A DNA stretch of 64,000 bases from an uncultured Clostridia bacterium (GTDB lineage Bacteria; Bacillota; Clostridia; Saccharofermentanales; Saccharofermentanaceae). The notes under the pieces were generated by a model. It saw nothing but the letters and a program-made list of their open reading frames with translations. It searched no databases and was not told the DNA's origin. Below are positions 1 through 64,000 of the stretch, one piece after another. Made by a program: the position numbers and the translations under genes. Position 1 is the stretch's first letter. Each line of letters begins with the position of its first letter. The stretch spans positions 43,585 to 107,584 of the forward strand of contig CAMYXF010000008.1 of NCBI GenBank assembly GCA_947303185.1, in the 5' to 3' direction.

Positions 1-2915
1 AAGTATCCGATAGGAGCGGATGCGTCAGGCAGTGTAGCCTGTGTTGTCGGCATCGTTGTCTCTGTTGTCATCTCCTCAGAAGAGAGTGAAGGTACTGTCT
101 CCGTAGGCTTTGTCTTTTTGCTGCAGCCTCTTGCGATCAATGCGATTACAATAAAGATGCAGATGAGGAGGATAGCAAGGAAAGCAATGAACATATAACC
201 GTTGCGGTTAAGCTTCATCTTCTTTCCGCCGCCGTTGCCGCCCTTACCGGCTGAAGCGCTTGTACGCGGTGCACTGCCTGTAGGTCTGCCGTTGTTATTC
301 GGACCGGAACCGGAAGGTCTGTAAGAAGCCTGGCCGGGATTAGGTGCCTGAGCCTGCTGTGCTTCAGGAGCGAAGCCCTGTGCATCAGCGCCTGCCGGGT
401 TATATCCGTAACCCTGGTCACCAGTGTAAGCCTGTCCGCTCTCATCTACTCCGAGAATGTTATTGAACCATTCGTCATCAAGAGATGCTGATGAGGAAGC
501 AGAAGCCTGGGGCTGTGCATATTCATCGCCGAAGCCTTCCTGAGCCTGCTGTGAAAGATCAGTGTAACCTTCCTGCTGATAGCCGTTAGGATCCTGATAT
601 TCACCGAAGCCGCCCTGCGGAGCCTGATCATAGCCTGGAGCATATCCGTTGTCACCAGCGCCATAATCGGTATATCCGTCATTGTCCATAGGTATACCTC
701 CCTGCATATTTGGAGTCTGATCACCATATGTTCCGAAGCTGCTCTGATCAGCGGCAGAGAATGACTCTGCGCCATAAGGCTGATACGGAGGAACTTCTGC
801 TGTTCCCTGAGCTTCGCCGCCGGCATAATCGCCGTAAATCGAAGCATTGTCGAACGGCTGTGAAACGTTCTGTTCTGAACCTACAGCGTTGACAGGGTTG
901 TTGTAATTGTCTGAATCATAAAGAGGCATCTGAGGGATATCATCTGCCTTTGCAGGAGCTGCTTCTTCTGCGCCGGTAACATAAACGTTGTTGCCGAACG
1001 GAAGAACTACGTCATCCTGTGCGGGAGCCTGCTCGATCTCCTCCGGAGCTTCATCAGCTGCGGGAATGACAGGTGCGGGCTGCTCGATAACTTCAGCAGG
1101 CTTCTCTGTCTCAGGGAAATCAACGTTGAGCTTATCTTCATCCTTCAATTCAGGCTTCTCTTCATTGATCTCGTACTCAGGTACGGGGATTGAAGAAACC
1201 TCTTCAGAAGGAACGGGTTCTGCCTTGGGAGCCATAACGTCCTCGCCGAATACGAGCGGAGGAGTATTCTTGAGTTCCTGTGCGCTTGTGTTGCCGTAAG
1301 GATCGAATGTATCTGCAGCGTCTGCTGATACGTCGGAATCACCGGAATCGGCCTTGACCTCACCGGGTGCGAAAACGATCTCTTCAGGCTTGTTAACAAC
1401 TGCAGGTGCCGGAGGAATAACTACCGGAGCTTCACCCATTACCGGAATAACGGGAGCTGCAGGTGCTGCAGGAATAACCGGAATAACAGGCTCTTCCTTA
1501 AGATCTGCGAAATTTGTTTCCTTAGCTGCGCCCTGTTCCTTGTCAGCCATGGCCTGTGCCAGGATTCCGGAACCGGATGTTGAACCAAAGAAAATGGAAT
1601 TGATGTCCGTAACAGGCTTCGTCGGGGAATCGTCAGCATCAGGTGCAAACTCTGTTGTGGAGATAGTCTCCATAACGGGAGCTGCGGGCTGCTCTTCCTG
1701 TACCGGCGCAGGTGTTGAGTCAACGGAATCAAGATTGAAAACGAACGGAGAAGAAGCAACTGCAGCTTCTTCAGCTTTTGCAACTGCTTCGGAATCGCTC
1801 TGTGCGGATTCCTTCATCTCACCGAAGATCCTTCTCATTGCTTCTTCAGCAGAGATCTCTTCAGGCTTTTCTGAATTATCAGGGAACTCGGGAGCTGCAT
1901 CAGGAATCTTCTGTGCTTCAGGCTGTCCTGCCATATCACCGAACTGTACGCTTCCGTCTGCGGGAGCAGCACCGGGTACTACGGGAACTGCCATAGGCTC
2001 TTCAGGAGTGAGGCTTACGAATCCTGCATCGGCAATAGCCTTTGCTGCTGCACCGACTTCGCCGCCTTCAACTGTGGACTCTAAGAGTTCATGGCTCTCG
2101 CTCTCATAATCCTTAGCCTTTTTCTTCTTGCCGAAAAGACCTTTCTTCTCTTCTTTTGTGAGGTTCTCTACGAAAGAGATGGAGATCTGCATAGGAGTGT
2201 TCGGCATTCTTGCGGAAGCCTGTGTAAGGATGAGTCCTGCAGCATCACACTGGTCTTCAGCGTCTGTGAGGATTCTCAATATTTCTCTCTGGCCGAGTGC
2301 ATCGTAGATGGACTTGTTGCAAAGGATGATGCAGTCGTCAGGTGTAAGCGTAAAGAAGTTTGACCAAAGTGCATTGGCCGTCTTGGATGAACAGTAATAC
2401 TGGAAGTCACCTACTCTGTTGCCGTATGCATCGATGGGCTCCATGGGGATGCCTGCATCAGTGAGCGGGAACAAAGTGTCGTCTCTGTAAAGGAATGCGA
2501 GACCGCCGCCGATAGTAACTGCGAATGCCTCGGAATCTCTTACGATAACACCGGTGAAATAAGGGTCACGGCTCTCATTGTCGATGAGCTTTGTTGTTCC
2601 GGCAACTTCTACTGCAGTTGACAGGAACTTCTCGATCATTGCGTCGATCTCTTTATGACCGTTCTTTACTTCGTTGCAAAGTCCGCGAAGCTGGGGTTCA
2701 AACGGCGGGATAGTACCGGGTTCAAAACCTTCGATTGCGGGATGTGTGAAAAGCGAGAAGAAGAAACCTCTCTCATCTTTGTCGATAGTGATATCGGCCT
2801 GTCTGGTCTCTCTTTTACCGCAAAGTCTGCCGTCAAGATAGAATGCGTCTGTCAGCGTGCTGGAAGGAAAATAGCGCGCCGTCAGCGTGCTAGCAAGCCG
2901 TGTTAAGGTAGCCAT
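1..2915 (-). CDS. Partial (3' end outside window): protein with divergent PP2C-like N-terminal domain, ~600-aa Pro/Ala/Glu then Gly/Tyr/Gln-rich linker, and a TM helix
   Basis: Hand translation from ATG at 2915 (MATLTRLASTLTARYF...), GGAGG 9 nt upstream; frame open to position 1; TM segment GYMFIAFLAILLICIFIVIALIARG near 120-195. Missing from ORF track because it has no stop in the window. Confidence 0.8.
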   Translation of the reverse strand, partial: MATLTRLASTLTARYFPSSTLTDAFYLDGRLCGKRETRQADITIDKDERGFFFSLFTHPAIEGFEPGTIPPFEPQLRGLCNEVKNGHKEIDAMIEKFLSTAVEVAGTTKLIDNESRDPYFTGVIVRDSEAFAVTIGGGLAFLYRDDTLFPLTDAGIPMEPIDAYGNRVGDFQYYCSSKTANALWSNFFTLTPDDCIILCNKSIYDALGQREILRILTDAEDQCDAAGLILTQASARMPNTPMQISISFVENLTKEEKKGLFGKKKKAKDYESESHELLESTVEGGEVGAAAKAIADAGFVSLTPEEPMAVPVVPGAAPADGSVQFGDMAGQPEAQKIPDAAPEFPDNSEKPEEISAEEAMRRIFGEMKESAQSDSEAVAKAEEAAVASSPFVFNLDSVDSTPAPVQEEQPAAPVMETISTTEFAPDADDSPTKPVTDINSIFFGSTSGSGILAQAMADKEQGAAKETNFADLKEEPVIPVIPAAPAAPVIPVMGEAPVVIPPAPAVVNKPEEIVFAPGEVKADSGDSDVSADAADTFDPYGNTSAQELKNTPPLVFGEDVMAPKAEPVPSEEVSSIPVPEYEINEEKPELKDEDKLNVDFPETEKPAEVIEQPAPVIPAADEAPEEIEQAPAQDDVVLPFGNNVYVTGAEEAAPAKADDIPQMPLYDSDNYNNPVNAVGSEQNVSQPFDNASIYGDYAGGEAQGTAEVPPYQPYGAESFSAADQSSFGTYGDQTPNMQGGIPMDNDGYTDYGAGDNGYAPGYDQAPQGGFGEYQDPNGYQQEGYTDLSQQAQEGFGDEYAQPQASASSSASLDDEWFNNILGVDESGQAYTGDQGYGYNPAGADAQGFAPEAQQAQAPNPGQASYRPSGSGPNNNGRPTGSAPRTSASAGKGGNGGGKKMKLNRNGYMFIAFLAILLICIFIVIALIARGCSKKTKPTETVPSLSSEEMTTETTMPTTQATLPDASAPIGY

Positions 2916-3030
2916 GAAGCCCATCCTCCGTATAAATATTCATGATAATTATAACACAAGGTTTTTTATCTCAATCTATTTTTATAAAAATTAATATAAC
3001 AGTAATTTTATGCAAAATGCCCCAAAGAAA

Positions 3031-3064
3031 AGGCCCCGCAGGCATTTTGCCCGCGGGGCTTTTT
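3031..3064 (-). terminator. GC-rich hairpin downstream of the DUF885 gene
   Basis: GCCCCGCaGGCattttGCCcGCGGGGC flanked by T-rich on both strands. Confidence 0.75.
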
Positions 3065-3086
3065 GGTGCAATTTTGTGGCAGCTTA

Positions 3087-5078
3087 TTATCCGAGGATCC
3101 TGTCCATATTTCTGTTGATCATATCGAAGGTTCCTGTGAGGGAATCAAGATATGCAGTATGGATCATCTCGTCCGTTGCATTCGGGTATTTTGCATGCAT
3201 GTCATCCATGGTCTTCTGTGTCCAGAGATAGCCCATTCCGTACTTTGCATAGTAACCCGGATCCATGATGAGAAGCGTGTAGAAATCACGGAAATCATCT
3301 TCTGTTACTGAGAATCCCAGATCGTTGAAGTAATCAACACAGTCTGTCAGTGACCAGTTCTCGTAGTTGATGCCGTAGTCTACTCTTGTGCTTGCAATAA
3401 GACCCATTACGGACTCATCCTGTACAAGCTGCATTGCGCTTGTTCTCTGGCCGCCTTCAGCGAAGTACTTCATGGAGTAGTTCTCAACATATGTTGCCCA
3501 GCCTTCTGCATAACCTGTGGAATACATCAGGTACATATACGGATGGCTTGTGTGGGCACGTGTGTAAAGTGACTGGAACATGTGTCCCGGATAAGCCTCG
3601 TGAGCTACGGTAATACCGAAATCATCATCAACGCTCTTATTGTTTACGATGAGAACGTTATCGTTATAGTTATCGAGGTGATAACCGAGATATGCTGCAG
3701 GTGAGAAGTTCTCCTGGAATACTTCAGGTACTTCCATCGTGTAGTATCCGTGAGCCGGAATATCAGGGAAATCAGGCTTTACGGCCTCATTGAGGAAATC
3801 GAGATTTTCTGTTAACGAACCTGCTGAATAAGCATGATCCATATACTCGTCATACCAGTCAAAACCTGTGGTTGCAATGGTCATGTATTCATCGTAAACC
3901 TGGTCGAGCTTGTTATCGAGTGCAGTGATGCTCTCTTCGACTGTTGCGCCGCTGTTTGTGATAGCTCTTGTAAGCATTGCATAGTAAGCGTCGCCGCCTC
4001 TGTATCTGCAAAGTCCTGCATCTTCTCCGCCGGAACCCTTAAGAGCTCTCATGCGGCTTGCGCACTCTTCGAATTCGGGGAACAATACTTCCTTCATTGC
4101 CTTTTCGTGCTCTGAAATAAGTCTTGTTCTGTCAGCATCGGAAAGGCCATTGATGTTATCAAGTCTTTCTTCAAATGATGCATAAAGGAAGCAGTCATTC
4201 TTCTGCTCAACAAGATTATCGAAAGACTTGGCAGCTTCCTCATAGCTGTTATCTGAAGCGATAAAGCCGTAGTAAACTCTCTCCTCTTCGAATTTGCAGA
4301 GCTCGTCGAAATATCTGTCGAGGTCAATTACGAGATCAATGTAATTCTCGGCATCCTCAACAGTATCGAATGAATAAACATCGAGAAGGAACAGGATGTC
4401 TGACTGGGGACCTACGAGGTAATTGAATACCATCTTGTAGTATTCGAAAGCAGTGTATGAGTATGCGTAAATTGACTCTTCACAGTCGTAAACGATCTTC
4501 TCGTAGCAGAGAAGGTCATCGCCCTGAAGCGATTCGGCATCGATCGTAAGCAGGATGTCGAGCTGTGACTGGTAGTAAGCCTTCTCTTCGTCGTAATCAT
4601 CGATTCCGGTGAATTCACCCCACGTTGCTTCCTTGAATTCAAAACCGAAGTTCTCAGGATGCTCGAAATAGATCTCAACATCGGCATAGCAGGTGATCTC
4701 GTGGTGCATGATGTCATACTCAACCTGGCTCAGGAGTTCAGTTGCCTGCTTACCTGTTACGGTACCTCTCTGGTGAACGGGATGCACTTCTTCAAACGTA
4801 GCTACGTGATCCGGATATGTGAGTTCATCAGATGTGGGAATGAAATCTCCGGTGTAGCCGCCGGGATTCTGTGTAGGTGTTGTGGGATCCGTCGGATCTG
4901 TGGGGTCTGTGGGATCGGTCACATAAGTGGGATCCGTCTGACGGCCGCCTTCGGGCTTTGTTCCGTCACCGTGCTCTCTGCCGCCGCCATGGGACGGCTT
5001 TGATGTCGTGCAGCCTACAGACAACAGTAATGATGCACAGCAGACAAGGGCAATTATCTTAACAGATAACTTCTTCAT
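3087..5078 (-). CDS. DUF885 family lipoprotein (putative metallopeptidase)
   Basis: Lipobox LLLSVGC; HEAYPGH motif in VAHEAYPGHMFQSLY; long ORF. Confidence 0.85.
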   Translation of the reverse strand: MKKLSVKIIALVCCASLLLSVGCTTSKPSHGGGREHGDGTKPEGGRQTDPTYVTDPTDPTDPTDPTTPTQNPGGYTGDFIPTSDELTYPDHVATFEEVHPVHQRGTVTGKQATELLSQVEYDIMHHEITCYADVEIYFEHPENFGFEFKEATWGEFTGIDDYDEEKAYYQSQLDILLTIDAESLQGDDLLCYEKIVYDCEESIYAYSYTAFEYYKMVFNYLVGPQSDILFLLDVYSFDTVEDAENYIDLVIDLDRYFDELCKFEEERVYYGFIASDNSYEEAAKSFDNLVEQKNDCFLYASFEERLDNINGLSDADRTRLISEHEKAMKEVLFPEFEECASRMRALKGSGGEDAGLCRYRGGDAYYAMLTRAITNSGATVEESITALDNKLDQVYDEYMTIATTGFDWYDEYMDHAYSAGSLTENLDFLNEAVKPDFPDIPAHGYYTMEVPEVFQENFSPAAYLGYHLDNYNDNVLIVNNKSVDDDFGITVAHEAYPGHMFQSLYTRAHTSHPYMYLMYSTGYAEGWATYVENYSMKYFAEGGQRTSAMQLVQDESVMGLIASTRVDYGINYENWSLTDCVDYFNDLGFSVTEDDFRDFYTLLIMDPGYYAKYGMGYLWTQKTMDDMHAKYPNATDEMIHTAYLDSLTGTFDMINRNMDRILG

Positions 5079-5179
5079 TAAATCATCTCCTTTTTATCCT
5101 TTATCCATTATCCATACCATCCTTTATCCCTTAGAAAGGATGCTAAATGATAATACCACGAAATTATTTTATTTGCTTA

Positions 5180-6964
5180 TTAGGATTCAGGCAGTTCCGT
5201 GTCACCCAGATCGTCGTCATTCATTTCATCTTCCTGAATCATTTCAAGCTTTTCTTTAACAGCGTCGTAATCGATTACGCCCTTTGAATCTCTTGGCAGA
5301 GATACCAGGAACGATATCTCGGAAGGCCTCATAGCCTCATGCAGTGTCATCTCACACTCGGACTTTATCCTGTCCCTTAAGTCTTCCATCATGGAATTGT
5401 CGTAGAAATACTCCTCTTTGGGCACGACTGCCGATACGAGGACAGGGCCTTCAGGCTTTTCGATAATTACCGAGCATGCCTCAATGACGCCTTCTGTCAT
5501 CTGCACGGCCTCATCGACTTTGTCCGGATATACCGGATAACTGTTGATCCTGGCTTCCCTTGACTTCGTGCCGACGATATAAAACATCTTGTTGCCGTCC
5601 TGCTTTCCGATGTTTCCGGTGAAATACCAGATTCTTCCGTCAGGAAGCTTTCTGTATCCGGGCTTGTCCTGCTTGCTCTCACCTTCAACAAAACTGGAAG
5701 ATATGGGCGAACATACGGCAATCTCACCTTCAGCGCCTTCCGGAACGTCAAGGCCTGTCGCGCTGTCAGCTATTCTCATTATTACTCCCGGAAGCGGGAA
5801 TCCGAGAAGTCTGTCACTTTGCAGGTCGGAAGGTCCGTAAGCATACGTCAGAAGTTCATCGCATCCCGTGATCGAACAAACGGAAAGCTTTCTTCCTGAC
5901 GTTCTGGCAATCTCAAACAGAGTAGCTTTCTGGCTGCTCGTAAGAAGACCTCCGCCGACAATGATCCTGTCCACGGACTTAATTGCGCCTCTTGTGTTGA
6001 CGGCCTTGTTCAGCGATGCGACTGTACTGTTGTATCCGATAAGAACATCAGGTTTGTAGCGCTTTATCGCAAAGAAAATCTTTTCGGAGTCATACCACGT
6101 AAAAAGGAGCACGGTCTGTCCGGCTGAAAGCACATTATGGATACCGGCCAGAAAGCCGAATGCAAAGCAGCTCTCATTAAGACATAGCATTCTTGCAGGT
6201 CTTCCCGTAAGATCCTCATTCGCCTTAAAGACCATCTCCGTTATGTTTGCCGATATGTTGATGCTCTTCGAAGTAAGGGGTACCGCTTTAAAGTCGGCGT
6301 CCGGACTGCTCGGGAAAAGGAAAAGAGACTTTCTGGTATTGTCCCTGTCAAACACGTCGTTACGGACATCAGGACTGATATCAGGAAGACTCATTATATC
6401 TTTCCCATACAAGAGCCTTATTCCTTCCGGAGCGGTCTTCGGATAGGGTTTGTCGTAACCTGACAGAGGATAGAACGGAAATGCAAACCTGTCCCTCCCA
6501 GAGATCATGAACCTGTATTTGCCGATAATGACAGTATTTATCTTGGTATTCTTCAGAACAGGAGCATAGTTAAGATACTGGTTGCAGCTCATTACGCAGT
6601 ATTTGGCTCCGACAGAATTTGCGAACATCTCGAAATGTTCGGTTGACAGGTTCGGAACACAAAGAGCTGCCGAAGCACCTATCTTATCAAGCGCATAAAT
6701 ACTGATAACATTCATGGGATTGTGACCCATGAGAAGGATTACCCTGTCGCCTTCTTTCACACCGACATTTTTCCAGGCAACAGCGACCTCGTCGATCCTG
6801 GCGATCAGCGCGGCATATGTAAACTTCTTGGCTCCGTATTCGAGAGCGGTCCTGTAGGGATACTTGGAACTGACTCTCCTAATACGCACATAAAGCGTAT
6901 CTGTGGTATCCGTCTCGGGATTCGCATACTTTTCAGGATAGAAAACACTCCAAAGGCTTTCCAA
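5180..6964 (-). CDS. AMP-binding (ANL superfamily) protein, degenerate core motifs
   Basis: Overall acyl-CoA synthetase-like layout (GDRVILLMGHNP, WYFTGNIGKQDG, SKGVIDYDAV). Confidence 0.75.
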   Translation of the reverse strand: MESLWSVFYPEKYANPETDTTDTLYVRIRRVSSKYPYRTALEYGAKKFTYAALIARIDEVAVAWKNVGVKEGDRVILLMGHNPMNVISIYALDKIGASAALCVPNLSTEHFEMFANSVGAKYCVMSCNQYLNYAPVLKNTKINTVIIGKYRFMISGRDRFAFPFYPLSGYDKPYPKTAPEGIRLLYGKDIMSLPDISPDVRNDVFDRDNTRKSLFLFPSSPDADFKAVPLTSKSINISANITEMVFKANEDLTGRPARMLCLNESCFAFGFLAGIHNVLSAGQTVLLFTWYDSEKIFFAIKRYKPDVLIGYNSTVASLNKAVNTRGAIKSVDRIIVGGGLLTSSQKATLFEIARTSGRKLSVCSITGCDELLTYAYGPSDLQSDRLLGFPLPGVIMRIADSATGLDVPEGAEGEIAVCSPISSSFVEGESKQDKPGYRKLPDGRIWYFTGNIGKQDGNKMFYIVGTKSREARINSYPVYPDKVDEAVQMTEGVIEACSVIIEKPEGPVLVSAVVPKEEYFYDNSMMEDLRDRIKSECEMTLHEAMRPSEISFLVSLPRDSKGVIDYDAVKEKLEMIQEDEMNDDDLGDTELPES

Positions 6965-7160
6965 AACTATTCTCCGTTAATTAAAAAAGGCAAAAATATC
7001 TTATTCAATCGCGTTTATTATACCCTTATCAAAAACTTTTAACATCAACCGGGAATTAACGAACAATCTTTTGTGCATATGTACGATAACTTTTTTATTT
7101 TGCATCTTTTATCAGGTGTTAAAATGTTCGCATATTTATTGAAATCAGAGGATTAGAAGT

Positions 7161-8345
7161 ATGGAAATCAAGCTCAACAATCACTTTCTTGACGTAAAGG
7201 AAACCTATCTTTTCTCTGACATCGCAAAGAGAGTAAAAAAGTTTCAGGAAGAAAACCCTGACAGGGAGATCATCAGAATGGGAATCGGCGACGTAACTCT
7301 CCCCCTTCCCGCTTCCGTTACTTCAGCGATGGAAAATGCAGTAAAAGAGATGGCAAGCAAAGAGACATTCCACGGTTATCCGCCGGAATACGGCTACGAT
7401 TTCCTGAGAGATGCCATCGCAGCACACTACAAGGAGATCGGTGCACCTGCAATCACATCGAATGTCATCTATGTATCAGACGGCGCAAAGAGCGATCTCG
7501 GCAACCTTCCCGACATTCTCGGTGACAACCCGGTAATCATTCCCGATCCCGTATATCCCGTTTATGTCGACTCCAACCTCATGAACGGCAGAAAGGTTTC
7601 TTTCGTTGCAGGCAACAAGGAGAACGACTTCCTTCCCCTCCCTCCTGCAGATACAAACATCGAACCTTCCGTAATTTACATCTGCTCACCCAACAACCCA
7701 ACAGGCGCTGTTTACAGCTACGAAGGTCTTACCGCATGGGTCAACTTCGCTATCAAGACAGGTTCACTCATCATTTTCGATGCAGCATACGAAGCATTCA
7801 TCACAGAAGACAAGCCTCATACGATCTATGAGATCCCCGGTGCCGACACATGCGCTATCGAGATCTCTTCTTTCTCAAAGTTCGCAGGTTTCACAGGAGT
7901 AAGATGCGGATGGACAGTCGTTCCGGACGGACTTGAAGCAGGCGGCATCAAGCTTTCAAAGTTCTGGGCAAGACGTCAGGCTACAAAGTTCAACGGCGTA
8001 TCTTATGTTACACAGAAGGGCGCTGCTGCTTCACTTTCAGGCCAGGGCCTTGAAGACTGCAAAGCAAACATCGCTTACTACAAGCGCAACGCTGCTGCCC
8101 TTGCAGAAGTATTTACACAGAAGGGCATCTACTTCACAGGCGGTGTTAACTCACCTTACATCTGGCTCAAGTGTCCTGATAACATGGGCGGCTGGGAATT
8201 CTTCGATTCGATCCTTAACAGATTCGGCATCGTCGGAACACCCGGTGAAGGATTCGGCGAGAACGGCGCAGGTTACTTCCGTCTTACCGCTTTCGGTTCT
8301 TACGAGAACACGCTCAAGGCTTGCGAGTTCTTTAAGACACTGTAA
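7161..8345 (+). CDS. dapL: LL-diaminopimelate aminotransferase
   Basis: MEIKLNNHFLDVKETYLFSDIAKRVKKFQEENPDREIIRMGIGDVTLPLP; PLP motif SSFSKFAGFTGVRCGW. Confidence 0.92.
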   Translation: MEIKLNNHFLDVKETYLFSDIAKRVKKFQEENPDREIIRMGIGDVTLPLPASVTSAMENAVKEMASKETFHGYPPEYGYDFLRDAIAAHYKEIGAPAITSNVIYVSDGAKSDLGNLPDILGDNPVIIPDPVYPVYVDSNLMNGRKVSFVAGNKENDFLPLPPADTNIEPSVIYICSPNNPTGAVYSYEGLTAWVNFAIKTGSLIIFDAAYEAFITEDKPHTIYEIPGADTCAIEISSFSKFAGFTGVRCGWTVVPDGLEAGGIKLSKFWARRQATKFNGVSYVTQKGAAASLSGQGLEDCKANIAYYKRNAAALAEVFTQKGIYFTGGVNSPYIWLKCPDNMGGWEFFDSILNRFGIVGTPGEGFGENGAGYFRLTAFGSYENTLKACEFFKTL

Positions 8346-8368
8346 TCAGGAAATTGAAAATACTGTGA

Positions 8369-8403
8369 TAAAGGGCTGTTTCATGATTGAGACAGCCCTT
8401 TAT
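8369..8403 (+). terminator. dapL terminator-like hairpin
   Basis: TAAAGGGCTGTTTCA/TGAGACAGCCCTTTA 15-bp stem (one G-T), 24 nt after stop. Confidence 0.65.
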
Positions 8404-8413
8404 ATTGAGTGGA

Positions 8414-8598
8414 TTACTTGCTGAATATGAGATTTTGAAATCCAGCAAGTAAAAAACGCTCTTCTGAACCCCTGGTTTTCGATTTATTACTTGCTGGGAA
8501 ACCATTTTCCCGTTTCAGCAAGTAATATGAACTTCCACGAGTAGATTTTTACCCGCTTTTTACTTGCTGAAATCGATGTTTTGGATTTCAGCAAGTAA
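8414..8598. repeat. Three-unit array of inverted repeats TTACTTGCTG-N19-CAGCAAGTAA
   Basis: Units 8414-8452, 8487-8525, 8560-8598; each 39 nt, separated by exactly 34 nt (73-nt period); unit 3 has a perfect 15-bp stem. Confidence 0.95.
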
Positions 8599-8679
8599 TT
8601 CGTAGATATCCAAACCTCCATATGGGTATCACACCCCGAAAACCACCTCATTTTTGTCCCAATAATAGAAATGAACCTT

Positions 8680-8688
8680 TGTTATAAT
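8680..8688 (+). promoter_or_regulatory. Extended -10 promoter element for radA
   Basis: TGtTATAAT 33 nt upstream of radA ATG; no good -35. Confidence 0.6.
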
Positions 8689-8720
8689 TCAGGTAAATAA
8701 AGATTCGGACGGAAATTAAT

Positions 8721-10139
8721 ATGGCTAAGAAGACTACATTTTTCTGTAAGGAATGCGGATATGAGACATCCGGCTGGATGGGCAAATGCCCTGCCTGCGG
8801 CATGTTCAACACTTTTGTCGAAGCGCCTTCCGAGAAGGCTCCCGCAAAGGCAAAGACCGACTCACCCGCATTTACCGCCAACCAGTATTCATGGACAGAT
8901 TCCGCAGTCACGGTAAGACTTAAGGACGCAGGCAAAGAGAATTACAAAAGACATTCCACAGGCATGGAAAGCCTTGACCAGCTCTTCGGCGGCGGTATCA
9001 CCGAAGGCTCAGTAACACTTGTTGCAGGTGAACCCGGCATCGGTAAGTCCACGATCCTCATGCAGCTTGCAGATTCATATCAGGCAGAAGGCGACGTCCT
9101 CTATATCTCAGGCGAGGAATCACCGGCTCAGATCGGCATGCGCGCTGCAAGACTTAAGATCAAAAGAGATATCCTCATCTGCGGCGAGACCAGATTCGAA
9201 GCCATAGCCGAACAGTTAAAGACACATAAGCCCTGTCTTGCGATCATCGATTCAATTCAGACTCTTTATTCAGAACAGGTTGCAGGCACACCCGGTGGCG
9301 TAGCCCAGATAAGAGAAGTTGCAGCAGGACTTATCAGGATCGCTAAGACAAATAACATCACCATCATCATGGTAGGTCACATAGCAAAGGACGGTTCCAT
9401 CGCAGGTCCTAAGACCATCGAGCACATGGTTGATACAGTGCTCGGTTTTGAGGGCGACAGCACAGGCGGATACAGGATCATCCGTTCTGCCAAGAACCGT
9501 TTCGGAAGATCAAACGAGATATGCTTTTTCGAGATGGGCGAAGCAGGACTTATTCCCGTCGACAGTTCCAAAGCGCTGCTCGTTGCAGGAAGACCTCTTA
9601 ACAGCCCCGGATCAGTCCTCACTTCAACACTTGAAGGCAACGACGCATTAACGATCGAAGTACAGGCACTCTGCACACAGACTGTTTATGCCAATCCGCA
9701 GCGAATGACATCAGGCCCTGAAAGAGGCCGTGTCCTCATGCTTCTTGCTGTATGCGAGAAACTTTTAAATCTCGGACTCACATCAATGGATTGTTTTATC
9801 AATGTCATCGGTGGTCTTAAGGTAAGTGATCCTGCTACTGACCTTGCAGTGTGCATAGCAACCGTATCTTCTGCAAGAGGAGTCAGCGTAAGACCCAACA
9901 CGCTCATACTTGGTGAAGTCGGATTATCAGGAGAGATAAGACCTGTCAGCAGAATATTAAAAAGATGCCTTGCTGCAACAAGACTCGGAATCACGACAGT
10001 CGTTCTCCCGGGCAGCTCCAAAGATGCATTGGAGAAGGAACTTGCCAACATTTCAAAGGATTCGTTCGGCGGAAATTCCGCTCCTGAATTCATATATGCG
10101 GACAACCTGAAGGAAGCAGTAGACATACTGTTCTCATGA
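8721..10139 (+). CDS. radA: DNA repair protein RadA
   Basis: C4 zinc motif CKECGYETSGWMGKCPAC, Walker A GEPGIGKST, RadA KNRFG motif. Confidence 0.96.
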   Translation: MAKKTTFFCKECGYETSGWMGKCPACGMFNTFVEAPSEKAPAKAKTDSPAFTANQYSWTDSAVTVRLKDAGKENYKRHSTGMESLDQLFGGGITEGSVTLVAGEPGIGKSTILMQLADSYQAEGDVLYISGEESPAQIGMRAARLKIKRDILICGETRFEAIAEQLKTHKPCLAIIDSIQTLYSEQVAGTPGGVAQIREVAAGLIRIAKTNNITIIMVGHIAKDGSIAGPKTIEHMVDTVLGFEGDSTGGYRIIRSAKNRFGRSNEICFFEMGEAGLIPVDSSKALLVAGRPLNSPGSVLTSTLEGNDALTIEVQALCTQTVYANPQRMTSGPERGRVLMLLAVCEKLLNLGLTSMDCFINVIGGLKVSDPATDLAVCIATVSSARGVSVRPNTLILGEVGLSGEIRPVSRILKRCLAATRLGITTVVLPGSSKDALEKELANISKDSFGGNSAPEFIYADNLKEAVDILFS

Positions 10140-10159
10140 CAAGCCAAGGAGGTGTTCTT

Positions 10160-10909
10160 ATGAATCGCAATTGTTATTTTCTGATACCTGCCGCAGGAAG
10201 CGGAACGCGTATGGGCGCAGGCCAGCCCAAGCTCATGAGAAATGTTGAAGGCAGTCCTGTCATCTTAAGAACATTAGGCGCCGTTGCAGAGATCTGCAGA
10301 AGCAAATACGCCAATTTCGAATACATGATTATCCTCGTTACAACGCCTGACCTCATGGGCACTCTCAAGGCAATGTGCAATGAGTATTTCCCTGACATCG
10401 ACATCGTTTATACGCTTGGCGGAAACACCAGAACAGAATCAGTTTCACTTGGTCTTGGCATGATCAACGATGCAATGCCTGATGACATCGTTCTTGTACA
10501 CGACGGTGCGCGCTGCCTTGTTACTTCAGAGGAGATAAAAGCATGCATCGACGGACTTAAAGAACACGACGTCTGCGCATCTGCTGTTCCCGTTAAGAAT
10601 ACTTTGAAAGAAGTTGAGATCAGTGAGGACGGTCAGGTCAAAGTTACAGGCACTCCTGACAGATCCAGATTCTATGAGATACTTACGCCCCAGGGCTTTA
10701 AATACAAAGACATCAAGGCATGCTATGCAAAAGCAATCGAAGAAGGACTTACAGCAACAGATGACACTGCGCTTGCAGAGCTTCTTAACCTTGATGTTTA
10801 TCTTACAAAGGGACTTTATTCAAATCTGAAGATCACTACTCCGGAAGATATCGCTATTGCTTCCGAGATAGTAAGATCACGTGGCGAGAGCGAACCGTTC
10901 CGCGATTAA
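10160..10909 (+). CDS. ispD: 2-C-methyl-D-erythritol 4-phosphate cytidylyltransferase
   Basis: AAGGAGG upstream of ATG 10160; PAAGSGTRMGAGQPK, VLVHDGARCLV, TDDTAL. Confidence 0.92.
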   Translation: MNRNCYFLIPAAGSGTRMGAGQPKLMRNVEGSPVILRTLGAVAEICRSKYANFEYMIILVTTPDLMGTLKAMCNEYFPDIDIVYTLGGNTRTESVSLGLGMINDAMPDDIVLVHDGARCLVTSEEIKACIDGLKEHDVCASAVPVKNTLKEVEISEDGQVKVTGTPDRSRFYEILTPQGFKYKDIKACYAKAIEEGLTATDDTALAELLNLDVYLTKGLYSNLKITTPEDIAIASEIVRSRGESEPFRD

Positions 10910-11404
10910 TCAGATTTCTTTCGTGAAAGTAAGGATTACGAATACCTGAATTCCTTCACCTCTACCAAATCCTGTAAGGCCTTCACCGGTCGTTGCCGTG
11001 ATGCCAACTGAAGATACAGGTATTCCCAGAATGTTTCCGATGGATTCTTTCATCGCCGGAATGTGAGGCATGAGCTTCGGGCGGAGACACTCGATAGTGA
11101 TCGAGCAGTGAATGATCTTGCCGTCCTTAAGATATTCAAGTGCTTTATTGAGATATACGGCGCTGTCCTTGATTCCTTTTTCGAGACAGATCTTATCTGC
11201 CTCCCCGCCAAGAATATTTACGCCTGTAAATCCTGAGATTGCATTTGTAATGGCGTGGTAAACCACGTCGCCGTCGCTGTTTGCGAGAATGGGCTTATCG
11301 AAAGGAATGTCGATTCCTCCGAGCTTTATCGTTGTATCGCCGGCAGGTTCTCCGAATCTGTGGCTGTCCTGTCCGATAGTACTGATAGATACGATATTAC
11401 CCAT
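10910..11404 (-). CDS. ispF: 2-C-methyl-D-erythritol 2,4-cyclodiphosphate synthase
   Basis: GQDSHRFGE, LANSDGDVVYHAITNA, ATTGEGLTGFGRGEG. Confidence 0.93.
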   Translation of the reverse strand: MGNIVSISTIGQDSHRFGEPAGDTTIKLGGIDIPFDKPILANSDGDVVYHAITNAISGFTGVNILGGEADKICLEKGIKDSAVYLNKALEYLKDGKIIHCSITIECLRPKLMPHIPAMKESIGNILGIPVSSVGITATTGEGLTGFGRGEGIQVFVILTFTKEI

Positions 11405-11414
11405 AGTTTTTACC

Positions 11415-11948
11415 TCAGCTTATTCCGTTTTCCTGAAGCCATAATAACACATCGTTCATGCTCCAATATTCATAAGAACCGCTGCCGAATATCCGGTCAG
11501 GCTGTCCGGCCCTTATGAGCACGAATTCAGGAACGGCATTGATGTCGTATTTTTCCACGAGGTCACGGTGATCGACAGAGTCGAGCATGACAATATGAAA
11601 TTTTCCGGAATAGTACTGGGCAACGTCTTCGACTGACGCGGTGATCTCGGCGCCTCTTGTATCCATTGAACTGTAGAAATAGATAACAAGAGTATTGCCG
11701 GATGCAAGAAGACCGTTAAGATCTGTTATCTCACGGTACTGGATGCCGTAGATCGGATTGCCGTTGTCGTCGACTTCATCTTCGACAGGCTCATAGACCA
11801 TGCATACGGCATTCCCGCTGTAAGAGTAATCACCGAGATATTCATTCAGGTTGCTGCCTGTGCTCTGCTGCTGTTTTGAAGAACATGAGCAGAGCAGCAC
11901 TAAAGAAAGTGCTATGGCCAGTATTGCCGGAATTAATCTGCGTCTCAC
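11415..11948 (-). CDS. Thioredoxin-fold-like lipoprotein lacking CXXC
   Basis: Lipobox LVLLCSCSS; VIYFYSSMDTRGAEI...YDINAVPEFVLIRAGQ. Confidence 0.6.
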   Translation of the reverse strand: MRRRLIPAILAIALSLVLLCSCSSKQQQSTGSNLNEYLGDYSYSGNAVCMVYEPVEDEVDDNGNPIYGIQYREITDLNGLLASGNTLVIYFYSSMDTRGAEITASVEDVAQYYSGKFHIVMLDSVDHRDLVEKYDINAVPEFVLIRAGQPDRIFGSGSYEYWSMNDVLLWLQENGIS

Positions 11949-12793
11949 TTTTCGATAAGTCCGATGATCATTTCCGTTGTGCCAGCAAGGAGGTCTTCAG
12001 AGACCTTCTCGGCATTACCGGAGTCAACAAGTTTAGTAACTTCGGGATCGAGCGGAAGCTTGTCTGTTACCTTGGAACCGATCTCTGCAGCAGACTTCTC
12101 GATGGAAGAACCGTCGCCGTAGAGTCTGATCTCGTCACCGCAGTGAGGGCACTTGATGAAGCTCATGTTCTCGACCATGCCGAGAACCGGAACCTTCATC
12201 ATGGAAGCCATGTTGCGGGCCTTATTTACGATCATGGATACGAGATCCTGGCTTGTTGCTACGAGAACGATACCGTCTACAGGGAAAGACTGGAACAATG
12301 TGAGAGGAACGTCACCTGTTCCCGGAGGCATGTCGATGAGGAGAACATCTAATGTTTCCCAGTTTGTCTGGCCCCAGAACTGCTTAAGAAGTGAGCTCAA
12401 TACAGGGCCTCTCCAGATTACGGGTGCCTCTTTATTCTCGAGAACGAGATTTACGCTGACAGCCTTGATTCCCGTAGCTGTCTCGGCAGGAACGATGAGC
12501 TGGTCATCTGTAGCTCTGAGGTTCTCTGTAAGACCGAAAGACTGAGGGATCGAAGGTCCTGTAATATCGGCATCCATGATACCGACCTTATAGCCTTTTC
12601 TCGCGAGCTGTACTGCGAGAACTGAAGTAACGAAAGATTTACCTACTCCGCCCTTACCGCTTGCAACACCGATAACTGTCTTGATGGATGAACCTGCTGC
12701 GAGGGGATCTTTTGTGATACCGTTTGCAGAAGGACAAGTATCCTGGGATGTGCAGCCGCTCTTTGAAGGGCATGAATCACATGCTGATGACAT
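11945..12793 (-). CDS. Mrp/NBP35 family Fe-S carrier ATPase
   Basis: Walker A GKGGVGKS, IDMPPGTGD, NMSFIKCPHCG; AAGGAGG upstream of ATG 12793. Confidence 0.9.
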   Translation of the reverse strand: MSSACDSCPSKSGCTSQDTCPSANGITKDPLAAGSSIKTVIGVASGKGGVGKSFVTSVLAVQLARKGYKVGIMDADITGPSIPQSFGLTENLRATDDQLIVPAETATGIKAVSVNLVLENKEAPVIWRGPVLSSLLKQFWGQTNWETLDVLLIDMPPGTGDVPLTLFQSFPVDGIVLVATSQDLVSMIVNKARNMASMMKVPVLGMVENMSFIKCPHCGDEIRLYGDGSSIEKSAAEIGSKVTDKLPLDPEVTKLVDSGNAEKVSEDLLAGTTEMIIGLIEK

Positions 12794-12848
12794 AATATGC
12801 CTCCTTATGTATATAACTCGACTATTATAAGTAATGCCTATGCCTTTT

Positions 12849-13823
12849 TCAATTTGAATCAGATGAGGCTTCATTCTCATCATCGATATCAAAGATCTCG
12901 TCGTTTCCGGACTCAGTCTTTCTCTTGATGAATTTCATGACGGCAGCACCTGCGTCAGTAGATCTTACCCAGACGACTCTTACGAGACGCTGCTCGTTTT
13001 TCTTGAATGAATGTACGAGAGAACCCACTGCACTCGAAGCCTGTGCCTTGGCGCGTCTCAAGCTCTCTTTCTCGACTTCGGTGAACTGGTTGGCAAAAGC
13101 CTTCTCCTCTGCCCTGTGCTGCGCAGCAAGTTCTTTTTCCTGCTGGCGGTTCTCGGCGATCAGTTTCCTGTATTGTTCGTAGTGGTTTCTCGTAGGTTCG
13201 CTTACGGTAACGATAGTATCGACCGCACCGTAGATCTGGGAACCGATCTTGTCGGATACGGCTTTTGTACCTGAAACGACTTTCTCCATAGCAGCGAACT
13301 TCTTCTTGAATCCGATGATGGTAATGATCGTCGTTACGAGGTCGATGACCAGAATAACCGTGAAGAAAATGAGTATGCCTATTCTGATGGGGTAGTTAAT
13401 ATGGGCAATGATCCACTTTACCGTAGGATGCAGGACATACATGCCGAGAGATGCTGCAATACCCCAGTAGATGAAGAATCTTAAGCAGATGTAACCTCCG
13501 ATATTGAGCTTGTAATCGGAATAATCCCACCAGCGCATATGGAAAGCGTGATAAAGAATGAGACCAGCGATAAGCTCGACGATCGTACATGCCGTAGCCA
13601 TACCGAAGAACAGGATAAGGAAGTTATCCTTGAACGGCTCGAAAAACCAGATGGCAGCATAAAAGCCCAGTCCGTAAACGGGGCACAAAGGGCCTGCAAG
13701 GAATCCTCTGTTGATGAACTTGCCTTCGGTGATGCCGTAATAGATAACTTCAATAACCCAGCCAACGAAGCTGTAAATGAAGAACATCAGATATGAATCG
13801 ATAAAAGGATACGGAAGTGTCAT
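12849..13823 (-). CDS. Putative ABC transporter permease (CmpB-like) membrane protein
   Basis: FSFVGWVIEVIYYGITEGKFINRGFLAGPLCPVYGLG pattern. Confidence 0.75.
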   Translation of the reverse strand: MTLPYPFIDSYLMFFIYSFVGWVIEVIYYGITEGKFINRGFLAGPLCPVYGLGFYAAIWFFEPFKDNFLILFFGMATACTIVELIAGLILYHAFHMRWWDYSDYKLNIGGYICLRFFIYWGIAASLGMYVLHPTVKWIIAHINYPIRIGILIFFTVILVIDLVTTIITIIGFKKKFAAMEKVVSGTKAVSDKIGSQIYGAVDTIVTVSEPTRNHYEQYRKLIAENRQQEKELAAQHRAEEKAFANQFTEVEKESLRRAKAQASSAVGSLVHSFKKNEQRLVRVVWVRSTDAGAAVMKFIKRKTESGNDEIFDIDDENEASSDSN

Positions 13824-14485
13824 TCTTTTCTAGCCCTCATTACTCTGTAGCCGCCGTCGATCGCAAGAGTCTCGCAATTGCCGAACAGCTCATTAAGTTT
13901 ATCCATCGTTGAAGGCGCGCCCTGCTTGCGCTGGAGCACGACATAAAGATATCCGCCGGGATTAAGGACTTCAAAAGACTGCTCGTAAAAAGCGAACACC
14001 GTCTTCTTTCCTGCTCTTACCGGAGGATTTGTTGCGATGATGTCGAAGTGCTCATCTCTTACACCGAATAAGATATCGCTGGACATGAATCTGCAGTTCA
14101 CGCCGTTTTGAACGCAGTTCTCTCTTGCAAGCGCAACTGCTCTTGAATTGATGTCTACGCCTGTTACGTCAAAAGCCATGAAGCATGACTTGATGACTAT
14201 TCCTACGATGCCGACACCGCAGCCGAGGTCTACAAAACGTTCCATCTTGGGGCCTCTTGCCTTGATGTCTTTTACGAGTGTGTCGATGAGAAGATTGGTG
14301 CCGAAATCAACTTCCTTTCTGGAGAACACGGAAGTGTCCGTGAAGAACTCAAAGTTGATACCGTTCATTCTGTACGGGATCATCTTGCGGTCTGAAGGAG
14401 TTGTCGGATTGGGATCAAAATACTGTGTCATGGTAACCTGTTCTTTAAACCTGTCTTTTCCATTACGAGCATAAGCGGGAAACAA
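13820..14485 (-). CDS. Class I SAM methyltransferase (RsmC-like small domain)
   Basis: FVDLGCGVGIVGIV, IIATNPPVRAGK. Confidence 0.85.
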   Translation of the reverse strand: MFPAYARNGKDRFKEQVTMTQYFDPNPTTPSDRKMIPYRMNGINFEFFTDTSVFSRKEVDFGTNLLIDTLVKDIKARGPKMERFVDLGCGVGIVGIVIKSCFMAFDVTGVDINSRAVALARENCVQNGVNCRFMSSDILFGVRDEHFDIIATNPPVRAGKKTVFAFYEQSFEVLNPGGYLYVVLQRKQGAPSTMDKLNELFGNCETLAIDGGYRVMRARKE

Positions 14486-14533
14486 CGAACTTAATGCGTC
14501 TTCTGTTTTTTGACTGACCGGTCTCTGTCATAA

Positions 14534-15493
14534 TCACATCATTGAGCGGATCGTATCGTTGATCTGCGCAATCCTTGTTGTTCTGAACCAGGGCATTTCA
14601 GGAGCCTGGATGAGACCGTTTGAGATTGCTTTTGCGCAACTCTCAAACTCATAAACATATCCGTGGAGGAAATCCTTGTCAGCCTCAACTTCTTCGATAA
14701 GCTTATCGTCATTGGAATAGATGGCAATCTTACGGTAATTGTTGATGTTGGTGAACTTGATCTTTCCCTTCTCGCCTACTACAACACCGTCCTTATCGGT
14801 ATCAGCGCACATGGTAACGTAGAAGTTACCGAGAATACTTCCGTCTTCGGACTCAAGACAATAAGATGTATCCCTGTCGATTCCGGAAGATACTGTTCTT
14901 GCGAAAACCCTGGATACCTTTATGTCATTGCCCATGAAAGAGAGCGCGAAGTTAGTTGTGTAAACACCGAGATCAAGATAGCTTCCGCCACCCAAAACGG
15001 TGCTGTTAAGTCTGGGTACTGCAGCAATGTCATATCCTAAGTTTGCGGATACATATTTAACTGCGCCGATCCTTCCCTTCTCGATCCATTCGAGAGCCTT
15101 CATGTGGAGAGGCTGGTATGAAGTCCACATTGCTTCAGCAACGAAAACGCCTCTGTTCTTAGCTTCGAAAAAGATGCTGTCTGCTTCTGCCTTGCTCATG
15201 GCAAAAGGCTTTTCAACAAGGATGTTCTTGTATTCCTTGATGCACATGATCGCATGTTCGTAGTGATATGTGTTAGGTGTTGCGATATATACGAGGTCGA
15301 TCTCATCTGAAGCTGCAAGCTTCTCGTAACCTGTAAAGACTTTTGCTTCAGGGCAGTGAGCAGCAGCGAACTTCTTCGCCTTGTTTCTTTCTCTGGAAGC
15401 AACGCCTGCGATTACTACCTTCTTATTGCCTTTTAAGCTGTCTGCGATTTTGGCTGCTATGGTTCCGCAACCGAGAATACCGACTCTGAGCAT
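14534..15493 (-). CDS. Gfo/Idh/MocA family oxidoreductase
   Basis: GILGCGTIAAKIA; VYIATPNTYHYEHA; LVEKPFAMSKAEAD. Confidence 0.92.
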   Translation of the reverse strand: MLRVGILGCGTIAAKIADSLKGNKKVVIAGVASRERNKAKKFAAAHCPEAKVFTGYEKLAASDEIDLVYIATPNTYHYEHAIMCIKEYKNILVEKPFAMSKAEADSIFFEAKNRGVFVAEAMWTSYQPLHMKALEWIEKGRIGAVKYVSANLGYDIAAVPRLNSTVLGGGSYLDLGVYTTNFALSFMGNDIKVSRVFARTVSSGIDRDTSYCLESEDGSILGNFYVTMCADTDKDGVVVGEKGKIKFTNINNYRKIAIYSNDDKLIEEVEADKDFLHGYVYEFESCAKAISNGLIQAPEMPWFRTTRIAQINDTIRSMM

Positions 15494-15536
15494 ATTTACA
15501 AACCTCTTTATTATTTATATAAAGTGCAACTCTCTA

Positions 15537-15565
15537 ATTGTATTTAGCGCATTACAATGTGTCAA
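15537..15565 (-). promoter_or_regulatory. Sigma-A type promoter for the Gfo/Idh/MocA gene
   Basis: Minus strand TTGACA-N17-TACAAT, 44 nt upstream of the ATG. Confidence 0.75.
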
Positions 15566-15652
15566 TCTATGTTTTGAACAACCGCTTTTATATGGACATT
15601 CACGGACTCTTGCTTTATTTTATTGCAAAAGATATCAGTTAAGAGGGTTAGT

Positions 15653-16570
15653 GTGACCATTAAATTTCTGGACAAGTTATCGCCCCGTAAAAGAGGCATA
15701 GTATTTCTTCTGCTGTCGTCATTCTCGTTCGCGTGCATGGCTTTGTTCATTAACCTTGCAGGAGACATGCCTGTTTTCCAGAAAGCGTTTTTCAGAAACC
15801 TTGTTGCGATCATCATGTCTTATACGATTCTTGCAAGGTCGCCTGAGAAGTTCAAGTTCAAAAAGAAGTCTCTGCCCTATATGTTCATGCGCGCGCTATT
15901 CGGCACGATAAGCGTCATCTGCAACTTCTATGCGATATCTTCCACGAACATTTCAGATGCAATGATGCTTAACAAGCTCTCGCCGTTCTTTGCGATGCTG
16001 ACTTCGATAATAATCCTTAAGGAAGCTGCAGACGGTTTCCAGTGGGCATGCATCCTCACTGCCATAGCAGGCGCGGTATTTGTCGTAAAGCCTTCGTTCC
16101 TTTTCGGAACCATGGGAGCAGAGGGAGGTTCGTTCTTAACTCTTTCAATCGCCCTTATCGGAGGAATCTTTGCAGGCATCGCTTATGCGTTCTTAAGAAA
16201 AGCGACCGTCACGGGCGAGCGCGGCATTGTTGTCGTCGCATTCTTTTCGACATTCTCATGTATCTCACTGATTCCGTTCATCATCTTTACTTATCAGCCG
16301 ATCACATGGATGCAGTTTTTCTTCTGCTGCATGACAGGCGTTTCCGCATGCTTCGGACAGATATTCATCACGTCCGCTTATTCGGCATGTCCTGCAAAGG
16401 AGATATCCATATACGACTATTCGACCGTAATCTTTACGGCCTTACTGGGTCTTGTCTTCCTGGGTGAGATCCCTGATTTCTTAAGCATAATCGGATACGT
16501 CATCATCATTGGCGCATCCGTGCTGAACTACTTATATAACAATAATCACTTGAGATTTAAAAAGTCCTGA
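15653..16570 (+). CDS. DMT/EamA family transporter
   Basis: Ten hydrophobic segments; GTG start at 15653 preceded by AAGAGGG (ORF track starts at 15623). Confidence 0.85.
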   Translation: MTIKFLDKLSPRKRGIVFLLLSSFSFACMALFINLAGDMPVFQKAFFRNLVAIIMSYTILARSPEKFKFKKKSLPYMFMRALFGTISVICNFYAISSTNISDAMMLNKLSPFFAMLTSIIILKEAADGFQWACILTAIAGAVFVVKPSFLFGTMGAEGGSFLTLSIALIGGIFAGIAYAFLRKATVTGERGIVVVAFFSTFSCISLIPFIIFTYQPITWMQFFFCCMTGVSACFGQIFITSAYSACPAKEISIYDYSTVIFTALLGLVFLGEIPDFLSIIGYVIIIGASVLNYLYNNNHLRFKKS

Positions 16571-17208
16571 ACGTCTTTAAGTGACGGGAGGATAATGTCC
16601 GCAAGTCCCTTCATCTCTTCATCAGGCTGGATAATGTCCGGCACCATTATCGTATAAAGGCCTGAAGCCTTGCACGATCTTACGCCGTTAAATGAATCTT
16701 CAAGTCCTACTCCCTCTTCCGGCTTTACGCCAAGCGCGTCACACGCAAGAAGGAATATCTCCGGATCAGGCTTTGACTTGGTAACCTGGTCTCCGCATAC
16801 GCATGTATCGAAGTAAGGAAGTGCGCCTAATGTCGCCATCTGTGAAGTAACTTCTTCCCTTGTTGAAGAAGAAGCGATTGCGATCTTCATGCCGGCATTT
16901 TTCATTGCGCTCAAAAGCTCAATAGTGTGAGGTTTCAAAGGCACTTTGCCTTCGGCAGCAAGTCCGTTATAGATCTCACGGAGCTCTTTTTCGTAGCGGT
17001 CACCGGGCTCGCCGTAGACTCTCTCGAACTCGTCGATTGTTGCCTTTTTATTCTTGCCGATAACGCTGATGCCGTAAGGAATGATGTCCTTAAAACCGTA
17101 CTTTTCACCTATCTTTTCCCAGCATTTCAGGACTGTCCTCTCTGAATCGAGGATCAGTCCGTCCATGTCGAAAATTGCTGCTTTGAACTGCCTGTTGATG
17201 GTCTCCAT
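16546..17208 (-). CDS. HAD superfamily hydrolase (beta-phosphoglucomutase-like)
   Basis: AIFDMDGLILDSE; IASSSTREEV; KPDPEIFLLACDALGV. Confidence 0.9.
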   Translation of the reverse strand: METINRQFKAAIFDMDGLILDSERTVLKCWEKIGEKYGFKDIIPYGISVIGKNKKATIDEFERVYGEPGDRYEKELREIYNGLAAEGKVPLKPHTIELLSAMKNAGMKIAIASSSTREEVTSQMATLGALPYFDTCVCGDQVTKSKPDPEIFLLACDALGVKPEEGVGLEDSFNGVRSCKASGLYTIMVPDIIQPDEEMKGLADIILPSLKDVQDFLNLK

Positions 17209-20200
17209 CAGACTTCCATCGTTCCTTCGAAAACCTTAGCGCAGTTACCTGTCATGAATACAGCATCATCTGTGTACCTGATGATGAGGTCGCCGCCCTT
17301 AAGGATTACTCTGATGTCTTCGCCCTTCTTGCAGTAACCGTTCTCGCATGCTGCTACTACTGTAGCGCAAGCGCCCGTTCCGCATGCCATTGTCTCGCCT
17401 GAGCCTCTCTCCCATACTCTCATCTTGAGTGTGTGGTCATCGATGACTTTGACGAACTCTGTGTTTACTCTCTCAGGGAAGATATCCGTTGAGTATTCGA
17501 ACTTGGGTCCAATCGTATTGAGATCAAGAACGTCTACAAGATCTGTGAATACGACTGCATGAGGGTTACCCATAGAGACAGCAGTGATCTTATATTTATC
17601 ACCGTCTATATTTATCGGAACGTTGATCGCTGTATCACCCGGAAGTGTGCAGGGGATCTTCGGCGGATTGAGTTCTGCCTTGCCCATGTCTACCTTAACT
17701 CTTGCGACAACGCCGCCAAGTGTCATGAGCTCAAGAGACTTGATACCGCTCTTTGTCTCGATCTTCATATGTCTCTTCTTGTGACCGCGCTCATCGTACA
17801 TGTACTTGGCAACGCATCTTATAGCGTTACCGCACATCATGCCCTCAGAACCGTCGAGGTTGTACATGATCATTCTGCAGTCAGCGACCTTGGAAGGAGC
17901 GATGAGGACGATACCGTCACCGCCTACACCGAAGTGTCTGTCACTCATGTAGACTGAGAGAGATTCAGGTGAAGATACCATGTTCTCCATACAGTCGATG
18001 TAAATGTAATCGTTACCTGCACCCTGCATCTTTGTGAAATTGATCTTACGTCTCTTGTCACGCATGTTGTTGATGTCAACGAGCTCTGTGTTGATCTCGG
18101 AGAAGTGGCTCATGAGTGAATCAGCAAGAGCGTCTGCAGTATCGATAGCAGTAAGACAGGGGATACCGAGCATGACTGCTCTTCTTCTGAGCTTAACGGA
18201 GTCTCTTGCAGGGAGTCTTCCCTTTGCGGATGTCGAGATGATGTAATTGATCTTGCCGCTCTCGATGAGAGACATTGTATTGTTCTCGTCAGACTCGTGG
18301 ATCTTGGATACTTCTGAAACTTCCATTCCGGCAAGTCTCAATGCCTCGGCTGTACCCTTTGTGGCATAGAGCTTGAAGCCCATTGAATCGAACTTCTTTG
18401 CGATCTCGACGATCTCCATCTTGTCGGAATTTCTTACCGTGATGAATACACCGCCGCGCTTATACATCTTGTAGCCTGCTGCTACGAGGCCCTTGTACAA
18501 AGCTTCTGAGAGATTTCTGCCGACACCCAGAACTTCGCCCGTAGACTTCATTTCAGGTCCGAGCTGAGTATCAACGTCTGTAAGCTTCTCGAAGGAGAAT
18601 ACAGGAACCTTAACTGCGGTGTAAGGTGACTGTCTGTAGAAGCCTGTGCCGTAATCCATGTCTGCAAGCTTTGTTCCGAGGCTTACTTCGATGGCAACGT
18701 CTACCATCGGGATGCCCGTAACCTTGCTCATGTAAGGAACAGTTCTTGATGCTCTCGGGTTAACCTCGATTACATAGATCCTGTTGTCCTTTACGATGTA
18801 CTGGATGTTTACGATACCTGTTGACTTAAGTCCGTCGCAGAGTGCGATCGTTGTATCAGCAAGCTTCTTATACATGTCATCGTAGATGTGCTTTGCAGGA
18901 TACATCGCGATGGAGTCACCGGAGTGGATACCTGCACGCTCAACGTGCTCCATGAGACCCGGAATAAGGACATCCTTACCGTCGTAGATAGCGTCTACTT
19001 CGATTTCCTTACCCTGGATGTACTTGTCGATGAGGACAGGGTTTTCGATGCCCTGTGCGAGGATGATCCTCATGTACTCGTTAACGTCTTCGTCGTTGAA
19101 TGCGATGATCATGTTCTGACCGCCCAAGACGTAAGAAGGTCTCAGGAGTACAGGATATTCAAGTGTGTTTGCAGCCTTAAGAGCTTCTTCAAGTGTGAGG
19201 ACTGAGAATCCCTTAGGTCTTGCAATTCCGAGGCGCTCGAGGAGCTCATCGAATCTCTCACGGTCTTCTGCCATGTCGATGGAATCTGCAGATGTACCGA
19301 TGATGTTGATGTTATTCTCAGAAAGTGTCTTTGTAAGCTTAATAGCTGTCTGGCCGCCGAATGCGACTACTACGCCGAACGGCTTTTCCTGATGGACGAT
19401 GTTCATTACGTCTTCAGGTGTGAGAGGCTCGAAGTAAAGTCTGTCGCCTGTATCGAAGTCAGTGGATACTGTCTCAGGGTTGTTGTTTACGATGACAACT
19501 CTGTAGCCCAGATCTCTTAAAGCGTGTACGCAGTGAACTGCAGCATAGTCGAACTCGATGCCCTGACCGATTCTGATCGGGCCTGAACCGAATACGATTA
19601 CAGTCTGCTTATCCTTGTCGCCTGCCTTCTCGAAATCAGCTTCGTTCTCGCCGCCTTCTTCAGGTCTGTTGAATGTTGCATAGAAGTAAGGCGTATGTGC
19701 TTCGAACTCGCCTGCGCATGTATCAACCATCTTGAATGTAGGCTTGAGCTCATATGTAACGGGCTTGCCTGTGATCCTTGCGATAGCCTTGTCTGTGAAG
19801 CCGAGCTTCTTAGCCTTTACATATTCATCGAAAGAGATCTCCTTGCCGGTGATTGCCTTCTCGAATTCGATGAGGTTCCTGATCTTTGAGAGGAACCACA
19901 TGTCGATCTTTGTCTCAGCATTGATCTTCTCGATCTCGACGCCTCTTCTGATAGCCTCTGCAACATAGAAGAGTCTCTCGTCTGTAGGAGTTACGCAGCG
20001 CTCCATGAGATCTTCGTCTGCAACCTCTTCCATCTTCTTGAGGTGGAGTGTATCTGCAGAGATCTCTGCGCCTCTAACGGCCTTCATGAGCGCACTCTCG
20101 AATGAATCGGAGATTGCCATGACTTCGCCCGTTGCCTTCATCTGTGTGCCGAGATTTCTCTTAGCATATACGAACTTGTCGAAAGGCCACTTCGGATACT

Positions 20201-21266
20201 TAACTGCAACGTAGTCCAGTGCGGGCTCGAAAGCAGCATATGTGTGGCCTGTTACGGCATTTACGATCTCGTGGAGTCTGTAACCGATTGCGATCTTTGT
20301 AGCAACCTTTGCGATCGGATAACCTGTAGCTTTTGAAGCGAGAGCAGATGATCTTGAAACTCTCGGGTTAACCTCGATTACCGCATACTCGAATGAGTTA
20401 GGATTGAGTGCAAACTGGCAGTTACAACCGCCTTCAACACCCAATGCTTCAATGATATTAAGTGATGCGGTTCTGAGCATCTGATACTCTTTGTCTGAGA
20501 GCGTTACTGCAGGAGCGATAACGATTGAGTCACCTGTATGTACTCCGACAGGGTCAAGGTTTTCCATTGAGCAGACGGTGATTACGTTGCCGTCCTTATC
20601 TCTGATAACCTCGAACTCGATCTCCTTCCATCCTGCGATACCTCTCTCGATAAGTACCTGTGTGATAGGAGACAATGCAAGACCGTTTCTTGCGATCTCG
20701 TGGAGCTCAGCTTCATCGTTTGCGATACCGCCGCCTGTTCCGCCTAATGTGAAAGCAGGTCTTACGATAACAGGGTAACCGATCTCTTTTGCAAAATCCA
20801 TTGCATCTTCAACAGTCGTTACGACCTTTGAAGGAATGCAGGGCTGGCCGATTGCTTCCATCGTATCTTTAAACATCTGACGGTCTTCAGCCTTGTCGAT
20901 ACACTCGGGCGAAGAACCTAAGAGCTTAACGCCGTGGGACTCAAGGAAGCCTTCCTTTGCGAGCTGCATGCAGAGTGTAAGAGCTGTCTGTCCGCCAAGT
21001 CCTGAGAGGATCGAGTCAGGCTTTTCCGTCTCGATGATTCTCTTAACTGTTGTGAGTGTAAGAGGCTCGATGTAGATCTTATCTGCCATCGACTTATCGG
21101 TCATGATGGTAGCAGGGTTGGAGTTCAAAAGAACGATCTCGATGCCGTCTTCACGGAGTGCTCTGCAGGCCTGTGTACCTGCGTAGTCGAATTCGGCTGC
21201 CTGTCCGATTACGATCGGACCTGAACCGATAACAAGAACTTTTCTAATAGTTTTATCAAGCGGCAT
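17208..21266 (-). CDS. carB-dapF: Fused carbamoyl-phosphate synthase large subunit (approx. 18066-21266) and diaminopimelate epimerase (approx. 17208-18065)
   Basis: 1352-aa uninterrupted ORF; two ATP-grasp halves plus MGS-like domain, then MQGAGNDYIYID, MMCGNAIRC and MACGTGACA of DapF. Confidence 0.93.
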   Translation of the reverse strand: MPLDKTIRKVLVIGSGPIVIGQAAEFDYAGTQACRALREDGIEIVLLNSNPATIMTDKSMADKIYIEPLTLTTVKRIIETEKPDSILSGLGGQTALTLCMQLAKEGFLESHGVKLLGSSPECIDKAEDRQMFKDTMEAIGQPCIPSKVVTTVEDAMDFAKEIGYPVIVRPAFTLGGTGGGIANDEAELHEIARNGLALSPITQVLIERGIAGWKEIEFEVIRDKDGNVITVCSMENLDPVGVHTGDSIVIAPAVTLSDKEYQMLRTASLNIIEALGVEGGCNCQFALNPNSFEYAVIEVNPRVSRSSALASKATGYPIAKVATKIAIGYRLHEIVNAVTGHTYAAFEPALDYVAVKYPKWPFDKFVYAKRNLGTQMKATGEVMAISDSFESALMKAVRGAEISADTLHLKKMEEVADEDLMERCVTPTDERLFYVAEAIRRGVEIEKINAETKIDMWFLSKIRNLIEFEKAITGKEISFDEYVKAKKLGFTDKAIARITGKPVTYELKPTFKMVDTCAGEFEAHTPYFYATFNRPEEGGENEADFEKAGDKDKQTVIVFGSGPIRIGQGIEFDYAAVHCVHALRDLGYRVVIVNNNPETVSTDFDTGDRLYFEPLTPEDVMNIVHQEKPFGVVVAFGGQTAIKLTKTLSENNINIIGTSADSIDMAEDRERFDELLERLGIARPKGFSVLTLEEALKAANTLEYPVLLRPSYVLGGQNMIIAFNDEDVNEYMRIILAQGIENPVLIDKYIQGKEIEVDAIYDGKDVLIPGLMEHVERAGIHSGDSIAMYPAKHIYDDMYKKLADTTIALCDGLKSTGIVNIQYIVKDNRIYVIEVNPRASRTVPYMSKVTGIPMVDVAIEVSLGTKLADMDYGTGFYRQSPYTAVKVPVFSFEKLTDVDTQLGPEMKSTGEVLGVGRNLSEALYKGLVAAGYKMYKRGGVFITVRNSDKMEIVEIAKKFDSMGFKLYATKGTAEALRLAGMEVSEVSKIHESDENNTMSLIESGKINYIISTSAKGRLPARDSVKLRRRAVMLGIPCLTAIDTADALADSLMSHFSEINTELVDINNMRDKRRKINFTKMQGAGNDYIYIDCMENMVSSPESLSVYMSDRHFGVGGDGIVLIAPSKVADCRMIMYNLDGSEGMMCGNAIRCVAKYMYDERGHKKRHMKIETKSGIKSLELMTLGGVVARVKVDMGKAELNPPKIPCTLPGDTAINVPINIDGDKYKITAVSMGNPHAVVFTDLVDVLDLNTIGPKFEYSTDIFPERVNTEFVKVIDDHTLKMRVWERGSGETMACGTGACATVVAACENGYCKKGEDIRVILKGGDLIIRYTDDAVFMTGNCAKVFEGTMEV

Positions 21267-21267
21267 A

Positions 21268-22350
21268 TTAGTTCTCCCTCTTCTTCTCTTCCATCATCTG
21301 AATAAACGTATCGAAAAGGAACTCTGTATCCTTAGGTCCGCCGCATGCTTCCGGGTGGAACTGTACTGAATAAGCGGGCTTATCAAGATACTTGATTCCT
21401 TCATTTGTTCCGTCGTTAACGTTAACGAAGTATTCTTTTGCGATCTTTGTATCGATCGAATCGCTTAATACCTGGTAACCGTGGTTTTGTGATGTGATAT
21501 AAACTCTGCCGGTCTCAAGATTCTTAACGGGGTGGTTTGCACCTCTGTGACCGTACTTGAGTTTTGAAGTCCTGAATCCGTGTGCAAGAGCGAGAATCTG
21601 GTGACCTAAACAGATGCCCATGATAGGTGTGCCCCAATCCTTGATCTCCTTCATTGTCTCGATCGCCTTGACGTTATCCTCAGGGTCTCCCGGACCATTG
21701 GATAAGAAGATTCCGTCAGGGTTGATCTCTTTTATCTGGGCTGCAGTTGCATCTGCAGGAAGGAGATGAACTTCGCATCCTCTTTTCGCGAGCTCTCTTG
21801 AAATATTTGTCTTGATACCGAAGTCGAACATTGCGACCTTGAACTTAACCTCATCCTTTGCCGGAACGATCTGTTCTTCTTTTGTCGTAACTTCTTCAAC
21901 GGGGTTAACGATCTTATATGCCTTGATCTCATCGATTGAGAACTCATCAGGGCTGCTGCAGATCGCACCGTTCATGGTACCCGATTCTCTTAAGCACTTT
22001 GTAAGGGATCTTGTGTCGATTCCCTTGATTCCGGGAATGCCCTGCTCCTTAAGGAATGAATCGAGATCTGTCTCGCATCTGAAGTTTGAAGGAAGGTCAC
22101 AGACTTCTCTTACGATGTAGCCTGATACATTGACCTTGTCGCTCTCCATGTCAGGAGTGATTATTCCGTAGTTGCCTATCAGGGGGAAGGTCTGAACTAC
22201 TGCCTGGCCTTTGTAACTAGGATCCGTCAGTGTCTCAAGGTAAGCTGTCATGGCGGTAGTAAATACTATCTCTGAAATGACGCTTCCTTCGGCACCCATT
22301 GCCTCGCCTTCATAAACATTTCCGTTCTCTAATACAAGATAACGTTTCAT
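21268..22350 (-). CDS. carA: Carbamoyl-phosphate synthase small subunit
   Basis: GIFLSNGPGDPE, MGICLGHQILA, VQFHPEACGGP. Confidence 0.95.
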   Translation of the reverse strand: MKRYLVLENGNVYEGEAMGAEGSVISEIVFTTAMTAYLETLTDPSYKGQAVVQTFPLIGNYGIITPDMESDKVNVSGYIVREVCDLPSNFRCETDLDSFLKEQGIPGIKGIDTRSLTKCLRESGTMNGAICSSPDEFSIDEIKAYKIVNPVEEVTTKEEQIVPAKDEVKFKVAMFDFGIKTNISRELAKRGCEVHLLPADATAAQIKEINPDGIFLSNGPGDPEDNVKAIETMKEIKDWGTPIMGICLGHQILALAHGFRTSKLKYGHRGANHPVKNLETGRVYITSQNHGYQVLSDSIDTKIAKEYFVNVNDGTNEGIKYLDKPAYSVQFHPEACGGPKDTEFLFDTFIQMMEEKKREN

Positions 22351-22368
22351 ATAAGTTGTCCCCCTTTT

Positions 22369-22402
22369 ATAAAAAAGGCTTTTCCGAAAAGAGAAAAGCC
22401 TT
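22369..22402 (-). terminator. thrC terminator
   Basis: AAGGCTTTTC-N8-GAAAAGCCTT followed on minus strand by TTTTTT. Confidence 0.8.
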
Positions 22403-22412
22403 AAAAATCAAA

Positions 22413-23918
22413 TCACCCGAGAAGAATCTTGCGCACCATGCTCATCATCTGTTCTTTCTCGATAACATCCTTGTGTCTTACTTCAAGAGACGGCAGTTCG
22501 GCAATTGACTGCGGGAGCTCGAGCCCGCTCTCTTCAGCAAGTTCGGCGATGATATCAGGTGTCTCCTTATTGTCGGAGTAACCTGCTCCTCTTAAAGCAT
22601 CCATAACAGCCGGTGCAAACTTGAATGGTGAAGCTGTAGATGCGAATACCGTCTTGCTCTCGTCGCCTGATCTCTGATGATATCTTCCATAGATATTGAA
22701 GCCGACAGCCGTATGAGGATCGATAACGTGATCCGTACGGTCATATACTTCAAGGATGGTCTTGGATACGCCTGTCTCATCGGCAAATCCGCCGACGAAC
22801 AGTCTCTGCAAGGACTTCAGTGTGTCTTTATCAACACTGTACTTGCCCTCATCGTTAAGCTGACGCATCCACTCCGTTACCTTCTGGGGATCCTTGCCTG
22901 CAATCTCGAAAAGAAGTCTCTCGAGGTTGGAAGAAATAAGGATATCCATAGAAGGAGATGTGGTCTTGAAGAACTCTCGGTTACGGTCATAAGTACCGCT
23001 GGAGAAGAAGTCGCACAAAACCTTATTGCGGTTGGAAGCGCAGATAAGTTTATGAACAGGGATACCCATCTGCTTGGCAAACCATGCAGCAAGGATATTA
23101 CCGAAGTTACCTGTCGGAACAACGATGTTGAATGACTCGGTAAGATCGATCTTTCCCTTTCTTACTAATTCAACATATGAATATACGTAGTATGCGATCT
23201 GAGGCGCAAGTCTGCCCCAGTTGATGGAGTTTGCGGATGAGAGCATTACGTCATGCTCATCAAGAGTGATGGCAAATTCCATGTCACCGAAGATCCTCTT
23301 AACACCTGTCTGTGCATCATCGAAGCAGCCGTTAACAGCGATTACGTGTGTATTGGATCCGCCCGTTGTTGTCATCTGGAGCTTCTGTGCTTCAGATACG
23401 CCACCTGTCGGATAGAATACGATGATCTCTGTTCCGGGAAGATCCTTGAAACCTTCGAGAGCAGCCTTGCCCGTATCACCGGAAGTAGCAGTAAGAATGC
23501 AGATCTTCTTGTTTGTGCCTGTCTTCTTTGCAGAAGCAGTCATAAGGTGAGGCAGGAGCTGCAAAGCAACATCCTTGAATGCGCACGTAGGTCCGTGCCA
23601 GAGCTCAAGAATGAATTCTCTGTCGTTATATTCGTTCATCTGAACGAGAGGTACAGGGTTCTCGCCCCACTTCTCTTCAGCATAAGCCTGTCTTGTATAT
23701 TCGAGGAGTTCAGCCTCTGTAAAGTCTGTAAGGAACTTTGAGAGTACGAAAGCAGACAGTTCATAGAACTGCATTGTCTGCATTCTCTCGAGGTCTTCTT
23801 TTGTGAGCTGGGGAATTGACTCAGGAACGAAAAGACCACCGTCGGGAGCGATACCTCTGATGATCGCTTCGCTTGAAGAAAACTTTCCTTCATATCCCCT
23901 GGTGCTTATGTAGTTCAT
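22413..23918 (-). CDS. thrC: Threonine synthase
   Basis: YISTRG, HGPTCAFKDVALQ, LTATSGDTGKAAL. Confidence 0.94.
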   Translation of the reverse strand: MNYISTRGYEGKFSSSEAIIRGIAPDGGLFVPESIPQLTKEDLERMQTMQFYELSAFVLSKFLTDFTEAELLEYTRQAYAEEKWGENPVPLVQMNEYNDREFILELWHGPTCAFKDVALQLLPHLMTASAKKTGTNKKICILTATSGDTGKAALEGFKDLPGTEIIVFYPTGGVSEAQKLQMTTTGGSNTHVIAVNGCFDDAQTGVKRIFGDMEFAITLDEHDVMLSSANSINWGRLAPQIAYYVYSYVELVRKGKIDLTESFNIVVPTGNFGNILAAWFAKQMGIPVHKLICASNRNKVLCDFFSSGTYDRNREFFKTTSPSMDILISSNLERLLFEIAGKDPQKVTEWMRQLNDEGKYSVDKDTLKSLQRLFVGGFADETGVSKTILEVYDRTDHVIDPHTAVGFNIYGRYHQRSGDESKTVFASTASPFKFAPAVMDALRGAGYSDNKETPDIIAELAEESGLELPQSIAELPSLEVRHKDVIEKEQMMSMVRKILLG

Positions 23919-24907
23919 TAGTCCTCTCCCTCGTACGTCGTTTCTTCTTCCTCTGACGTCTCTTCAGATGCCGTTGTTGTCTCAGCAATGTATGCCGTAA
24001 GCTGTGTCTCTTCAGAAGTAGTCGTTGTTGCTTCTGTAGTAGTCTCGGTCGTTGTCTCCTCTTCAGCAGGATTCTTCGTCCAGACTGTGCCATAGCTTGA
24101 TTCGTAGGCACTCATTATCGCCGAAACTTCAGGATCGTATCTGTTCTTGTAGAACTCGCCCTCAAGATATTCGATCTTGTCACGGGCAGACGCTCCTGCT
24201 TCGATCTGTTTTATCAGAGGAATAATACCAAATATAATAAGCATCGTCATTAGTAACATTGACAGAATTACAATGCCTGTAACGACTAAACTTTTCATCT
24301 TCTCTCTTGGAGATTTGATATCCTCAATATCTATTGAATCATCAGGCAGTTCATCAGCCACTCCGCCGGAACGCATAAGGATGTCCCTGCGCTCTTTGCT
24401 TGAAGCCATTTGAGGTGCTTCTGAAGTCTTCTGAGCCTTTGTGAGGATCGGTGCCTGGAAGTTTGCTCTTGCTGCCGGAGATGAGCCTGATGCCATCTGT
24501 GCATTCTTGAGCTTTCCTGCGATATCTGCCGGCGGAAGATCTGCGGGCGGATTTTTAATATCCTCCCTTACCATTCTCAATGCTTCCTGGGCAATCGTCA
24601 GATACTGCTCTGTACCGAGTACGCCCTGGATGGCAAATGCGAGGCTTCCTTCAGCTCTTTTGAACTGACCCTCTCTTGCAAGACAGAGTCCGAAGATCAG
24701 AGCGGGATCTCCCCACTTCTGATACTGTGAAATCAAAGGTTTTAAGAATATCTGTGCTACGTCCGTGCCATCGCTCTGGCTGTTCTGCAGAGCTCTGTTG
24801 TACTGGCGGACAATACGGGCCTTCTCTTCATTGCTGACGTCGAAAAGAATGAGACTCGACTCATTTATAGGCTGTATCATCATACATAAGCTTAAATAGT
24901 CGTGCAT
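23918..24907 (-). CDS. TPR-like single-pass membrane protein with Thr/Glu-rich C-terminus
   Basis: TM VVTGIVILSMLLMTMLIIFGIIPL; tail ETTTETTTEATTTTSEET. Confidence 0.6.
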   Translation of the reverse strand: MHDYLSLCMMIQPINESSLILFDVSNEEKARIVRQYNRALQNSQSDGTDVAQIFLKPLISQYQKWGDPALIFGLCLAREGQFKRAEGSLAFAIQGVLGTEQYLTIAQEALRMVREDIKNPPADLPPADIAGKLKNAQMASGSSPAARANFQAPILTKAQKTSEAPQMASSKERRDILMRSGGVADELPDDSIDIEDIKSPREKMKSLVVTGIVILSMLLMTMLIIFGIIPLIKQIEAGASARDKIEYLEGEFYKNRYDPEVSAIMSAYESSYGTVWTKNPAEEETTTETTTEATTTTSEETQLTAYIAETTTASEETSEEEETTYEGED

Positions 24908-26283
24908 TCGATCAATCCTTTCAGCGTGGCCCTTATCTGTCCCGTAAGATAAAGCGATCCTGTCGCAAGAAGTACATAACCGTCTTTGACGGTCTTCTCA
25001 TACGCCAGCTTCGTGCCTTCGCAGGCATTTTGGCAGGCCGTCAAATCGTCGCTGATATTATACACATAATTAATTTTCTGTGCGAGAACATCAGCAGGCT
25101 CGCTCCTCGGGTTATCAGGCATTACCGTTACGGCACTCCTGATGTTAAGGCCACATGCTTTATAAGCTTCGAGTATACCCGAAACATCCTTATCTGCCAT
25201 GACTCCCATGAGAAGTCTTACAGGTTTGCCTCTAAGAGAACCTCCGAGCATCTCATTCATTGTCTCGCCCAGACTCTGCGCGCCTTGCGGATTATGGCCG
25301 CCGTCGATAATTACCGTCGGCTCGATGCTTAAGATCTCGGCCCTGCTCTTCCATCTTGCAAGCGCAACGCCTTCCTTTATCGCATCTTCAGGAATGCCGC
25401 ACTTTCTGCATGCTTCAATCGAAGTTATCGCATTACCGATCTGGTGTCTGCCGTTAAGAGCGGTCTTGTATGTGATGCCGTCATAAGTAAATTCCATCAT
25501 GCCGTCCATGGTAAAACGGGCACTTTCAAAGCTTTCCTTATTGCCGGCAAATGTTATGTCGATATTCTTTTCGCGTGCTTTGGAGATAAGAGTGTTTCTA
25601 ACATCACCCTTCAATTCTTCAGGCAAGATCATGAGGTCCGGATCAAAGCATACGGCAGGTGAACCTTCCTTGAAGATTCCCGCCTTTTCAGCCGTGATCT
25701 CTGCGATCGTATTGCCAAGGACTCCCGTATGGTCAAGGCCCATTGCAGTAACGACAGTAACCATCGGATCTTTGATCACGTTGGTTGAATCAAGTCTTCC
25801 GCCAAGACCTACTTCGAGCACTGCGACATCTACCTTCATGTCAGCAAAGTAAAGGAAGCAGATTGCCGTTATGAGTTCGAACTCCGTAGGCTCATCACAC
25901 ATACCCTCAGATACCATCTTCTCCCTGGCCTTTTTGACCATGTCAGAATACTTATCAAGCTCTGCCTGGGGTATCTCGCCCGTCGAGTCATCAGCGATAA
26001 AATCCGTAAGACCCTTTTTTCCGTCAAGGATCCTAATGCGCTCAGAAAAGCGCTCGAGATAAGGTGAAGTAAAGATACCCACCTTCATGTCGTTTGCAGC
26101 CATTATGGATGAGATAAAAGTCGCAACTGAACCCTTGCCGTTTGTACCTGCAATATGGACAGACTTAAAACTGTCCTGGGGATTGCCCAGAAGGTTCATG
26201 AGATTGGTGATACGTTCAAGTCCGGGTTTGATGCCGAATTTCAAGGCTCCCTGTAAAAGCTCCGGCACCTTCGAATCAGACAT
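24892..26283 (-). CDS. folC: Folylpolyglutamate synthase / dihydrofolate synthase
   Basis: HIAGTNGKGSVATFISSI; EVGLGGRLDSTNV; IIDGGHNPQG. Confidence 0.94.
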   Translation of the reverse strand: MSDSKVPELLQGALKFGIKPGLERITNLMNLLGNPQDSFKSVHIAGTNGKGSVATFISSIMAANDMKVGIFTSPYLERFSERIRILDGKKGLTDFIADDSTGEIPQAELDKYSDMVKKAREKMVSEGMCDEPTEFELITAICFLYFADMKVDVAVLEVGLGGRLDSTNVIKDPMVTVVTAMGLDHTGVLGNTIAEITAEKAGIFKEGSPAVCFDPDLMILPEELKGDVRNTLISKAREKNIDITFAGNKESFESARFTMDGMMEFTYDGITYKTALNGRHQIGNAITSIEACRKCGIPEDAIKEGVALARWKSRAEILSIEPTVIIDGGHNPQGAQSLGETMNEMLGGSLRGKPVRLLMGVMADKDVSGILEAYKACGLNIRSAVTVMPDNPRSEPADVLAQKINYVYNISDDLTACQNACEGTKLAYEKTVKDGYVLLATGSLYLTGQIRATLKGLIECTTI

Positions 26284-26875
26284 CGGCCTTATCCTCAGAA
26301 GGCTCAGCCTTTTCTTCCGAGTTGTAATCTACCATGTCCTTCTTTTTGAAGACCATGAGTTTACTCATTACGTAATTTGCGATTACGACAAAGACGGAAT
26401 TAATGAGCTTTACAAGATATTCGTAAGTAAATCCGAATGACAATCCGAAGATCGAGAAGGTAGTCATGGGCGTATCGATTGGCAGGCCGGTGATCGCAAC
26501 GCAGCCCCAGATCATCAATGAATAAACGCCTAATTCAAGTACAAGGAATGAGATAATTCTTGCACCTGTGAATGACAAAAGCTCTCTTAAGATATTTCCC
26601 TTTGATCTGAATACGGTAATCCTGTTAAGGAAATAAGCGACCAATACTGCGATTATCCAGCAGATGATCTGATTAATTATGTATTTAAGTGAGACCGGTT
26701 TTCCAAAAAGGTTAACCGTCATGTCTACCTGGACGAGCTTGTCGATGGCGATATAGCATACCCAGTTAACGACAGTGGTAAGACCGCCGCTTACAAGATA
26801 CATAAAAAGCTTACGGATCTTTTCCTGCTTTTCCGTAAGATCCTTGCCGCCAACAATAATCGTCTTAAGATCCAT
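26276..26875 (-). CDS. GtrA family membrane protein
   Basis: FLVSGGLTTVVNWV-like start, four TM, FKSKGN-like motif. Confidence 0.8.
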   Translation of the reverse strand: MDLKTIIVGGKDLTEKQEKIRKLFMYLVSGGLTTVVNWVCYIAIDKLVQVDMTVNLFGKPVSLKYIINQIICWIIAVLVAYFLNRITVFRSKGNILRELLSFTGARIISFLVLELGVYSLMIWGCVAITGLPIDTPMTTFSIFGLSFGFTYEYLVKLINSVFVVIANYVMSKLMVFKKKDMVDYNSEEKAEPSEDKADV

Positions 26876-26881
26876 TTTCCT

Positions 26882-28363
26882 TTATACCCTCTTCGGTCTC
26901 GGATTTGTTCTCTCTGAGACCATCTTCTTTACAATGTATACGGTAATCGTAATAATAACCGCCTCAATAATAGCAATAACAAGGAAAACGTCAAACAAAT
27001 AAGAATACAAAAGCTCGGCTCTTTTATCCGCAAATCTGTATAGACTGATAGAACCCGTCGTCTTATCGATGTAGTAGAAATCAGCATTGCCGCCTTCATC
27101 AGCCATGTAGCAGATAAAATCACCATCAGCGTTCTGATATCCGTGCAATACAATCGAACCCGTATCCAAGTCAGTAGGCTTAAATTCATCCGGAAGACCG
27201 GAGTTGTTCGGAACGTCAACAACCTTCAGGATAGCCGAAGCTTCGATCACCGTATTCTCAGGGTCGTATCTGAGAACCGTTTTATCAGTGCTGTTATAGA
27301 AATAGAAACCCGGTGACTGCGTACCATCGAAAAGATAAAGCAGAACGCTGGTAACGCCGTCCCTTACATATGCAGGAACGCTGTAACCGTTGATGTATCT
27401 TGTAGTCTGCGTAAAGCCTTCAGGGATCGTAACATCATCAGGAGCATCAAGGAACGTGAAAGTGTTTCCTTCAAAGTCGACCAGCGATGCGTCCTCAGGA
27501 ACGTTACTTTCTTTACGCAATACATGGATCGTGTAATGCATGTGGCTGACACCGTCCTGCGCAGTAACGTTTACGTTGACGATGTTGTCACCCATGTTGA
27601 GATACTGGTTGCCGTCGATGATGACCGCAGCCCAGAGATTGTTCGCAAGTACTGAAACCTGGACCTCAGTAACTGAACGCTCAACGGAGCAGCTGTATTC
27701 TGTGATGTTGGGATTGAACTCAGGTGTGATCGTCGTTCCCCTGATCTTCAAAGAAGCGAGCGTGGCATCGCTTGATAATCCTGTTCTGATGATCGGCAGC
27801 GTAACTCCCGTTCCGACCTTTGCAGTAACAGAATCTTTAACTGAAGTAAACGTGCCTGTATCGCCGATCCAGCAGCTAACCTCACCGCTGCATTCAGGGT
27901 AAAGTCTTAAGACGATCGAGAACAACGTAACCTGGCTGTCTGAAGAAAATGATGTCGATACTATCTCATCACCGTTATCGTCAGTAGTTACGCTCATCAG
28001 CTGGTCCATGCCGCTGACAGAAAGAACACCAACCGTCTGGGTCTCGGTAAATACGTAATTCGACAGATCTTTTCCCTGTTCAAAGGAAACATACTCTGCC
28101 TTATCGGCATCGAAATTAAACTCGATGGGGCCGAATTCAGAGATGTTGGGGAAACAGTTTGCAACTACATCAACAATGACGATGTCACCAGGACCTACAT
28201 CGGTCCTTTTTGTAACAGCGGAAATGGTAACTTCGGTATCAGCTTTAACAGCTTCGCCGCCTGAAAAAGCAAGACAGAAAACAGCGGTAAAGACGAACGC
28301 AAACAAAGACGCTACGGCCTTTAATGTCAGTACACTGTTTTTCCTGTCAAATAGCTTTCTCAT
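26882..28363 (-). CDS. Secreted/anchored protein with cohesin-like and cadherin-like beta-sandwich domains
   Basis: Signal peptide; DATLASLKIRGTTITPEFNPNITEYSCSV typical of cadherin-like domain; C-terminal TM and RTNPRPKRV. Confidence 0.7.
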   Translation of the reverse strand: MRKLFDRKNSVLTLKAVASLFAFVFTAVFCLAFSGGEAVKADTEVTISAVTKRTDVGPGDIVIVDVVANCFPNISEFGPIEFNFDADKAEYVSFEQGKDLSNYVFTETQTVGVLSVSGMDQLMSVTTDDNGDEIVSTSFSSDSQVTLFSIVLRLYPECSGEVSCWIGDTGTFTSVKDSVTAKVGTGVTLPIIRTGLSSDATLASLKIRGTTITPEFNPNITEYSCSVERSVTEVQVSVLANNLWAAVIIDGNQYLNMGDNIVNVNVTAQDGVSHMHYTIHVLRKESNVPEDASLVDFEGNTFTFLDAPDDVTIPEGFTQTTRYINGYSVPAYVRDGVTSVLLYLFDGTQSPGFYFYNSTDKTVLRYDPENTVIEASAILKVVDVPNNSGLPDEFKPTDLDTGSIVLHGYQNADGDFICYMADEGGNADFYYIDKTTGSISLYRFADKRAELLYSYLFDVFLVIAIIEAVIITITVYIVKKMVSERTNPRPKRV

Positions 28364-30891
28364 TCCGGCAGATACCCGTAAGAATCCGGCATGTTGTTGT
28401 ATACAGGAATGACAAATTCAAAACCTGCATCAGTCATGCCAATCGCATCGTAACTTCTGTAATACCTCATACCTTCAGAATATGCCATCATGATGTTCTG
28501 GGCATACTGGTGATTGTATCTGTCAGTACCGTCATCAAGAACATCGAACTTCTGGAAATAGAGAGTGTTCTGGCCCTTGTCGATATAGCCGGTTGCGATC
28601 CAGACCGCGCCGCCCATGATTGCTCTTTCAACAGATGTCCAAGGTAAGAGATATGTTGCTTCGGTATCGGAAATTTCCTGGTCTTCCCAGTCCTTACCCC
28701 ACTGGGCGTATTTCGCGCCGTTGATTACAGCACCGCCAGGTTCTGTCGTAGCGTATGCTCCGATATTGTAATAGTTGTAGTAACCTTCATAACCTGTGAG
28801 ATCACCTCTGCACAATGCAGATTCACCTGAGTATCCCATCTCCTGGATGATCCTGCTCGCAAGGAAGTAAGGCGATACGCCGGCATTCTGACCTGCTTCG
28901 TAAATGATCTGCGCATAATCGTATTCAGGATCTCCGTCCATGAACGAACCTCTGATGATCTCTCTTACGCCGTCTACCGTGTGGACGTTGGGATCAAAGC
29001 CAAGAAGCTCAAATGAGAAGACCTTCTCAGGTGTCAGGAAGTTTCTCGGATCCATATAGTAACTTACAACTTCAGTCCTGCACATCATCCAGTCAGGCTT
29101 ATCGTAAACTTCGCTGTTAGGCTTAACAAAAGCCGGATAAGAAGAATACTGGATAAGGCTTCTTGCCTTGCTGTCTTCTGCTACTACTGCAGTATCAAAA
29201 GCAAGATTCGTGTAGTAAGGCGTGAAGATGTAATTGGGCTTGAGGCTATGGATAAGCCAGAGTCCGCTGTAGTAACTTGTCGGGAATTTTGAAAGAGTAT
29301 TCTCTTTGAAATCACCTTCGTCATTACCGTTGAGCAGGAAGAAATAATAGTTGTCGGAAGTGCCGTCAAATCCGGTGACGGTACATGTGATTACAGTCTC
29401 ACCTGAAGGAATGGTGTAGAGCTGGCCCTGATCAAGAATAGTCTCACTGCCGTTGGAAGTTGCCTTGATAGTTACGCTCGCGGAATATCCTTCAAGAGGC
29501 GTGCATCTGATAGCGATGTCCTTTGAACCTTCCATATAGTAAGCGTAATTACGGTTAAGGTAATCGAATTCAGGATAGATATCGAGGAACTGGTCAGGTG
29601 TGGAATCGTTGATGTAGCATCCGGACAAAGCTCCGTTGATCGGAATGATTCCGGCCTTCTTTCTCTCGACTTCATAAGTGACATTGTTCCTGTCTGTAAG
29701 TCTTAATCTTCCGCTGCCGTCATCTCCCGTAACAGCCATATAGCTTCCGTCAAAATAAGCGCACTCTCTGGACTGGATCATCGTGAAGTCGATGTCCTTT
29801 TCGATGTCGCTACCCGAGCCCGTTCTGCTTACGCAGATGTAATAGCAGTTGGATACTCCCGCAATGCCTGTCTCTTCTGCAACAGCTGCAGTGTCCTGCT
29901 TTTTGCCTCTGAGCATTGCATAAGGAATTCCGGTGTTCTCGTTGCTTCCGATAATGTTACCCTTGAGGTCATAAAGAGTTACCCTGATGTCATCGGAAAG
30001 CCCTGCGAAATCGATGTAGCAGTCGTCTTCACCGCAGTCGATCATGTACCATGCGTTATTGTTTCCGCTGGGGATAAGACCCTCAGCAACGGAGTTCGGA
30101 TAGATGGTAACTTTCTCAGGGATCGTTATCTCGCCTCCGGAGATTACCGTTCCTCTTCCGTCAGAACTTCTGATGAGAGCGTAAACTTCGTGTCTTCCGG
30201 GAGCGCAGTCTGCCGTATCCCAGGACAAAACGAAATCGCGGTAATCGGAATTGCCGCCGTTGTTATCGTTGAATTTCAGATATCCGTAATAAAGTGATCC
30301 GTCGACGAAAAAGTCCGTTCTTACTTCATCACCGGTAGCAGAATATGAACCTGCCGCTTCTCTGATTCCGACAGTGTACTGTTCGGGAGAATCGATGGTT
30401 GATTCAAGGGTAACGTTTGAGATAACGGAACCCTTTCTTGAAGGTGCTGAAGAAGCCTTAAGATCGCTGTTTTCAGAAGAGAGAGCCCTGTCGATCGCAG
30501 CAGCTCTCGTGGTGTTCTTCAGGTCATCCATAATAAATTGGACTTCATCCTGACGTGTCTCACCATAAATGACATAACTTAAGTCTTCCGCAAATCTCTC
30601 ATCGGTAACACCGGTAAGAAGATATTCGGGTGAAGTCATTACTGAAATTACATAGTCGCCGCAGGATACGAGGCCGTCTTTAACACGTGTCTTTGCAATC
30701 TTGATCTCCTCTTCAGAACTCGATGTCAGAAGGCCTGCACGCGCGACGATATCGTCTGCAGTTTTCAATGTCTTTTTGTCGGGTTCGTTTATTCCCGTAT
30801 CAATGCTCAGTACCGTTACGACGGAAGCCGCTATTGCAAGAAGTCCGCCGACAATGGCAACCGCAAAATACTCAGGACGTCTTTTAAACAT
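28360..30891 (-). CDS. Cell-wall hydrolase with C-terminal glucosaminidase-like domain
   Basis: AGVSPYFLASRIIQEMG...YNYYNIGAYATTEPGGAVINGAKYA; cadherin-like segment; N-terminal TM. Confidence 0.75.
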   Translation of the reverse strand: MFKRRPEYFAVAIVGGLLAIAASVVTVLSIDTGINEPDKKTLKTADDIVARAGLLTSSSEEEIKIAKTRVKDGLVSCGDYVISVMTSPEYLLTGVTDERFAEDLSYVIYGETRQDEVQFIMDDLKNTTRAAAIDRALSSENSDLKASSAPSRKGSVISNVTLESTIDSPEQYTVGIREAAGSYSATGDEVRTDFFVDGSLYYGYLKFNDNNGGNSDYRDFVLSWDTADCAPGRHEVYALIRSSDGRGTVISGGEITIPEKVTIYPNSVAEGLIPSGNNNAWYMIDCGEDDCYIDFAGLSDDIRVTLYDLKGNIIGSNENTGIPYAMLRGKKQDTAAVAEETGIAGVSNCYYICVSRTGSGSDIEKDIDFTMIQSRECAYFDGSYMAVTGDDGSGRLRLTDRNNVTYEVERKKAGIIPINGALSGCYINDSTPDQFLDIYPEFDYLNRNYAYYMEGSKDIAIRCTPLEGYSASVTIKATSNGSETILDQGQLYTIPSGETVITCTVTGFDGTSDNYYFFLLNGNDEGDFKENTLSKFPTSYYSGLWLIHSLKPNYIFTPYYTNLAFDTAVVAEDSKARSLIQYSSYPAFVKPNSEVYDKPDWMMCRTEVVSYYMDPRNFLTPEKVFSFELLGFDPNVHTVDGVREIIRGSFMDGDPEYDYAQIIYEAGQNAGVSPYFLASRIIQEMGYSGESALCRGDLTGYEGYYNYYNIGAYATTEPGGAVINGAKYAQWGKDWEDQEISDTEATYLLPWTSVERAIMGGAVWIATGYIDKGQNTLYFQKFDVLDDGTDRYNHQYAQNIMMAYSEGMRYYRSYDAIGMTDAGFEFVIPVYNNMPDSYGYLPE

Positions 30892-30894
30892 CTC

Positions 30895-31542
30895 TTACTC
30901 GTCCCTCCCGGTTATCTTATCCAAGGTATATCCGTATGAAGGAACGAAATGGTCCATGAAATACGTTGCTTCAGGCATGTTCATCTCTCTGATGATCTTA
31001 CCCGTGGAAGCTTTAGCGGCAGAGAACTCTGCGTTGCCGCTGCTCTCTTCCCTTAAGCACTTGATATAAGCTGCGATCTTATCTGCAGCCTTAACGAGCT
31101 TATGTGTAAGCTTCTCTTCTTCTGTTGAAAATGAAGGAGCCAGAAGATCAAGGTAAATGTCTCTCATCTCCTTGTCTTCGGGCAGAAGCTCAACGAGGCT
31201 TGCAGCAGCTTCGGATTCAACTTCCTTATACGCCTTTGTGATCTCTTTGTTGCGGTACTTGATCGGCGTCGGAAGATCTCCTGTTAAGATCTCCGTGCAG
31301 TCATGATAGAGCGCATATGCCTGGACCTTATAAGGGTCAAGTATAATTGCGCCTTCGTTATCCTTCTCGAACTTGTTGTGAAGGATAGTTAAGCAGTGTG
31401 CGATTACCGCAACGTCAAAACTGTGTTCTTTGATGTTCTCTGTTCTGCTGTTACGCATCAGTGCCCATCTTTCGATGTACTGCATGCGGTCGAGCATCGC
31501 GAAAAAACCGAATTCTTCCTTATTATCCATATTTATCTCCAT
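30895..31542 (-). CDS. yfbR: HD-domain 5'-deoxynucleotidase, YfbR-like
   Basis: RMQYIERWALMRNSRTENIKEHSF...ALYHDCTEILTGDLPTPIKY. Confidence 0.88.
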   Translation of the reverse strand: MEINMDNKEEFGFFAMLDRMQYIERWALMRNSRTENIKEHSFDVAVIAHCLTILHNKFEKDNEGAIILDPYKVQAYALYHDCTEILTGDLPTPIKYRNKEITKAYKEVESEAAASLVELLPEDKEMRDIYLDLLAPSFSTEEEKLTHKLVKAADKIAAYIKCLREESSGNAEFSAAKASTGKIIREMNMPEATYFMDHFVPSYGYTLDKITGRDE

Positions 31543-32771
31543 CAGCTCTTATACATCTCGTTAAAGCAGCTTACGGCAAATGAATCCGTCATGCCCGCAA
31601 TGTAATCTGATACATAGATCGGGAGCGGTGTGTCGATGCCTGCTTTATATTCGGGATGGTTAGTTACAAATTCAGCAAACTTCCTGATCGATGATGACTT
31701 GGATTCTTTTGCCATCTCAAGATTCAGGACAGCCTGGTAGAAAGCATCGAAAAGACCTTCGAGCATTACGTCGCAGTACTTCTCATATGTCTGTACTTTC
31801 TGCGCCCTGTAGATCTTTGATACGTTCTCATTAAGTGTGTGCTCGAGAGCATCTCCTGCGTGATCGCTCATCATGATGCAGCCCTTGTCCATACTGTTCT
31901 CGATGATGTCCTGGACAAGGAAATTGATTATCTCGGAATTGGAGCTTCCCATGCCGTCGGCAACTACAGGAACATCAAATTCATTCGCGATAACGCCTGT
32001 TCTCAAAGCATCTTCGATATCTCTTCCGACATAAGCGATCTTATCTGCAAATCTGACAACGCAGCCTTCCAAAGTTGCGGGGCCCTTGCGGTTCTTTTTT
32101 GGGATCAGATATGAGAGATCTTCTTCTGTCTTATCCCTGCAGGGTTCAAGCTTTCTCTCGGAATAGTATTCGCCGCAGTGTGAGATGATTCCGTCTCTTA
32201 CTTCGAAAGTAAGGTTAAGGCCGTCTTTGCCGTTTCTCTTTTCGAGGATGTTCAATACACGAAGGCCGTTGGATTCATGCTCGAAATAAAGCTTGCTGTC
32301 GATCTCTTTAAGCTTCTTGTTGAGGATCCTCTCACCGCTGTGACCGAACGGAGTATGTCCGACATCGTGGCCAAGTGCGATTGCCCTGATGAGATCTGTA
32401 TTGAGGTTCAGTGCGTTTCCGATCGTGGAAGCAATGTAGTCAACGTAAATAACGTGCTCAAGTCTGGAACAGATGTGATCGTTCGCGGGATTGAAGAAGA
32501 CCTGTGTCTTGTGCTTTAAGCGTCTGAAGGCCTGTGAATAGATGATCCTTCCCATGTCGCGCTCGAAGCAGTTTCTGATGTCGCCGTCACTTTCAGGATC
32601 GACCCTGCCCCTGGATCCGGAGCACTTGGTCGCATTGACACTGAGGATCTTGTCTTTCTGATCCTGCAGCATCTTTATCTTGGCTCTTGTAGCCTCTGAT
32701 ATCTTATCCGACTTTCCGATACAGGCTATGCTGTCGGCATAAAGGTCCTGAAAGCTGAGATTATCTGACAT
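31542..32771 (-). CDS. dgt: Deoxyguanosinetriphosphate triphosphohydrolase-like protein
   Basis: RDMGRIIYSQAFRRLKHKTQVF; GHDVGHTPFGHSGE. Confidence 0.92.
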   Translation of the reverse strand: MSDNLSFQDLYADSIACIGKSDKISEATRAKIKMLQDQKDKILSVNATKCSGSRGRVDPESDGDIRNCFERDMGRIIYSQAFRRLKHKTQVFFNPANDHICSRLEHVIYVDYIASTIGNALNLNTDLIRAIALGHDVGHTPFGHSGERILNKKLKEIDSKLYFEHESNGLRVLNILEKRNGKDGLNLTFEVRDGIISHCGEYYSERKLEPCRDKTEEDLSYLIPKKNRKGPATLEGCVVRFADKIAYVGRDIEDALRTGVIANEFDVPVVADGMGSSNSEIINFLVQDIIENSMDKGCIMMSDHAGDALEHTLNENVSKIYRAQKVQTYEKYCDVMLEGLFDAFYQAVLNLEMAKESKSSSIRKFAEFVTNHPEYKAGIDTPLPIYVSDYIAGMTDSFAVSCFNEMYKS

Positions 32772-32822
32772 CAGTTATAGTCTCCTTTTAAAGCACATTA
32801 TGTAATTATACTACATTACACA

Positions 32823-35258
32823 CTACGCTTTCTTTAGTCCTGCGGCGTTGGCAAGCATATTCTTGCGCATTCCGTCGAAATCGACCGTTATGAGAGCATC
32901 GCCTCCGACAGGTTCGACCTTGAGTATGACTCCTTCGCCGAATCTCGGATGGACGACATTCATGCCCACGACGATCTCATCAGGCTTAAGCTGTCCTTCG
33001 CGTGAGGCAGAAGGCTTCTTCTCCTGCGTAAACTGTGACTTGATCGCGGATGCGATCGACTTCTTGGATTTCTCCCTGTTGCTCTCTCCTTCCGGAACTT
33101 CCTTGGGAGTCTCCCTCTTGGAACCCATGAGGTAAAGCAGTTCGGGATTGATCTCTTTTATGAATCTTGAAGGCTGGTTGCAGTTGGTCTGACCGAAGAG
33201 CATTCTCTGTCTCGAAAGCACGATGAACAGATTCTTCTTTGCTCTCGTGATAGCAACATACATGAGTCTTCTTTCTTCTTCCGTATCCTCAACGCTCTGG
33301 ACGGATCTGTAACTCGGGAAAACGCCTTCTTCAAGACCGATTATGAATACGGCACCGAACTCAAGACCTTTCGCACTGTGGATGGACATGAGCTTTACGT
33401 AGTCGTCGTTATCGTCGTAGTCATCACCTTCCGTGAAGAGTGATGCGTTCTCAAGATAAAGTCCGAGTATTCCTTCCGTGGTATCAGCCGTAGCTGTATC
33501 AAAGAAGAAATCGTCATCAACTTCAACAGGGAAACCGTCTCCGTCGTCAATCTCAAGATTATCCATGTCGACGGGTTCAGCACGGTGTGCCTTGTCGTAT
33601 TCCTTGGCTTCAGACAAAAGCTCCTTCAGGTTCTCGACCCTGTCGATGATGTCGCCCTTCTTCTCGCGCTGCTCGGTGATCTCTTCGATGATGCCTGATT
33701 CGTTCTCGACATAGTCAACGAACTGCGCAAAATCCATATCGTTCTCTTTGAGCCTGTCTCTCATTGAATTAATGAGATCAGTAAACAAGCCTATCTTCGA
33801 TGCTGACCTTACGAGTTCAGGATAATCCACCGCGTGCATCGCGCACTCGAACATGCTGATGTTGTCGTTTATCGCATACTGTCTGATCTTCTCGATTGTT
33901 GTATCACCGATACCTCTCTTAGGCACATTGATGATTCTCTCGAATGCAATGTTATCCTTCGGATCGTTAATGAGCTTCAGATAAGCGAGGATATCCTTGA
34001 TCTCCTTACGGTCATAGAACCTCATACCGCCATAGACCCTGAAAGGAATTCCGAGATTATGGAGCGTGGTTTCTATGTTACGTGAAAGAGCATTCATTCT
34101 GTAAAGGACAGCGCAGTCTGAATACTTAAACTTGCCCTTGTCAGCCATCATCTTGATGGTCCTTCCGACAAAGTCAGCTTCGCCGTTACTCGTGTCGGCA
34201 TTCATTACGATGATCTTCTCACCTGCATCGCCTTCAGTCCTTAAGCGCTTGCTCTTACGCTTTGTGTTGTTTGCGATGACGCAGTTTGCGGCATCAAGGA
34301 TCGTCTTTGTCGAACGGTAATTTTCTTCGAGCTTGATGACGCTGGCGCCCGGGAAATCCTTCTCGAATTTAAGGATGAGTCTTACGTCAGCGCCTCTGAA
34401 CGAATAGATGGACTGGTCGTCGTCACCTACTACGCAGATATTGCCGTTGCCTGATGCGAGCTGCATTACCGCGCGGTACTGGGGCATGTTCGTATCCTGA
34501 TACTCATCGACCATGATGTATCTGAACTTGTTTCTATAGAGCTCCCTGATGTCGGGATTGCTCTCCAAAAGTTTTACCATGTTGACGAGGATATCGTCGA
34601 AGTCCATCGCGTTATTAGCAAGGAGCTTTTCCTGATATCTCTTGTAGATCCTTGCAACTACGCCAAGGAAATATTCCTTGCCTGCAAGGAGCGAATATTC
34701 TTCAACATCGATGAACTTGTTCTTTGCGTTGGAAATCTCATTCTGGACAGATTTGGGCTTGAACTGGCTGTCAGCAATATCAAGCTCTTTCATCGCTTCC
34801 TTGACGAGCTTTAACTGGTCATCGGTATCGATAATGGAGAAGTTCTTCGTATAGCCTAAAAGCTCTGCATGTCTTCTTAACAGCCTTGCGAAAATGCTGT
34901 GGAACGTGCCGCACCAGATATACTTGGAGCGGTCACCTACAAGGCCTTCGATTCTCTGGCGCATCTCGTTTGCTGCCTTGTTGGTAAACGTGATCGCAAG
35001 AATGGATGAAGGAGCAACATTATGCTTCCTCATCATGTAGGCAATACGGTATGTGATAACTCTGGTCTTACCTGAGCCCGCGCCTGCAAGAATAAGCAGA
35101 GGACCGTCAAGATGAGTTACGGCCTGACGCTGCTCATTGTTAAGGCCGACCAGGAGCTCATCCGCATCCTGGTCAAAAGCCTCATTAGGGCTCTGACCAT
35201 ATATATTCTCAAGATCTCTGAAGAACTCGTCTGAATTGCTGAAATTATCGTCTGACAA
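32823..35258 (-). CDS. pcrA: UvrD/PcrA superfamily 1 DNA helicase
   Basis: LNNEQRQAVTHLDGPLLILAGAGSGKT; VDEYQDTN; SIHSAKGLEF. Confidence 0.93.
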   Translation of the reverse strand: MSDDNFSNSDEFFRDLENIYGQSPNEAFDQDADELLVGLNNEQRQAVTHLDGPLLILAGAGSGKTRVITYRIAYMMRKHNVAPSSILAITFTNKAANEMRQRIEGLVGDRSKYIWCGTFHSIFARLLRRHAELLGYTKNFSIIDTDDQLKLVKEAMKELDIADSQFKPKSVQNEISNAKNKFIDVEEYSLLAGKEYFLGVVARIYKRYQEKLLANNAMDFDDILVNMVKLLESNPDIRELYRNKFRYIMVDEYQDTNMPQYRAVMQLASGNGNICVVGDDDQSIYSFRGADVRLILKFEKDFPGASVIKLEENYRSTKTILDAANCVIANNTKRKSKRLRTEGDAGEKIIVMNADTSNGEADFVGRTIKMMADKGKFKYSDCAVLYRMNALSRNIETTLHNLGIPFRVYGGMRFYDRKEIKDILAYLKLINDPKDNIAFERIINVPKRGIGDTTIEKIRQYAINDNISMFECAMHAVDYPELVRSASKIGLFTDLINSMRDRLKENDMDFAQFVDYVENESGIIEEITEQREKKGDIIDRVENLKELLSEAKEYDKAHRAEPVDMDNLEIDDGDGFPVEVDDDFFFDTATADTTEGILGLYLENASLFTEGDDYDDNDDYVKLMSIHSAKGLEFGAVFIIGLEEGVFPSYRSVQSVEDTEEERRLMYVAITRAKKNLFIVLSRQRMLFGQTNCNQPSRFIKEINPELLYLMGSKRETPKEVPEGESNREKSKKSIASAIKSQFTQEKKPSASREGQLKPDEIVVGMNVVHPRFGEGVILKVEPVGGDALITVDFDGMRKNMLANAAGLKKA

Positions 35259-35355
35259 AGCAATTTTCTCCCTAAATAAATCGATTTAAGTGATTATATC
35301 AGTTGTGCGGTGTCCTGACCTTCAATTAATAGGACAGTTTTCGGCAGGCCGCAGA

Positions 35356-37971
35356 TTAAGTCGGTTCACCCGGATACAAACTCCAGTTTTCATCGTCGTA
35401 AATATTGTCGTGCACCGTGAGCCAGTAAGCATCCGGATCATAGAAACGGGCACCGTTGTTCGTGTAGATATTTACGTTCTCTGAAACATAGATATTAAGA
35501 TCGCCTGACTTGATATCCTGATAGATCGGATTTTGTGTAAACGGATTGATGGGGTTTTCGAAGATGCCGCCAAACGCAAGAGTAGGCGTATCAGCATTCG
35601 TCATGAACTCATCAGAAACTGTGAATCCCGTGCTGTTGAAATCCTTTACGAGAAGGACCGGATTTACTGCCTGGGCATCAAAACCAAGGTCATCCACAAG
35701 GAGGCTGTCGAACTGTCCCAGACCGTTTCCGTGGTCAGCAACGATGATGATCCTCGTGTTGTCGTAGATGCCGTTTTCGCGCAGATAATCGAACCACTTA
35801 CCGAGCGAGATGCAGACTTCCATGCTGCTCTCATATGCCGCATAAGTAAGATAATCGGATTCCATGTCCATGGTGACTCCGTCAACGGTAAATCTGTCCA
35901 TGTGTGCAGCATCGTATTCGGTGTTGTCGACGTTTTGAACGACGCCGTAATCAGGCTCGCTCAAGAGGCTGATGTCGTGTGTGGACTGGTTCGAGAAAAC
36001 GAAGAAACAGTTTGTCGGATCGTCCTGTACGTCTGTAACGTCAGGCAGGGCTTCAAGAACGGAATGTTCCTGTACATGCTGCTGATGGATTCCGTACTGG
36101 ACGTGCAGCGTATTTCCGAGATAAGAACTGTTATTGAAATTCAGATAGCAGTAAGAGCCTGACGTGTAGGCAGCCGGCTGGCAGATCTGCGGGAGGATCT
36201 TCATGAAGCCGTAGCAGAAAAGATTTCTGTTAAGACGTGTTTCAAGTTCATCTCCTGCATCAGCAAGGACCGGAACCTTGTCATTGAATACGCCGGACAA
36301 ATGGTATGCGTGAATGTTCTCGTATCCTTCGTAGATGCTGAGGTCTGCGATCCACTGGTAGTTGGCATAGGAAGGATCTCCGACCGTTACGTTCCAGCCG
36401 TTGGTGGAAAAAATAACAGGCATGGTCAGAAGTGCTTCGTTATGCTTGACCCTTAATGTCTCGTCAGCTCTGGCATTCATCATTTCAGGTCTGTAATCGT
36501 ATCCTCCAAACAGAGCAGACGAAGCCATGTTCGTATATTTGCCGAATGAGACCGTGTTGGGATAGTAAGTAAATCCGTCGAACTGAGCGGCAACGTCAGG
36601 ACGCTCGTTGAACAGATACGGGATATAAGATCCGTTCATCTTATCCATCATGATGACTACAACGTTCTGGCCGTTCTTAGTCAGCGGAACACTTACCTCT
36701 TCAGCAGTGTTGCTGTAGTGGTAGTTGAAGTTTGTTGAGAACACCACAGTCGCGATAAGTCTCATTGCAGAAAGGAATATTACCGCAAGAAGGACTGTCG
36801 TCATCAGCGGCCTTATGAATTTTTTGAGCTTTACCGCAACGAAAATCACGACAGCGATTATGGCAATGTCTGCAAGGAGATTTAACACCGTCTCCTTTAC
36901 TTCAAAAGCCATGTTGTAATCGTAGATGAGCTTATTTGAAAGCATTCCGAAATTCTTGTTGAAAAGAATGTAGTTGAGAACTCCCGTTGCCGCAAAAGCA
37001 GGAACGAGATACATGAATGCTTTTCTTGATTTCTCGCCCGAAAGATAAACAAACACGGGAACCCAGATCATGAAAAGTCCTGCAGCGATAAGCGTACTGT
37101 TCAGTATGTAAAGCAGAGGACTGTGGGGATTGGTGCTGAATGTGTTAGTCATCTCGGCAGGATTCTGGACAACGACGTCTGAAGGGATCATTACTCCCGT
37201 AAGAACCGTAAGAGCAGCACATGAGATCATGAATACGCTTGTGCTCTTCTTATCCAAAGCAAAACTCTCTTTTTTGAGCTTAGCTTCCGGCTTGGGTTTC
37301 CAGATAAGGGTAACGATATTCTTTCCCAAAGAGAAAACATTGTTGAGTGTCCAGTAGAAAACAAGTCCTGCAGGTGAATTATAGAGCAAAATGAGGAATA
37401 CGAGAGCGATCGCGACAAGCTTGATCTTATCCTTGATCGCGCCCTTTTCGGTGTAGATGAAACCTGCAATGATGTTGATCACCGTCATCAGGATCGGAAG
37501 AGCGTTGAAGCATCCTTCACCGAACGGAATGAGTCCGTCAGGCTGGCTTAAATCATAAATGGGTCCCAGAGATACGCCCTGAAGGAGCTTTAACTCTGAA
37601 AGGAAGCTGTAAGCAGCCATGAAGAATGGGATCTGGAGCAGGAGCGAGACGGATTCTTTAAATACACCCGTCGTCTTGTAATCGTTCTCGCGGTAATACG
37701 CCTGGAGCATCATGACACGCTCGTCGCCCTTGAATGCTGCCTTGATCTTGTCGACCCAGGGTTTCAGGCTCTTTTTCTTCTCGCGCTGCTCCTTCTCGAG
37801 CTTGTCGGCGCGCTTATAAAGAGGCAGAACCAGGATGTTGATTACAAGGCTGATAACGACAATTGAGATACCGACATTGCCGGTAAATTTATAGGCATAA
37901 AAGAACACAACTTCAAAGAGAAGTTTCAACGGTTCTATAAAAAGCGAAAACAAATAATCGAAGAAAGACAT
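35356..37971 (-). CDS. YidC/Oxa1-like domain fused to LtaS/sulfatase-like phosphotransferase domain (paralog 1)
   Basis: N-term GNVGISIVVISLVINILVLPLYKRADKLEKEQREKKKSLKPWV and LLYNSPAGLVFYWTLNNVFSLGKN; C-term NVVVIMMDK, KYTNMASSALFGGYDY, RIIIVADHGNGLG. Confidence 0.88.
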   Translation of the reverse strand: MSFFDYLFSLFIEPLKLLFEVVFFYAYKFTGNVGISIVVISLVINILVLPLYKRADKLEKEQREKKKSLKPWVDKIKAAFKGDERVMMLQAYYRENDYKTTGVFKESVSLLLQIPFFMAAYSFLSELKLLQGVSLGPIYDLSQPDGLIPFGEGCFNALPILMTVINIIAGFIYTEKGAIKDKIKLVAIALVFLILLYNSPAGLVFYWTLNNVFSLGKNIVTLIWKPKPEAKLKKESFALDKKSTSVFMISCAALTVLTGVMIPSDVVVQNPAEMTNTFSTNPHSPLLYILNSTLIAAGLFMIWVPVFVYLSGEKSRKAFMYLVPAFAATGVLNYILFNKNFGMLSNKLIYDYNMAFEVKETVLNLLADIAIIAVVIFVAVKLKKFIRPLMTTVLLAVIFLSAMRLIATVVFSTNFNYHYSNTAEEVSVPLTKNGQNVVVIMMDKMNGSYIPYLFNERPDVAAQFDGFTYYPNTVSFGKYTNMASSALFGGYDYRPEMMNARADETLRVKHNEALLTMPVIFSTNGWNVTVGDPSYANYQWIADLSIYEGYENIHAYHLSGVFNDKVPVLADAGDELETRLNRNLFCYGFMKILPQICQPAAYTSGSYCYLNFNNSSYLGNTLHVQYGIHQQHVQEHSVLEALPDVTDVQDDPTNCFFVFSNQSTHDISLLSEPDYGVVQNVDNTEYDAAHMDRFTVDGVTMDMESDYLTYAAYESSMEVCISLGKWFDYLRENGIYDNTRIIIVADHGNGLGQFDSLLVDDLGFDAQAVNPVLLVKDFNSTGFTVSDEFMTNADTPTLAFGGIFENPINPFTQNPIYQDIKSGDLNIYVSENVNIYTNNGARFYDPDAYWLTVHDNIYDDENWSLYPGEPT

Positions 37972-38091
37972 AATTATTAAATTATATGTATAAATATATC
38001 CACCCGCAAGAATACAATATACAATCTGAAACTGAAGGAATAAATTATAATTTGTTAAATCAGTTCTTTACAGTCAGATATAATAAAAATT

Positions 38092-39183
38092 ATGAATGAG
38101 CACAATATCAGTAAAAACGGCTTCCTTTTGCTCTCAAAATACAGAACGGCAATCATGGGTTTTGCTGCCCTGTGGATATTGTTTTTCCATGTTTGGCAGC
38201 CGCTGATTCCCGTGTCTTCCAACAGGTTTGTTAATTTTTTTGTTCTTTTTGAACACTTCAGCACCAACTTCGGGTACTCAGGCGTCGACATTTTCTTTTT
38301 GCTTTCAGGCGCCGGTCTTACTTATGCCATAAAAAAGGAATCCATTCCGGTTTTCTATGCAAGACGTCTGCTCAAAGTCCTGCCTCCTTTTCTGTTGCTG
38401 GCTGTATTAAGATCCGTCTTCCAGAACTGGACTATCCTTGATTTTGTATGCAATGTCAGCGGGTACAGCTTTTACGCAGTACACATCTTTACTTTTTTAT
38501 GGTTTGTTACTGCCATTATTACTCTTTACTTCTTTTTCCCGCTGTATTACCGGATATTTTCCAAAGCAAAGAACAAGCTGATCTTTACATGCTGCGTTAT
38601 TCTTGTCTGGATGCTTATAACCTTTTTGGTTCGCAATATAATGCGTTCTGATCTTTTTGCGTTCACCAACAGGATTCCCATATTTGTTGTGGGTATATAC
38701 GTCGGTTATGTTTCACAAAATTACAAAGAAATCGTCTTCAAGAAATGGGTTTACCTGCTCCTTCTTATTGTTCTTTCACTTGGACTTTATCTTGCTTATC
38801 TCTACAACTACACTTCTTTCCATATTTTTGTTACCCAGGGCAATACGTTTTTGCCGCCATTCCTTATTGCCATAAGTCTTCCGTTTCTTCTTGCTAAACT
38901 TCTGGATATTCTCGAAAACCGTATTTCGACTCTGGGAAAAATAATCAATGTGACGTTGAGCTTCTTTGGTGCAATGTCACTGGAATTATATTGCTTTCAG
39001 GATTGGTTAGATATGTATACCCCTTATCTGCAATATTACGGTGTTCCCAAAACGGTAATAAATTTCTCTTTGATCCTGATTTCCATTGCTGCAGCATGGG
39101 CATCCGCTAAGCTGATTAAATTATTTTCGCAAGAAATACCTGACAGAATCAAAAACAAAAAGATGAAAGAAAAAGCCACATAG
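38092..39183 (+). CDS. Acyltransferase 3 family membrane protein
   Basis: FAALWILFFHVW, FSTNFGYSGVDIFFLLSGAGLTYA, ~10 TM. Confidence 0.85.
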   Translation: MNEHNISKNGFLLLSKYRTAIMGFAALWILFFHVWQPLIPVSSNRFVNFFVLFEHFSTNFGYSGVDIFFLLSGAGLTYAIKKESIPVFYARRLLKVLPPFLLLAVLRSVFQNWTILDFVCNVSGYSFYAVHIFTFLWFVTAIITLYFFFPLYYRIFSKAKNKLIFTCCVILVWMLITFLVRNIMRSDLFAFTNRIPIFVVGIYVGYVSQNYKEIVFKKWVYLLLLIVLSLGLYLAYLYNYTSFHIFVTQGNTFLPPFLIAISLPFLLAKLLDILENRISTLGKIINVTLSFFGAMSLELYCFQDWLDMYTPYLQYYGVPKTVINFSLILISIAAAWASAKLIKLFSQEIPDRIKNKKMKEKAT

Positions 39184-39235
39184 TTTAGAGAAACAATATT
39201 CTTTTATAAAAATAATATTTAGATATAATATCAGC

Positions 39236-40573
39236 ATGAACGAAAAAGGAAACAGACATTTCAGGTTAACAGGCTCGCAGACTATCCTCCTGGGATTCCT
39301 CACGATGATACTCGCAGGCACACTCCTTCTCATGCTCCCCATCTCTACGAAGACCGGGGAATGGACAGGCTTTTCAAACGCATTCTTTACGGCCACGTCA
39401 GCCAGCTGCGTTACGGGACTTGTAGTCTACGATACGGCTTCACACTGGTCTATTTTCGGACAGATCGTAATTCTTACCATGATCCAGATCGGCGGTATGG
39501 GCGTCGTTACCATGACCACCCTCTTATCAAGACTCATCGGCAAAAAGCTCAGCCTTCAGGCAAGGACCACGCTTCAGGAAGCTGTCTCTGCGCCTAACCT
39601 CGGTGAGATCTTAAAATACACAAGATTCATCTGCATCGGCACGGTTATTTTCGAAGCTGCCGGCGCAGTCATCATGTCACCTGTATTCATTAACGAATAC
39701 GGTATTCTCAAGGGAATCTGGATCTCCATTTTCACATCCATATCGGCTTTCTGTAATGCCGGCTTTGACCTTAACGGTGCCCACGGTGAATTCTCATCAA
39801 TGGTACCTTACGCGGATAATCCGCTTATCGTAATCACGCTCGTCTTCCTGATCTTAACGGGCGGCTTGGGCTTCCTCACATGGCTCGACATCAGGAAGCA
39901 CGGACTTAAGTTCTCAAGATACAGCACACAGAGCAAGATCATCATCGTCATGGAGATCTTCCTGATCTGTGTACCTCTGATCTACATGTTCTTCGGCGAA
40001 TACGAAGACCTTCCCTTTGGCGAGAGATTCCTCGCTGCTCTCTTCCAGGCAGTCACCCCGAGAACGGCAGGCTTCAACACCACTGACTACAGCTATTTCT
40101 CAGGCACGGGCATACTCCTTACGGTTATCCTTATGCTCATCGGCGGCGCTCCGGGTTCCACTGCGGGCGGTATGAAGATCACGACTGTTGCAGTTCTCTT
40201 CTTCACGATGGTCTCTGTATTTAAACACGAGAAATCACCTGCCGTCTTCAAGCGCAGGATCAAGCCCGAAGCAATCTATGGTGCCGTTGCGGTATTCATG
40301 CTCGATATCATGATCGCTCTCATCGGCGCGATGCTCATCTCAAAGATCGAGCACGTAGCTTTCCTCAAGACATTATTTGAAAGTGCTTCCGCAGTAGGTA
40401 CCGTCGGTCTCTCGATGGGCCTTACGCCGACGCTTTCAACAGTATCCAAGTTCATTCTTATATTCTCTATGTACATGGGACGTGTGGGCGGCCTCACGCT
40501 TGTCTTCGCTGCAATATCCAGGAAATCGACAGGCAACAGGCAGTACCCGGCTGATAACATAGCGGTCGGTTGA
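39236..40573 (+). CDS. ktrB: TrkH/KtrB family potassium transporter subunit
   Basis: ATSASCVTGLVVYDT, FNAGFDLNG-like, APGSTAGGMKITT. Confidence 0.93.
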   Translation: MNEKGNRHFRLTGSQTILLGFLTMILAGTLLLMLPISTKTGEWTGFSNAFFTATSASCVTGLVVYDTASHWSIFGQIVILTMIQIGGMGVVTMTTLLSRLIGKKLSLQARTTLQEAVSAPNLGEILKYTRFICIGTVIFEAAGAVIMSPVFINEYGILKGIWISIFTSISAFCNAGFDLNGAHGEFSSMVPYADNPLIVITLVFLILTGGLGFLTWLDIRKHGLKFSRYSTQSKIIIVMEIFLICVPLIYMFFGEYEDLPFGERFLAALFQAVTPRTAGFNTTDYSYFSGTGILLTVILMLIGGAPGSTAGGMKITTVAVLFFTMVSVFKHEKSPAVFKRRIKPEAIYGAVAVFMLDIMIALIGAMLISKIEHVAFLKTLFESASAVGTVGLSMGLTPTLSTVSKFILIFSMYMGRVGGLTLVFAAISRKSTGNRQYPADNIAVG

Positions 40574-40593
40574 TCCGGCAGAAAGGAAACAAC

Positions 40594-41247
40594 ATGAAGA
40601 ACATACTCGTAATCGGAATCGGACGTTTCGGCTACCATCTCATTGACCAGCTCAACAAAGCCGGCGACCAGATCCTCGCCGTTGATTCATCCGAAGAGCG
40701 TCTCGAACCCGTACTCGGAATGGTCACGAGCTCCCTCATAGGTGATGCTACAAATGAGACTTTCGTAAGGTCTCTCGGCGTCGAAAACTTTGACGTCTGC
40801 TTCGTAGCCATCGGTGACGATTTCCAGGCTTCACTCGAGACAACATCAATGCTCAAGGAGTGCGGCGCAAAGTATGTCGTAGCAAGAGCTGCACGTTCCG
40901 TCCAGAAGAAATTCCTTCTTGCCAACGGCGCAGATTCAGTTGTCTTCCCCGAAAAGCAGCTCGCAGAATGGGCTGCTATCCGCTGGTGCTCCGGAAGAGT
41001 CGTTGACTATCTCGACTATCCGGGTGACTTCTCGATTTTCGAGATCAAGGTGCCTAAGGAATGGATCGGCAAGAGCCTTGCAGAACTCGGCATCAGACAG
41101 AAGCTTCACCTCAACGTTTTATCGATCAAGAGAAACGGCGAAGTCGTCCTGGAATTCCCTGCAGACTTCCTTTTCGAAGAGGGCGACACGGTAACGATCT
41201 TCGGTGCCGACAAGGACATCAAGAAGGGTATCAATCTCAATTACTGA
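40594..41247 (+). CDS. ktrA: KtrA/TrkA family potassium uptake regulator
   Basis: GIGRFGYHL RCK-N and TrkA-C; GAAAGGA upstream of ATG 40594. Confidence 0.93.
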   Translation: MKNILVIGIGRFGYHLIDQLNKAGDQILAVDSSEERLEPVLGMVTSSLIGDATNETFVRSLGVENFDVCFVAIGDDFQASLETTSMLKECGAKYVVARAARSVQKKFLLANGADSVVFPEKQLAEWAAIRWCSGRVVDYLDYPGDFSIFEIKVPKEWIGKSLAELGIRQKLHLNVLSIKRNGEVVLEFPADFLFEEGDTVTIFGADKDIKKGINLNY

Positions 41248-41249
41248 TA

Positions 41250-44039
41250 TCAGTAATCTCCCTTATATTCCCAATTGTCAGGATCATGAACATCCCCGCC
41301 TTTAAAGATGAACCATGAACCCGGAAGGAATGTGTTTCCGTTGTTGATCTTTGTATCATAAACGGGAGAATAGAATACTGTCTGTTCTCCGTTTTTAGGA
41401 TCAGTTGTGATCGGATTGCCCGTGAAAGGATTTACGGGATTATCTATAAGACCTGAAGCTGCAAGAGAAGGCGTATCGCCATTGGTCATAAATTCTTCGC
41501 TGACCGTAAATCCTGTTGCGCCAAAGTCCTTCACCATAAGAACCGGCATGAAAGATTCCATGTCTTCACCGTTGCATGTAATGCCGAACTGGCCGAGATC
41601 TTTTCCGTGGTCGGAAACGATTATGATTCGGGTATTATCATATACACCGTTCTCACGAAGATAATCAAACCATTCTCCGAGAGCTATATACGAAGCAATG
41701 TTTACATGATAATGAGTAACCTGCTTCTCAGTAGTCATCTGCATTGTAGTGCCATCAAGAGTATATCTTGATGCCATGTCAACATCATATGCTGTATTAT
41801 CCACATTTACTTCCGGAACATAATCAGGCTCCTGCAAAAGGCATTCAGAATGAGATGAGTCATTGGTCATAAGCAGGAAAGTGTTTTCCTCTCCGTCATT
41901 GATCTCAGTGATATCAGGCAAAGCCATAAGAACGGAATATGCATTTATGAAATCCATATCGTAACCCGTACTCTTTGACAGTCCGTCAATGCTCTGAACA
42001 AATGAACCTTTTTCCATTGCCGAAGACTCGTTGTAAACGCCTTCGTCATAGAGTGTTTCCTGAATAAAAACCGGTGCGATCTTCATGATGGAGAAACAGA
42101 AGAAGTTACGGTTTCTGATATCCTGAACGCGCTGTGTTTGAGAACGCGCATATTCGCCGGAAGTATCAACGTCAAAGAGATTGAATATTCCATTCGTGAC
42201 ATAACAATTGAATTCAGGGTGGTCGTCATATATGGACAGGTCTGGTATCCAGAAATAACCTGCATATGTGGGGTCTATTACAGTAACCTCATAACCGTTA
42301 TCGCCAAACAATACCGGCATTACTCTTAGTGATTCATTATGTTTGCTTTCAAGACTCTCATCTGCTCTCTCGTTTATCTTATCAGGAGTGTAGTCGTAAC
42401 CGCCAAAGAGCGCAGGAGAACCGAAATTCGTGGATATACCGTAGGAAATGGTATTCGGATAATATGTAAATCCATCAAACTTTTCTTTTAATTCAGGTTT
42501 CTCATTGAATATGTACGGCACCTGGGTTCCGAGACCACGGTCAAGCATAAGCACAACAACATTCTTACCGTTTTTACTAAGCGGGATTATCTGTTCATCC
42601 GTTGCATCATCATTTTCGAGATACGAAGCGGCCGGAATCTGATACCTGTCATATTCACGCCAGATTCCGATAACATGATACATTCCGATCGCAAAGACAG
42701 ACAGCGAAGCAACTATGAGTATGCTTTTCGTTATCTTGGAAAACCTGGAATAAACAAACGCGAAAACAACAAGCACAGCAACTATCGCCGCAGCATTTAT
42801 CAGATAATCTTTCATCTGAAATTCAGGCTTGTTATCATAAAGAAGCGTTGAAGAGAGCATGCCGAGATCTGTTCCGAAGAACATGTAATCGATTATCGAT
42901 ACACCGCAGCAGATCCATATGATCTTACTGAACAAAGACTTGACAGTACCGCTCATAAAAAAGTAGAACACGCCCAGCCACAAGACCCATGTGCCGAAAG
43001 ACAACAGCATTGAATTGACAACATAAAGAACAGGGTTTTTAGGAAGGTCGATGTCGACAAATTCCAAAGCAGAAGCATCAATTACTGTGGAAGGTATGAG
43101 CATTCCGGTAATAAGCGCCATAAAAACGCAGCCTCCGACAAAGATCGCAGCTGTTTCTTTGGAATTTGTTCTTGTCTTGATCTTCAGCTTTTCCGGAATG
43201 CGGATCTTATTCTTGAAAAGACTCCATGCCAAAGGCACGCAGAGCAACAGGCAGCAGACTGAAAGAAGTATCTTTCTCTTCATACCGAAATCAGGATTGA
43301 ACAGGGTAACGATGATCACCGTTACACCTGCAACGGCAAGAACAACTGAAAGCGCTTTCTTCGGATCCTTAAGCTTGTAGAAGATGTTTTTAACAAGAGA
43401 GAAAACATTATTGAGCAGCCAGTAGAAAACAAGTCCTGATGGTGAATGGTAAAGCAGCACAAGGAATACTGCAGCCAGTCCGTAAACCTGTATCTTTGCC
43501 TTGAGCGGATGGCCTTTGGTATAGATGATTCCGGAAATGATGTTTATCAATGTCATGAGTATCGGAAGAACGTTTACCGGAAAGTTTCCTATCATGAACA
43601 TCGCATCTTCACTGCCGAGGTCTTTTATAAATCCAAAAGTCATCCCCTGAAGGCATTCCATACCCGAAAGGAGATTATAAGCTGCAATAAAGAACGGGAT
43701 CTGCAAAAGCAGAGATACGGAACTCTTTAATGCATAGACCGGTTTATAGTGATTTATACGGTAATATTCCTGAAGCATGAAGAAGCGCTCATCACCTTTG
43801 AACGTGCGCTTGATATGCTTGATATGAGGCGCCATCTTTGCCTGGATGTCACGTTCCTCAGCCTGCAGCTCATCCGCCCGTTTATAAAGCGGCAACACAA
43901 GGAAATTAACCGCAAGACTTAAGAAGATTATAGACAGACCTTCATTGCCGATAACCCTGTTGGTAACCGTGAATACAACTTCAAATAGAAGCATCAGGGG
44001 TGAGATTATTAATGTGTAAAGTGCTGACAGTATCGACAT
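41250..44039 (-). CDS. YidC/Oxa1-like domain fused to LtaS/sulfatase-like phosphotransferase domain (paralog 2)
   Basis: N-term EGLSIIFLSLAVNFLVLPLYKRADELQAEE, LLYHSPSGLVFYWLLNNVFSLVKN; C-term NVVVLMLDR, GISTNFGSPALFGGYDY, RIIIVSDHGKDLG. Confidence 0.88.
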   Translation of the reverse strand: MSILSALYTLIISPLMLLFEVVFTVTNRVIGNEGLSIIFLSLAVNFLVLPLYKRADELQAEERDIQAKMAPHIKHIKRTFKGDERFFMLQEYYRINHYKPVYALKSSVSLLLQIPFFIAAYNLLSGMECLQGMTFGFIKDLGSEDAMFMIGNFPVNVLPILMTLINIISGIIYTKGHPLKAKIQVYGLAAVFLVLLYHSPSGLVFYWLLNNVFSLVKNIFYKLKDPKKALSVVLAVAGVTVIIVTLFNPDFGMKRKILLSVCCLLLCVPLAWSLFKNKIRIPEKLKIKTRTNSKETAAIFVGGCVFMALITGMLIPSTVIDASALEFVDIDLPKNPVLYVVNSMLLSFGTWVLWLGVFYFFMSGTVKSLFSKIIWICCGVSIIDYMFFGTDLGMLSSTLLYDNKPEFQMKDYLINAAAIVAVLVVFAFVYSRFSKITKSILIVASLSVFAIGMYHVIGIWREYDRYQIPAASYLENDDATDEQIIPLSKNGKNVVVLMLDRGLGTQVPYIFNEKPELKEKFDGFTYYPNTISYGISTNFGSPALFGGYDYTPDKINERADESLESKHNESLRVMPVLFGDNGYEVTVIDPTYAGYFWIPDLSIYDDHPEFNCYVTNGIFNLFDVDTSGEYARSQTQRVQDIRNRNFFCFSIMKIAPVFIQETLYDEGVYNESSAMEKGSFVQSIDGLSKSTGYDMDFINAYSVLMALPDITEINDGEENTFLLMTNDSSHSECLLQEPDYVPEVNVDNTAYDVDMASRYTLDGTTMQMTTEKQVTHYHVNIASYIALGEWFDYLRENGVYDNTRIIIVSDHGKDLGQFGITCNGEDMESFMPVLMVKDFGATGFTVSEEFMTNGDTPSLAASGLIDNPVNPFTGNPITTDPKNGEQTVFYSPVYDTKINNGNTFLPGSWFIFKGGDVHDPDNWEYKGDY

Positions 44040-44043
44040 CTGA

Positions 44044-45354
44044 TCAAAATCCCTTTAAGGAAAGTTTCTTAGCTTTGTGCTTTGAGCTTCCTTTTTCCTC
44101 TGACTCTGTTTTTGAATATGAAGTGACCACTTCTTTATATTTTTTCATAATGAAATCAACAGACCTCTCCGCACCTTCGCCGATATGCACCCAAGTCTCG
44201 GATCGGGCTTTTGTGCGGCCCTCGGCAAAAGACGGATCATCAATACATCTGTCGATAAGATCCTTGATGTCTCCCATGTTCTTATCATTAAGTTCAAGAC
44301 CGATAGACGGAAGGATCTTATACATCCACAACTCGTCTTCCAGCCAATAAGCATCATAGACACTGACATCAAAGAATGATCTGGTATAGATTACGGGTTT
44401 ATCAAACACCAGTGAAAAATCAAACATGACACCCGAGAAATCCGATATGAGAATATCCGATTGTCTTAACACGTTAAAGTTATCGGTATCTCTGTTCCAA
44501 ACAACTTTAGATGCATCATTATACTTATTCATCAGCCTGTCCATTAGTTCTTTTTCTGAAACAAATGACTGGGGATGTGGTCTTACGATGATCTTGTAAC
44601 CGGTTTTGATAAGCGCATCGATAAAAGGCTCTCCGTATTTCGAGAGAATGCTGCTCTCACCCCATGAAGGTGCCAAAAGAACAGTGCGGTCATGCGGCGG
44701 GAGATCTCCTGAAGTCTCCAGGCGCTTTTTCATCTGATCCATAAACGGAATACCGCAAAGATCAACATCTTTGGGTGGATATCCACGCAGCTGCTCAAGC
44801 TTTCTTACTTCATCTTCCTGATATCCGCCTGAAAGAATGATCGCGTCGTAGTGATCGATCCCGAACATTCTGTATAAAGTAATATCATTGGGCGCATGCG
44901 GAATATGAATGTAGCAGTCAACATCCTTGGATCTTTTCCATTGGAAAACATCAAGACTCGGCGTTGATGAAACTACAACAGATGCATTCAAAAGATTAAG
45001 TTTGGAGAAGCCCTTATTGCCTTCTCCTATAAACTCACCCTTGATATATTCATATTTTTTGCTGAAGACCGGATCATCTTCTGACCCGGTAAGGTAAATA
45101 ACATTTTGATGCCGCTTCTCGAACTCATCAAGAAGCGGCTCAAAAACATTCCAATATCTTTTATGATCGGTATATATCGCGACAGGTATCTTCTGATCAT
45201 TTATCTTTGAAGCCTTGCCTCCGCTTAAGCGGAACTTTACCTTCATTACGACCGCCCGAAAAGCGAATATCACTACTCCGAACAATCCGAACAGAATGGT
45301 AAACAGCATTCCTCCCGTACCGGGATCGATATAAAGACTTTTAAGAAACCCCAT
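44044..45354 (-). CDS. CDP-glycerol glycerophosphotransferase family protein
   Basis: YIDPGTGGMLFTILFG N-terminal TM; HIPHAPNDITLYRMFGIDHYDAI; ILISDFSGVMFDFSLVFDKPVIY. Confidence 0.85.
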   Translation of the reverse strand: MGFLKSLYIDPGTGGMLFTILFGLFGVVIFAFRAVVMKVKFRLSGGKASKINDQKIPVAIYTDHKRYWNVFEPLLDEFEKRHQNVIYLTGSEDDPVFSKKYEYIKGEFIGEGNKGFSKLNLLNASVVVSSTPSLDVFQWKRSKDVDCYIHIPHAPNDITLYRMFGIDHYDAIILSGGYQEDEVRKLEQLRGYPPKDVDLCGIPFMDQMKKRLETSGDLPPHDRTVLLAPSWGESSILSKYGEPFIDALIKTGYKIIVRPHPQSFVSEKELMDRLMNKYNDASKVVWNRDTDNFNVLRQSDILISDFSGVMFDFSLVFDKPVIYTRSFFDVSVYDAYWLEDELWMYKILPSIGLELNDKNMGDIKDLIDRCIDDPSFAEGRTKARSETWVHIGEGAERSVDFIMKKYKEVVTSYSKTESEEKGSSKHKAKKLSLKGF

Positions 45355-45384
45355 CAGAAAACCTGCCCGCGAAAGAATCCTCTA

Positions 45385-46581
45385 TTATCTTACGAGACGC
45401 TCTGTTTCCTGAGCGATTGCAAGCTCTTCGTTTGTAGGGATAACACAAACTGTTACCTTTGAAGAAGGCTTGGAGATGATTGCTTCCTTGCCGCGGAGAC
45501 CGTTGTTTGCTGCATCGTCGAACTCAACGCCCATGAACTCGAGGCCTTCACACATAGCCTTTCTCATCATGTCTGTGTTCTCACCGATACCGGCTGTGAA
45601 TACGATAACGTCTACGCCTTCCATAGCAGCTGCATAAGATCCGATGATCTTCTTGCCCTGATATGCGAACATGTCGAGTGCGAGCTGAGCTCTCTCATTG
45701 CCTTCCTTAGCAGCCTTCTCAAGATCTCTGAAGTCTGAAGAAACGCCGGAAACGCCCTGAACGCCTGACTTCTTGTTGAGGAGTGTATCCATCTCGTCAG
45801 GTGTGAGGTTCTCGTTCTTCATGAGGAAAGGAACGATAGCGGGATCGATGTCACCTGTTCTTGTACCCATGCAGATACCTGCAAGAGGTGTAAGACCCAT
45901 TGATGTATCCTGGCACTTGCCGTCCTTAACAGCTGCGAAAGAAGAACCGTTGCCGAGGTGGCATGTGATGATGCGGAGATCCTCATACTTCTTGCCGAGG
46001 AAATCAGCAACTCTGTGGCTTACATAACGGTGAGATGTACCATGGAAACCGTAACGGCGGATGTCGTACTTCTCGGAGATCTCATAAGGAAGAGCATATG
46101 TGTAAGCCTTTGCGGGCATTGTCTGATGGAATGCTGTATCGAATACTGCAACCTGGGGTGTGCCTGCAGGAAGAACATCTTCGCATGCCTCAATACCGAT
46201 GAGGTTTGCAGGATTGTGCAAAGGTCCCAACGGGAAGCAGTCTCTGATAACCTTCTTAACGTCGTCATTAACGATAACTGACTCGCTGTAGTACTTACCG
46301 CCGTGGAGGACTCTGTGACCTACTGCTGCGATCTCTGATACGTCAGCGATAACGCCGTGATCCTTGTCAACGAGAGCGTCGAGGATCATTCTTACAGCAA
46401 CCTTGTGGTCAGGCATGGGTTCTGTTGAAACGAACTCATCCTTGCCTGTGGGCTTGTATGTGAGCTTGCCGTCGATTCCGATTCTCTCGGCATTACCCTT
46501 AGCGAGGACATCACCTGTATCGATGTCGAAAAGCTGGAACTTCGCGGAAGAGCTTCCGCAGTTGATTACTAAAATCTTCAT
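45385..46581 (-). CDS. ackA: Acetate kinase
   Basis: [39 protein letters not shown]. Confidence 0.97.
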
Positions 46582-46619
46582 TAGACTTTTCTCCTGTCTT
46601 TAATGTTGTCTTATGTCAA

Positions 46620-47708
46620 TCAGCCCTGTGCCTGAGCCTGAACTGCTGTGATAGCAACTGTTCCGACGATATCGTCAGCGTTGCATCCTCTGGAGAGATC
46701 GTTTACAGGGAGTGCGAGACCCTGGAGAACCGGTCCGTAAGCAGGTGCCTTAGCAAGTCTCTGAACGAGCTTGTAACCGATGTTGCCTGCTTCGAGTGAA
46801 GGGAATACCAATGTGTTAGCGTGGCCTGCAACCGGTGATCCGGGTGCCTTGAGCTGACCAACTTCTTCAACGAGAGCTGCGTCGAGCTGGAGCTCACCAT
46901 CAACTACGAGATCAGGATACTTTTCCTTAGCGATCTTAACAGCGTTGGAAACCTTATCAACGTCAGCGTGCTTTGCTGAACCGTAGGAAGAATATGAGAG
47001 CATTGCAACCTTGGCAGGTGCACCGATGAACTGCTCGAAAGACTCAGCGGAGAGCTTTGCGATCTCAGCGAGCTTAGCAGAATCTACGTCTGTGTTAACT
47101 GCGCAGTCAGCGAAAATGAAGAGTCCGTGCTCACCAAGGTCGCAGTTGGGAACGTCCATAAGGAAGAAGCCGGATACTGAAGAAATGCCGGGCTTTGTCT
47201 TAAGGAGCTGGAGTGCAGGAAGGATTGTGTTACCTGTTGAGTGGCAAGCACCGGAAACAGCACCGTCAGCATCGCCGCACTTGCACATGAGGCATGCATA
47301 GTACATGTAGTCGGAGTTCATCTTCTCCTCAGCCTTCTCAGGTGTGATGCCCTTCTTCTGAGCGTCAGCGATAAGAGCGTTTGTCTCTTCCTCTGAAAGG
47401 CCCTTCTTCTCTGCCTTCTTCTTAGCTGCAGCTACCATGGTGTCTACACCGCGGAGCTCAACGAACTTGTCGATATATTTCTGCTTGTTGGGATCGTTAT
47501 AAGGGTCAACGAGTGTTGCGCCTGTAATGTCGAAACCTTCGGAATTCTTAGCAATCTCATCAGGTGTACCGATGATAATGAGGTTTGCCATGTCTGCCTT
47601 AAGGATCTTCTCGGCAGCTTCAAATGTTCTCTTGTCCATGGACTCAGGAAGAACGATGGTCTTCTTGTCAGCTTTTGCTCTGGCCATGATGTCATCAATA
47701 AATGCCAT
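46620..47708 (-). CDS. pta: Phosphate acetyltransferase
   Basis: IVLPESMDKRTFEAA; GACHSTGNTILPALQ; AGGAG upstream of ATG 47708. Confidence 0.95.
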   Translation of the reverse strand: MAFIDDIMARAKADKKTIVLPESMDKRTFEAAEKILKADMANLIIIGTPDEIAKNSEGFDITGATLVDPYNDPNKQKYIDKFVELRGVDTMVAAAKKKAEKKGLSEEETNALIADAQKKGITPEKAEEKMNSDYMYYACLMCKCGDADGAVSGACHSTGNTILPALQLLKTKPGISSVSGFFLMDVPNCDLGEHGLFIFADCAVNTDVDSAKLAEIAKLSAESFEQFIGAPAKVAMLSYSSYGSAKHADVDKVSNAVKIAKEKYPDLVVDGELQLDAALVEEVGQLKAPGSPVAGHANTLVFPSLEAGNIGYKLVQRLAKAPAYGPVLQGLALPVNDLSRGCNADDIVGTVAITAVQAQAQG

Positions 47709-47790
47709 ATATATTAATCTCCTTTTGGAATTTTTAGTCGTCAAAAGTATACTCGTAAACCTATATTATTTCAAATAAGAAATATGGTAA

Positions 47791-49140
47791 TTACGAGGTA
47801 GCCAGACGGGTGCTCAGATTCTCCCTTGCATAGAAGACGTATCTGTCGTTTTCTTCCCTGAAGATCATGTAAATGGCAGGGCTTGAAGATTTGGTCGCAA
47901 CCCTTGTGCCGAGTGTATCCGAGAGCTTGTTATAAAGGTCCGTATCGCCCTGGTAGTAAGCGATCATGAGACCGTCTGAATAAGCGCTCATCGCTTCCCT
48001 TCCGGAGTAATTTCCCGTCATGATGACGAACTCCGTGTAGATCCTTCCGGTATTCATGACCTGCTCTTTGAATTCGGCATAGGAACTGCTGTCGAGTTCG
48101 CCGACTTCAGCAAGGTTTCTCATCGTCTTAACATTCTGCGCGATGTCGATTGTTCCTGTGCTCTGGCCGCTGTAAAGGTAAGCGCCGCAATCCATGGCAC
48201 CGGCCGTCGCATACGCATAGAATGAATATCCCGCGCCGGTAAAACCGTTCTTAACTGCTTCGAGCGCCTTTTCGTATGCGCCTGCGACAATAAGGCCGTT
48301 GTTTTCGAGGTCACGGATAAGTCTCAGATTGATGTTTGAGAGCAGCACGCCTTCGACCTCTTCGGATATCTCGTTGTTCTCGACTTCAAGACTGTCTGAT
48401 TCACCCGTGAGGGTTCCGTAGAGCTGCTCCATGGAGCCTTCGTCGTCTTCATCGTAGATGCTTGTATCTTCAAGGCTTACATAAAGTGATTCAACGTATT
48501 TGGCAACTGAAATCTTTTCAGTGACAACTTTTCCCTCACTGTCGAAAAGATTACCTACAATTGTCCTGATCTCTTTGTAATCGCCTTCGCTTCCGTATGA
48601 GACATAGTATTCCATCATGGCATCAAGCCAGTCCATGGATGCTGATACGGAGACGACGTCATCAATTCTTGAAGGATCCGAATAAACAAATGCCCTGTAT
48701 GTTCCGTCAGGAAGTCTGAAGCGCTTCATGACTTCTTCCTTGAGGGCAACTGCGTTGGCTCTGTCTCCCGTCCTTACGTAACACTTAAGAAGCAGTGCCT
48801 GGTCGGACAGACCGTAGATTCCTGAGTTCTCAGCCTCCTGGGTAACAAGGCGTCCTTCGATCGTATATGAAGTAGCTGCAAGGATTCCGTCTCCGCCCTT
48901 TGCGACGATAAGCTTTTTTGTCCTTCCGAAAAGATAATCGCTTACGATGTTGTTATCGGCAGCAAGATGGCTGTATTCGTAACCGACGTGTGTGGGGGAT
49001 GTAAGCTTGAGCTTAGTGCCTCCGCCGAACCTTCCGGTGTAGAACAGATAGAATATTGTGACGCCAAGAGCAAGTGCAACAATGATTGCTCCCGTTACGA
49101 TCTTTCCTATGCCGACACCGGCGATCTCCTTGCGTTGCAT
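47791..49140 (-). CDS. Membrane-anchored protein of unknown function, possibly alpha/alpha-barrel glycosidase-like
   Basis: N-terminal TM IVTGAIIVALALGVTIFYLFYTG; YTIEGRLVTQEAENSGIYGLSDQALLLKCYV; ATG 49140 (MQRKEIAG) chosen over 49176. Confidence 0.55.
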   Translation of the reverse strand: MQRKEIAGVGIGKIVTGAIIVALALGVTIFYLFYTGRFGGGTKLKLTSPTHVGYEYSHLAADNNIVSDYLFGRTKKLIVAKGGDGILAATSYTIEGRLVTQEAENSGIYGLSDQALLLKCYVRTGDRANAVALKEEVMKRFRLPDGTYRAFVYSDPSRIDDVVSVSASMDWLDAMMEYYVSYGSEGDYKEIRTIVGNLFDSEGKVVTEKISVAKYVESLYVSLEDTSIYDEDDEGSMEQLYGTLTGESDSLEVENNEISEEVEGVLLSNINLRLIRDLENNGLIVAGAYEKALEAVKNGFTGAGYSFYAYATAGAMDCGAYLYSGQSTGTIDIAQNVKTMRNLAEVGELDSSSYAEFKEQVMNTGRIYTEFVIMTGNYSGREAMSAYSDGLMIAYYQGDTDLYNKLSDTLGTRVATKSSSPAIYMIFREENDRYVFYARENLSTRLATS

Positions 49141-49208
49141 AAACTCCGCCTTATGAAATATAATCTTTACAATCACAGATTATACCAAAAGCAGAGGATA
49201 TACATAAA

Positions 49209-50495
49209 TTGCGGGTCATAGGAATAATTGCGGAATTTAATCCATTCCATAACGGTCACGAATACCTGATCAGCAAGGCCCGTGAGATCGTAAATGATCC
49301 CAGGGCTATCGTTATGCCCGTCATGTCCGGCTTTTTCACACAGCGCGGCCTTCCCGCCATCTGCCCTCCGAATGTACGTGCCAGACAGGCTCTTCTCTGC
49401 GGCGCAGATGTAGTGCTAGAACTCCCTTTCAGTTTTTCATGCGCACCCTCTTCAAGATTTGCAGAAGGCGCCGTTTCCGAACTGATCTCCACCGGAGTCG
49501 TAACAGACATTGCTTTCGGCGTTGATACGGATAACACGGATATCCTGAAAGCACTTGCTGATATGGATTTCGCAAACGATGAAGCTTTCAACAACAAGCT
49601 GAATGAATATATCTCAACGGGAATCAGTTTCCCTCAGGCAAGAGCTTCTGCCATCAAAGACATCGCATCTGCAAAAGGTATAACAGGCAATCTTGATCAG
49701 GTGCTCTCAAGCCCTAACTGCATTCTCGCACTGGACTATCTGATGGCACTTAAGAAGATCGATAAGAAGCACAGGATCAACATCATCATGATCAAACGCG
49801 AAGGCGAGGGTTACCACTCTTCTGACATCAGCGCAGACTTCGCAAGTGCAACTTCGATCCGCAATGCGATCTCATCAGAGGCACCTCATTTCAGCCAGTC
49901 AGCAATTGCCGGCAGACTTAACGGCCATATGCCTGACCGTTCACTCGGCGCAATGCTGTCATCAGCTTCCTCAGGAGTTTTCAGATTCCCTGATTATGTG
50001 GACTACATAAGAAACGCAATGCTTACGGCAAGCGCATCTTCACTTGATAACACCGCTTTCATGAGCGACGACTTATCAGGCTATATCAGGAACTTCGCAT
50101 CCGATATCAGACCGGACACTATTCCTGATGACGATCACGGTCTTAAGGTTTTCGAGAAAAAGATATCGACAAAGAGATATACGCTCTCAAGAATACAGCG
50201 CGCCCTTGCAAGCCTGATGGCCGGCCAGGACGAATCCTATCTTGAGATAAAGCGTCCTCCCTACATCAGAGTGCTGGGCTTTAATTCCGAAGGTAAGTAT
50301 TGTCTTAAGATAATGGGTAAATGCGCGAAGATACCTGTGATCAACAGGCCTTCCGACTGCCTTGAACTCCAGTCTGAGAACGAAGAACTTAAGAAGATCT
50401 TTGAGCTCGACATGAGAGCGGCATCCTTGGGATGGAAGCTTTACGGCAAAAACACCGCTTCCGAATGGGAATCAATCCCCGTAATAGTTAAATAA
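49209..50495 (+). CDS. tmcAL: tRNA(Met) cytidine acetate ligase (TmcAL/YlbM)
   Basis: TTG start; GIIAEFNPFHNGHEYLI; MSGFFTQRGLPAICPPNVRARQAL. Confidence 0.92.
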   Translation: MRVIGIIAEFNPFHNGHEYLISKAREIVNDPRAIVMPVMSGFFTQRGLPAICPPNVRARQALLCGADVVLELPFSFSCAPSSRFAEGAVSELISTGVVTDIAFGVDTDNTDILKALADMDFANDEAFNNKLNEYISTGISFPQARASAIKDIASAKGITGNLDQVLSSPNCILALDYLMALKKIDKKHRINIIMIKREGEGYHSSDISADFASATSIRNAISSEAPHFSQSAIAGRLNGHMPDRSLGAMLSSASSGVFRFPDYVDYIRNAMLTASASSLDNTAFMSDDLSGYIRNFASDIRPDTIPDDDHGLKVFEKKISTKRYTLSRIQRALASLMAGQDESYLEIKRPPYIRVLGFNSEGKYCLKIMGKCAKIPVINRPSDCLELQSENEELKKIFELDMRAASLGWKLYGKNTASEWESIPVIVK

Positions 50496-50506
50496 ACGCA
50501 GAACAA

Positions 50507-50547
50507 AGCCGTCCGCCGGAAATTCCGACAGACGGCTCAATTATTCT
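50507..50547 (+). terminator. tmcAL terminator
   Basis: AGCCGTC...GACGGCT with inner CGGAA/TTCCG, then TTATTCTTTT. Confidence 0.75.
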
Positions 50548-50561
50548 TTTAGTTAGGTCAA

Positions 50562-50822
50562 TTAAGCCTTAGCAGCGTTAGCAGCCTTAGCAAGTCTGGA
50601 CTTTGTTCTGGAAGCTGCGTTCTTGCTCATGTGGCCCTTAGCAGCAGCCTGGTCCAATGCCTTCTGTGTAGACTTGATTGTAGCATCAAGATTCTCGCCG
50701 TTAGCGATATCAGCCTTTGCCTTCTTAACAGTTGTGCGGATAGCACTCTTCTTGCTCTTATTGGCAGCAGCCTTCTTCTCGGAAACGCTTACACGCTTGA
50801 TAGCTGATTTAATATTAGGCAT
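50562..50822 (-). CDS. rpsT: 30S ribosomal protein S20
   Basis: MPNIKSAIKRVSVSEKKAAANKSKKSAIRTTVKKA. Confidence 0.97.
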   Translation of the reverse strand: MPNIKSAIKRVSVSEKKAAANKSKKSAIRTTVKKAKADIANGENLDATIKSTQKALDQAAAKGHMSKNAASRTKSRLAKAANAAKA

Positions 50823-50887
50823 CTTTTTTCTCCTTTTTAGAGTTATATCTTCAAATTACCGAAGAATTGTATCACGATATATTTTTA

Positions 50888-51604
50888 TTAGCAAGTCTTT
50901 GTTGCTTCATAAAGTCCGATACTTGCGGCAATTGTAATATTTAAGCTGTCGATATTCGACGTATGCTCGATTCTTATGGGCTGTCCGATCTTCTGGAACG
51001 CCGGATCAAGGCCTGTCGCCTCGTTACCCATAATGAGCGAAAACGGCTTGTTTATAGTGGTTTCCTGAAGTTTGGTACTGCCGTCGAGCATGAACGGATA
51101 AAGGTTATTCGAAGGAAATCTCTTTGCATATTCTGAAAACTCATCGAAAACTTCGATCCTCACGCTTGCACAAGCCCCCATGGATGCCCTGATCGTCTTG
51201 GGGTCAAAAGGATCGGCAGCTGTCTTGCCTACTATCGCAATGTCCTGAACACCAAAACCCAGACAGCTTCTTACGATCGTTCCCAGGTTGCCGCAGTTGG
51301 AAGGATTTACGAGAACCATGTGGTTGCCGTCGTTAAGTCTGGTCTTATTCTTTTCGATAACACAGATGACAAAACAGTTATCCTTTTTTGAAAGGATATT
51401 AAATGGCTTTTCTTCAGTAGATATCGGAATATCTTTTCCGCAGATGTCCTTTATCTTTGCGATCGTCTCTTCAGATCTGAATCCCGGATGAAGGATTATT
51501 CCTTTTACGACGTCACGGTTTTTGAGAAGGTACTCCATTGCAACTGTCGCACCCAACCCGTATGTATGTATATTGTCGCTTTTATAACTGGTAACTTTAA
51601 TCAA
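50888..51604 (-). CDS. TrmH/SpoU family RNA methyltransferase
   Basis: NPSNCGNLGTIVRSCLGFGV; LIMGNEATGLD; SLNITIAASIGLYE. Confidence 0.88.
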   Translation of the reverse strand: MIKVTSYKSDNIHTYGLGATVAMEYLLKNRDVVKGIILHPGFRSEETIAKIKDICGKDIPISTEEKPFNILSKKDNCFVICVIEKNKTRLNDGNHMVLVNPSNCGNLGTIVRSCLGFGVQDIAIVGKTAADPFDPKTIRASMGACASVRIEVFDEFSEYAKRFPSNNLYPFMLDGSTKLQETTINKPFSLIMGNEATGLDPAFQKIGQPIRIEHTSNIDSLNITIAASIGLYEATKTC

Positions 51605-51676
51605 TTTGCAATCTCCCTATATCAAGTCAACTATGTTAATATAATTTTATCTCAAATAAGTAAAGGAGCAATCTGT

Positions 51677-51970
51677 ATGTCAGAAAATCAGAACGTCTCT
51701 GAGCAGCTTCCCTCTAACGCTAAGTTGTTCTCTATCCTCTCTTATGTAGGTATTCTTTGGCTCTTGGGTCTCTTGATCTCACCTGAGAAGACATCACCTT
51801 TCGTAAGAAGTCACGTTAACAACGGAATTATCATTTCCATCATGGAATGCATCCCCTTCGTTGGCTGGGTTTGCGGTATCATCTGCGCAATCATGGGCAT
51901 CATCGCTGCAGCTAAGACTCAGTACTTCACGATTCCTGTTATCGGCGATAAGATCAAGATCGTTAAGTAA
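51677..51970 (+). CDS. DUF4870-like small membrane protein
   Basis: AAAGGAG upstream of ATG 51677; LFSILSYVGILWLLGLL...SHVNNGIIISIM. Confidence 0.8.
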   Translation: MSENQNVSEQLPSNAKLFSILSYVGILWLLGLLISPEKTSPFVRSHVNNGIIISIMECIPFVGWVCGIICAIMGIIAAAKTQYFTIPVIGDKIKIVK

Positions 51971-51993
51971 TAGCTTCGGTTAAATCAAAGCTC

Positions 51994-52024
51994 AAGACCT
52001 GCATCATCTGATGCAGGTCTTTTA
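51994..52024 (+). terminator. Terminator of the DUF4870-like gene
   Basis: AAGACCTGCATCAtcTGATGCAGGTCTT then TTA. Confidence 0.8.
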
Positions 52025-52069
52025 TTTGCAGATAATAATCAAAACATATATAATTACCGTCGTCGGCAT

Positions 52070-52145
52070 CGAGGTGTAGCGCAGTTGGTAGCGTACGTGC
52101 TTTGGGAGCATGGGGTCGCAGGTTCGAACCCTGTCACCTCGACCA
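52070..52145 (+). tRNA. tRNA-Pro(UGG)
   Basis: CGAGGTG acceptor pairs with CACCTCG; anticodon loop TTTGGGA; GGTTCGAACCC T-arm; encoded CCA. Confidence 0.96.
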
Positions 52146-52150
52146 GAACA

Positions 52151-52183
52151 AAAAACGATCGGCTTAATTACCGATCGTTTTTT
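52151..52183 (+). terminator. tRNA-Pro terminator
   Basis: AAAAACGATCGG-N8-CCGATCGTTTTTT. Confidence 0.85.
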
Positions 52184-52191
52184 AATTTGTT

Positions 52192-53064
52192 TTATAACTC
52201 CGCCTTAATTCCCAAACGCTCCGCATATACGGAATAATAGAATTCAAGAATTTTCTTTTGTTCGCCTTCGATAAGCGATTCCATCTTTTTATATGCTTCG
52301 ATTGCTTCCTGTCTTTTGCCCTGGTGAAGCTTGTACTCGGCTTCGACAATATATCTGGTAAAGAATCTGGCAGAATCAGGTGAAGTGTATGAGGCAAGTT
52401 TATCCGCATACTCTCCCGCACGGTCAAAGTTTTCGATGAGCATGTAATAGGTATAGTAGATGTTATCTACGTACATATTGAAAACTTCATGCTTGTGATT
52501 CATATCCATAATGGGTTTGGCTCGCTCCAAAAGATTTATTGCGCTGCCTTTATCATTTAAGCCGCGGCAGATTTCCATAAGGCTTCCATAATAGGTCAGA
52601 GCCGACATTCCGTAATCCATATAAATGGTGCTCTTGGCGGTAAAGCTGTTTTCGTCGAGGAGCCTTATCAGCTCGAGTGACTTATCGTACTTTTCCACCG
52701 CGTTATAGTAATCAACATTAAAGAGAACAAATTCCCTGAGATATACCTGATCTATTTTCTCTCCGTTTTTATATGCGTTTATCGCCTGATTGGAAAGCTC
52801 GAAAAATCTTTCCGTGTAACCGTTCGTAAAAAGTTCTTTCCTGAACTCCGAATAGACCTTGCTGTAAGGCTTGTTCTTTTCCCTGCTGATCAGGATCTTG
52901 AACATGACGTAAGTTACCGGAAGTGCTGCCACCAGAACGATTGCAATCGCGATAAGAAGATTGAAATTAAATAACCTGTGGAAGAACAATGCAATGGCGG
53001 TTCCGAATAGTACGATAACCAGATACAAAAGCCCCATGACTTTAAGTTTGACCGTTTTTTCCAT
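52192..53064 (-). CDS. TPR-like membrane protein of unknown function
   Basis: Two N-terminal TM segments then helical repeats. Confidence 0.6.
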   Translation of the reverse strand: MEKTVKLKVMGLLYLVIVLFGTAIALFFHRLFNFNLLIAIAIVLVAALPVTYVMFKILISREKNKPYSKVYSEFRKELFTNGYTERFFELSNQAINAYKNGEKIDQVYLREFVLFNVDYYNAVEKYDKSLELIRLLDENSFTAKSTIYMDYGMSALTYYGSLMEICRGLNDKGSAINLLERAKPIMDMNHKHEVFNMYVDNIYYTYYMLIENFDRAGEYADKLASYTSPDSARFFTRYIVEAEYKLHQGKRQEAIEAYKKMESLIEGEQKKILEFYYSVYAERLGIKAEL

Positions 53065-53082
53065 ACCCGTTTCTCCTTTTCA

Positions 53083-54498
53083 TCACATCGAAAAGAATTC
53101 GATCTTCTTTTCAGCCATCTCGTCTACTCTCTCGATATACGTCAAGGCATCCTTAATGGTAGGACATCTCTCGACCCTGTGCTTGTAGAATTCGCCTTCC
53201 TGTTTAAAGCATCTCTTGCTCATGCCGCCCGCGCCGAAAGACAGCACGTCCCTGCAGTCGCTCATCATGGCAACGTTATAGATGCTTCCCGTATCGCCTT
53301 TTGCAAAACCTGTATTCTCAAGTCCGTGACCTGTATCTTTCTGGCGGTACATATAGTACGGTCTGTATCCTGCTTCCTGGAGCAGTTCGTAGCTTTCTGC
53401 CACGCACTTGTCCAGTTCTCCCCTGCTCTTCTCAATATCCATTACTTTCTCACGGCTCATGGCAGCTCTTCTCTTCTTATAAAGAGTGTGGACGGTAATG
53501 TTTGCGGGAGCAAGCTCGATAAGTCTCTTCGTCGAATTAACGTGCTCTTCTGCGTTCTCATAAGGAAGGCCTGCGATAAGATCCATGTTGATCAGATCAA
53601 ATCCCATATCAACGGCCTGCTTATATACTCTTACGGTATCTTCAGCCGTATGTTTTCTTCCGAGTCTTAAAAGCGTCTCTGACTTCATCGTCTGGGGATT
53701 GATGCAGATCCTTGTAATGCCGTGATCTCTCATGGCTTCAAGTTTTCCCGTGGTGATCGTATCAGGTCTTCCCGCTTCGACAGTCACTTCGCAATCAGGC
53801 GTAATCTTAAGATTTGAATAGATTGCATCAAGGAGCGCTGTAAATTCCCTCTCTTCGAAAACCGTAGGTGTACCGCCTCCGACATATAAAGAAGACAGCG
53901 GCCTGTTAATGGAAGGCGCCATCAGCTTTATCTCGCGCTCAAGAGCGGCTTCGTAATTGACGAGCCTGTCCATGTGACAGGAAATATCAGAAGAAATAAA
54001 AGAACAGTATTCGCATCTTGAAGGACAGAAAGGCACGCCTACATAAACGCCCAGACTGTTCTCAGGCACTTTGGATAACAACCTCTGCTCTTCTCTTGAA
54101 GTCTCAAATGCGAGCTTAGCCTTATCCTCTCTGACAAAATATTTGGTCATGAGATCTTCGGCGCTGTCTTCTTCCCATGCAACGAGCGTAGGTCTTATGC
54201 CTGTAAGACAGCCCCACGGCATATCTTTAGATGTGATGTCAGCTAAAGCCATGTAAAGAGATCTTCTTATCTCACGTCCGGGCTCAAGAAGTTCACCGTC
54301 GAATTCATAATCTCTGCCGTTGCAATGAGTAACCGAACGGCCGTCAGGGAAAAACTCGTTAACAAGAGTTATGTCCGGACCTTCGGGCGCAATGACTTTG
54401 CTCTGCTCCTTAAGTTCTTCCGGAACACCGCAAAACATTCTGACCACGTCAGATACAAGATAAAACTTATCGTGACCTTTAAGTATTACTTCAAGCAT
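53083..54498 (-). CDS. hemZ: Coproporphyrinogen dehydrogenase HemZ (radical SAM)
   Basis: LTGIRPT; VGVPFCPSRCEYCSFIS; YVGGGTPTVF; ATG 54498. Confidence 0.92.
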   Translation of the reverse strand: MLEVILKGHDKFYLVSDVVRMFCGVPEELKEQSKVIAPEGPDITLVNEFFPDGRSVTHCNGRDYEFDGELLEPGREIRRSLYMALADITSKDMPWGCLTGIRPTLVAWEEDSAEDLMTKYFVREDKAKLAFETSREEQRLLSKVPENSLGVYVGVPFCPSRCEYCSFISSDISCHMDRLVNYEAALEREIKLMAPSINRPLSSLYVGGGTPTVFEEREFTALLDAIYSNLKITPDCEVTVEAGRPDTITTGKLEAMRDHGITRICINPQTMKSETLLRLGRKHTAEDTVRVYKQAVDMGFDLINMDLIAGLPYENAEEHVNSTKRLIELAPANITVHTLYKKRRAAMSREKVMDIEKSRGELDKCVAESYELLQEAGYRPYYMYRQKDTGHGLENTGFAKGDTGSIYNVAMMSDCRDVLSFGAGGMSKRCFKQEGEFYKHRVERCPTIKDALTYIERVDEMAEKKIEFFSM

Positions 54499-55675
54499 CT
54501 TCCACACCTGCATAAGTCAGATAGAATCTGACGTAGACACTGTCAGGTACGTGGTAAGATTCTACACCTGACTCTCCGTTTGTCTTAAGGAATGTATCGT
54601 TGACCGCATCACTTGCTTCAGTGATATCGATACCGAGGATCTCTTTGATCTGGTCGACTTCATCATCTATCTGTCTCCAATAAATATATGAAGCTCTCAT
54701 GTCTCTGTATACAGGATTCATTTGCTCAGTCACAGGAAACTCGGGAACAACTTCACCTGTTGCTTCTGCTATGTCATCGGCAACGTAGTACAAATTCCAG
54801 AATATCTCATAGTAACCTGCATATCTGAAATCTGCTCTGGAAGCCGAACAGCAAGCAAGGGTAGCCAGCGTATTGCAGTCAGTCTCGCTTGCGTAACCCT
54901 TGGCATGACAGAGCTCGTGACACAATGTGATCGGATATTCGTTGATGCTCATGTAATCAGTGTTAACGTTCACTTCAGCAAGGAACGGATCATACATACC
55001 GACAATATGTGTATAGCTCCAGTAGTGGCTCATCGAAACGGGTTTGGCGCGCACATAGTTCTTGCTGAGCGGAACATTATATTCTTCACTGAATGCGTCA
55101 AGAAGAGAGCAAGCATATAAAGCGGAATTTTCAAAACTCTCGCTCATGTGGGCAACTCCGTTATAGTCTTCACCTAAGTGGCTTCTTGCTTCAATCATGC
55201 CCATGTAAGCCCATTTAAGAGCAGCACAATAATCTTCGAAAGTCAGTTCTTCTTCCGTAAGCGTCATGGCCTTTGTCACGTGCGTTCTCTTGTAGTTAAT
55301 CCCGTGCATCGCCTGAAAGATGATGGCACCGACAAGGATCAGTATGAAAAGATTCCTGAATGACTTATAAAGGTATGTAAGCGCGCCGTGACTCATGAAC
55401 TTCTTTATGAGGAATACGAACCAAACTATGAGTCCTATAACGAGCAGAGGCGCTAATACAACAACGAAATTTTCCGTCAGTGAATAATGGAAAAACATGT
55501 TGATGTTCTGCATCGGTTTGGAAAGATAAGGAAAAATATTCGTGCAATAGTAGTCAGCTACATTCCGCGGAATAAAAGCGTTGCAGAAAACCGCAGCTAC
55601 ACAAAGTACAGGTAATATAACGATCGCCGTGATCCTGAGCGCCGTTCTTTTCTTTCCCTTGTTCTGTATCTTCAT
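54491..55675 (-). CDS. DUF3810-like membrane protein with putative zinc-peptidase motif
   Basis: Three N-terminal TM; ITLCHELCHAKGYASETDCN. Confidence 0.8.
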   Translation of the reverse strand: MKIQNKGKKRTALRITAIVILPVLCVAAVFCNAFIPRNVADYYCTNIFPYLSKPMQNINMFFHYSLTENFVVVLAPLLVIGLIVWFVFLIKKFMSHGALTYLYKSFRNLFILILVGAIIFQAMHGINYKRTHVTKAMTLTEEELTFEDYCAALKWAYMGMIEARSHLGEDYNGVAHMSESFENSALYACSLLDAFSEEYNVPLSKNYVRAKPVSMSHYWSYTHIVGMYDPFLAEVNVNTDYMSINEYPITLCHELCHAKGYASETDCNTLATLACCSASRADFRYAGYYEIFWNLYYVADDIAEATGEVVPEFPVTEQMNPVYRDMRASYIYWRQIDDEVDQIKEILGIDITEASDAVNDTFLKTNGESGVESYHVPDSVYVRFYLTYAGVEDA

Positions 55676-56460
55676 CGCGCACTGTTAATCAACATGAAGA
55701 TCAGGAATAAGATTGCATATACAAGCGGCTGGTGAACCAGATAGATTATGAGCGAATGTCTTCCGATGAATTCTACGGGTCTTGCTATAGCCTTCATGAC
55801 CTTGCCCCTTCCGGCAAATAATGTCTTCTTGTCCTTATAGCAGATCCTTCCGACAACGCAACCGATAAGGAATACTCCAAGCCACGGGAAAAGCGGCATG
55901 TAATCTGCCATCCAGGGTGCTCCTGCTATCTCAAATCCAATGGGAAGGAAGATCAGGTTATCTGTCGAATAATCCATATAGCTGATGTTGCATCCGCAGA
56001 TAACGATATAAAGACCGACAAGTCCCATAATCAGATTAACGACGTTTGCTTTTACCTTTAACTTCTTCTCGATGAAAGAGATAAGCGCATAAAGAAATAC
56101 GCCGCAAGTTAGTACAGCAAGTACATTAAAGATAATAAGACACTCAATGCCTGCAAACTTCGTTATAAGGTAAGTAACGAGAGTAAGTACAAGAGACGCT
56201 CCAAGGAGCTTCAAACCTCTCTTAACATTATTGCGCGAAAGCGTGCAGCATATTCCCGATACGCTGACGAAAAGAACAACGATTATCGGATGAACAAAAG
56301 ACCAGAACCAGTCTGCTTCCAGGTATGAAAATATGTCAGCTCCGAATTCATATCTGACGTCCCATGACATATGCATGAAGAGCATCATGATAAGAGCGAT
56401 TCCTCTTAAGAAATCCAGCTCCCAGGCACGATCTTTTGCCATTGTTTTCTTTGCGCTCAC
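55672..56460 (-). CDS. DUF1624/heparan-alpha-glucosaminide N-acetyltransferase-like membrane protein
   Basis: RAWELDFLRGIALIMMLFMHMSWD; RHSLIIYLVHQPLVY. Confidence 0.83.
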   Translation of the reverse strand: MSAKKTMAKDRAWELDFLRGIALIMMLFMHMSWDVRYEFGADIFSYLEADWFWSFVHPIIVVLFVSVSGICCTLSRNNVKRGLKLLGASLVLTLVTYLITKFAGIECLIIFNVLAVLTCGVFLYALISFIEKKLKVKANVVNLIMGLVGLYIVICGCNISYMDYSTDNLIFLPIGFEIAGAPWMADYMPLFPWLGVFLIGCVVGRICYKDKKTLFAGRGKVMKAIARPVEFIGRHSLIIYLVHQPLVYAILFLIFMLINSAR

Positions 56461-57284
56461 TGATCTGCCTGCCCTTCTGCAAGACAGCTTCCGAGTGCCG
56501 TAGCGAAAACGGCATCTTCCGGAATGATCATGTTAACTCCATAAAGATCTTCGAAAGGCAGCAGATACTGCTGGCATTCCTTAAGATCCGTCAGCTGGCC
56601 TGTGAAGACTACATCTTTCAGATTGCACTGTCTTGATGCCATGACAGCCACTGTGCCGACAGCCTGATAAACGAGGTTAAATACGCCTGCCATCTTATCT
56701 TCTCTTGAAAGATCATCGGCAGCTTTACCGAAATTCGAAGCCGTAACATTCATAGGAAGTCCTGTTACGCCATTCTTTGTAATATCACCGATGGTAAGAT
56801 CACATTTCAAGATATCGCCAGATGTTGCCATATCAGAGAGCTTAACGGCATCTGCTGTTCCTGTCAGAGCCATTCCCAGACCGACAAGAGTACCGCCGCC
56901 GACACCTGAACCGATAATGTGTCTTACGCTGTCCTTGGTTGCTTCAAGATAAGCCGTACCTGTACCCATGCTGACTACAACTGCATGATCTAATCCTGAC
57001 AGATAAAGGCCGCCAAGACCTGTAGCCTTAAACTCTTCAACAACTACTGTCTTGATTCCGAAAATAGGAGCCTGGGGATATCCCGAACCTACACCCGTTA
57101 TATTGATCTGCTCGATATCATTAACAGAAATGGAATGATCGTTAATAAGTTTTCCTACTGCACCAAAAGCTGATGTAACAGGATCTGCAGCTCTTACTAT
57201 TTCCCTGGCAATGATCTTGCCGTCCTGCATGCCTACGATCTTAGTCGTACTTCCGCCAATATCCAGACCAACCTTAATTTTCAT
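56457..57284 (-). CDS. coaW: Type II pantothenate kinase
   Basis: VGLDIGGSTTKIVG; VVSMGTGTAYLEA; GSGVGGGTLVGLG. Confidence 0.88.
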   Translation of the reverse strand: MKIKVGLDIGGSTTKIVGMQDGKIIAREIVRAADPVTSAFGAVGKLINDHSISVNDIEQINITGVGSGYPQAPIFGIKTVVVEEFKATGLGGLYLSGLDHAVVVSMGTGTAYLEATKDSVRHIIGSGVGGGTLVGLGMALTGTADAVKLSDMATSGDILKCDLTIGDITKNGVTGLPMNVTASNFGKAADDLSREDKMAGVFNLVYQAVGTVAVMASRQCNLKDVVFTGQLTDLKECQQYLLPFEDLYGVNMIIPEDAVFATALGSCLAEGQADQ

Positions 57285-57389
57285 ATATTTACTTCCCTAA
57301 TGTTTTTCCGCAATTCTATCAAAAAAACAGATAACTATTCAACCTCTGACCCCTTCAGTGATTTGTTGTACATTATCTGTTTGAAAATT

Positions 57390-57420
57390 AACGGGGTGTT
57401 ACCTGAAGTAACACCCCGTT
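57390..57420 (-). terminator. Hairpin at the end of the minor pilin cluster
   Basis: AACGGGGTGTTAC-CTGAA-GTAACACCCCGTT; weak T tract. Confidence 0.6.
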
Positions 57421-57443
57421 ATAAATCTTAATTGTATTTCTGA

Positions 57444-58148
57444 TTAGCCCCAGACGAATGTGATTATATCGGAGTAAGTTTCATCAATTCCGGCAGCTAT
57501 CTGTGCAATATCTTCATCAGTATATCCATATTTATCTTTCATATTGTCAGTACTGAGTTTATGGTCATCTGTAGTGGGTGTCTCAACTGTTCTGCCTGTT
57601 CCTACACCATCAAACTTAGCGCAGTCCTCAAGACGAGGGAGCCAGAAACTGCCGTCATATCTTGTGATTACACCATTATCGTAATTGTCTTTAATAAAGA
57701 TACGGTACAAAACACAAGTTGTGCTAGGTTCATATTTATAGAACATGGTTACGTTCCACTTTGATTTTCCGGAAGGATCATCTTTTCCCAAGAACTGAGG
57801 ATTGAAAACTGATTCATCACCGCTGCCTGTTGTAACAGTAAGAGTGGGAACTGTACTTGATAATCCCTTTGCATCCTTGATATACCAAGAGTATGCATCA
57901 CCGATTGACTGATTCTTTGCCTGTGAATAAGCCAGGAATGAGTTCTCAAATCCTCTTGCATAGAGCATCGCATAATCTGTTGAATCATCAATGTTATATG
58001 TTGATATAAATGAATTTGAGATGGATGCACAGATACCTGCAATAACACCGCCGATCAAAACGATAATTGCAATTGCCAACACCATTTCAACAAGGGAAAA
58101 ACCCTTTTTATTCTTTGCCTGTTTACGCATATGTTTGTTCCTCCGCAA
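57444..58148 (-). CDS. Prepilin-like protein (type IV pilus minor pilin)
   Basis: KKGFSLVEMVLAIAIIVLIGG. Confidence 0.85.
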   Translation of the reverse strand: MRRNKHMRKQAKNKKGFSLVEMVLAIAIIVLIGGVIAGICASISNSFISTYNIDDSTDYAMLYARGFENSFLAYSQAKNQSIGDAYSWYIKDAKGLSSTVPTLTVTTGSGDESVFNPQFLGKDDPSGKSKWNVTMFYKYEPSTTCVLYRIFIKDNYDNGVITRYDGSFWLPRLEDCAKFDGVGTGRTVETPTTDDHKLSTDNMKDKYGYTDEDIAQIAAGIDETYSDIITFVWG

Positions 58149-58161
58149 TTACAATATCAAA

Positions 58162-58764
58162 TCAAGTAGAATGAATTGCTACGTTGCTTACCTTTGTTGC
58201 ACCGGCAAGATTCTTGCTGCCATTGTCGATAACCCAGTAGTACTCGTCTGAAGATGCCTTGTACATTACAACGATCTCACCAACGTGGTTACCATCGCCA
58301 TCTGCACAGTACTCAGGATAATACAGGAATGTTGTACGGTTATCAGAATAAGCATTAGCCTTAGGAGCATACTGATTTGAGTTATAGCTAAGAGTACCAG
58401 GTACTGTATATCCCAAACCTGTATTTTTCTCTACAGCAACGCTCAAGCTCTCGAATGAATTTGTTGTAGAACCGGAGAAAGATAATACATGGTTATTAGC
58501 TCCGTTGATGTAATTCTGTCCATGAGCTTCTCTACCATCATCACCCTTGTTCTTGTAATGGCTCCATGTACCAACCTGATTCATGCAAGCCTTGTAATTA
58601 GTACCAGCTGACTTACTATAAACAGAAGTCTGATAAGAATATCCCATGGTTGCGATAAAACCATTGATCAACATGGTAGATACAACAATAAGAATGAATA
58701 TTGCCAATAATGTCTCAACGAGTGTAAAACCTTTACGGTTATTCTTCTTAATTAATCTCTTCAT
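58162..58764 (-). CDS. Prepilin-like protein (type IV pilus minor pilin)
   Basis: RKGFTLVETLLAIFILIVVSTM. Confidence 0.85.
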   Translation of the reverse strand: MKRLIKKNNRKGFTLVETLLAIFILIVVSTMLINGFIATMGYSYQTSVYSKSAGTNYKACMNQVGTWSHYKNKGDDGREAHGQNYINGANNHVLSFSGSTTNSFESLSVAVEKNTGLGYTVPGTLSYNSNQYAPKANAYSDNRTTFLYYPEYCADGDGNHVGEIVVMYKASSDEYYWVIDNGSKNLAGATKVSNVAIHST

Positions 58765-58775
58765 AAATATTCACC

Positions 58776-59000
58776 TCAAAAACTATACTTTTTAAGAATA
58801 CTCTCGCTGGCATCGATTCTGGCTTCAAGCTTGTCAGAAGCATCAGCAACAGCATCATCAGCATCGTTTGCAGCATTAATAATTCTGTTGATATTGAAGA
58901 TTAATACTGAAGCAAGAATTACGATTATTGCAATTACTATAACCATTTCCAAAAGTGTAAAGGCTCTTTTGGACGCGTAACCCTTATTTATCTTTCGCAT
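58776..59000 (-). CDS. Short prepilin-like protein, 74 aa
   Basis: KRAFTLLEMVIVIAIIVILASV; GGAGG upstream. Confidence 0.85.
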   Translation of the reverse strand: MRKINKGYASKRAFTLLEMVIVIAIIVILASVLIFNINRIINAANDADDAVADASDKLEARIDASESILKKYSF

Positions 59001-59050
59001 AATACCCTCCTGATCTTAAAAGGTATAATTTCTGATATTCATCTATTGTT

Positions 59051-59078
59051 ATTATACTTTCTTCTTTTCAAATTTCAA
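59051..59078 (-). promoter_or_regulatory. Promoter of minor pilin cluster
   Basis: Minus strand TTGAAA-N16-TATAAT, 51 nt before ATG 59000. Confidence 0.75.
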
Positions 59079-59282
59079 CTGTTTAATTAATATTTTGTTA
59101 AAATTTGCAACATTTTGTTAACATTTGTTTCGCTGAATTATTTCCTGGCTGCTAACAGGCCTAAAATACTGTCTTTATTATATTTTTAATAAATAGATAT
59201 TTCCAGATTTCTATTCCCCGGTTTTAAAACTTTTCTTAAATTGTGACAAAAATGTGGAGCATTAAAAATAGCAAAAAAAAAA

Positions 59283-59305
59283 AGCGGAGAACTAAGTTCT
59301 CCGCT
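59283..59305 (-). terminator. Terminator after the 72-aa pilin
   Basis: AGCGGAGAAC-TAA-GTTCTCCGCT, followed on minus strand by 10+ T. Confidence 0.92.
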
Positions 59306-59327
59306 CTTATTTTTTTTATACTGGTTA

Positions 59328-59546
59328 TTAGCTTACGAAAACGCCAGGAACCTTTGTGTTAACCTGATCAACAACGTCATCGATAGCAGACTGATGCATG
59401 CTGATGGACTTTGTAGCTGCGTTTGCACCATTGAGGTACTTTGTGATACCGATGATGAGAACTGCTGCAAGGATAACGATGATAGCAATAACGAGTACCA
59501 TTTCTACGAGGGTGAAACCCTTCTTTGACTTCTGAATCTTCTTCAT
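59328..59546 (-). CDS. Probable major pilin, 72 aa
   Basis: KKGFTLVEMVLVIAIIVILAAVLIIGITKYLNGANAATKS; AGGAGG upstream. Confidence 0.88.
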   Translation of the reverse strand: MKKIQKSKKGFTLVEMVLVIAIIVILAAVLIIGITKYLNGANAATKSISMHQSAIDDVVDQVNTKVPGVFVS

Positions 59547-59584
59547 TTTAGATTCCTCCTGTAAGTTTTTGAGTTTGTAGCCTT

Positions 59585-59612
59585 ATTATACACACTCAGA
59601 TTTAAATTGCAA
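59585..59612 (-). promoter_or_regulatory. Promoter of the 72-aa pilin
   Basis: Minus strand TTGCAA-N16-TATAAT. Confidence 0.75.
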
Positions 59613-59660
59613 CACTTTTTTCAAATTTTTTCAAAATTCTGCCACAATTTGTTTTTTTCA

Positions 59661-60659
59661 TCATGTTGCGGCCGGTGTAGGTGTAGGTGTAGCCTCTGCA
59701 GGCTCAGATCCGAAACCGATAAGTTCTCTGATATCATCATTAGCTTCACCAAGCTGTGTCTTGAACAAAGAATTTGCCCAATATGCAGCGAACGGCTTGT
59801 TTGAGCTGGGTTCGAGGTTCATGTTAACAACTCCATACCAGAGGCTCTTCTCATTATCGCAAACATAAGGGAATCCGATAAAGCCGCCCTTAGTATCAAC
59901 ATTAGTATCACCGCACCAATATGTGTAAGGAGCCTTGCTGTCATCAACAGAGATTCTGTTTCTAAGGCTTGTGCCATAGAAGTTGATTGTAGCTGTGAGT
60001 GTCATGTAGCCATTTGTCTCTGATGCTGTTAAGCTTCCTACCTTAATGCAAGAAGAATTCTCAGAATTGATCTTCTTAAGAGCAGCGATGAATTGATCAT
60101 AGCCAATTCTCTTAGCATAGTCGTTCTGACCCATCTGTCCGCTAAGATCATCGATTGTATCTTCAACAGACTGCTGTGAACCAGGTGTGAAGTCAGGTGT
60201 ACGGTTGTACTGAGTAACAGTGTATCCGTCAGTAGAAACATAAGAAACAGAGATCTGCATGCAAACTACATTATCAGGGCATGTTGTTCCATCAGGATAT
60301 GTTACTGAACCCATTCCGATTTCACCGGAAGAAATATCAGTAAGGAAAGGACAACCAGCTGTCTCAAATGTCTTAAGAACATACTGTTCAATGCACTCTG
60401 TTTCAAGTCTGTCAATGAATGATAATTCGATTTCAGAGCAGGAAGACTTGAGGATCTCGATCTCAGATGCCATGCTGGCATTGTTTTCTCTTAACTGATC
60501 AAGATAAGCTTTTCTCTCCTGCAATGACTGTAATTCTGCTCTATATTCATCATACTTGTTGTTAAGTGTTCTGATTCCGAAGAAATAACCAAGAACAACG
60601 ATAATCAACAGTGTGATTACATACATAAAACCTTTTTCTCTAGCTGTAAGATTATTCAT
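59661..60659 (-). CDS. PilO-like type IV pilus inner-membrane protein
   Basis: N-terminal TM plus coiled coil; position after PilM/PilN-like genes. Confidence 0.65.
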   Translation of the reverse strand: MNNLTAREKGFMYVITLLIIVVLGYFFGIRTLNNKYDEYRAELQSLQERKAYLDQLRENNASMASEIEILKSSCSEIELSFIDRLETECIEQYVLKTFETAGCPFLTDISSGEIGMGSVTYPDGTTCPDNVVCMQISVSYVSTDGYTVTQYNRTPDFTPGSQQSVEDTIDDLSGQMGQNDYAKRIGYDQFIAALKKINSENSSCIKVGSLTASETNGYMTLTATINFYGTSLRNRISVDDSKAPYTYWCGDTNVDTKGGFIGFPYVCDNEKSLWYGVVNMNLEPSSNKPFAAYWANSLFKTQLGEANDDIRELIGFGSEPAEATPTPTPAAT

Positions 60660-60679
60660 TATAATTACCTCCCCTAAGA

Positions 60680-61618
60680 TCAGCCTTCAGCCGCTTCGGC
60701 AGTAACAGGTACGTAATACAGCTTGATGTCGGTGTTTCCACGACCAACGTCAACGAACTGATCAGCAGTAAGAATTTCATTGAAGCTGCCTTCCTCTACC
60801 TGAACACCGTCTACCATTACTCTGCTAAGAGTATAAGAAACGCCTGCATAGGTGAAATTAGAAATACCGTTTACTGTGTAAGAATCACCTGCTCTTACAT
60901 CAATAGTATCAACGCCACCGAGAACTGTAGCAGACTCAGCACCATCTACGTAACGGCTTACGGAGATGTGAACGTTACCAACTAATAATCCTGTAATAGA
61001 GAAATTATAGTAGTTATTGAGAACTTCGCCGTTATCTTCACCTGCAACAATCTGCTCTACAGTCAACTCTGTATCAGAATCTGCTCTTGAGATAATGATT
61101 GTAGCTCTTGAAGCAAAAACACCCTTATCGTTCAACATGTTAACCATGTCTACAGGGCTATAGTAAGTAAAAGTATTACCATTCATTGATAATGAGGAAT
61201 TTGTAATCTCATAACCACTTATATATGTATCGCTGGGAATGCACTTAGCAATAACATCCGGCAGATCTGTAGGAGCAGCGTCGATCTGGTCAACATTCTT
61301 ACGCATCTGTGAAAGTGCGAAGTAATAATTTGTCATCTCGTTCAACTGTTCTGTGAGAACTGCGTAATCCTGCTCAAGAGTAGCATACTCAGGACTTGCG
61401 AGAAGGTTCTCCAAATCTCTGATCTGTCCCTTAATAATCGTATTTCTGATAAAGAACGCTACGATAAATGCAAGGACAACAAATACTACCAAAACACCAA
61501 CAGCAACACCGTAGCCTAACATTCTTGCGGCCTTTGCTGCATTGGCTGTAAATTCAGCAAAGAAGTTTACATCTTTCTTTGCTAATAATTTTTTGCTGAT
61601 TCCATTAGCCTTAGCCAT
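60680..61618 (-). CDS. PilN-like type IV pilus assembly protein
   Basis: Single TM, coiled coil; position between PilM- and PilO-like genes. Confidence 0.7.
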   Translation of the reverse strand: MAKANGISKKLLAKKDVNFFAEFTANAAKAARMLGYGVAVGVLVVFVVLAFIVAFFIRNTIIKGQIRDLENLLASPEYATLEQDYAVLTEQLNEMTNYYFALSQMRKNVDQIDAAPTDLPDVIAKCIPSDTYISGYEITNSSLSMNGNTFTYYSPVDMVNMLNDKGVFASRATIIISRADSDTELTVEQIVAGEDNGEVLNNYYNFSITGLLVGNVHISVSRYVDGAESATVLGGVDTIDVRAGDSYTVNGISNFTYAGVSYTLSRVMVDGVQVEEGSFNEILTADQFVDVGRGNTDIKLYYVPVTAEAAEG

Positions 61619-61633
61619 AAAGTTTACCCCTCC

Positions 61634-62746
61634 TTAATCGTGACGGATCAAAGCGCCGCAACAATTTACGAACTTACCGATCTCGAAATCCTTAGGGCCG
61701 CTAACTGTGCTGAGCGCCTTGAGGATCTCTACCTGAGTACCAAGCTGACGAGCAAGTTCCTTGTCAATCTTCTTATATCCAGCACCTGAACCATAGAGGA
61801 AGCATGTGCTGATAGCATCAATGTGATACTTGGCAATAGAGAACTGAGCTGTACGCGAAACTGCATCAACAAGGCTCTTGAAGTATGCGTTTACAGCACT
61901 CTGGAGAGCAGGTGTCTCTGCAACTGTCTCGTTCCAAACATCGATATCCTCAACAGGAACTCCTGCTTCTGCTTCGGATGTTGTGATGTTAAGTCTTCTT
62001 GCCAAAGATGACTGCTGGCTGCCGCTCTGAAGCTTCTTAACAGAATCAGCAACCTGTCTGATGTTGGCGTGACCGAACTGGAGTCTTCTGGAAAGAACCG
62101 GGAAACCCTTGTCCATAACTGTGACTGTTGTAGTCTTGCTGGAAAGTTCGATAAGAAGGATCGTAGACTGTCTGATGTTTACGTTTCCGTTAATGATTCC
62201 GTTTTCGAAGAGCTTTCTGACTGCGTTAGGGTTAACGTCGAGAGCAACAGGTGTGAGATCCATGTTCTTAAGGAACTCACGATAATCCTTGATTACATCA
62301 GTAGGGATTGCTGTTGCTCTAACCTGAATCTTGTCAGCATTTGTCTCAGCATCCTTTGTTGTTCCATATACGAGGTAGTCGATAGACATATCTCTGTTGG
62401 AACCCTGACCTAAGATCTCGTACTTAACCATGTCCTTGAGCTGATCTTCCTTAACAACAGGAAGTTCAAGGTCTCTGGTATGAACGAAAGCACCTTCAGT
62501 TGTGATGATGCAGCTCTTCATTCTGATATCGAGTCTTGCAATAGCATGCTTAAGTGCCATTACGATACCGAAAGAGTCTGATACCGCACCGTCGTTGATA
62601 GCATCACCTTCAAGAGGAACGATGCCCATCTTCTCAATTGAGATATTACCTGTCTTGGAATTGTAGTTCCCGACAACTAACTTAAGATCTGAACTGGAGC
62701 AATCGATTACCAGTTCGTTTCCGCTTTTTCCTAATGAAAAATCCAT
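61634..62746 (-). CDS. pilM: PilM-like actin-fold pilus assembly protein
   Basis: actin-like start; ILLIELSSKTTTVTVMDKGFPVLSRRLQFG. Confidence 0.82.
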   Translation of the reverse strand: MDFSLGKSGNELVIDCSSSDLKLVVGNYNSKTGNISIEKMGIVPLEGDAINDGAVSDSFGIVMALKHAIARLDIRMKSCIITTEGAFVHTRDLELPVVKEDQLKDMVKYEILGQGSNRDMSIDYLVYGTTKDAETNADKIQVRATAIPTDVIKDYREFLKNMDLTPVALDVNPNAVRKLFENGIINGNVNIRQSTILLIELSSKTTTVTVMDKGFPVLSRRLQFGHANIRQVADSVKKLQSGSQQSSLARRLNITTSEAEAGVPVEDIDVWNETVAETPALQSAVNAYFKSLVDAVSRTAQFSIAKYHIDAISTCFLYGSGAGYKKIDKELARQLGTQVEILKALSTVSGPKDFEIGKFVNCCGALIRHD

Positions 62747-62765
62747 TTATTCTCTCCTTTCAATC

Positions 62766-63980
62766 TTAACCGGGTAAAAGAAACTGAGCCATTGTGAAGA
62801 TAGGCATACCGATACCAGCTACTACAGTACCTACGATGATAGCCATGATGATGATCATTACAGGCTCCAACGCGGATACCAACTTTGCAGTAGCAGCATC
62901 AGCTTCGTCTTCGAAGTAATCTGCCGCCTTCTCAAGGATCATGTCCAACGTACCAGACTCCTCACCGATGGCAACCATTGCGTAAATCATCGGAGGGAAC
63001 TCGCTAATATCTCTGATGGATCTGGAAAGAGATGAACCCTTTCTGATCTCGACACGAGCTTCAGCCAACTTCTTCATCAAAATGACGTTGTCAAGAGATT
63101 TCTCAGTAATCTCAACTGCCTGAAGTACTGAAATACCTGACTTAAGAAGTGTAGATACGGTTCTGGTAAATCTTGCAGCAGCATTCATTCTTGTTGACTT
63201 ACCAATGATAGGAGCCTTAAGCATGATCTTGGACCATGTCTCAGAACCCTTATCGGAACTCTTCCAAAGCTTAAATCCATAAACTATGAGTCCGATAACT
63301 GCAGCGTAAATATACCAGAAATGAACGATTGAATCTGAGAGATTCAAAAGGAACTTTGTGAGACCCGGCAAGTCACCACCAATCTCAACGATTGTGTCAC
63401 CGATCTTCGGGACGAGGAATGTCAAGAGACCGATACTGATTGCAGCCGTAAGTCCTGCGAGAATCTTAGGATAAACCATTGCAGATGAAATCTTGTTCTT
63501 GAGCTTTGCATCCTTTGCAAAGTGGTCAGCAAGTCTCTCCATGATCTCGTCAAGACGTCCGGATTCCTCACCTGCAGCGATCATACTGATCATAATGTTA
63601 GGGATAACGCCCCTCTGTTCCGAGAAAGCTTCAGAAAGTGAACGGCCGCTCTGAACGGATTCATAGATTTCACCTATACACTTCTTCGCCTTCTTTGATT
63701 CAAGCTGCTGATACAACATATCGAGAGATCTTACAACAGTAATACCTGCCGACAAAAGTGAAGCAAGCTGTCTGGAAATGACAACAAGGTCTTTAGTCTT
63801 GAGCTTGGGACTTCCGATTTCCATGTTGGCAAGGCCTTTACCCTTATCCAAAGACAAGGATGCAATGTACTTGCCATCTTGCTTAAGTTTTCTCGATGCT
63901 TCTCCGATGGTTGCAGCTTCTATGATGCCTTCAGACATTTTACCTTTGGAATCGATAATCTGATATCTGAAATTAGCCAT
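62766..63980 (-). CDS. pilC: Type II secretion/type IV pilus platform protein PilC
   Basis: GEESGRLDEIMERLADHF...VYPKILAGL; ALEPVMIIIMAIIVGTVVAGIGMPIF. Confidence 0.95.
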   Translation of the reverse strand: MANFRYQIIDSKGKMSEGIIEAATIGEASRKLKQDGKYIASLSLDKGKGLANMEIGSPKLKTKDLVVISRQLASLLSAGITVVRSLDMLYQQLESKKAKKCIGEIYESVQSGRSLSEAFSEQRGVIPNIMISMIAAGEESGRLDEIMERLADHFAKDAKLKNKISSAMVYPKILAGLTAAISIGLLTFLVPKIGDTIVEIGGDLPGLTKFLLNLSDSIVHFWYIYAAVIGLIVYGFKLWKSSDKGSETWSKIMLKAPIIGKSTRMNAAARFTRTVSTLLKSGISVLQAVEITEKSLDNVILMKKLAEARVEIRKGSSLSRSIRDISEFPPMIYAMVAIGEESGTLDMILEKAADYFEDEADAATAKLVSALEPVMIIIMAIIVGTVVAGIGMPIFTMAQFLLPG

Positions 63981-64000
63981 CTGATATTTCCCTCCTTATT

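Follow-up and report, generated by a model that had tools for sequence, protein, structure and literature searches.

What is a protein for that joins, in one chain, the fold of a membrane insertase to an LtaS-like enzyme, and why should it stand beside a gene resembling a CDP-glycerol transferase? The stretch of Clostridia DNA analyzed here (64,000 nucleotides; hereafter the window) raises this question twice, because it encodes two such fusions. Our analysis suggests that the YidC core, the LtaS-like part and the TagF-like part are probably components of an unrecognized machine that puts phosphate or phosphonate groups on the cell surface. The features on which the argument turns are as follows.

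35356..37971, minus strand: fusion 1 (P0001, 871 aa), YidC core plus five-TM LtaS-like enzyme (ORF, Pfam, AlphaFold, Foldseek).
37312..37872, minus strand: YidC/Oxa1 domain of fusion 1 (aa 34-220; PF02096, E 5.7e-23; aligned with 3WO6 and E. coli YidC).
Codon 37839-37837, minus strand: groove position Asn45 of fusion 1 (alignment to 3WO6 and E. coli YidC).
36736..37251, minus strand: second membrane module of fusion 1, TM6-TM10 (aa 241-412; AlphaFold helices, hydropathy, positive-inside charges).
35359..36690, minus strand: extracytoplasmic alkaline-phosphatase (AP)-superfamily domain of fusion 1 (aa 428-871; Pfam, family alignment, AlphaFold, Foldseek).
41250..44039, minus strand: fusion 2 (P0002, 929 aa), architecture as fusion 1 with two more TM helices.
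43377..43940, minus strand: YidC domain of fusion 2 (aa 34-221; PF02096, E 1.7e-22).
41589..42518, minus strand: sulfatase/LtaS-type core of fusion 2 (aa 508-817; PF00884, E 9.6e-7, above cut-off).
44044..45354, minus strand: TagF-like transferase (P0003, 436 aa) with an N-terminal YIDPGTG membrane anchor (PF04464, E 9e-13; AlphaFold model).
38092..39183, plus strand: acyltransferase-3 (P0004; PF01757, E 4.8e-22), a neighbor only.

The ORF coordinates agree exactly with the positions given for both fusions and the glycerophosphotransferase-like gene in a preliminary description of this DNA. The P0003 gene lies 4 nt upstream of fusion 2 on the same strand; a promoter and terminator scan gave hits no more numerous than in shuffles, and the transcription units are thus supported by gene spacing alone. 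Acetate kinase-like (398 aa) and phosphotransacetylase-like (374 aa) genes (45385-47744) precede P0003 in the same orientation, separated from it by 30 nt, and both recur beside a few other fusion loci.

The proposed architecture of the two long ORFs, YidC followed by a sulfatase/LtaS-type domain, is borne out by Pfam, AlphaFold and Foldseek. PF02096 (YidC) matches fusion 1 (E 6e-23) and fusion 2 (E 2e-22) above its cut-off at aa 34-221, with an NCBIfam search likewise giving YidC, and PF00884 (Sulfatase) matches in the same chains, above cut-off in fusion 2 (28.8 versus 25 bits) and slightly under it in fusion 1 (23.6 versus 25 bits), for which AlphaFold and Foldseek are concordant. Sequence searches of the PDB lead from the N terminus to YidC structures and from the C terminus to AP-superfamily enzymes. 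The AlphaFold2 model of fusion 1, built on 63 family members, is confident (pLDDT 89.7, pTM 0.84) and consists of a YidC core (residues 33-223) that keeps the five-TM arrangement and cytoplasmic hairpin, followed by a brief linker of low confidence, a set of five long helices (241-412) and, lastly, an alpha/beta domain (428-871); the Oxa1-like reading of the N terminus therefore stands. By charges and hydropathy (positive-inside), the linker and hairpin lie inside and the last domain outside. In a crude scan, other members show between four and seven additional hydrophobic segments after the YidC core, mostly five or seven. Searched with Foldseek, the C-terminal part hits phosphonate monoester hydrolases, LtaS/LtaP, YejM/PbgA and MCR-1, with low global TM scores (0.2-0.3 on the query), as expected where one domain is matched within a long multi-domain chain. 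On the model, residues 241-871 of fusion 1 resemble an entire LtaS-type enzyme, preceded by an added YidC core.

Fusion 1 has the LtaS-family layout of five TM helices (TM6-TM10) followed by an extracytoplasmic AP-superfamily domain, and the fusions share with LtaS/LtaP and GacH/SccH a TM anchor, a Thr nucleophile and a DH metal pair; they differ from these enzymes in the full YidC core in front and in an Asp at the position of the first Glu ligand, and their identity to the LtaS/LtaP type is about 11-15% over the fold match. D443, T480, H665, D746 and H747 (fusion-1 numbering) are invariant in 109 full-length family members. The catalytic set, earlier likened to the E/T/D/H set of LtaS, is complete, with Asp443 rather than the Glu of LtaS as its first metal ligand. 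The nucleophile region reads T-N-x-x-x-P/S-A-L-F-G-G-Y, with T480 invariant, and the FGly-type sulfatase motif C/S-x-P-x-R is absent there. That the outer domain is instead a hydrolase, trimming or recycling phosphoester or phosphonate groups of envelope polymers, would accord with its best single Foldseek match, the phosphonate monoester hydrolase 2w8s, and with the sulfatases that come next; we regard this as very unlikely, given that the conserved nucleophile is Thr as in transferases and not a Cys/Ser sulfatase motif, that the five-TM membrane anchor is of the type of LtaS, MCR-1 and YejM-type proteins, and that the domain is paired with a biosynthetic transferase.

With respect to the N-terminal module, the likeness to YidC/Oxa1 extends to the five-TM core, the cytoplasmic hairpin and a PF02096 match above cut-off, whereas the modules are unlike YidC/Oxa1 in being fused to an enzyme, in occurring in many copies, in lying outside the rnpA-yidC-jag-mnmE locus and in carrying Asn for the groove Arg/Lys. 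Where 3WO6 and E. coli YidC have the groove Arg, 107 of 109 fusions carry Asn and so lack the basic residue of YidC/Oxa1 insertases; a basic residue is itself usual rather than strict, since 28 housekeeping YidC genes have Lys (18), Arg (8) or Asn (2) there. The Asn is a strong family difference that falls short of proving lost function, and the two housekeeping proteins with Asn led us to reject the Arg-to-Asn change as proof that insertase activity has been lost. These two proteins, together with the retained fold and hairpin, also speak for the view that the module is a functional insertase or chaperone devoted to helping to assemble the TagF-like protein, a polymer exporter or the enzyme itself. 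Such a role is nevertheless unlikely in our judgment, as the genome has a separate housekeeping yidC, and one module per enzyme copy, with up to four or more copies in tandem, is hard to explain on this basis.

The two fusions of the window, described earlier as twins, are indeed both present, but the genome of this gut bacterium (a 2.86 Mb draft) contains six rather than two: its seven YidC domains belong to six fusions of ~870-930 aa and one housekeeping yidC, which lies on contig C42 between rnpA-like and jag/mnmE-like genes. A scan of a genome collection found 74 fusion loci, mostly in rumen and gut Clostridia, many of them labeled Saccharofermentans, and fusions occur in 9 of 288 genomes of the class. 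Double-domain ORFs of such length, in six paralogues and >100 relatives, cannot be due to chance. Some fusions form tandem arrays of up to four or more copies, and where one genome has several paralogues, these probably serve different acceptors or donors. At L045 and L051, four fusions follow one another with overlaps of ~7 nt and no TagF-like gene within the stretch seen. At L037:12993-14745 and L039:3237-6001, which are on the same contig, one fusion is broken up into an ORF with YidC alone and, in a different frame, an ORF for the sulfatase, by a frameshift or a true split. Within the open-licence literature, where absence is weak evidence, we found no paper describing a YidC-sulfatase/LtaS or YidC-TagF fusion or assigning a function to the family, nothing relevant that combines YidC with a sulfatase, LtaS or a CDP-glycerol transferase, and none that combines phosphonate with a glycerophosphotransferase.

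The TagF-like gene is the only conserved neighbor of the fusions (53 of 79 loci, against no more than 15 for the next family). A P0003-type gene immediately flanks 70 of 118 fusions (relatives' loci plus the window, a few contigs being counted twice) in the same orientation, mostly at -4 to +20 nt, and all P0003 relatives at fusion loci score E 3e-48 or better. Within the 288 genomes, the full-length family is confined to 8 of the 9 with fusions; elsewhere among these there are only distant homologues, in three genomes and inside the reverse fusions described below. The functional link between fusion and TagF-like gene proposed earlier is supported. P0003 resembles TagF/TarF/Cps3D in its PF04464 C-terminal part (48.3 bits versus a gathering score of 22.1) and in a predicted fold nearest TagF (AlphaFold model, pLDDT 82; best match 3l7k); its profile matches the TagF-like polymerase Cps3D and, weakly, TarL. 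It differs in forming its own subfamily with the YIDPGTG anchor and scores far under the cut-off of the NCBIfam TarF model (21.7 versus 550 bits). One TagF-like match (G641:C8:12278-13510, L126) contains one in-frame TGA. The acyltransferase P0004, to which a part in the system had been given, was rejected as a component, as outside the window an acyltransferase was found near one other fusion locus only (L038).

A further link between the three parts comes from shuffled fusions ('Rosetta stone' evidence). The three distant TagF-like homologues (L149, L150, L151) are reverse fusions, with YidC joined to a TagF-like domain and both parts above Pfam cut-offs. In two of these three genomes a separate membrane sulfatase-type (LtaS-like) gene adjoins, aligning with the C-terminal part of the fusions over the TM segment and active site (E 4e-26 and 1e-24, from a four-sequence search). 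A genome of another class has a YidC-less row with PepM, Ppd, PntC, AEPT, a TagF-like gene and two membrane sulfatase-type proteins. There are thus three arrangements: YidC-LtaS-like with TagF-like, YidC-TagF-like with LtaS-like, and neither fused. That YidC is fused to the outside enzyme here and to the inside enzyme in relatives argues that the three parts are probably one machine, in which, on these gene arrangements, the YidC module is optional and shuffled and the two enzymes are the core. In a tree that included housekeeping YidC proteins, themselves chosen for their similarity to the fusions, the modules of the fusions group in a single clade (100/100), and those of the reverse fusions make up a second one that falls among the housekeeping sequences; such a tree would agree with a YidC module having been captured on two separate occasions, each perhaps for its own reason. 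The positioning of a protein acceptor, proposed earlier for the module, finds no support here; with its groove Asn and its optional, shuffled use, the module could equally well, or better, be a part for transport or a scaffold. The sulfatase partner of one reverse fusion (L149:8784-11051) has at its N terminus a YIDP-type helix resembling the one in P0003, which suggests that membrane modules have been swapped between the two genes.

Which group the system handles is suggested by further neighbors. Phosphonate or CTP-activation genes lie within ~6 kb of the fusions at 15 of 78 loci, several of them close relatives, with PepM, Ppd or AEPT at 7 of the 15. In G246, genes for the fusion, TagF-like, PntC-like, AEPT, PEP mutase, phosphonopyruvate decarboxylase, flippase and LicD-like proteins follow one another on one strand; in G519, a row of fusion, PntC-PepM, Fe-ADH, Ppd and TagF-like genes, in largely overlapping order, suggests hydroxyethylphosphonate. 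A reverse fusion in G615 is accompanied by Ppd, PntC, PepM, Fe-ADH, ABC-export and glycosyltransferase-like genes, and other loci encode nucleotidyltransferase-choline kinase or nucleotidyltransferase-aminotransferase proteins. The genome under study itself has PntC-like, AEPT, PepM and Ppd genes with LicD and glycan genes on contig C5, which is not the contig of the window, ~35 kb from the fusion that C5 itself carries. PepM occurs in seven of the nine fusion genomes versus about 15-20 of the 279 others, a co-occurrence kept as support only, because seven of the nine are of one genus. In a subset of loci, CTP-activation genes of the kinds known from the Pnt/Lic pathways (PntC, LicC, LicD) thus adjoin the fusion system; no YidC or sulfatase part is named for those pathways in PMC6697681. 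The adjacency, the co-occurrence in 8 of 9 genomes, the reverse fusions, the YidC-less row and the rows of G246 and G519 together make it very likely that the YidC core, LtaS-like and TagF-like parts share one pathway. The envelope-polymer or decoration role earlier proposed is supported, with the phosphonate link as an addition: the substituent may, on this genomic evidence, be a phosphonate or aminoalkyl phosphate, instead of or besides phosphoglycerol.

A pure glycerol-phosphate system would account for part of these data. The outer domain would then act like LtaS, GacH and SccH, taking glycerol phosphate from phosphatidylglycerol and adding it to a polymer, the TagF-like enzyme would use CDP-glycerol inside, and the phosphonate genes would be mere neighbors in surface-glycan islands. 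Consistent with this are the LtaS/LtaP fold matches of the AP domain, the TagF-like model, which is nearest TagF with CDP-glycerol, the transfer by SccH of glycerol phosphate from phosphatidylglycerol onto wall polysaccharide (PMC11754754), and a TagD-like cytidylyltransferase beside the fusion/TagF-like pair in L065. That single TagD-like gene has to be set against phosphonate or choline/aminotransferase-type activation genes at 15 of 78 loci; moreover, activation genes share a gene row with the fusion in G246 and G519 and also go with the YidC-less version and with one of the reverse fusions. We therefore consider glycerol phosphate as the sole substrate rather unlikely.

The mechanism we prefer is a trans-membrane system that transfers phospho or phosphono groups to the cell envelope; for its donor, acceptor and direction, and for the role of the YidC groove, we infer the following. 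In the cytosol, the membrane-anchored TagF-like enzyme (of predicted GT-B fold) would transfer a CTP-activated group to a lipid or lipid-linked glycan, its donor being, depending on the locus, CMP-aminoethyl- or hydroxyethylphosphonate, CDP-choline/ethanolamine or CDP-glycerol. In the membrane, the YidC-derived core, distinct from the housekeeping insertase, would offer a hydrophilic groove to the polar part of the lipid substrate, with passage by scrambling or in a guided manner. Outside, the LtaS-like module, whose active site is in place, would take the group onto Thr480 with metal help from D443/D746/H747 and pass it to a glycan of the envelope or to a polymer being extended. Beyond the evidence for a shared pathway, this transfer scheme draws on the complete active site, the topology, the PepM, Ppd, AEPT and PntC genes of the same genome and the lipid scrambling found for YidC, in vitro as well as in simulation, through a groove of this type (PMC10491306). 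Against it weigh that no activation gene lies beside the fusion 2/P0003 pair in the window, that PepM is absent from two of the fusion genomes (G540 and G641), that at least 35 of the 118 fusions are without an adjacent TagF-like gene and that the YidC modules of fusions and reverse fusions, being in separate clades, may each have been captured for a different reason; loss of insertase activity, moreover, cannot be demonstrated from an Asn that 2 of 28 housekeeping YidC proteins share. We thus hold the full mechanism to be a serious possibility, a little short of probable.

If correct, it means that an insertase fold has been reused inside an envelope enzyme, which bears on recent work claiming that lipids are moved by insertases (PMC10491306). 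CMP-AEP is the product of PntC, and what follows on the way to the cell surface has been described as unknown (PMC6697681); for the transfer steps after CMP-aminoethylphosphonate, the present set provides candidate enzymes with a testable order of action. More generally, though we view this as tentative and on balance doubtful, YidC-type grooves might have been recruited more than once as passages for lipids or lipid-linked substrates, linking a CTP-dependent transferase on the cytosolic side with an LtaS-type one on the extracytoplasmic side, and so be the missing machinery for surface phosphonates (AEP/HEP) and aminoalkyl phosphates. At four loci (L042, L055, L080 and L153), a nucleotidyltransferase fused to a class I/II aminotransferase lies beside the fusion/TagF-like pair; this protein possibly both makes and activates an aminoalkyl phosphate.
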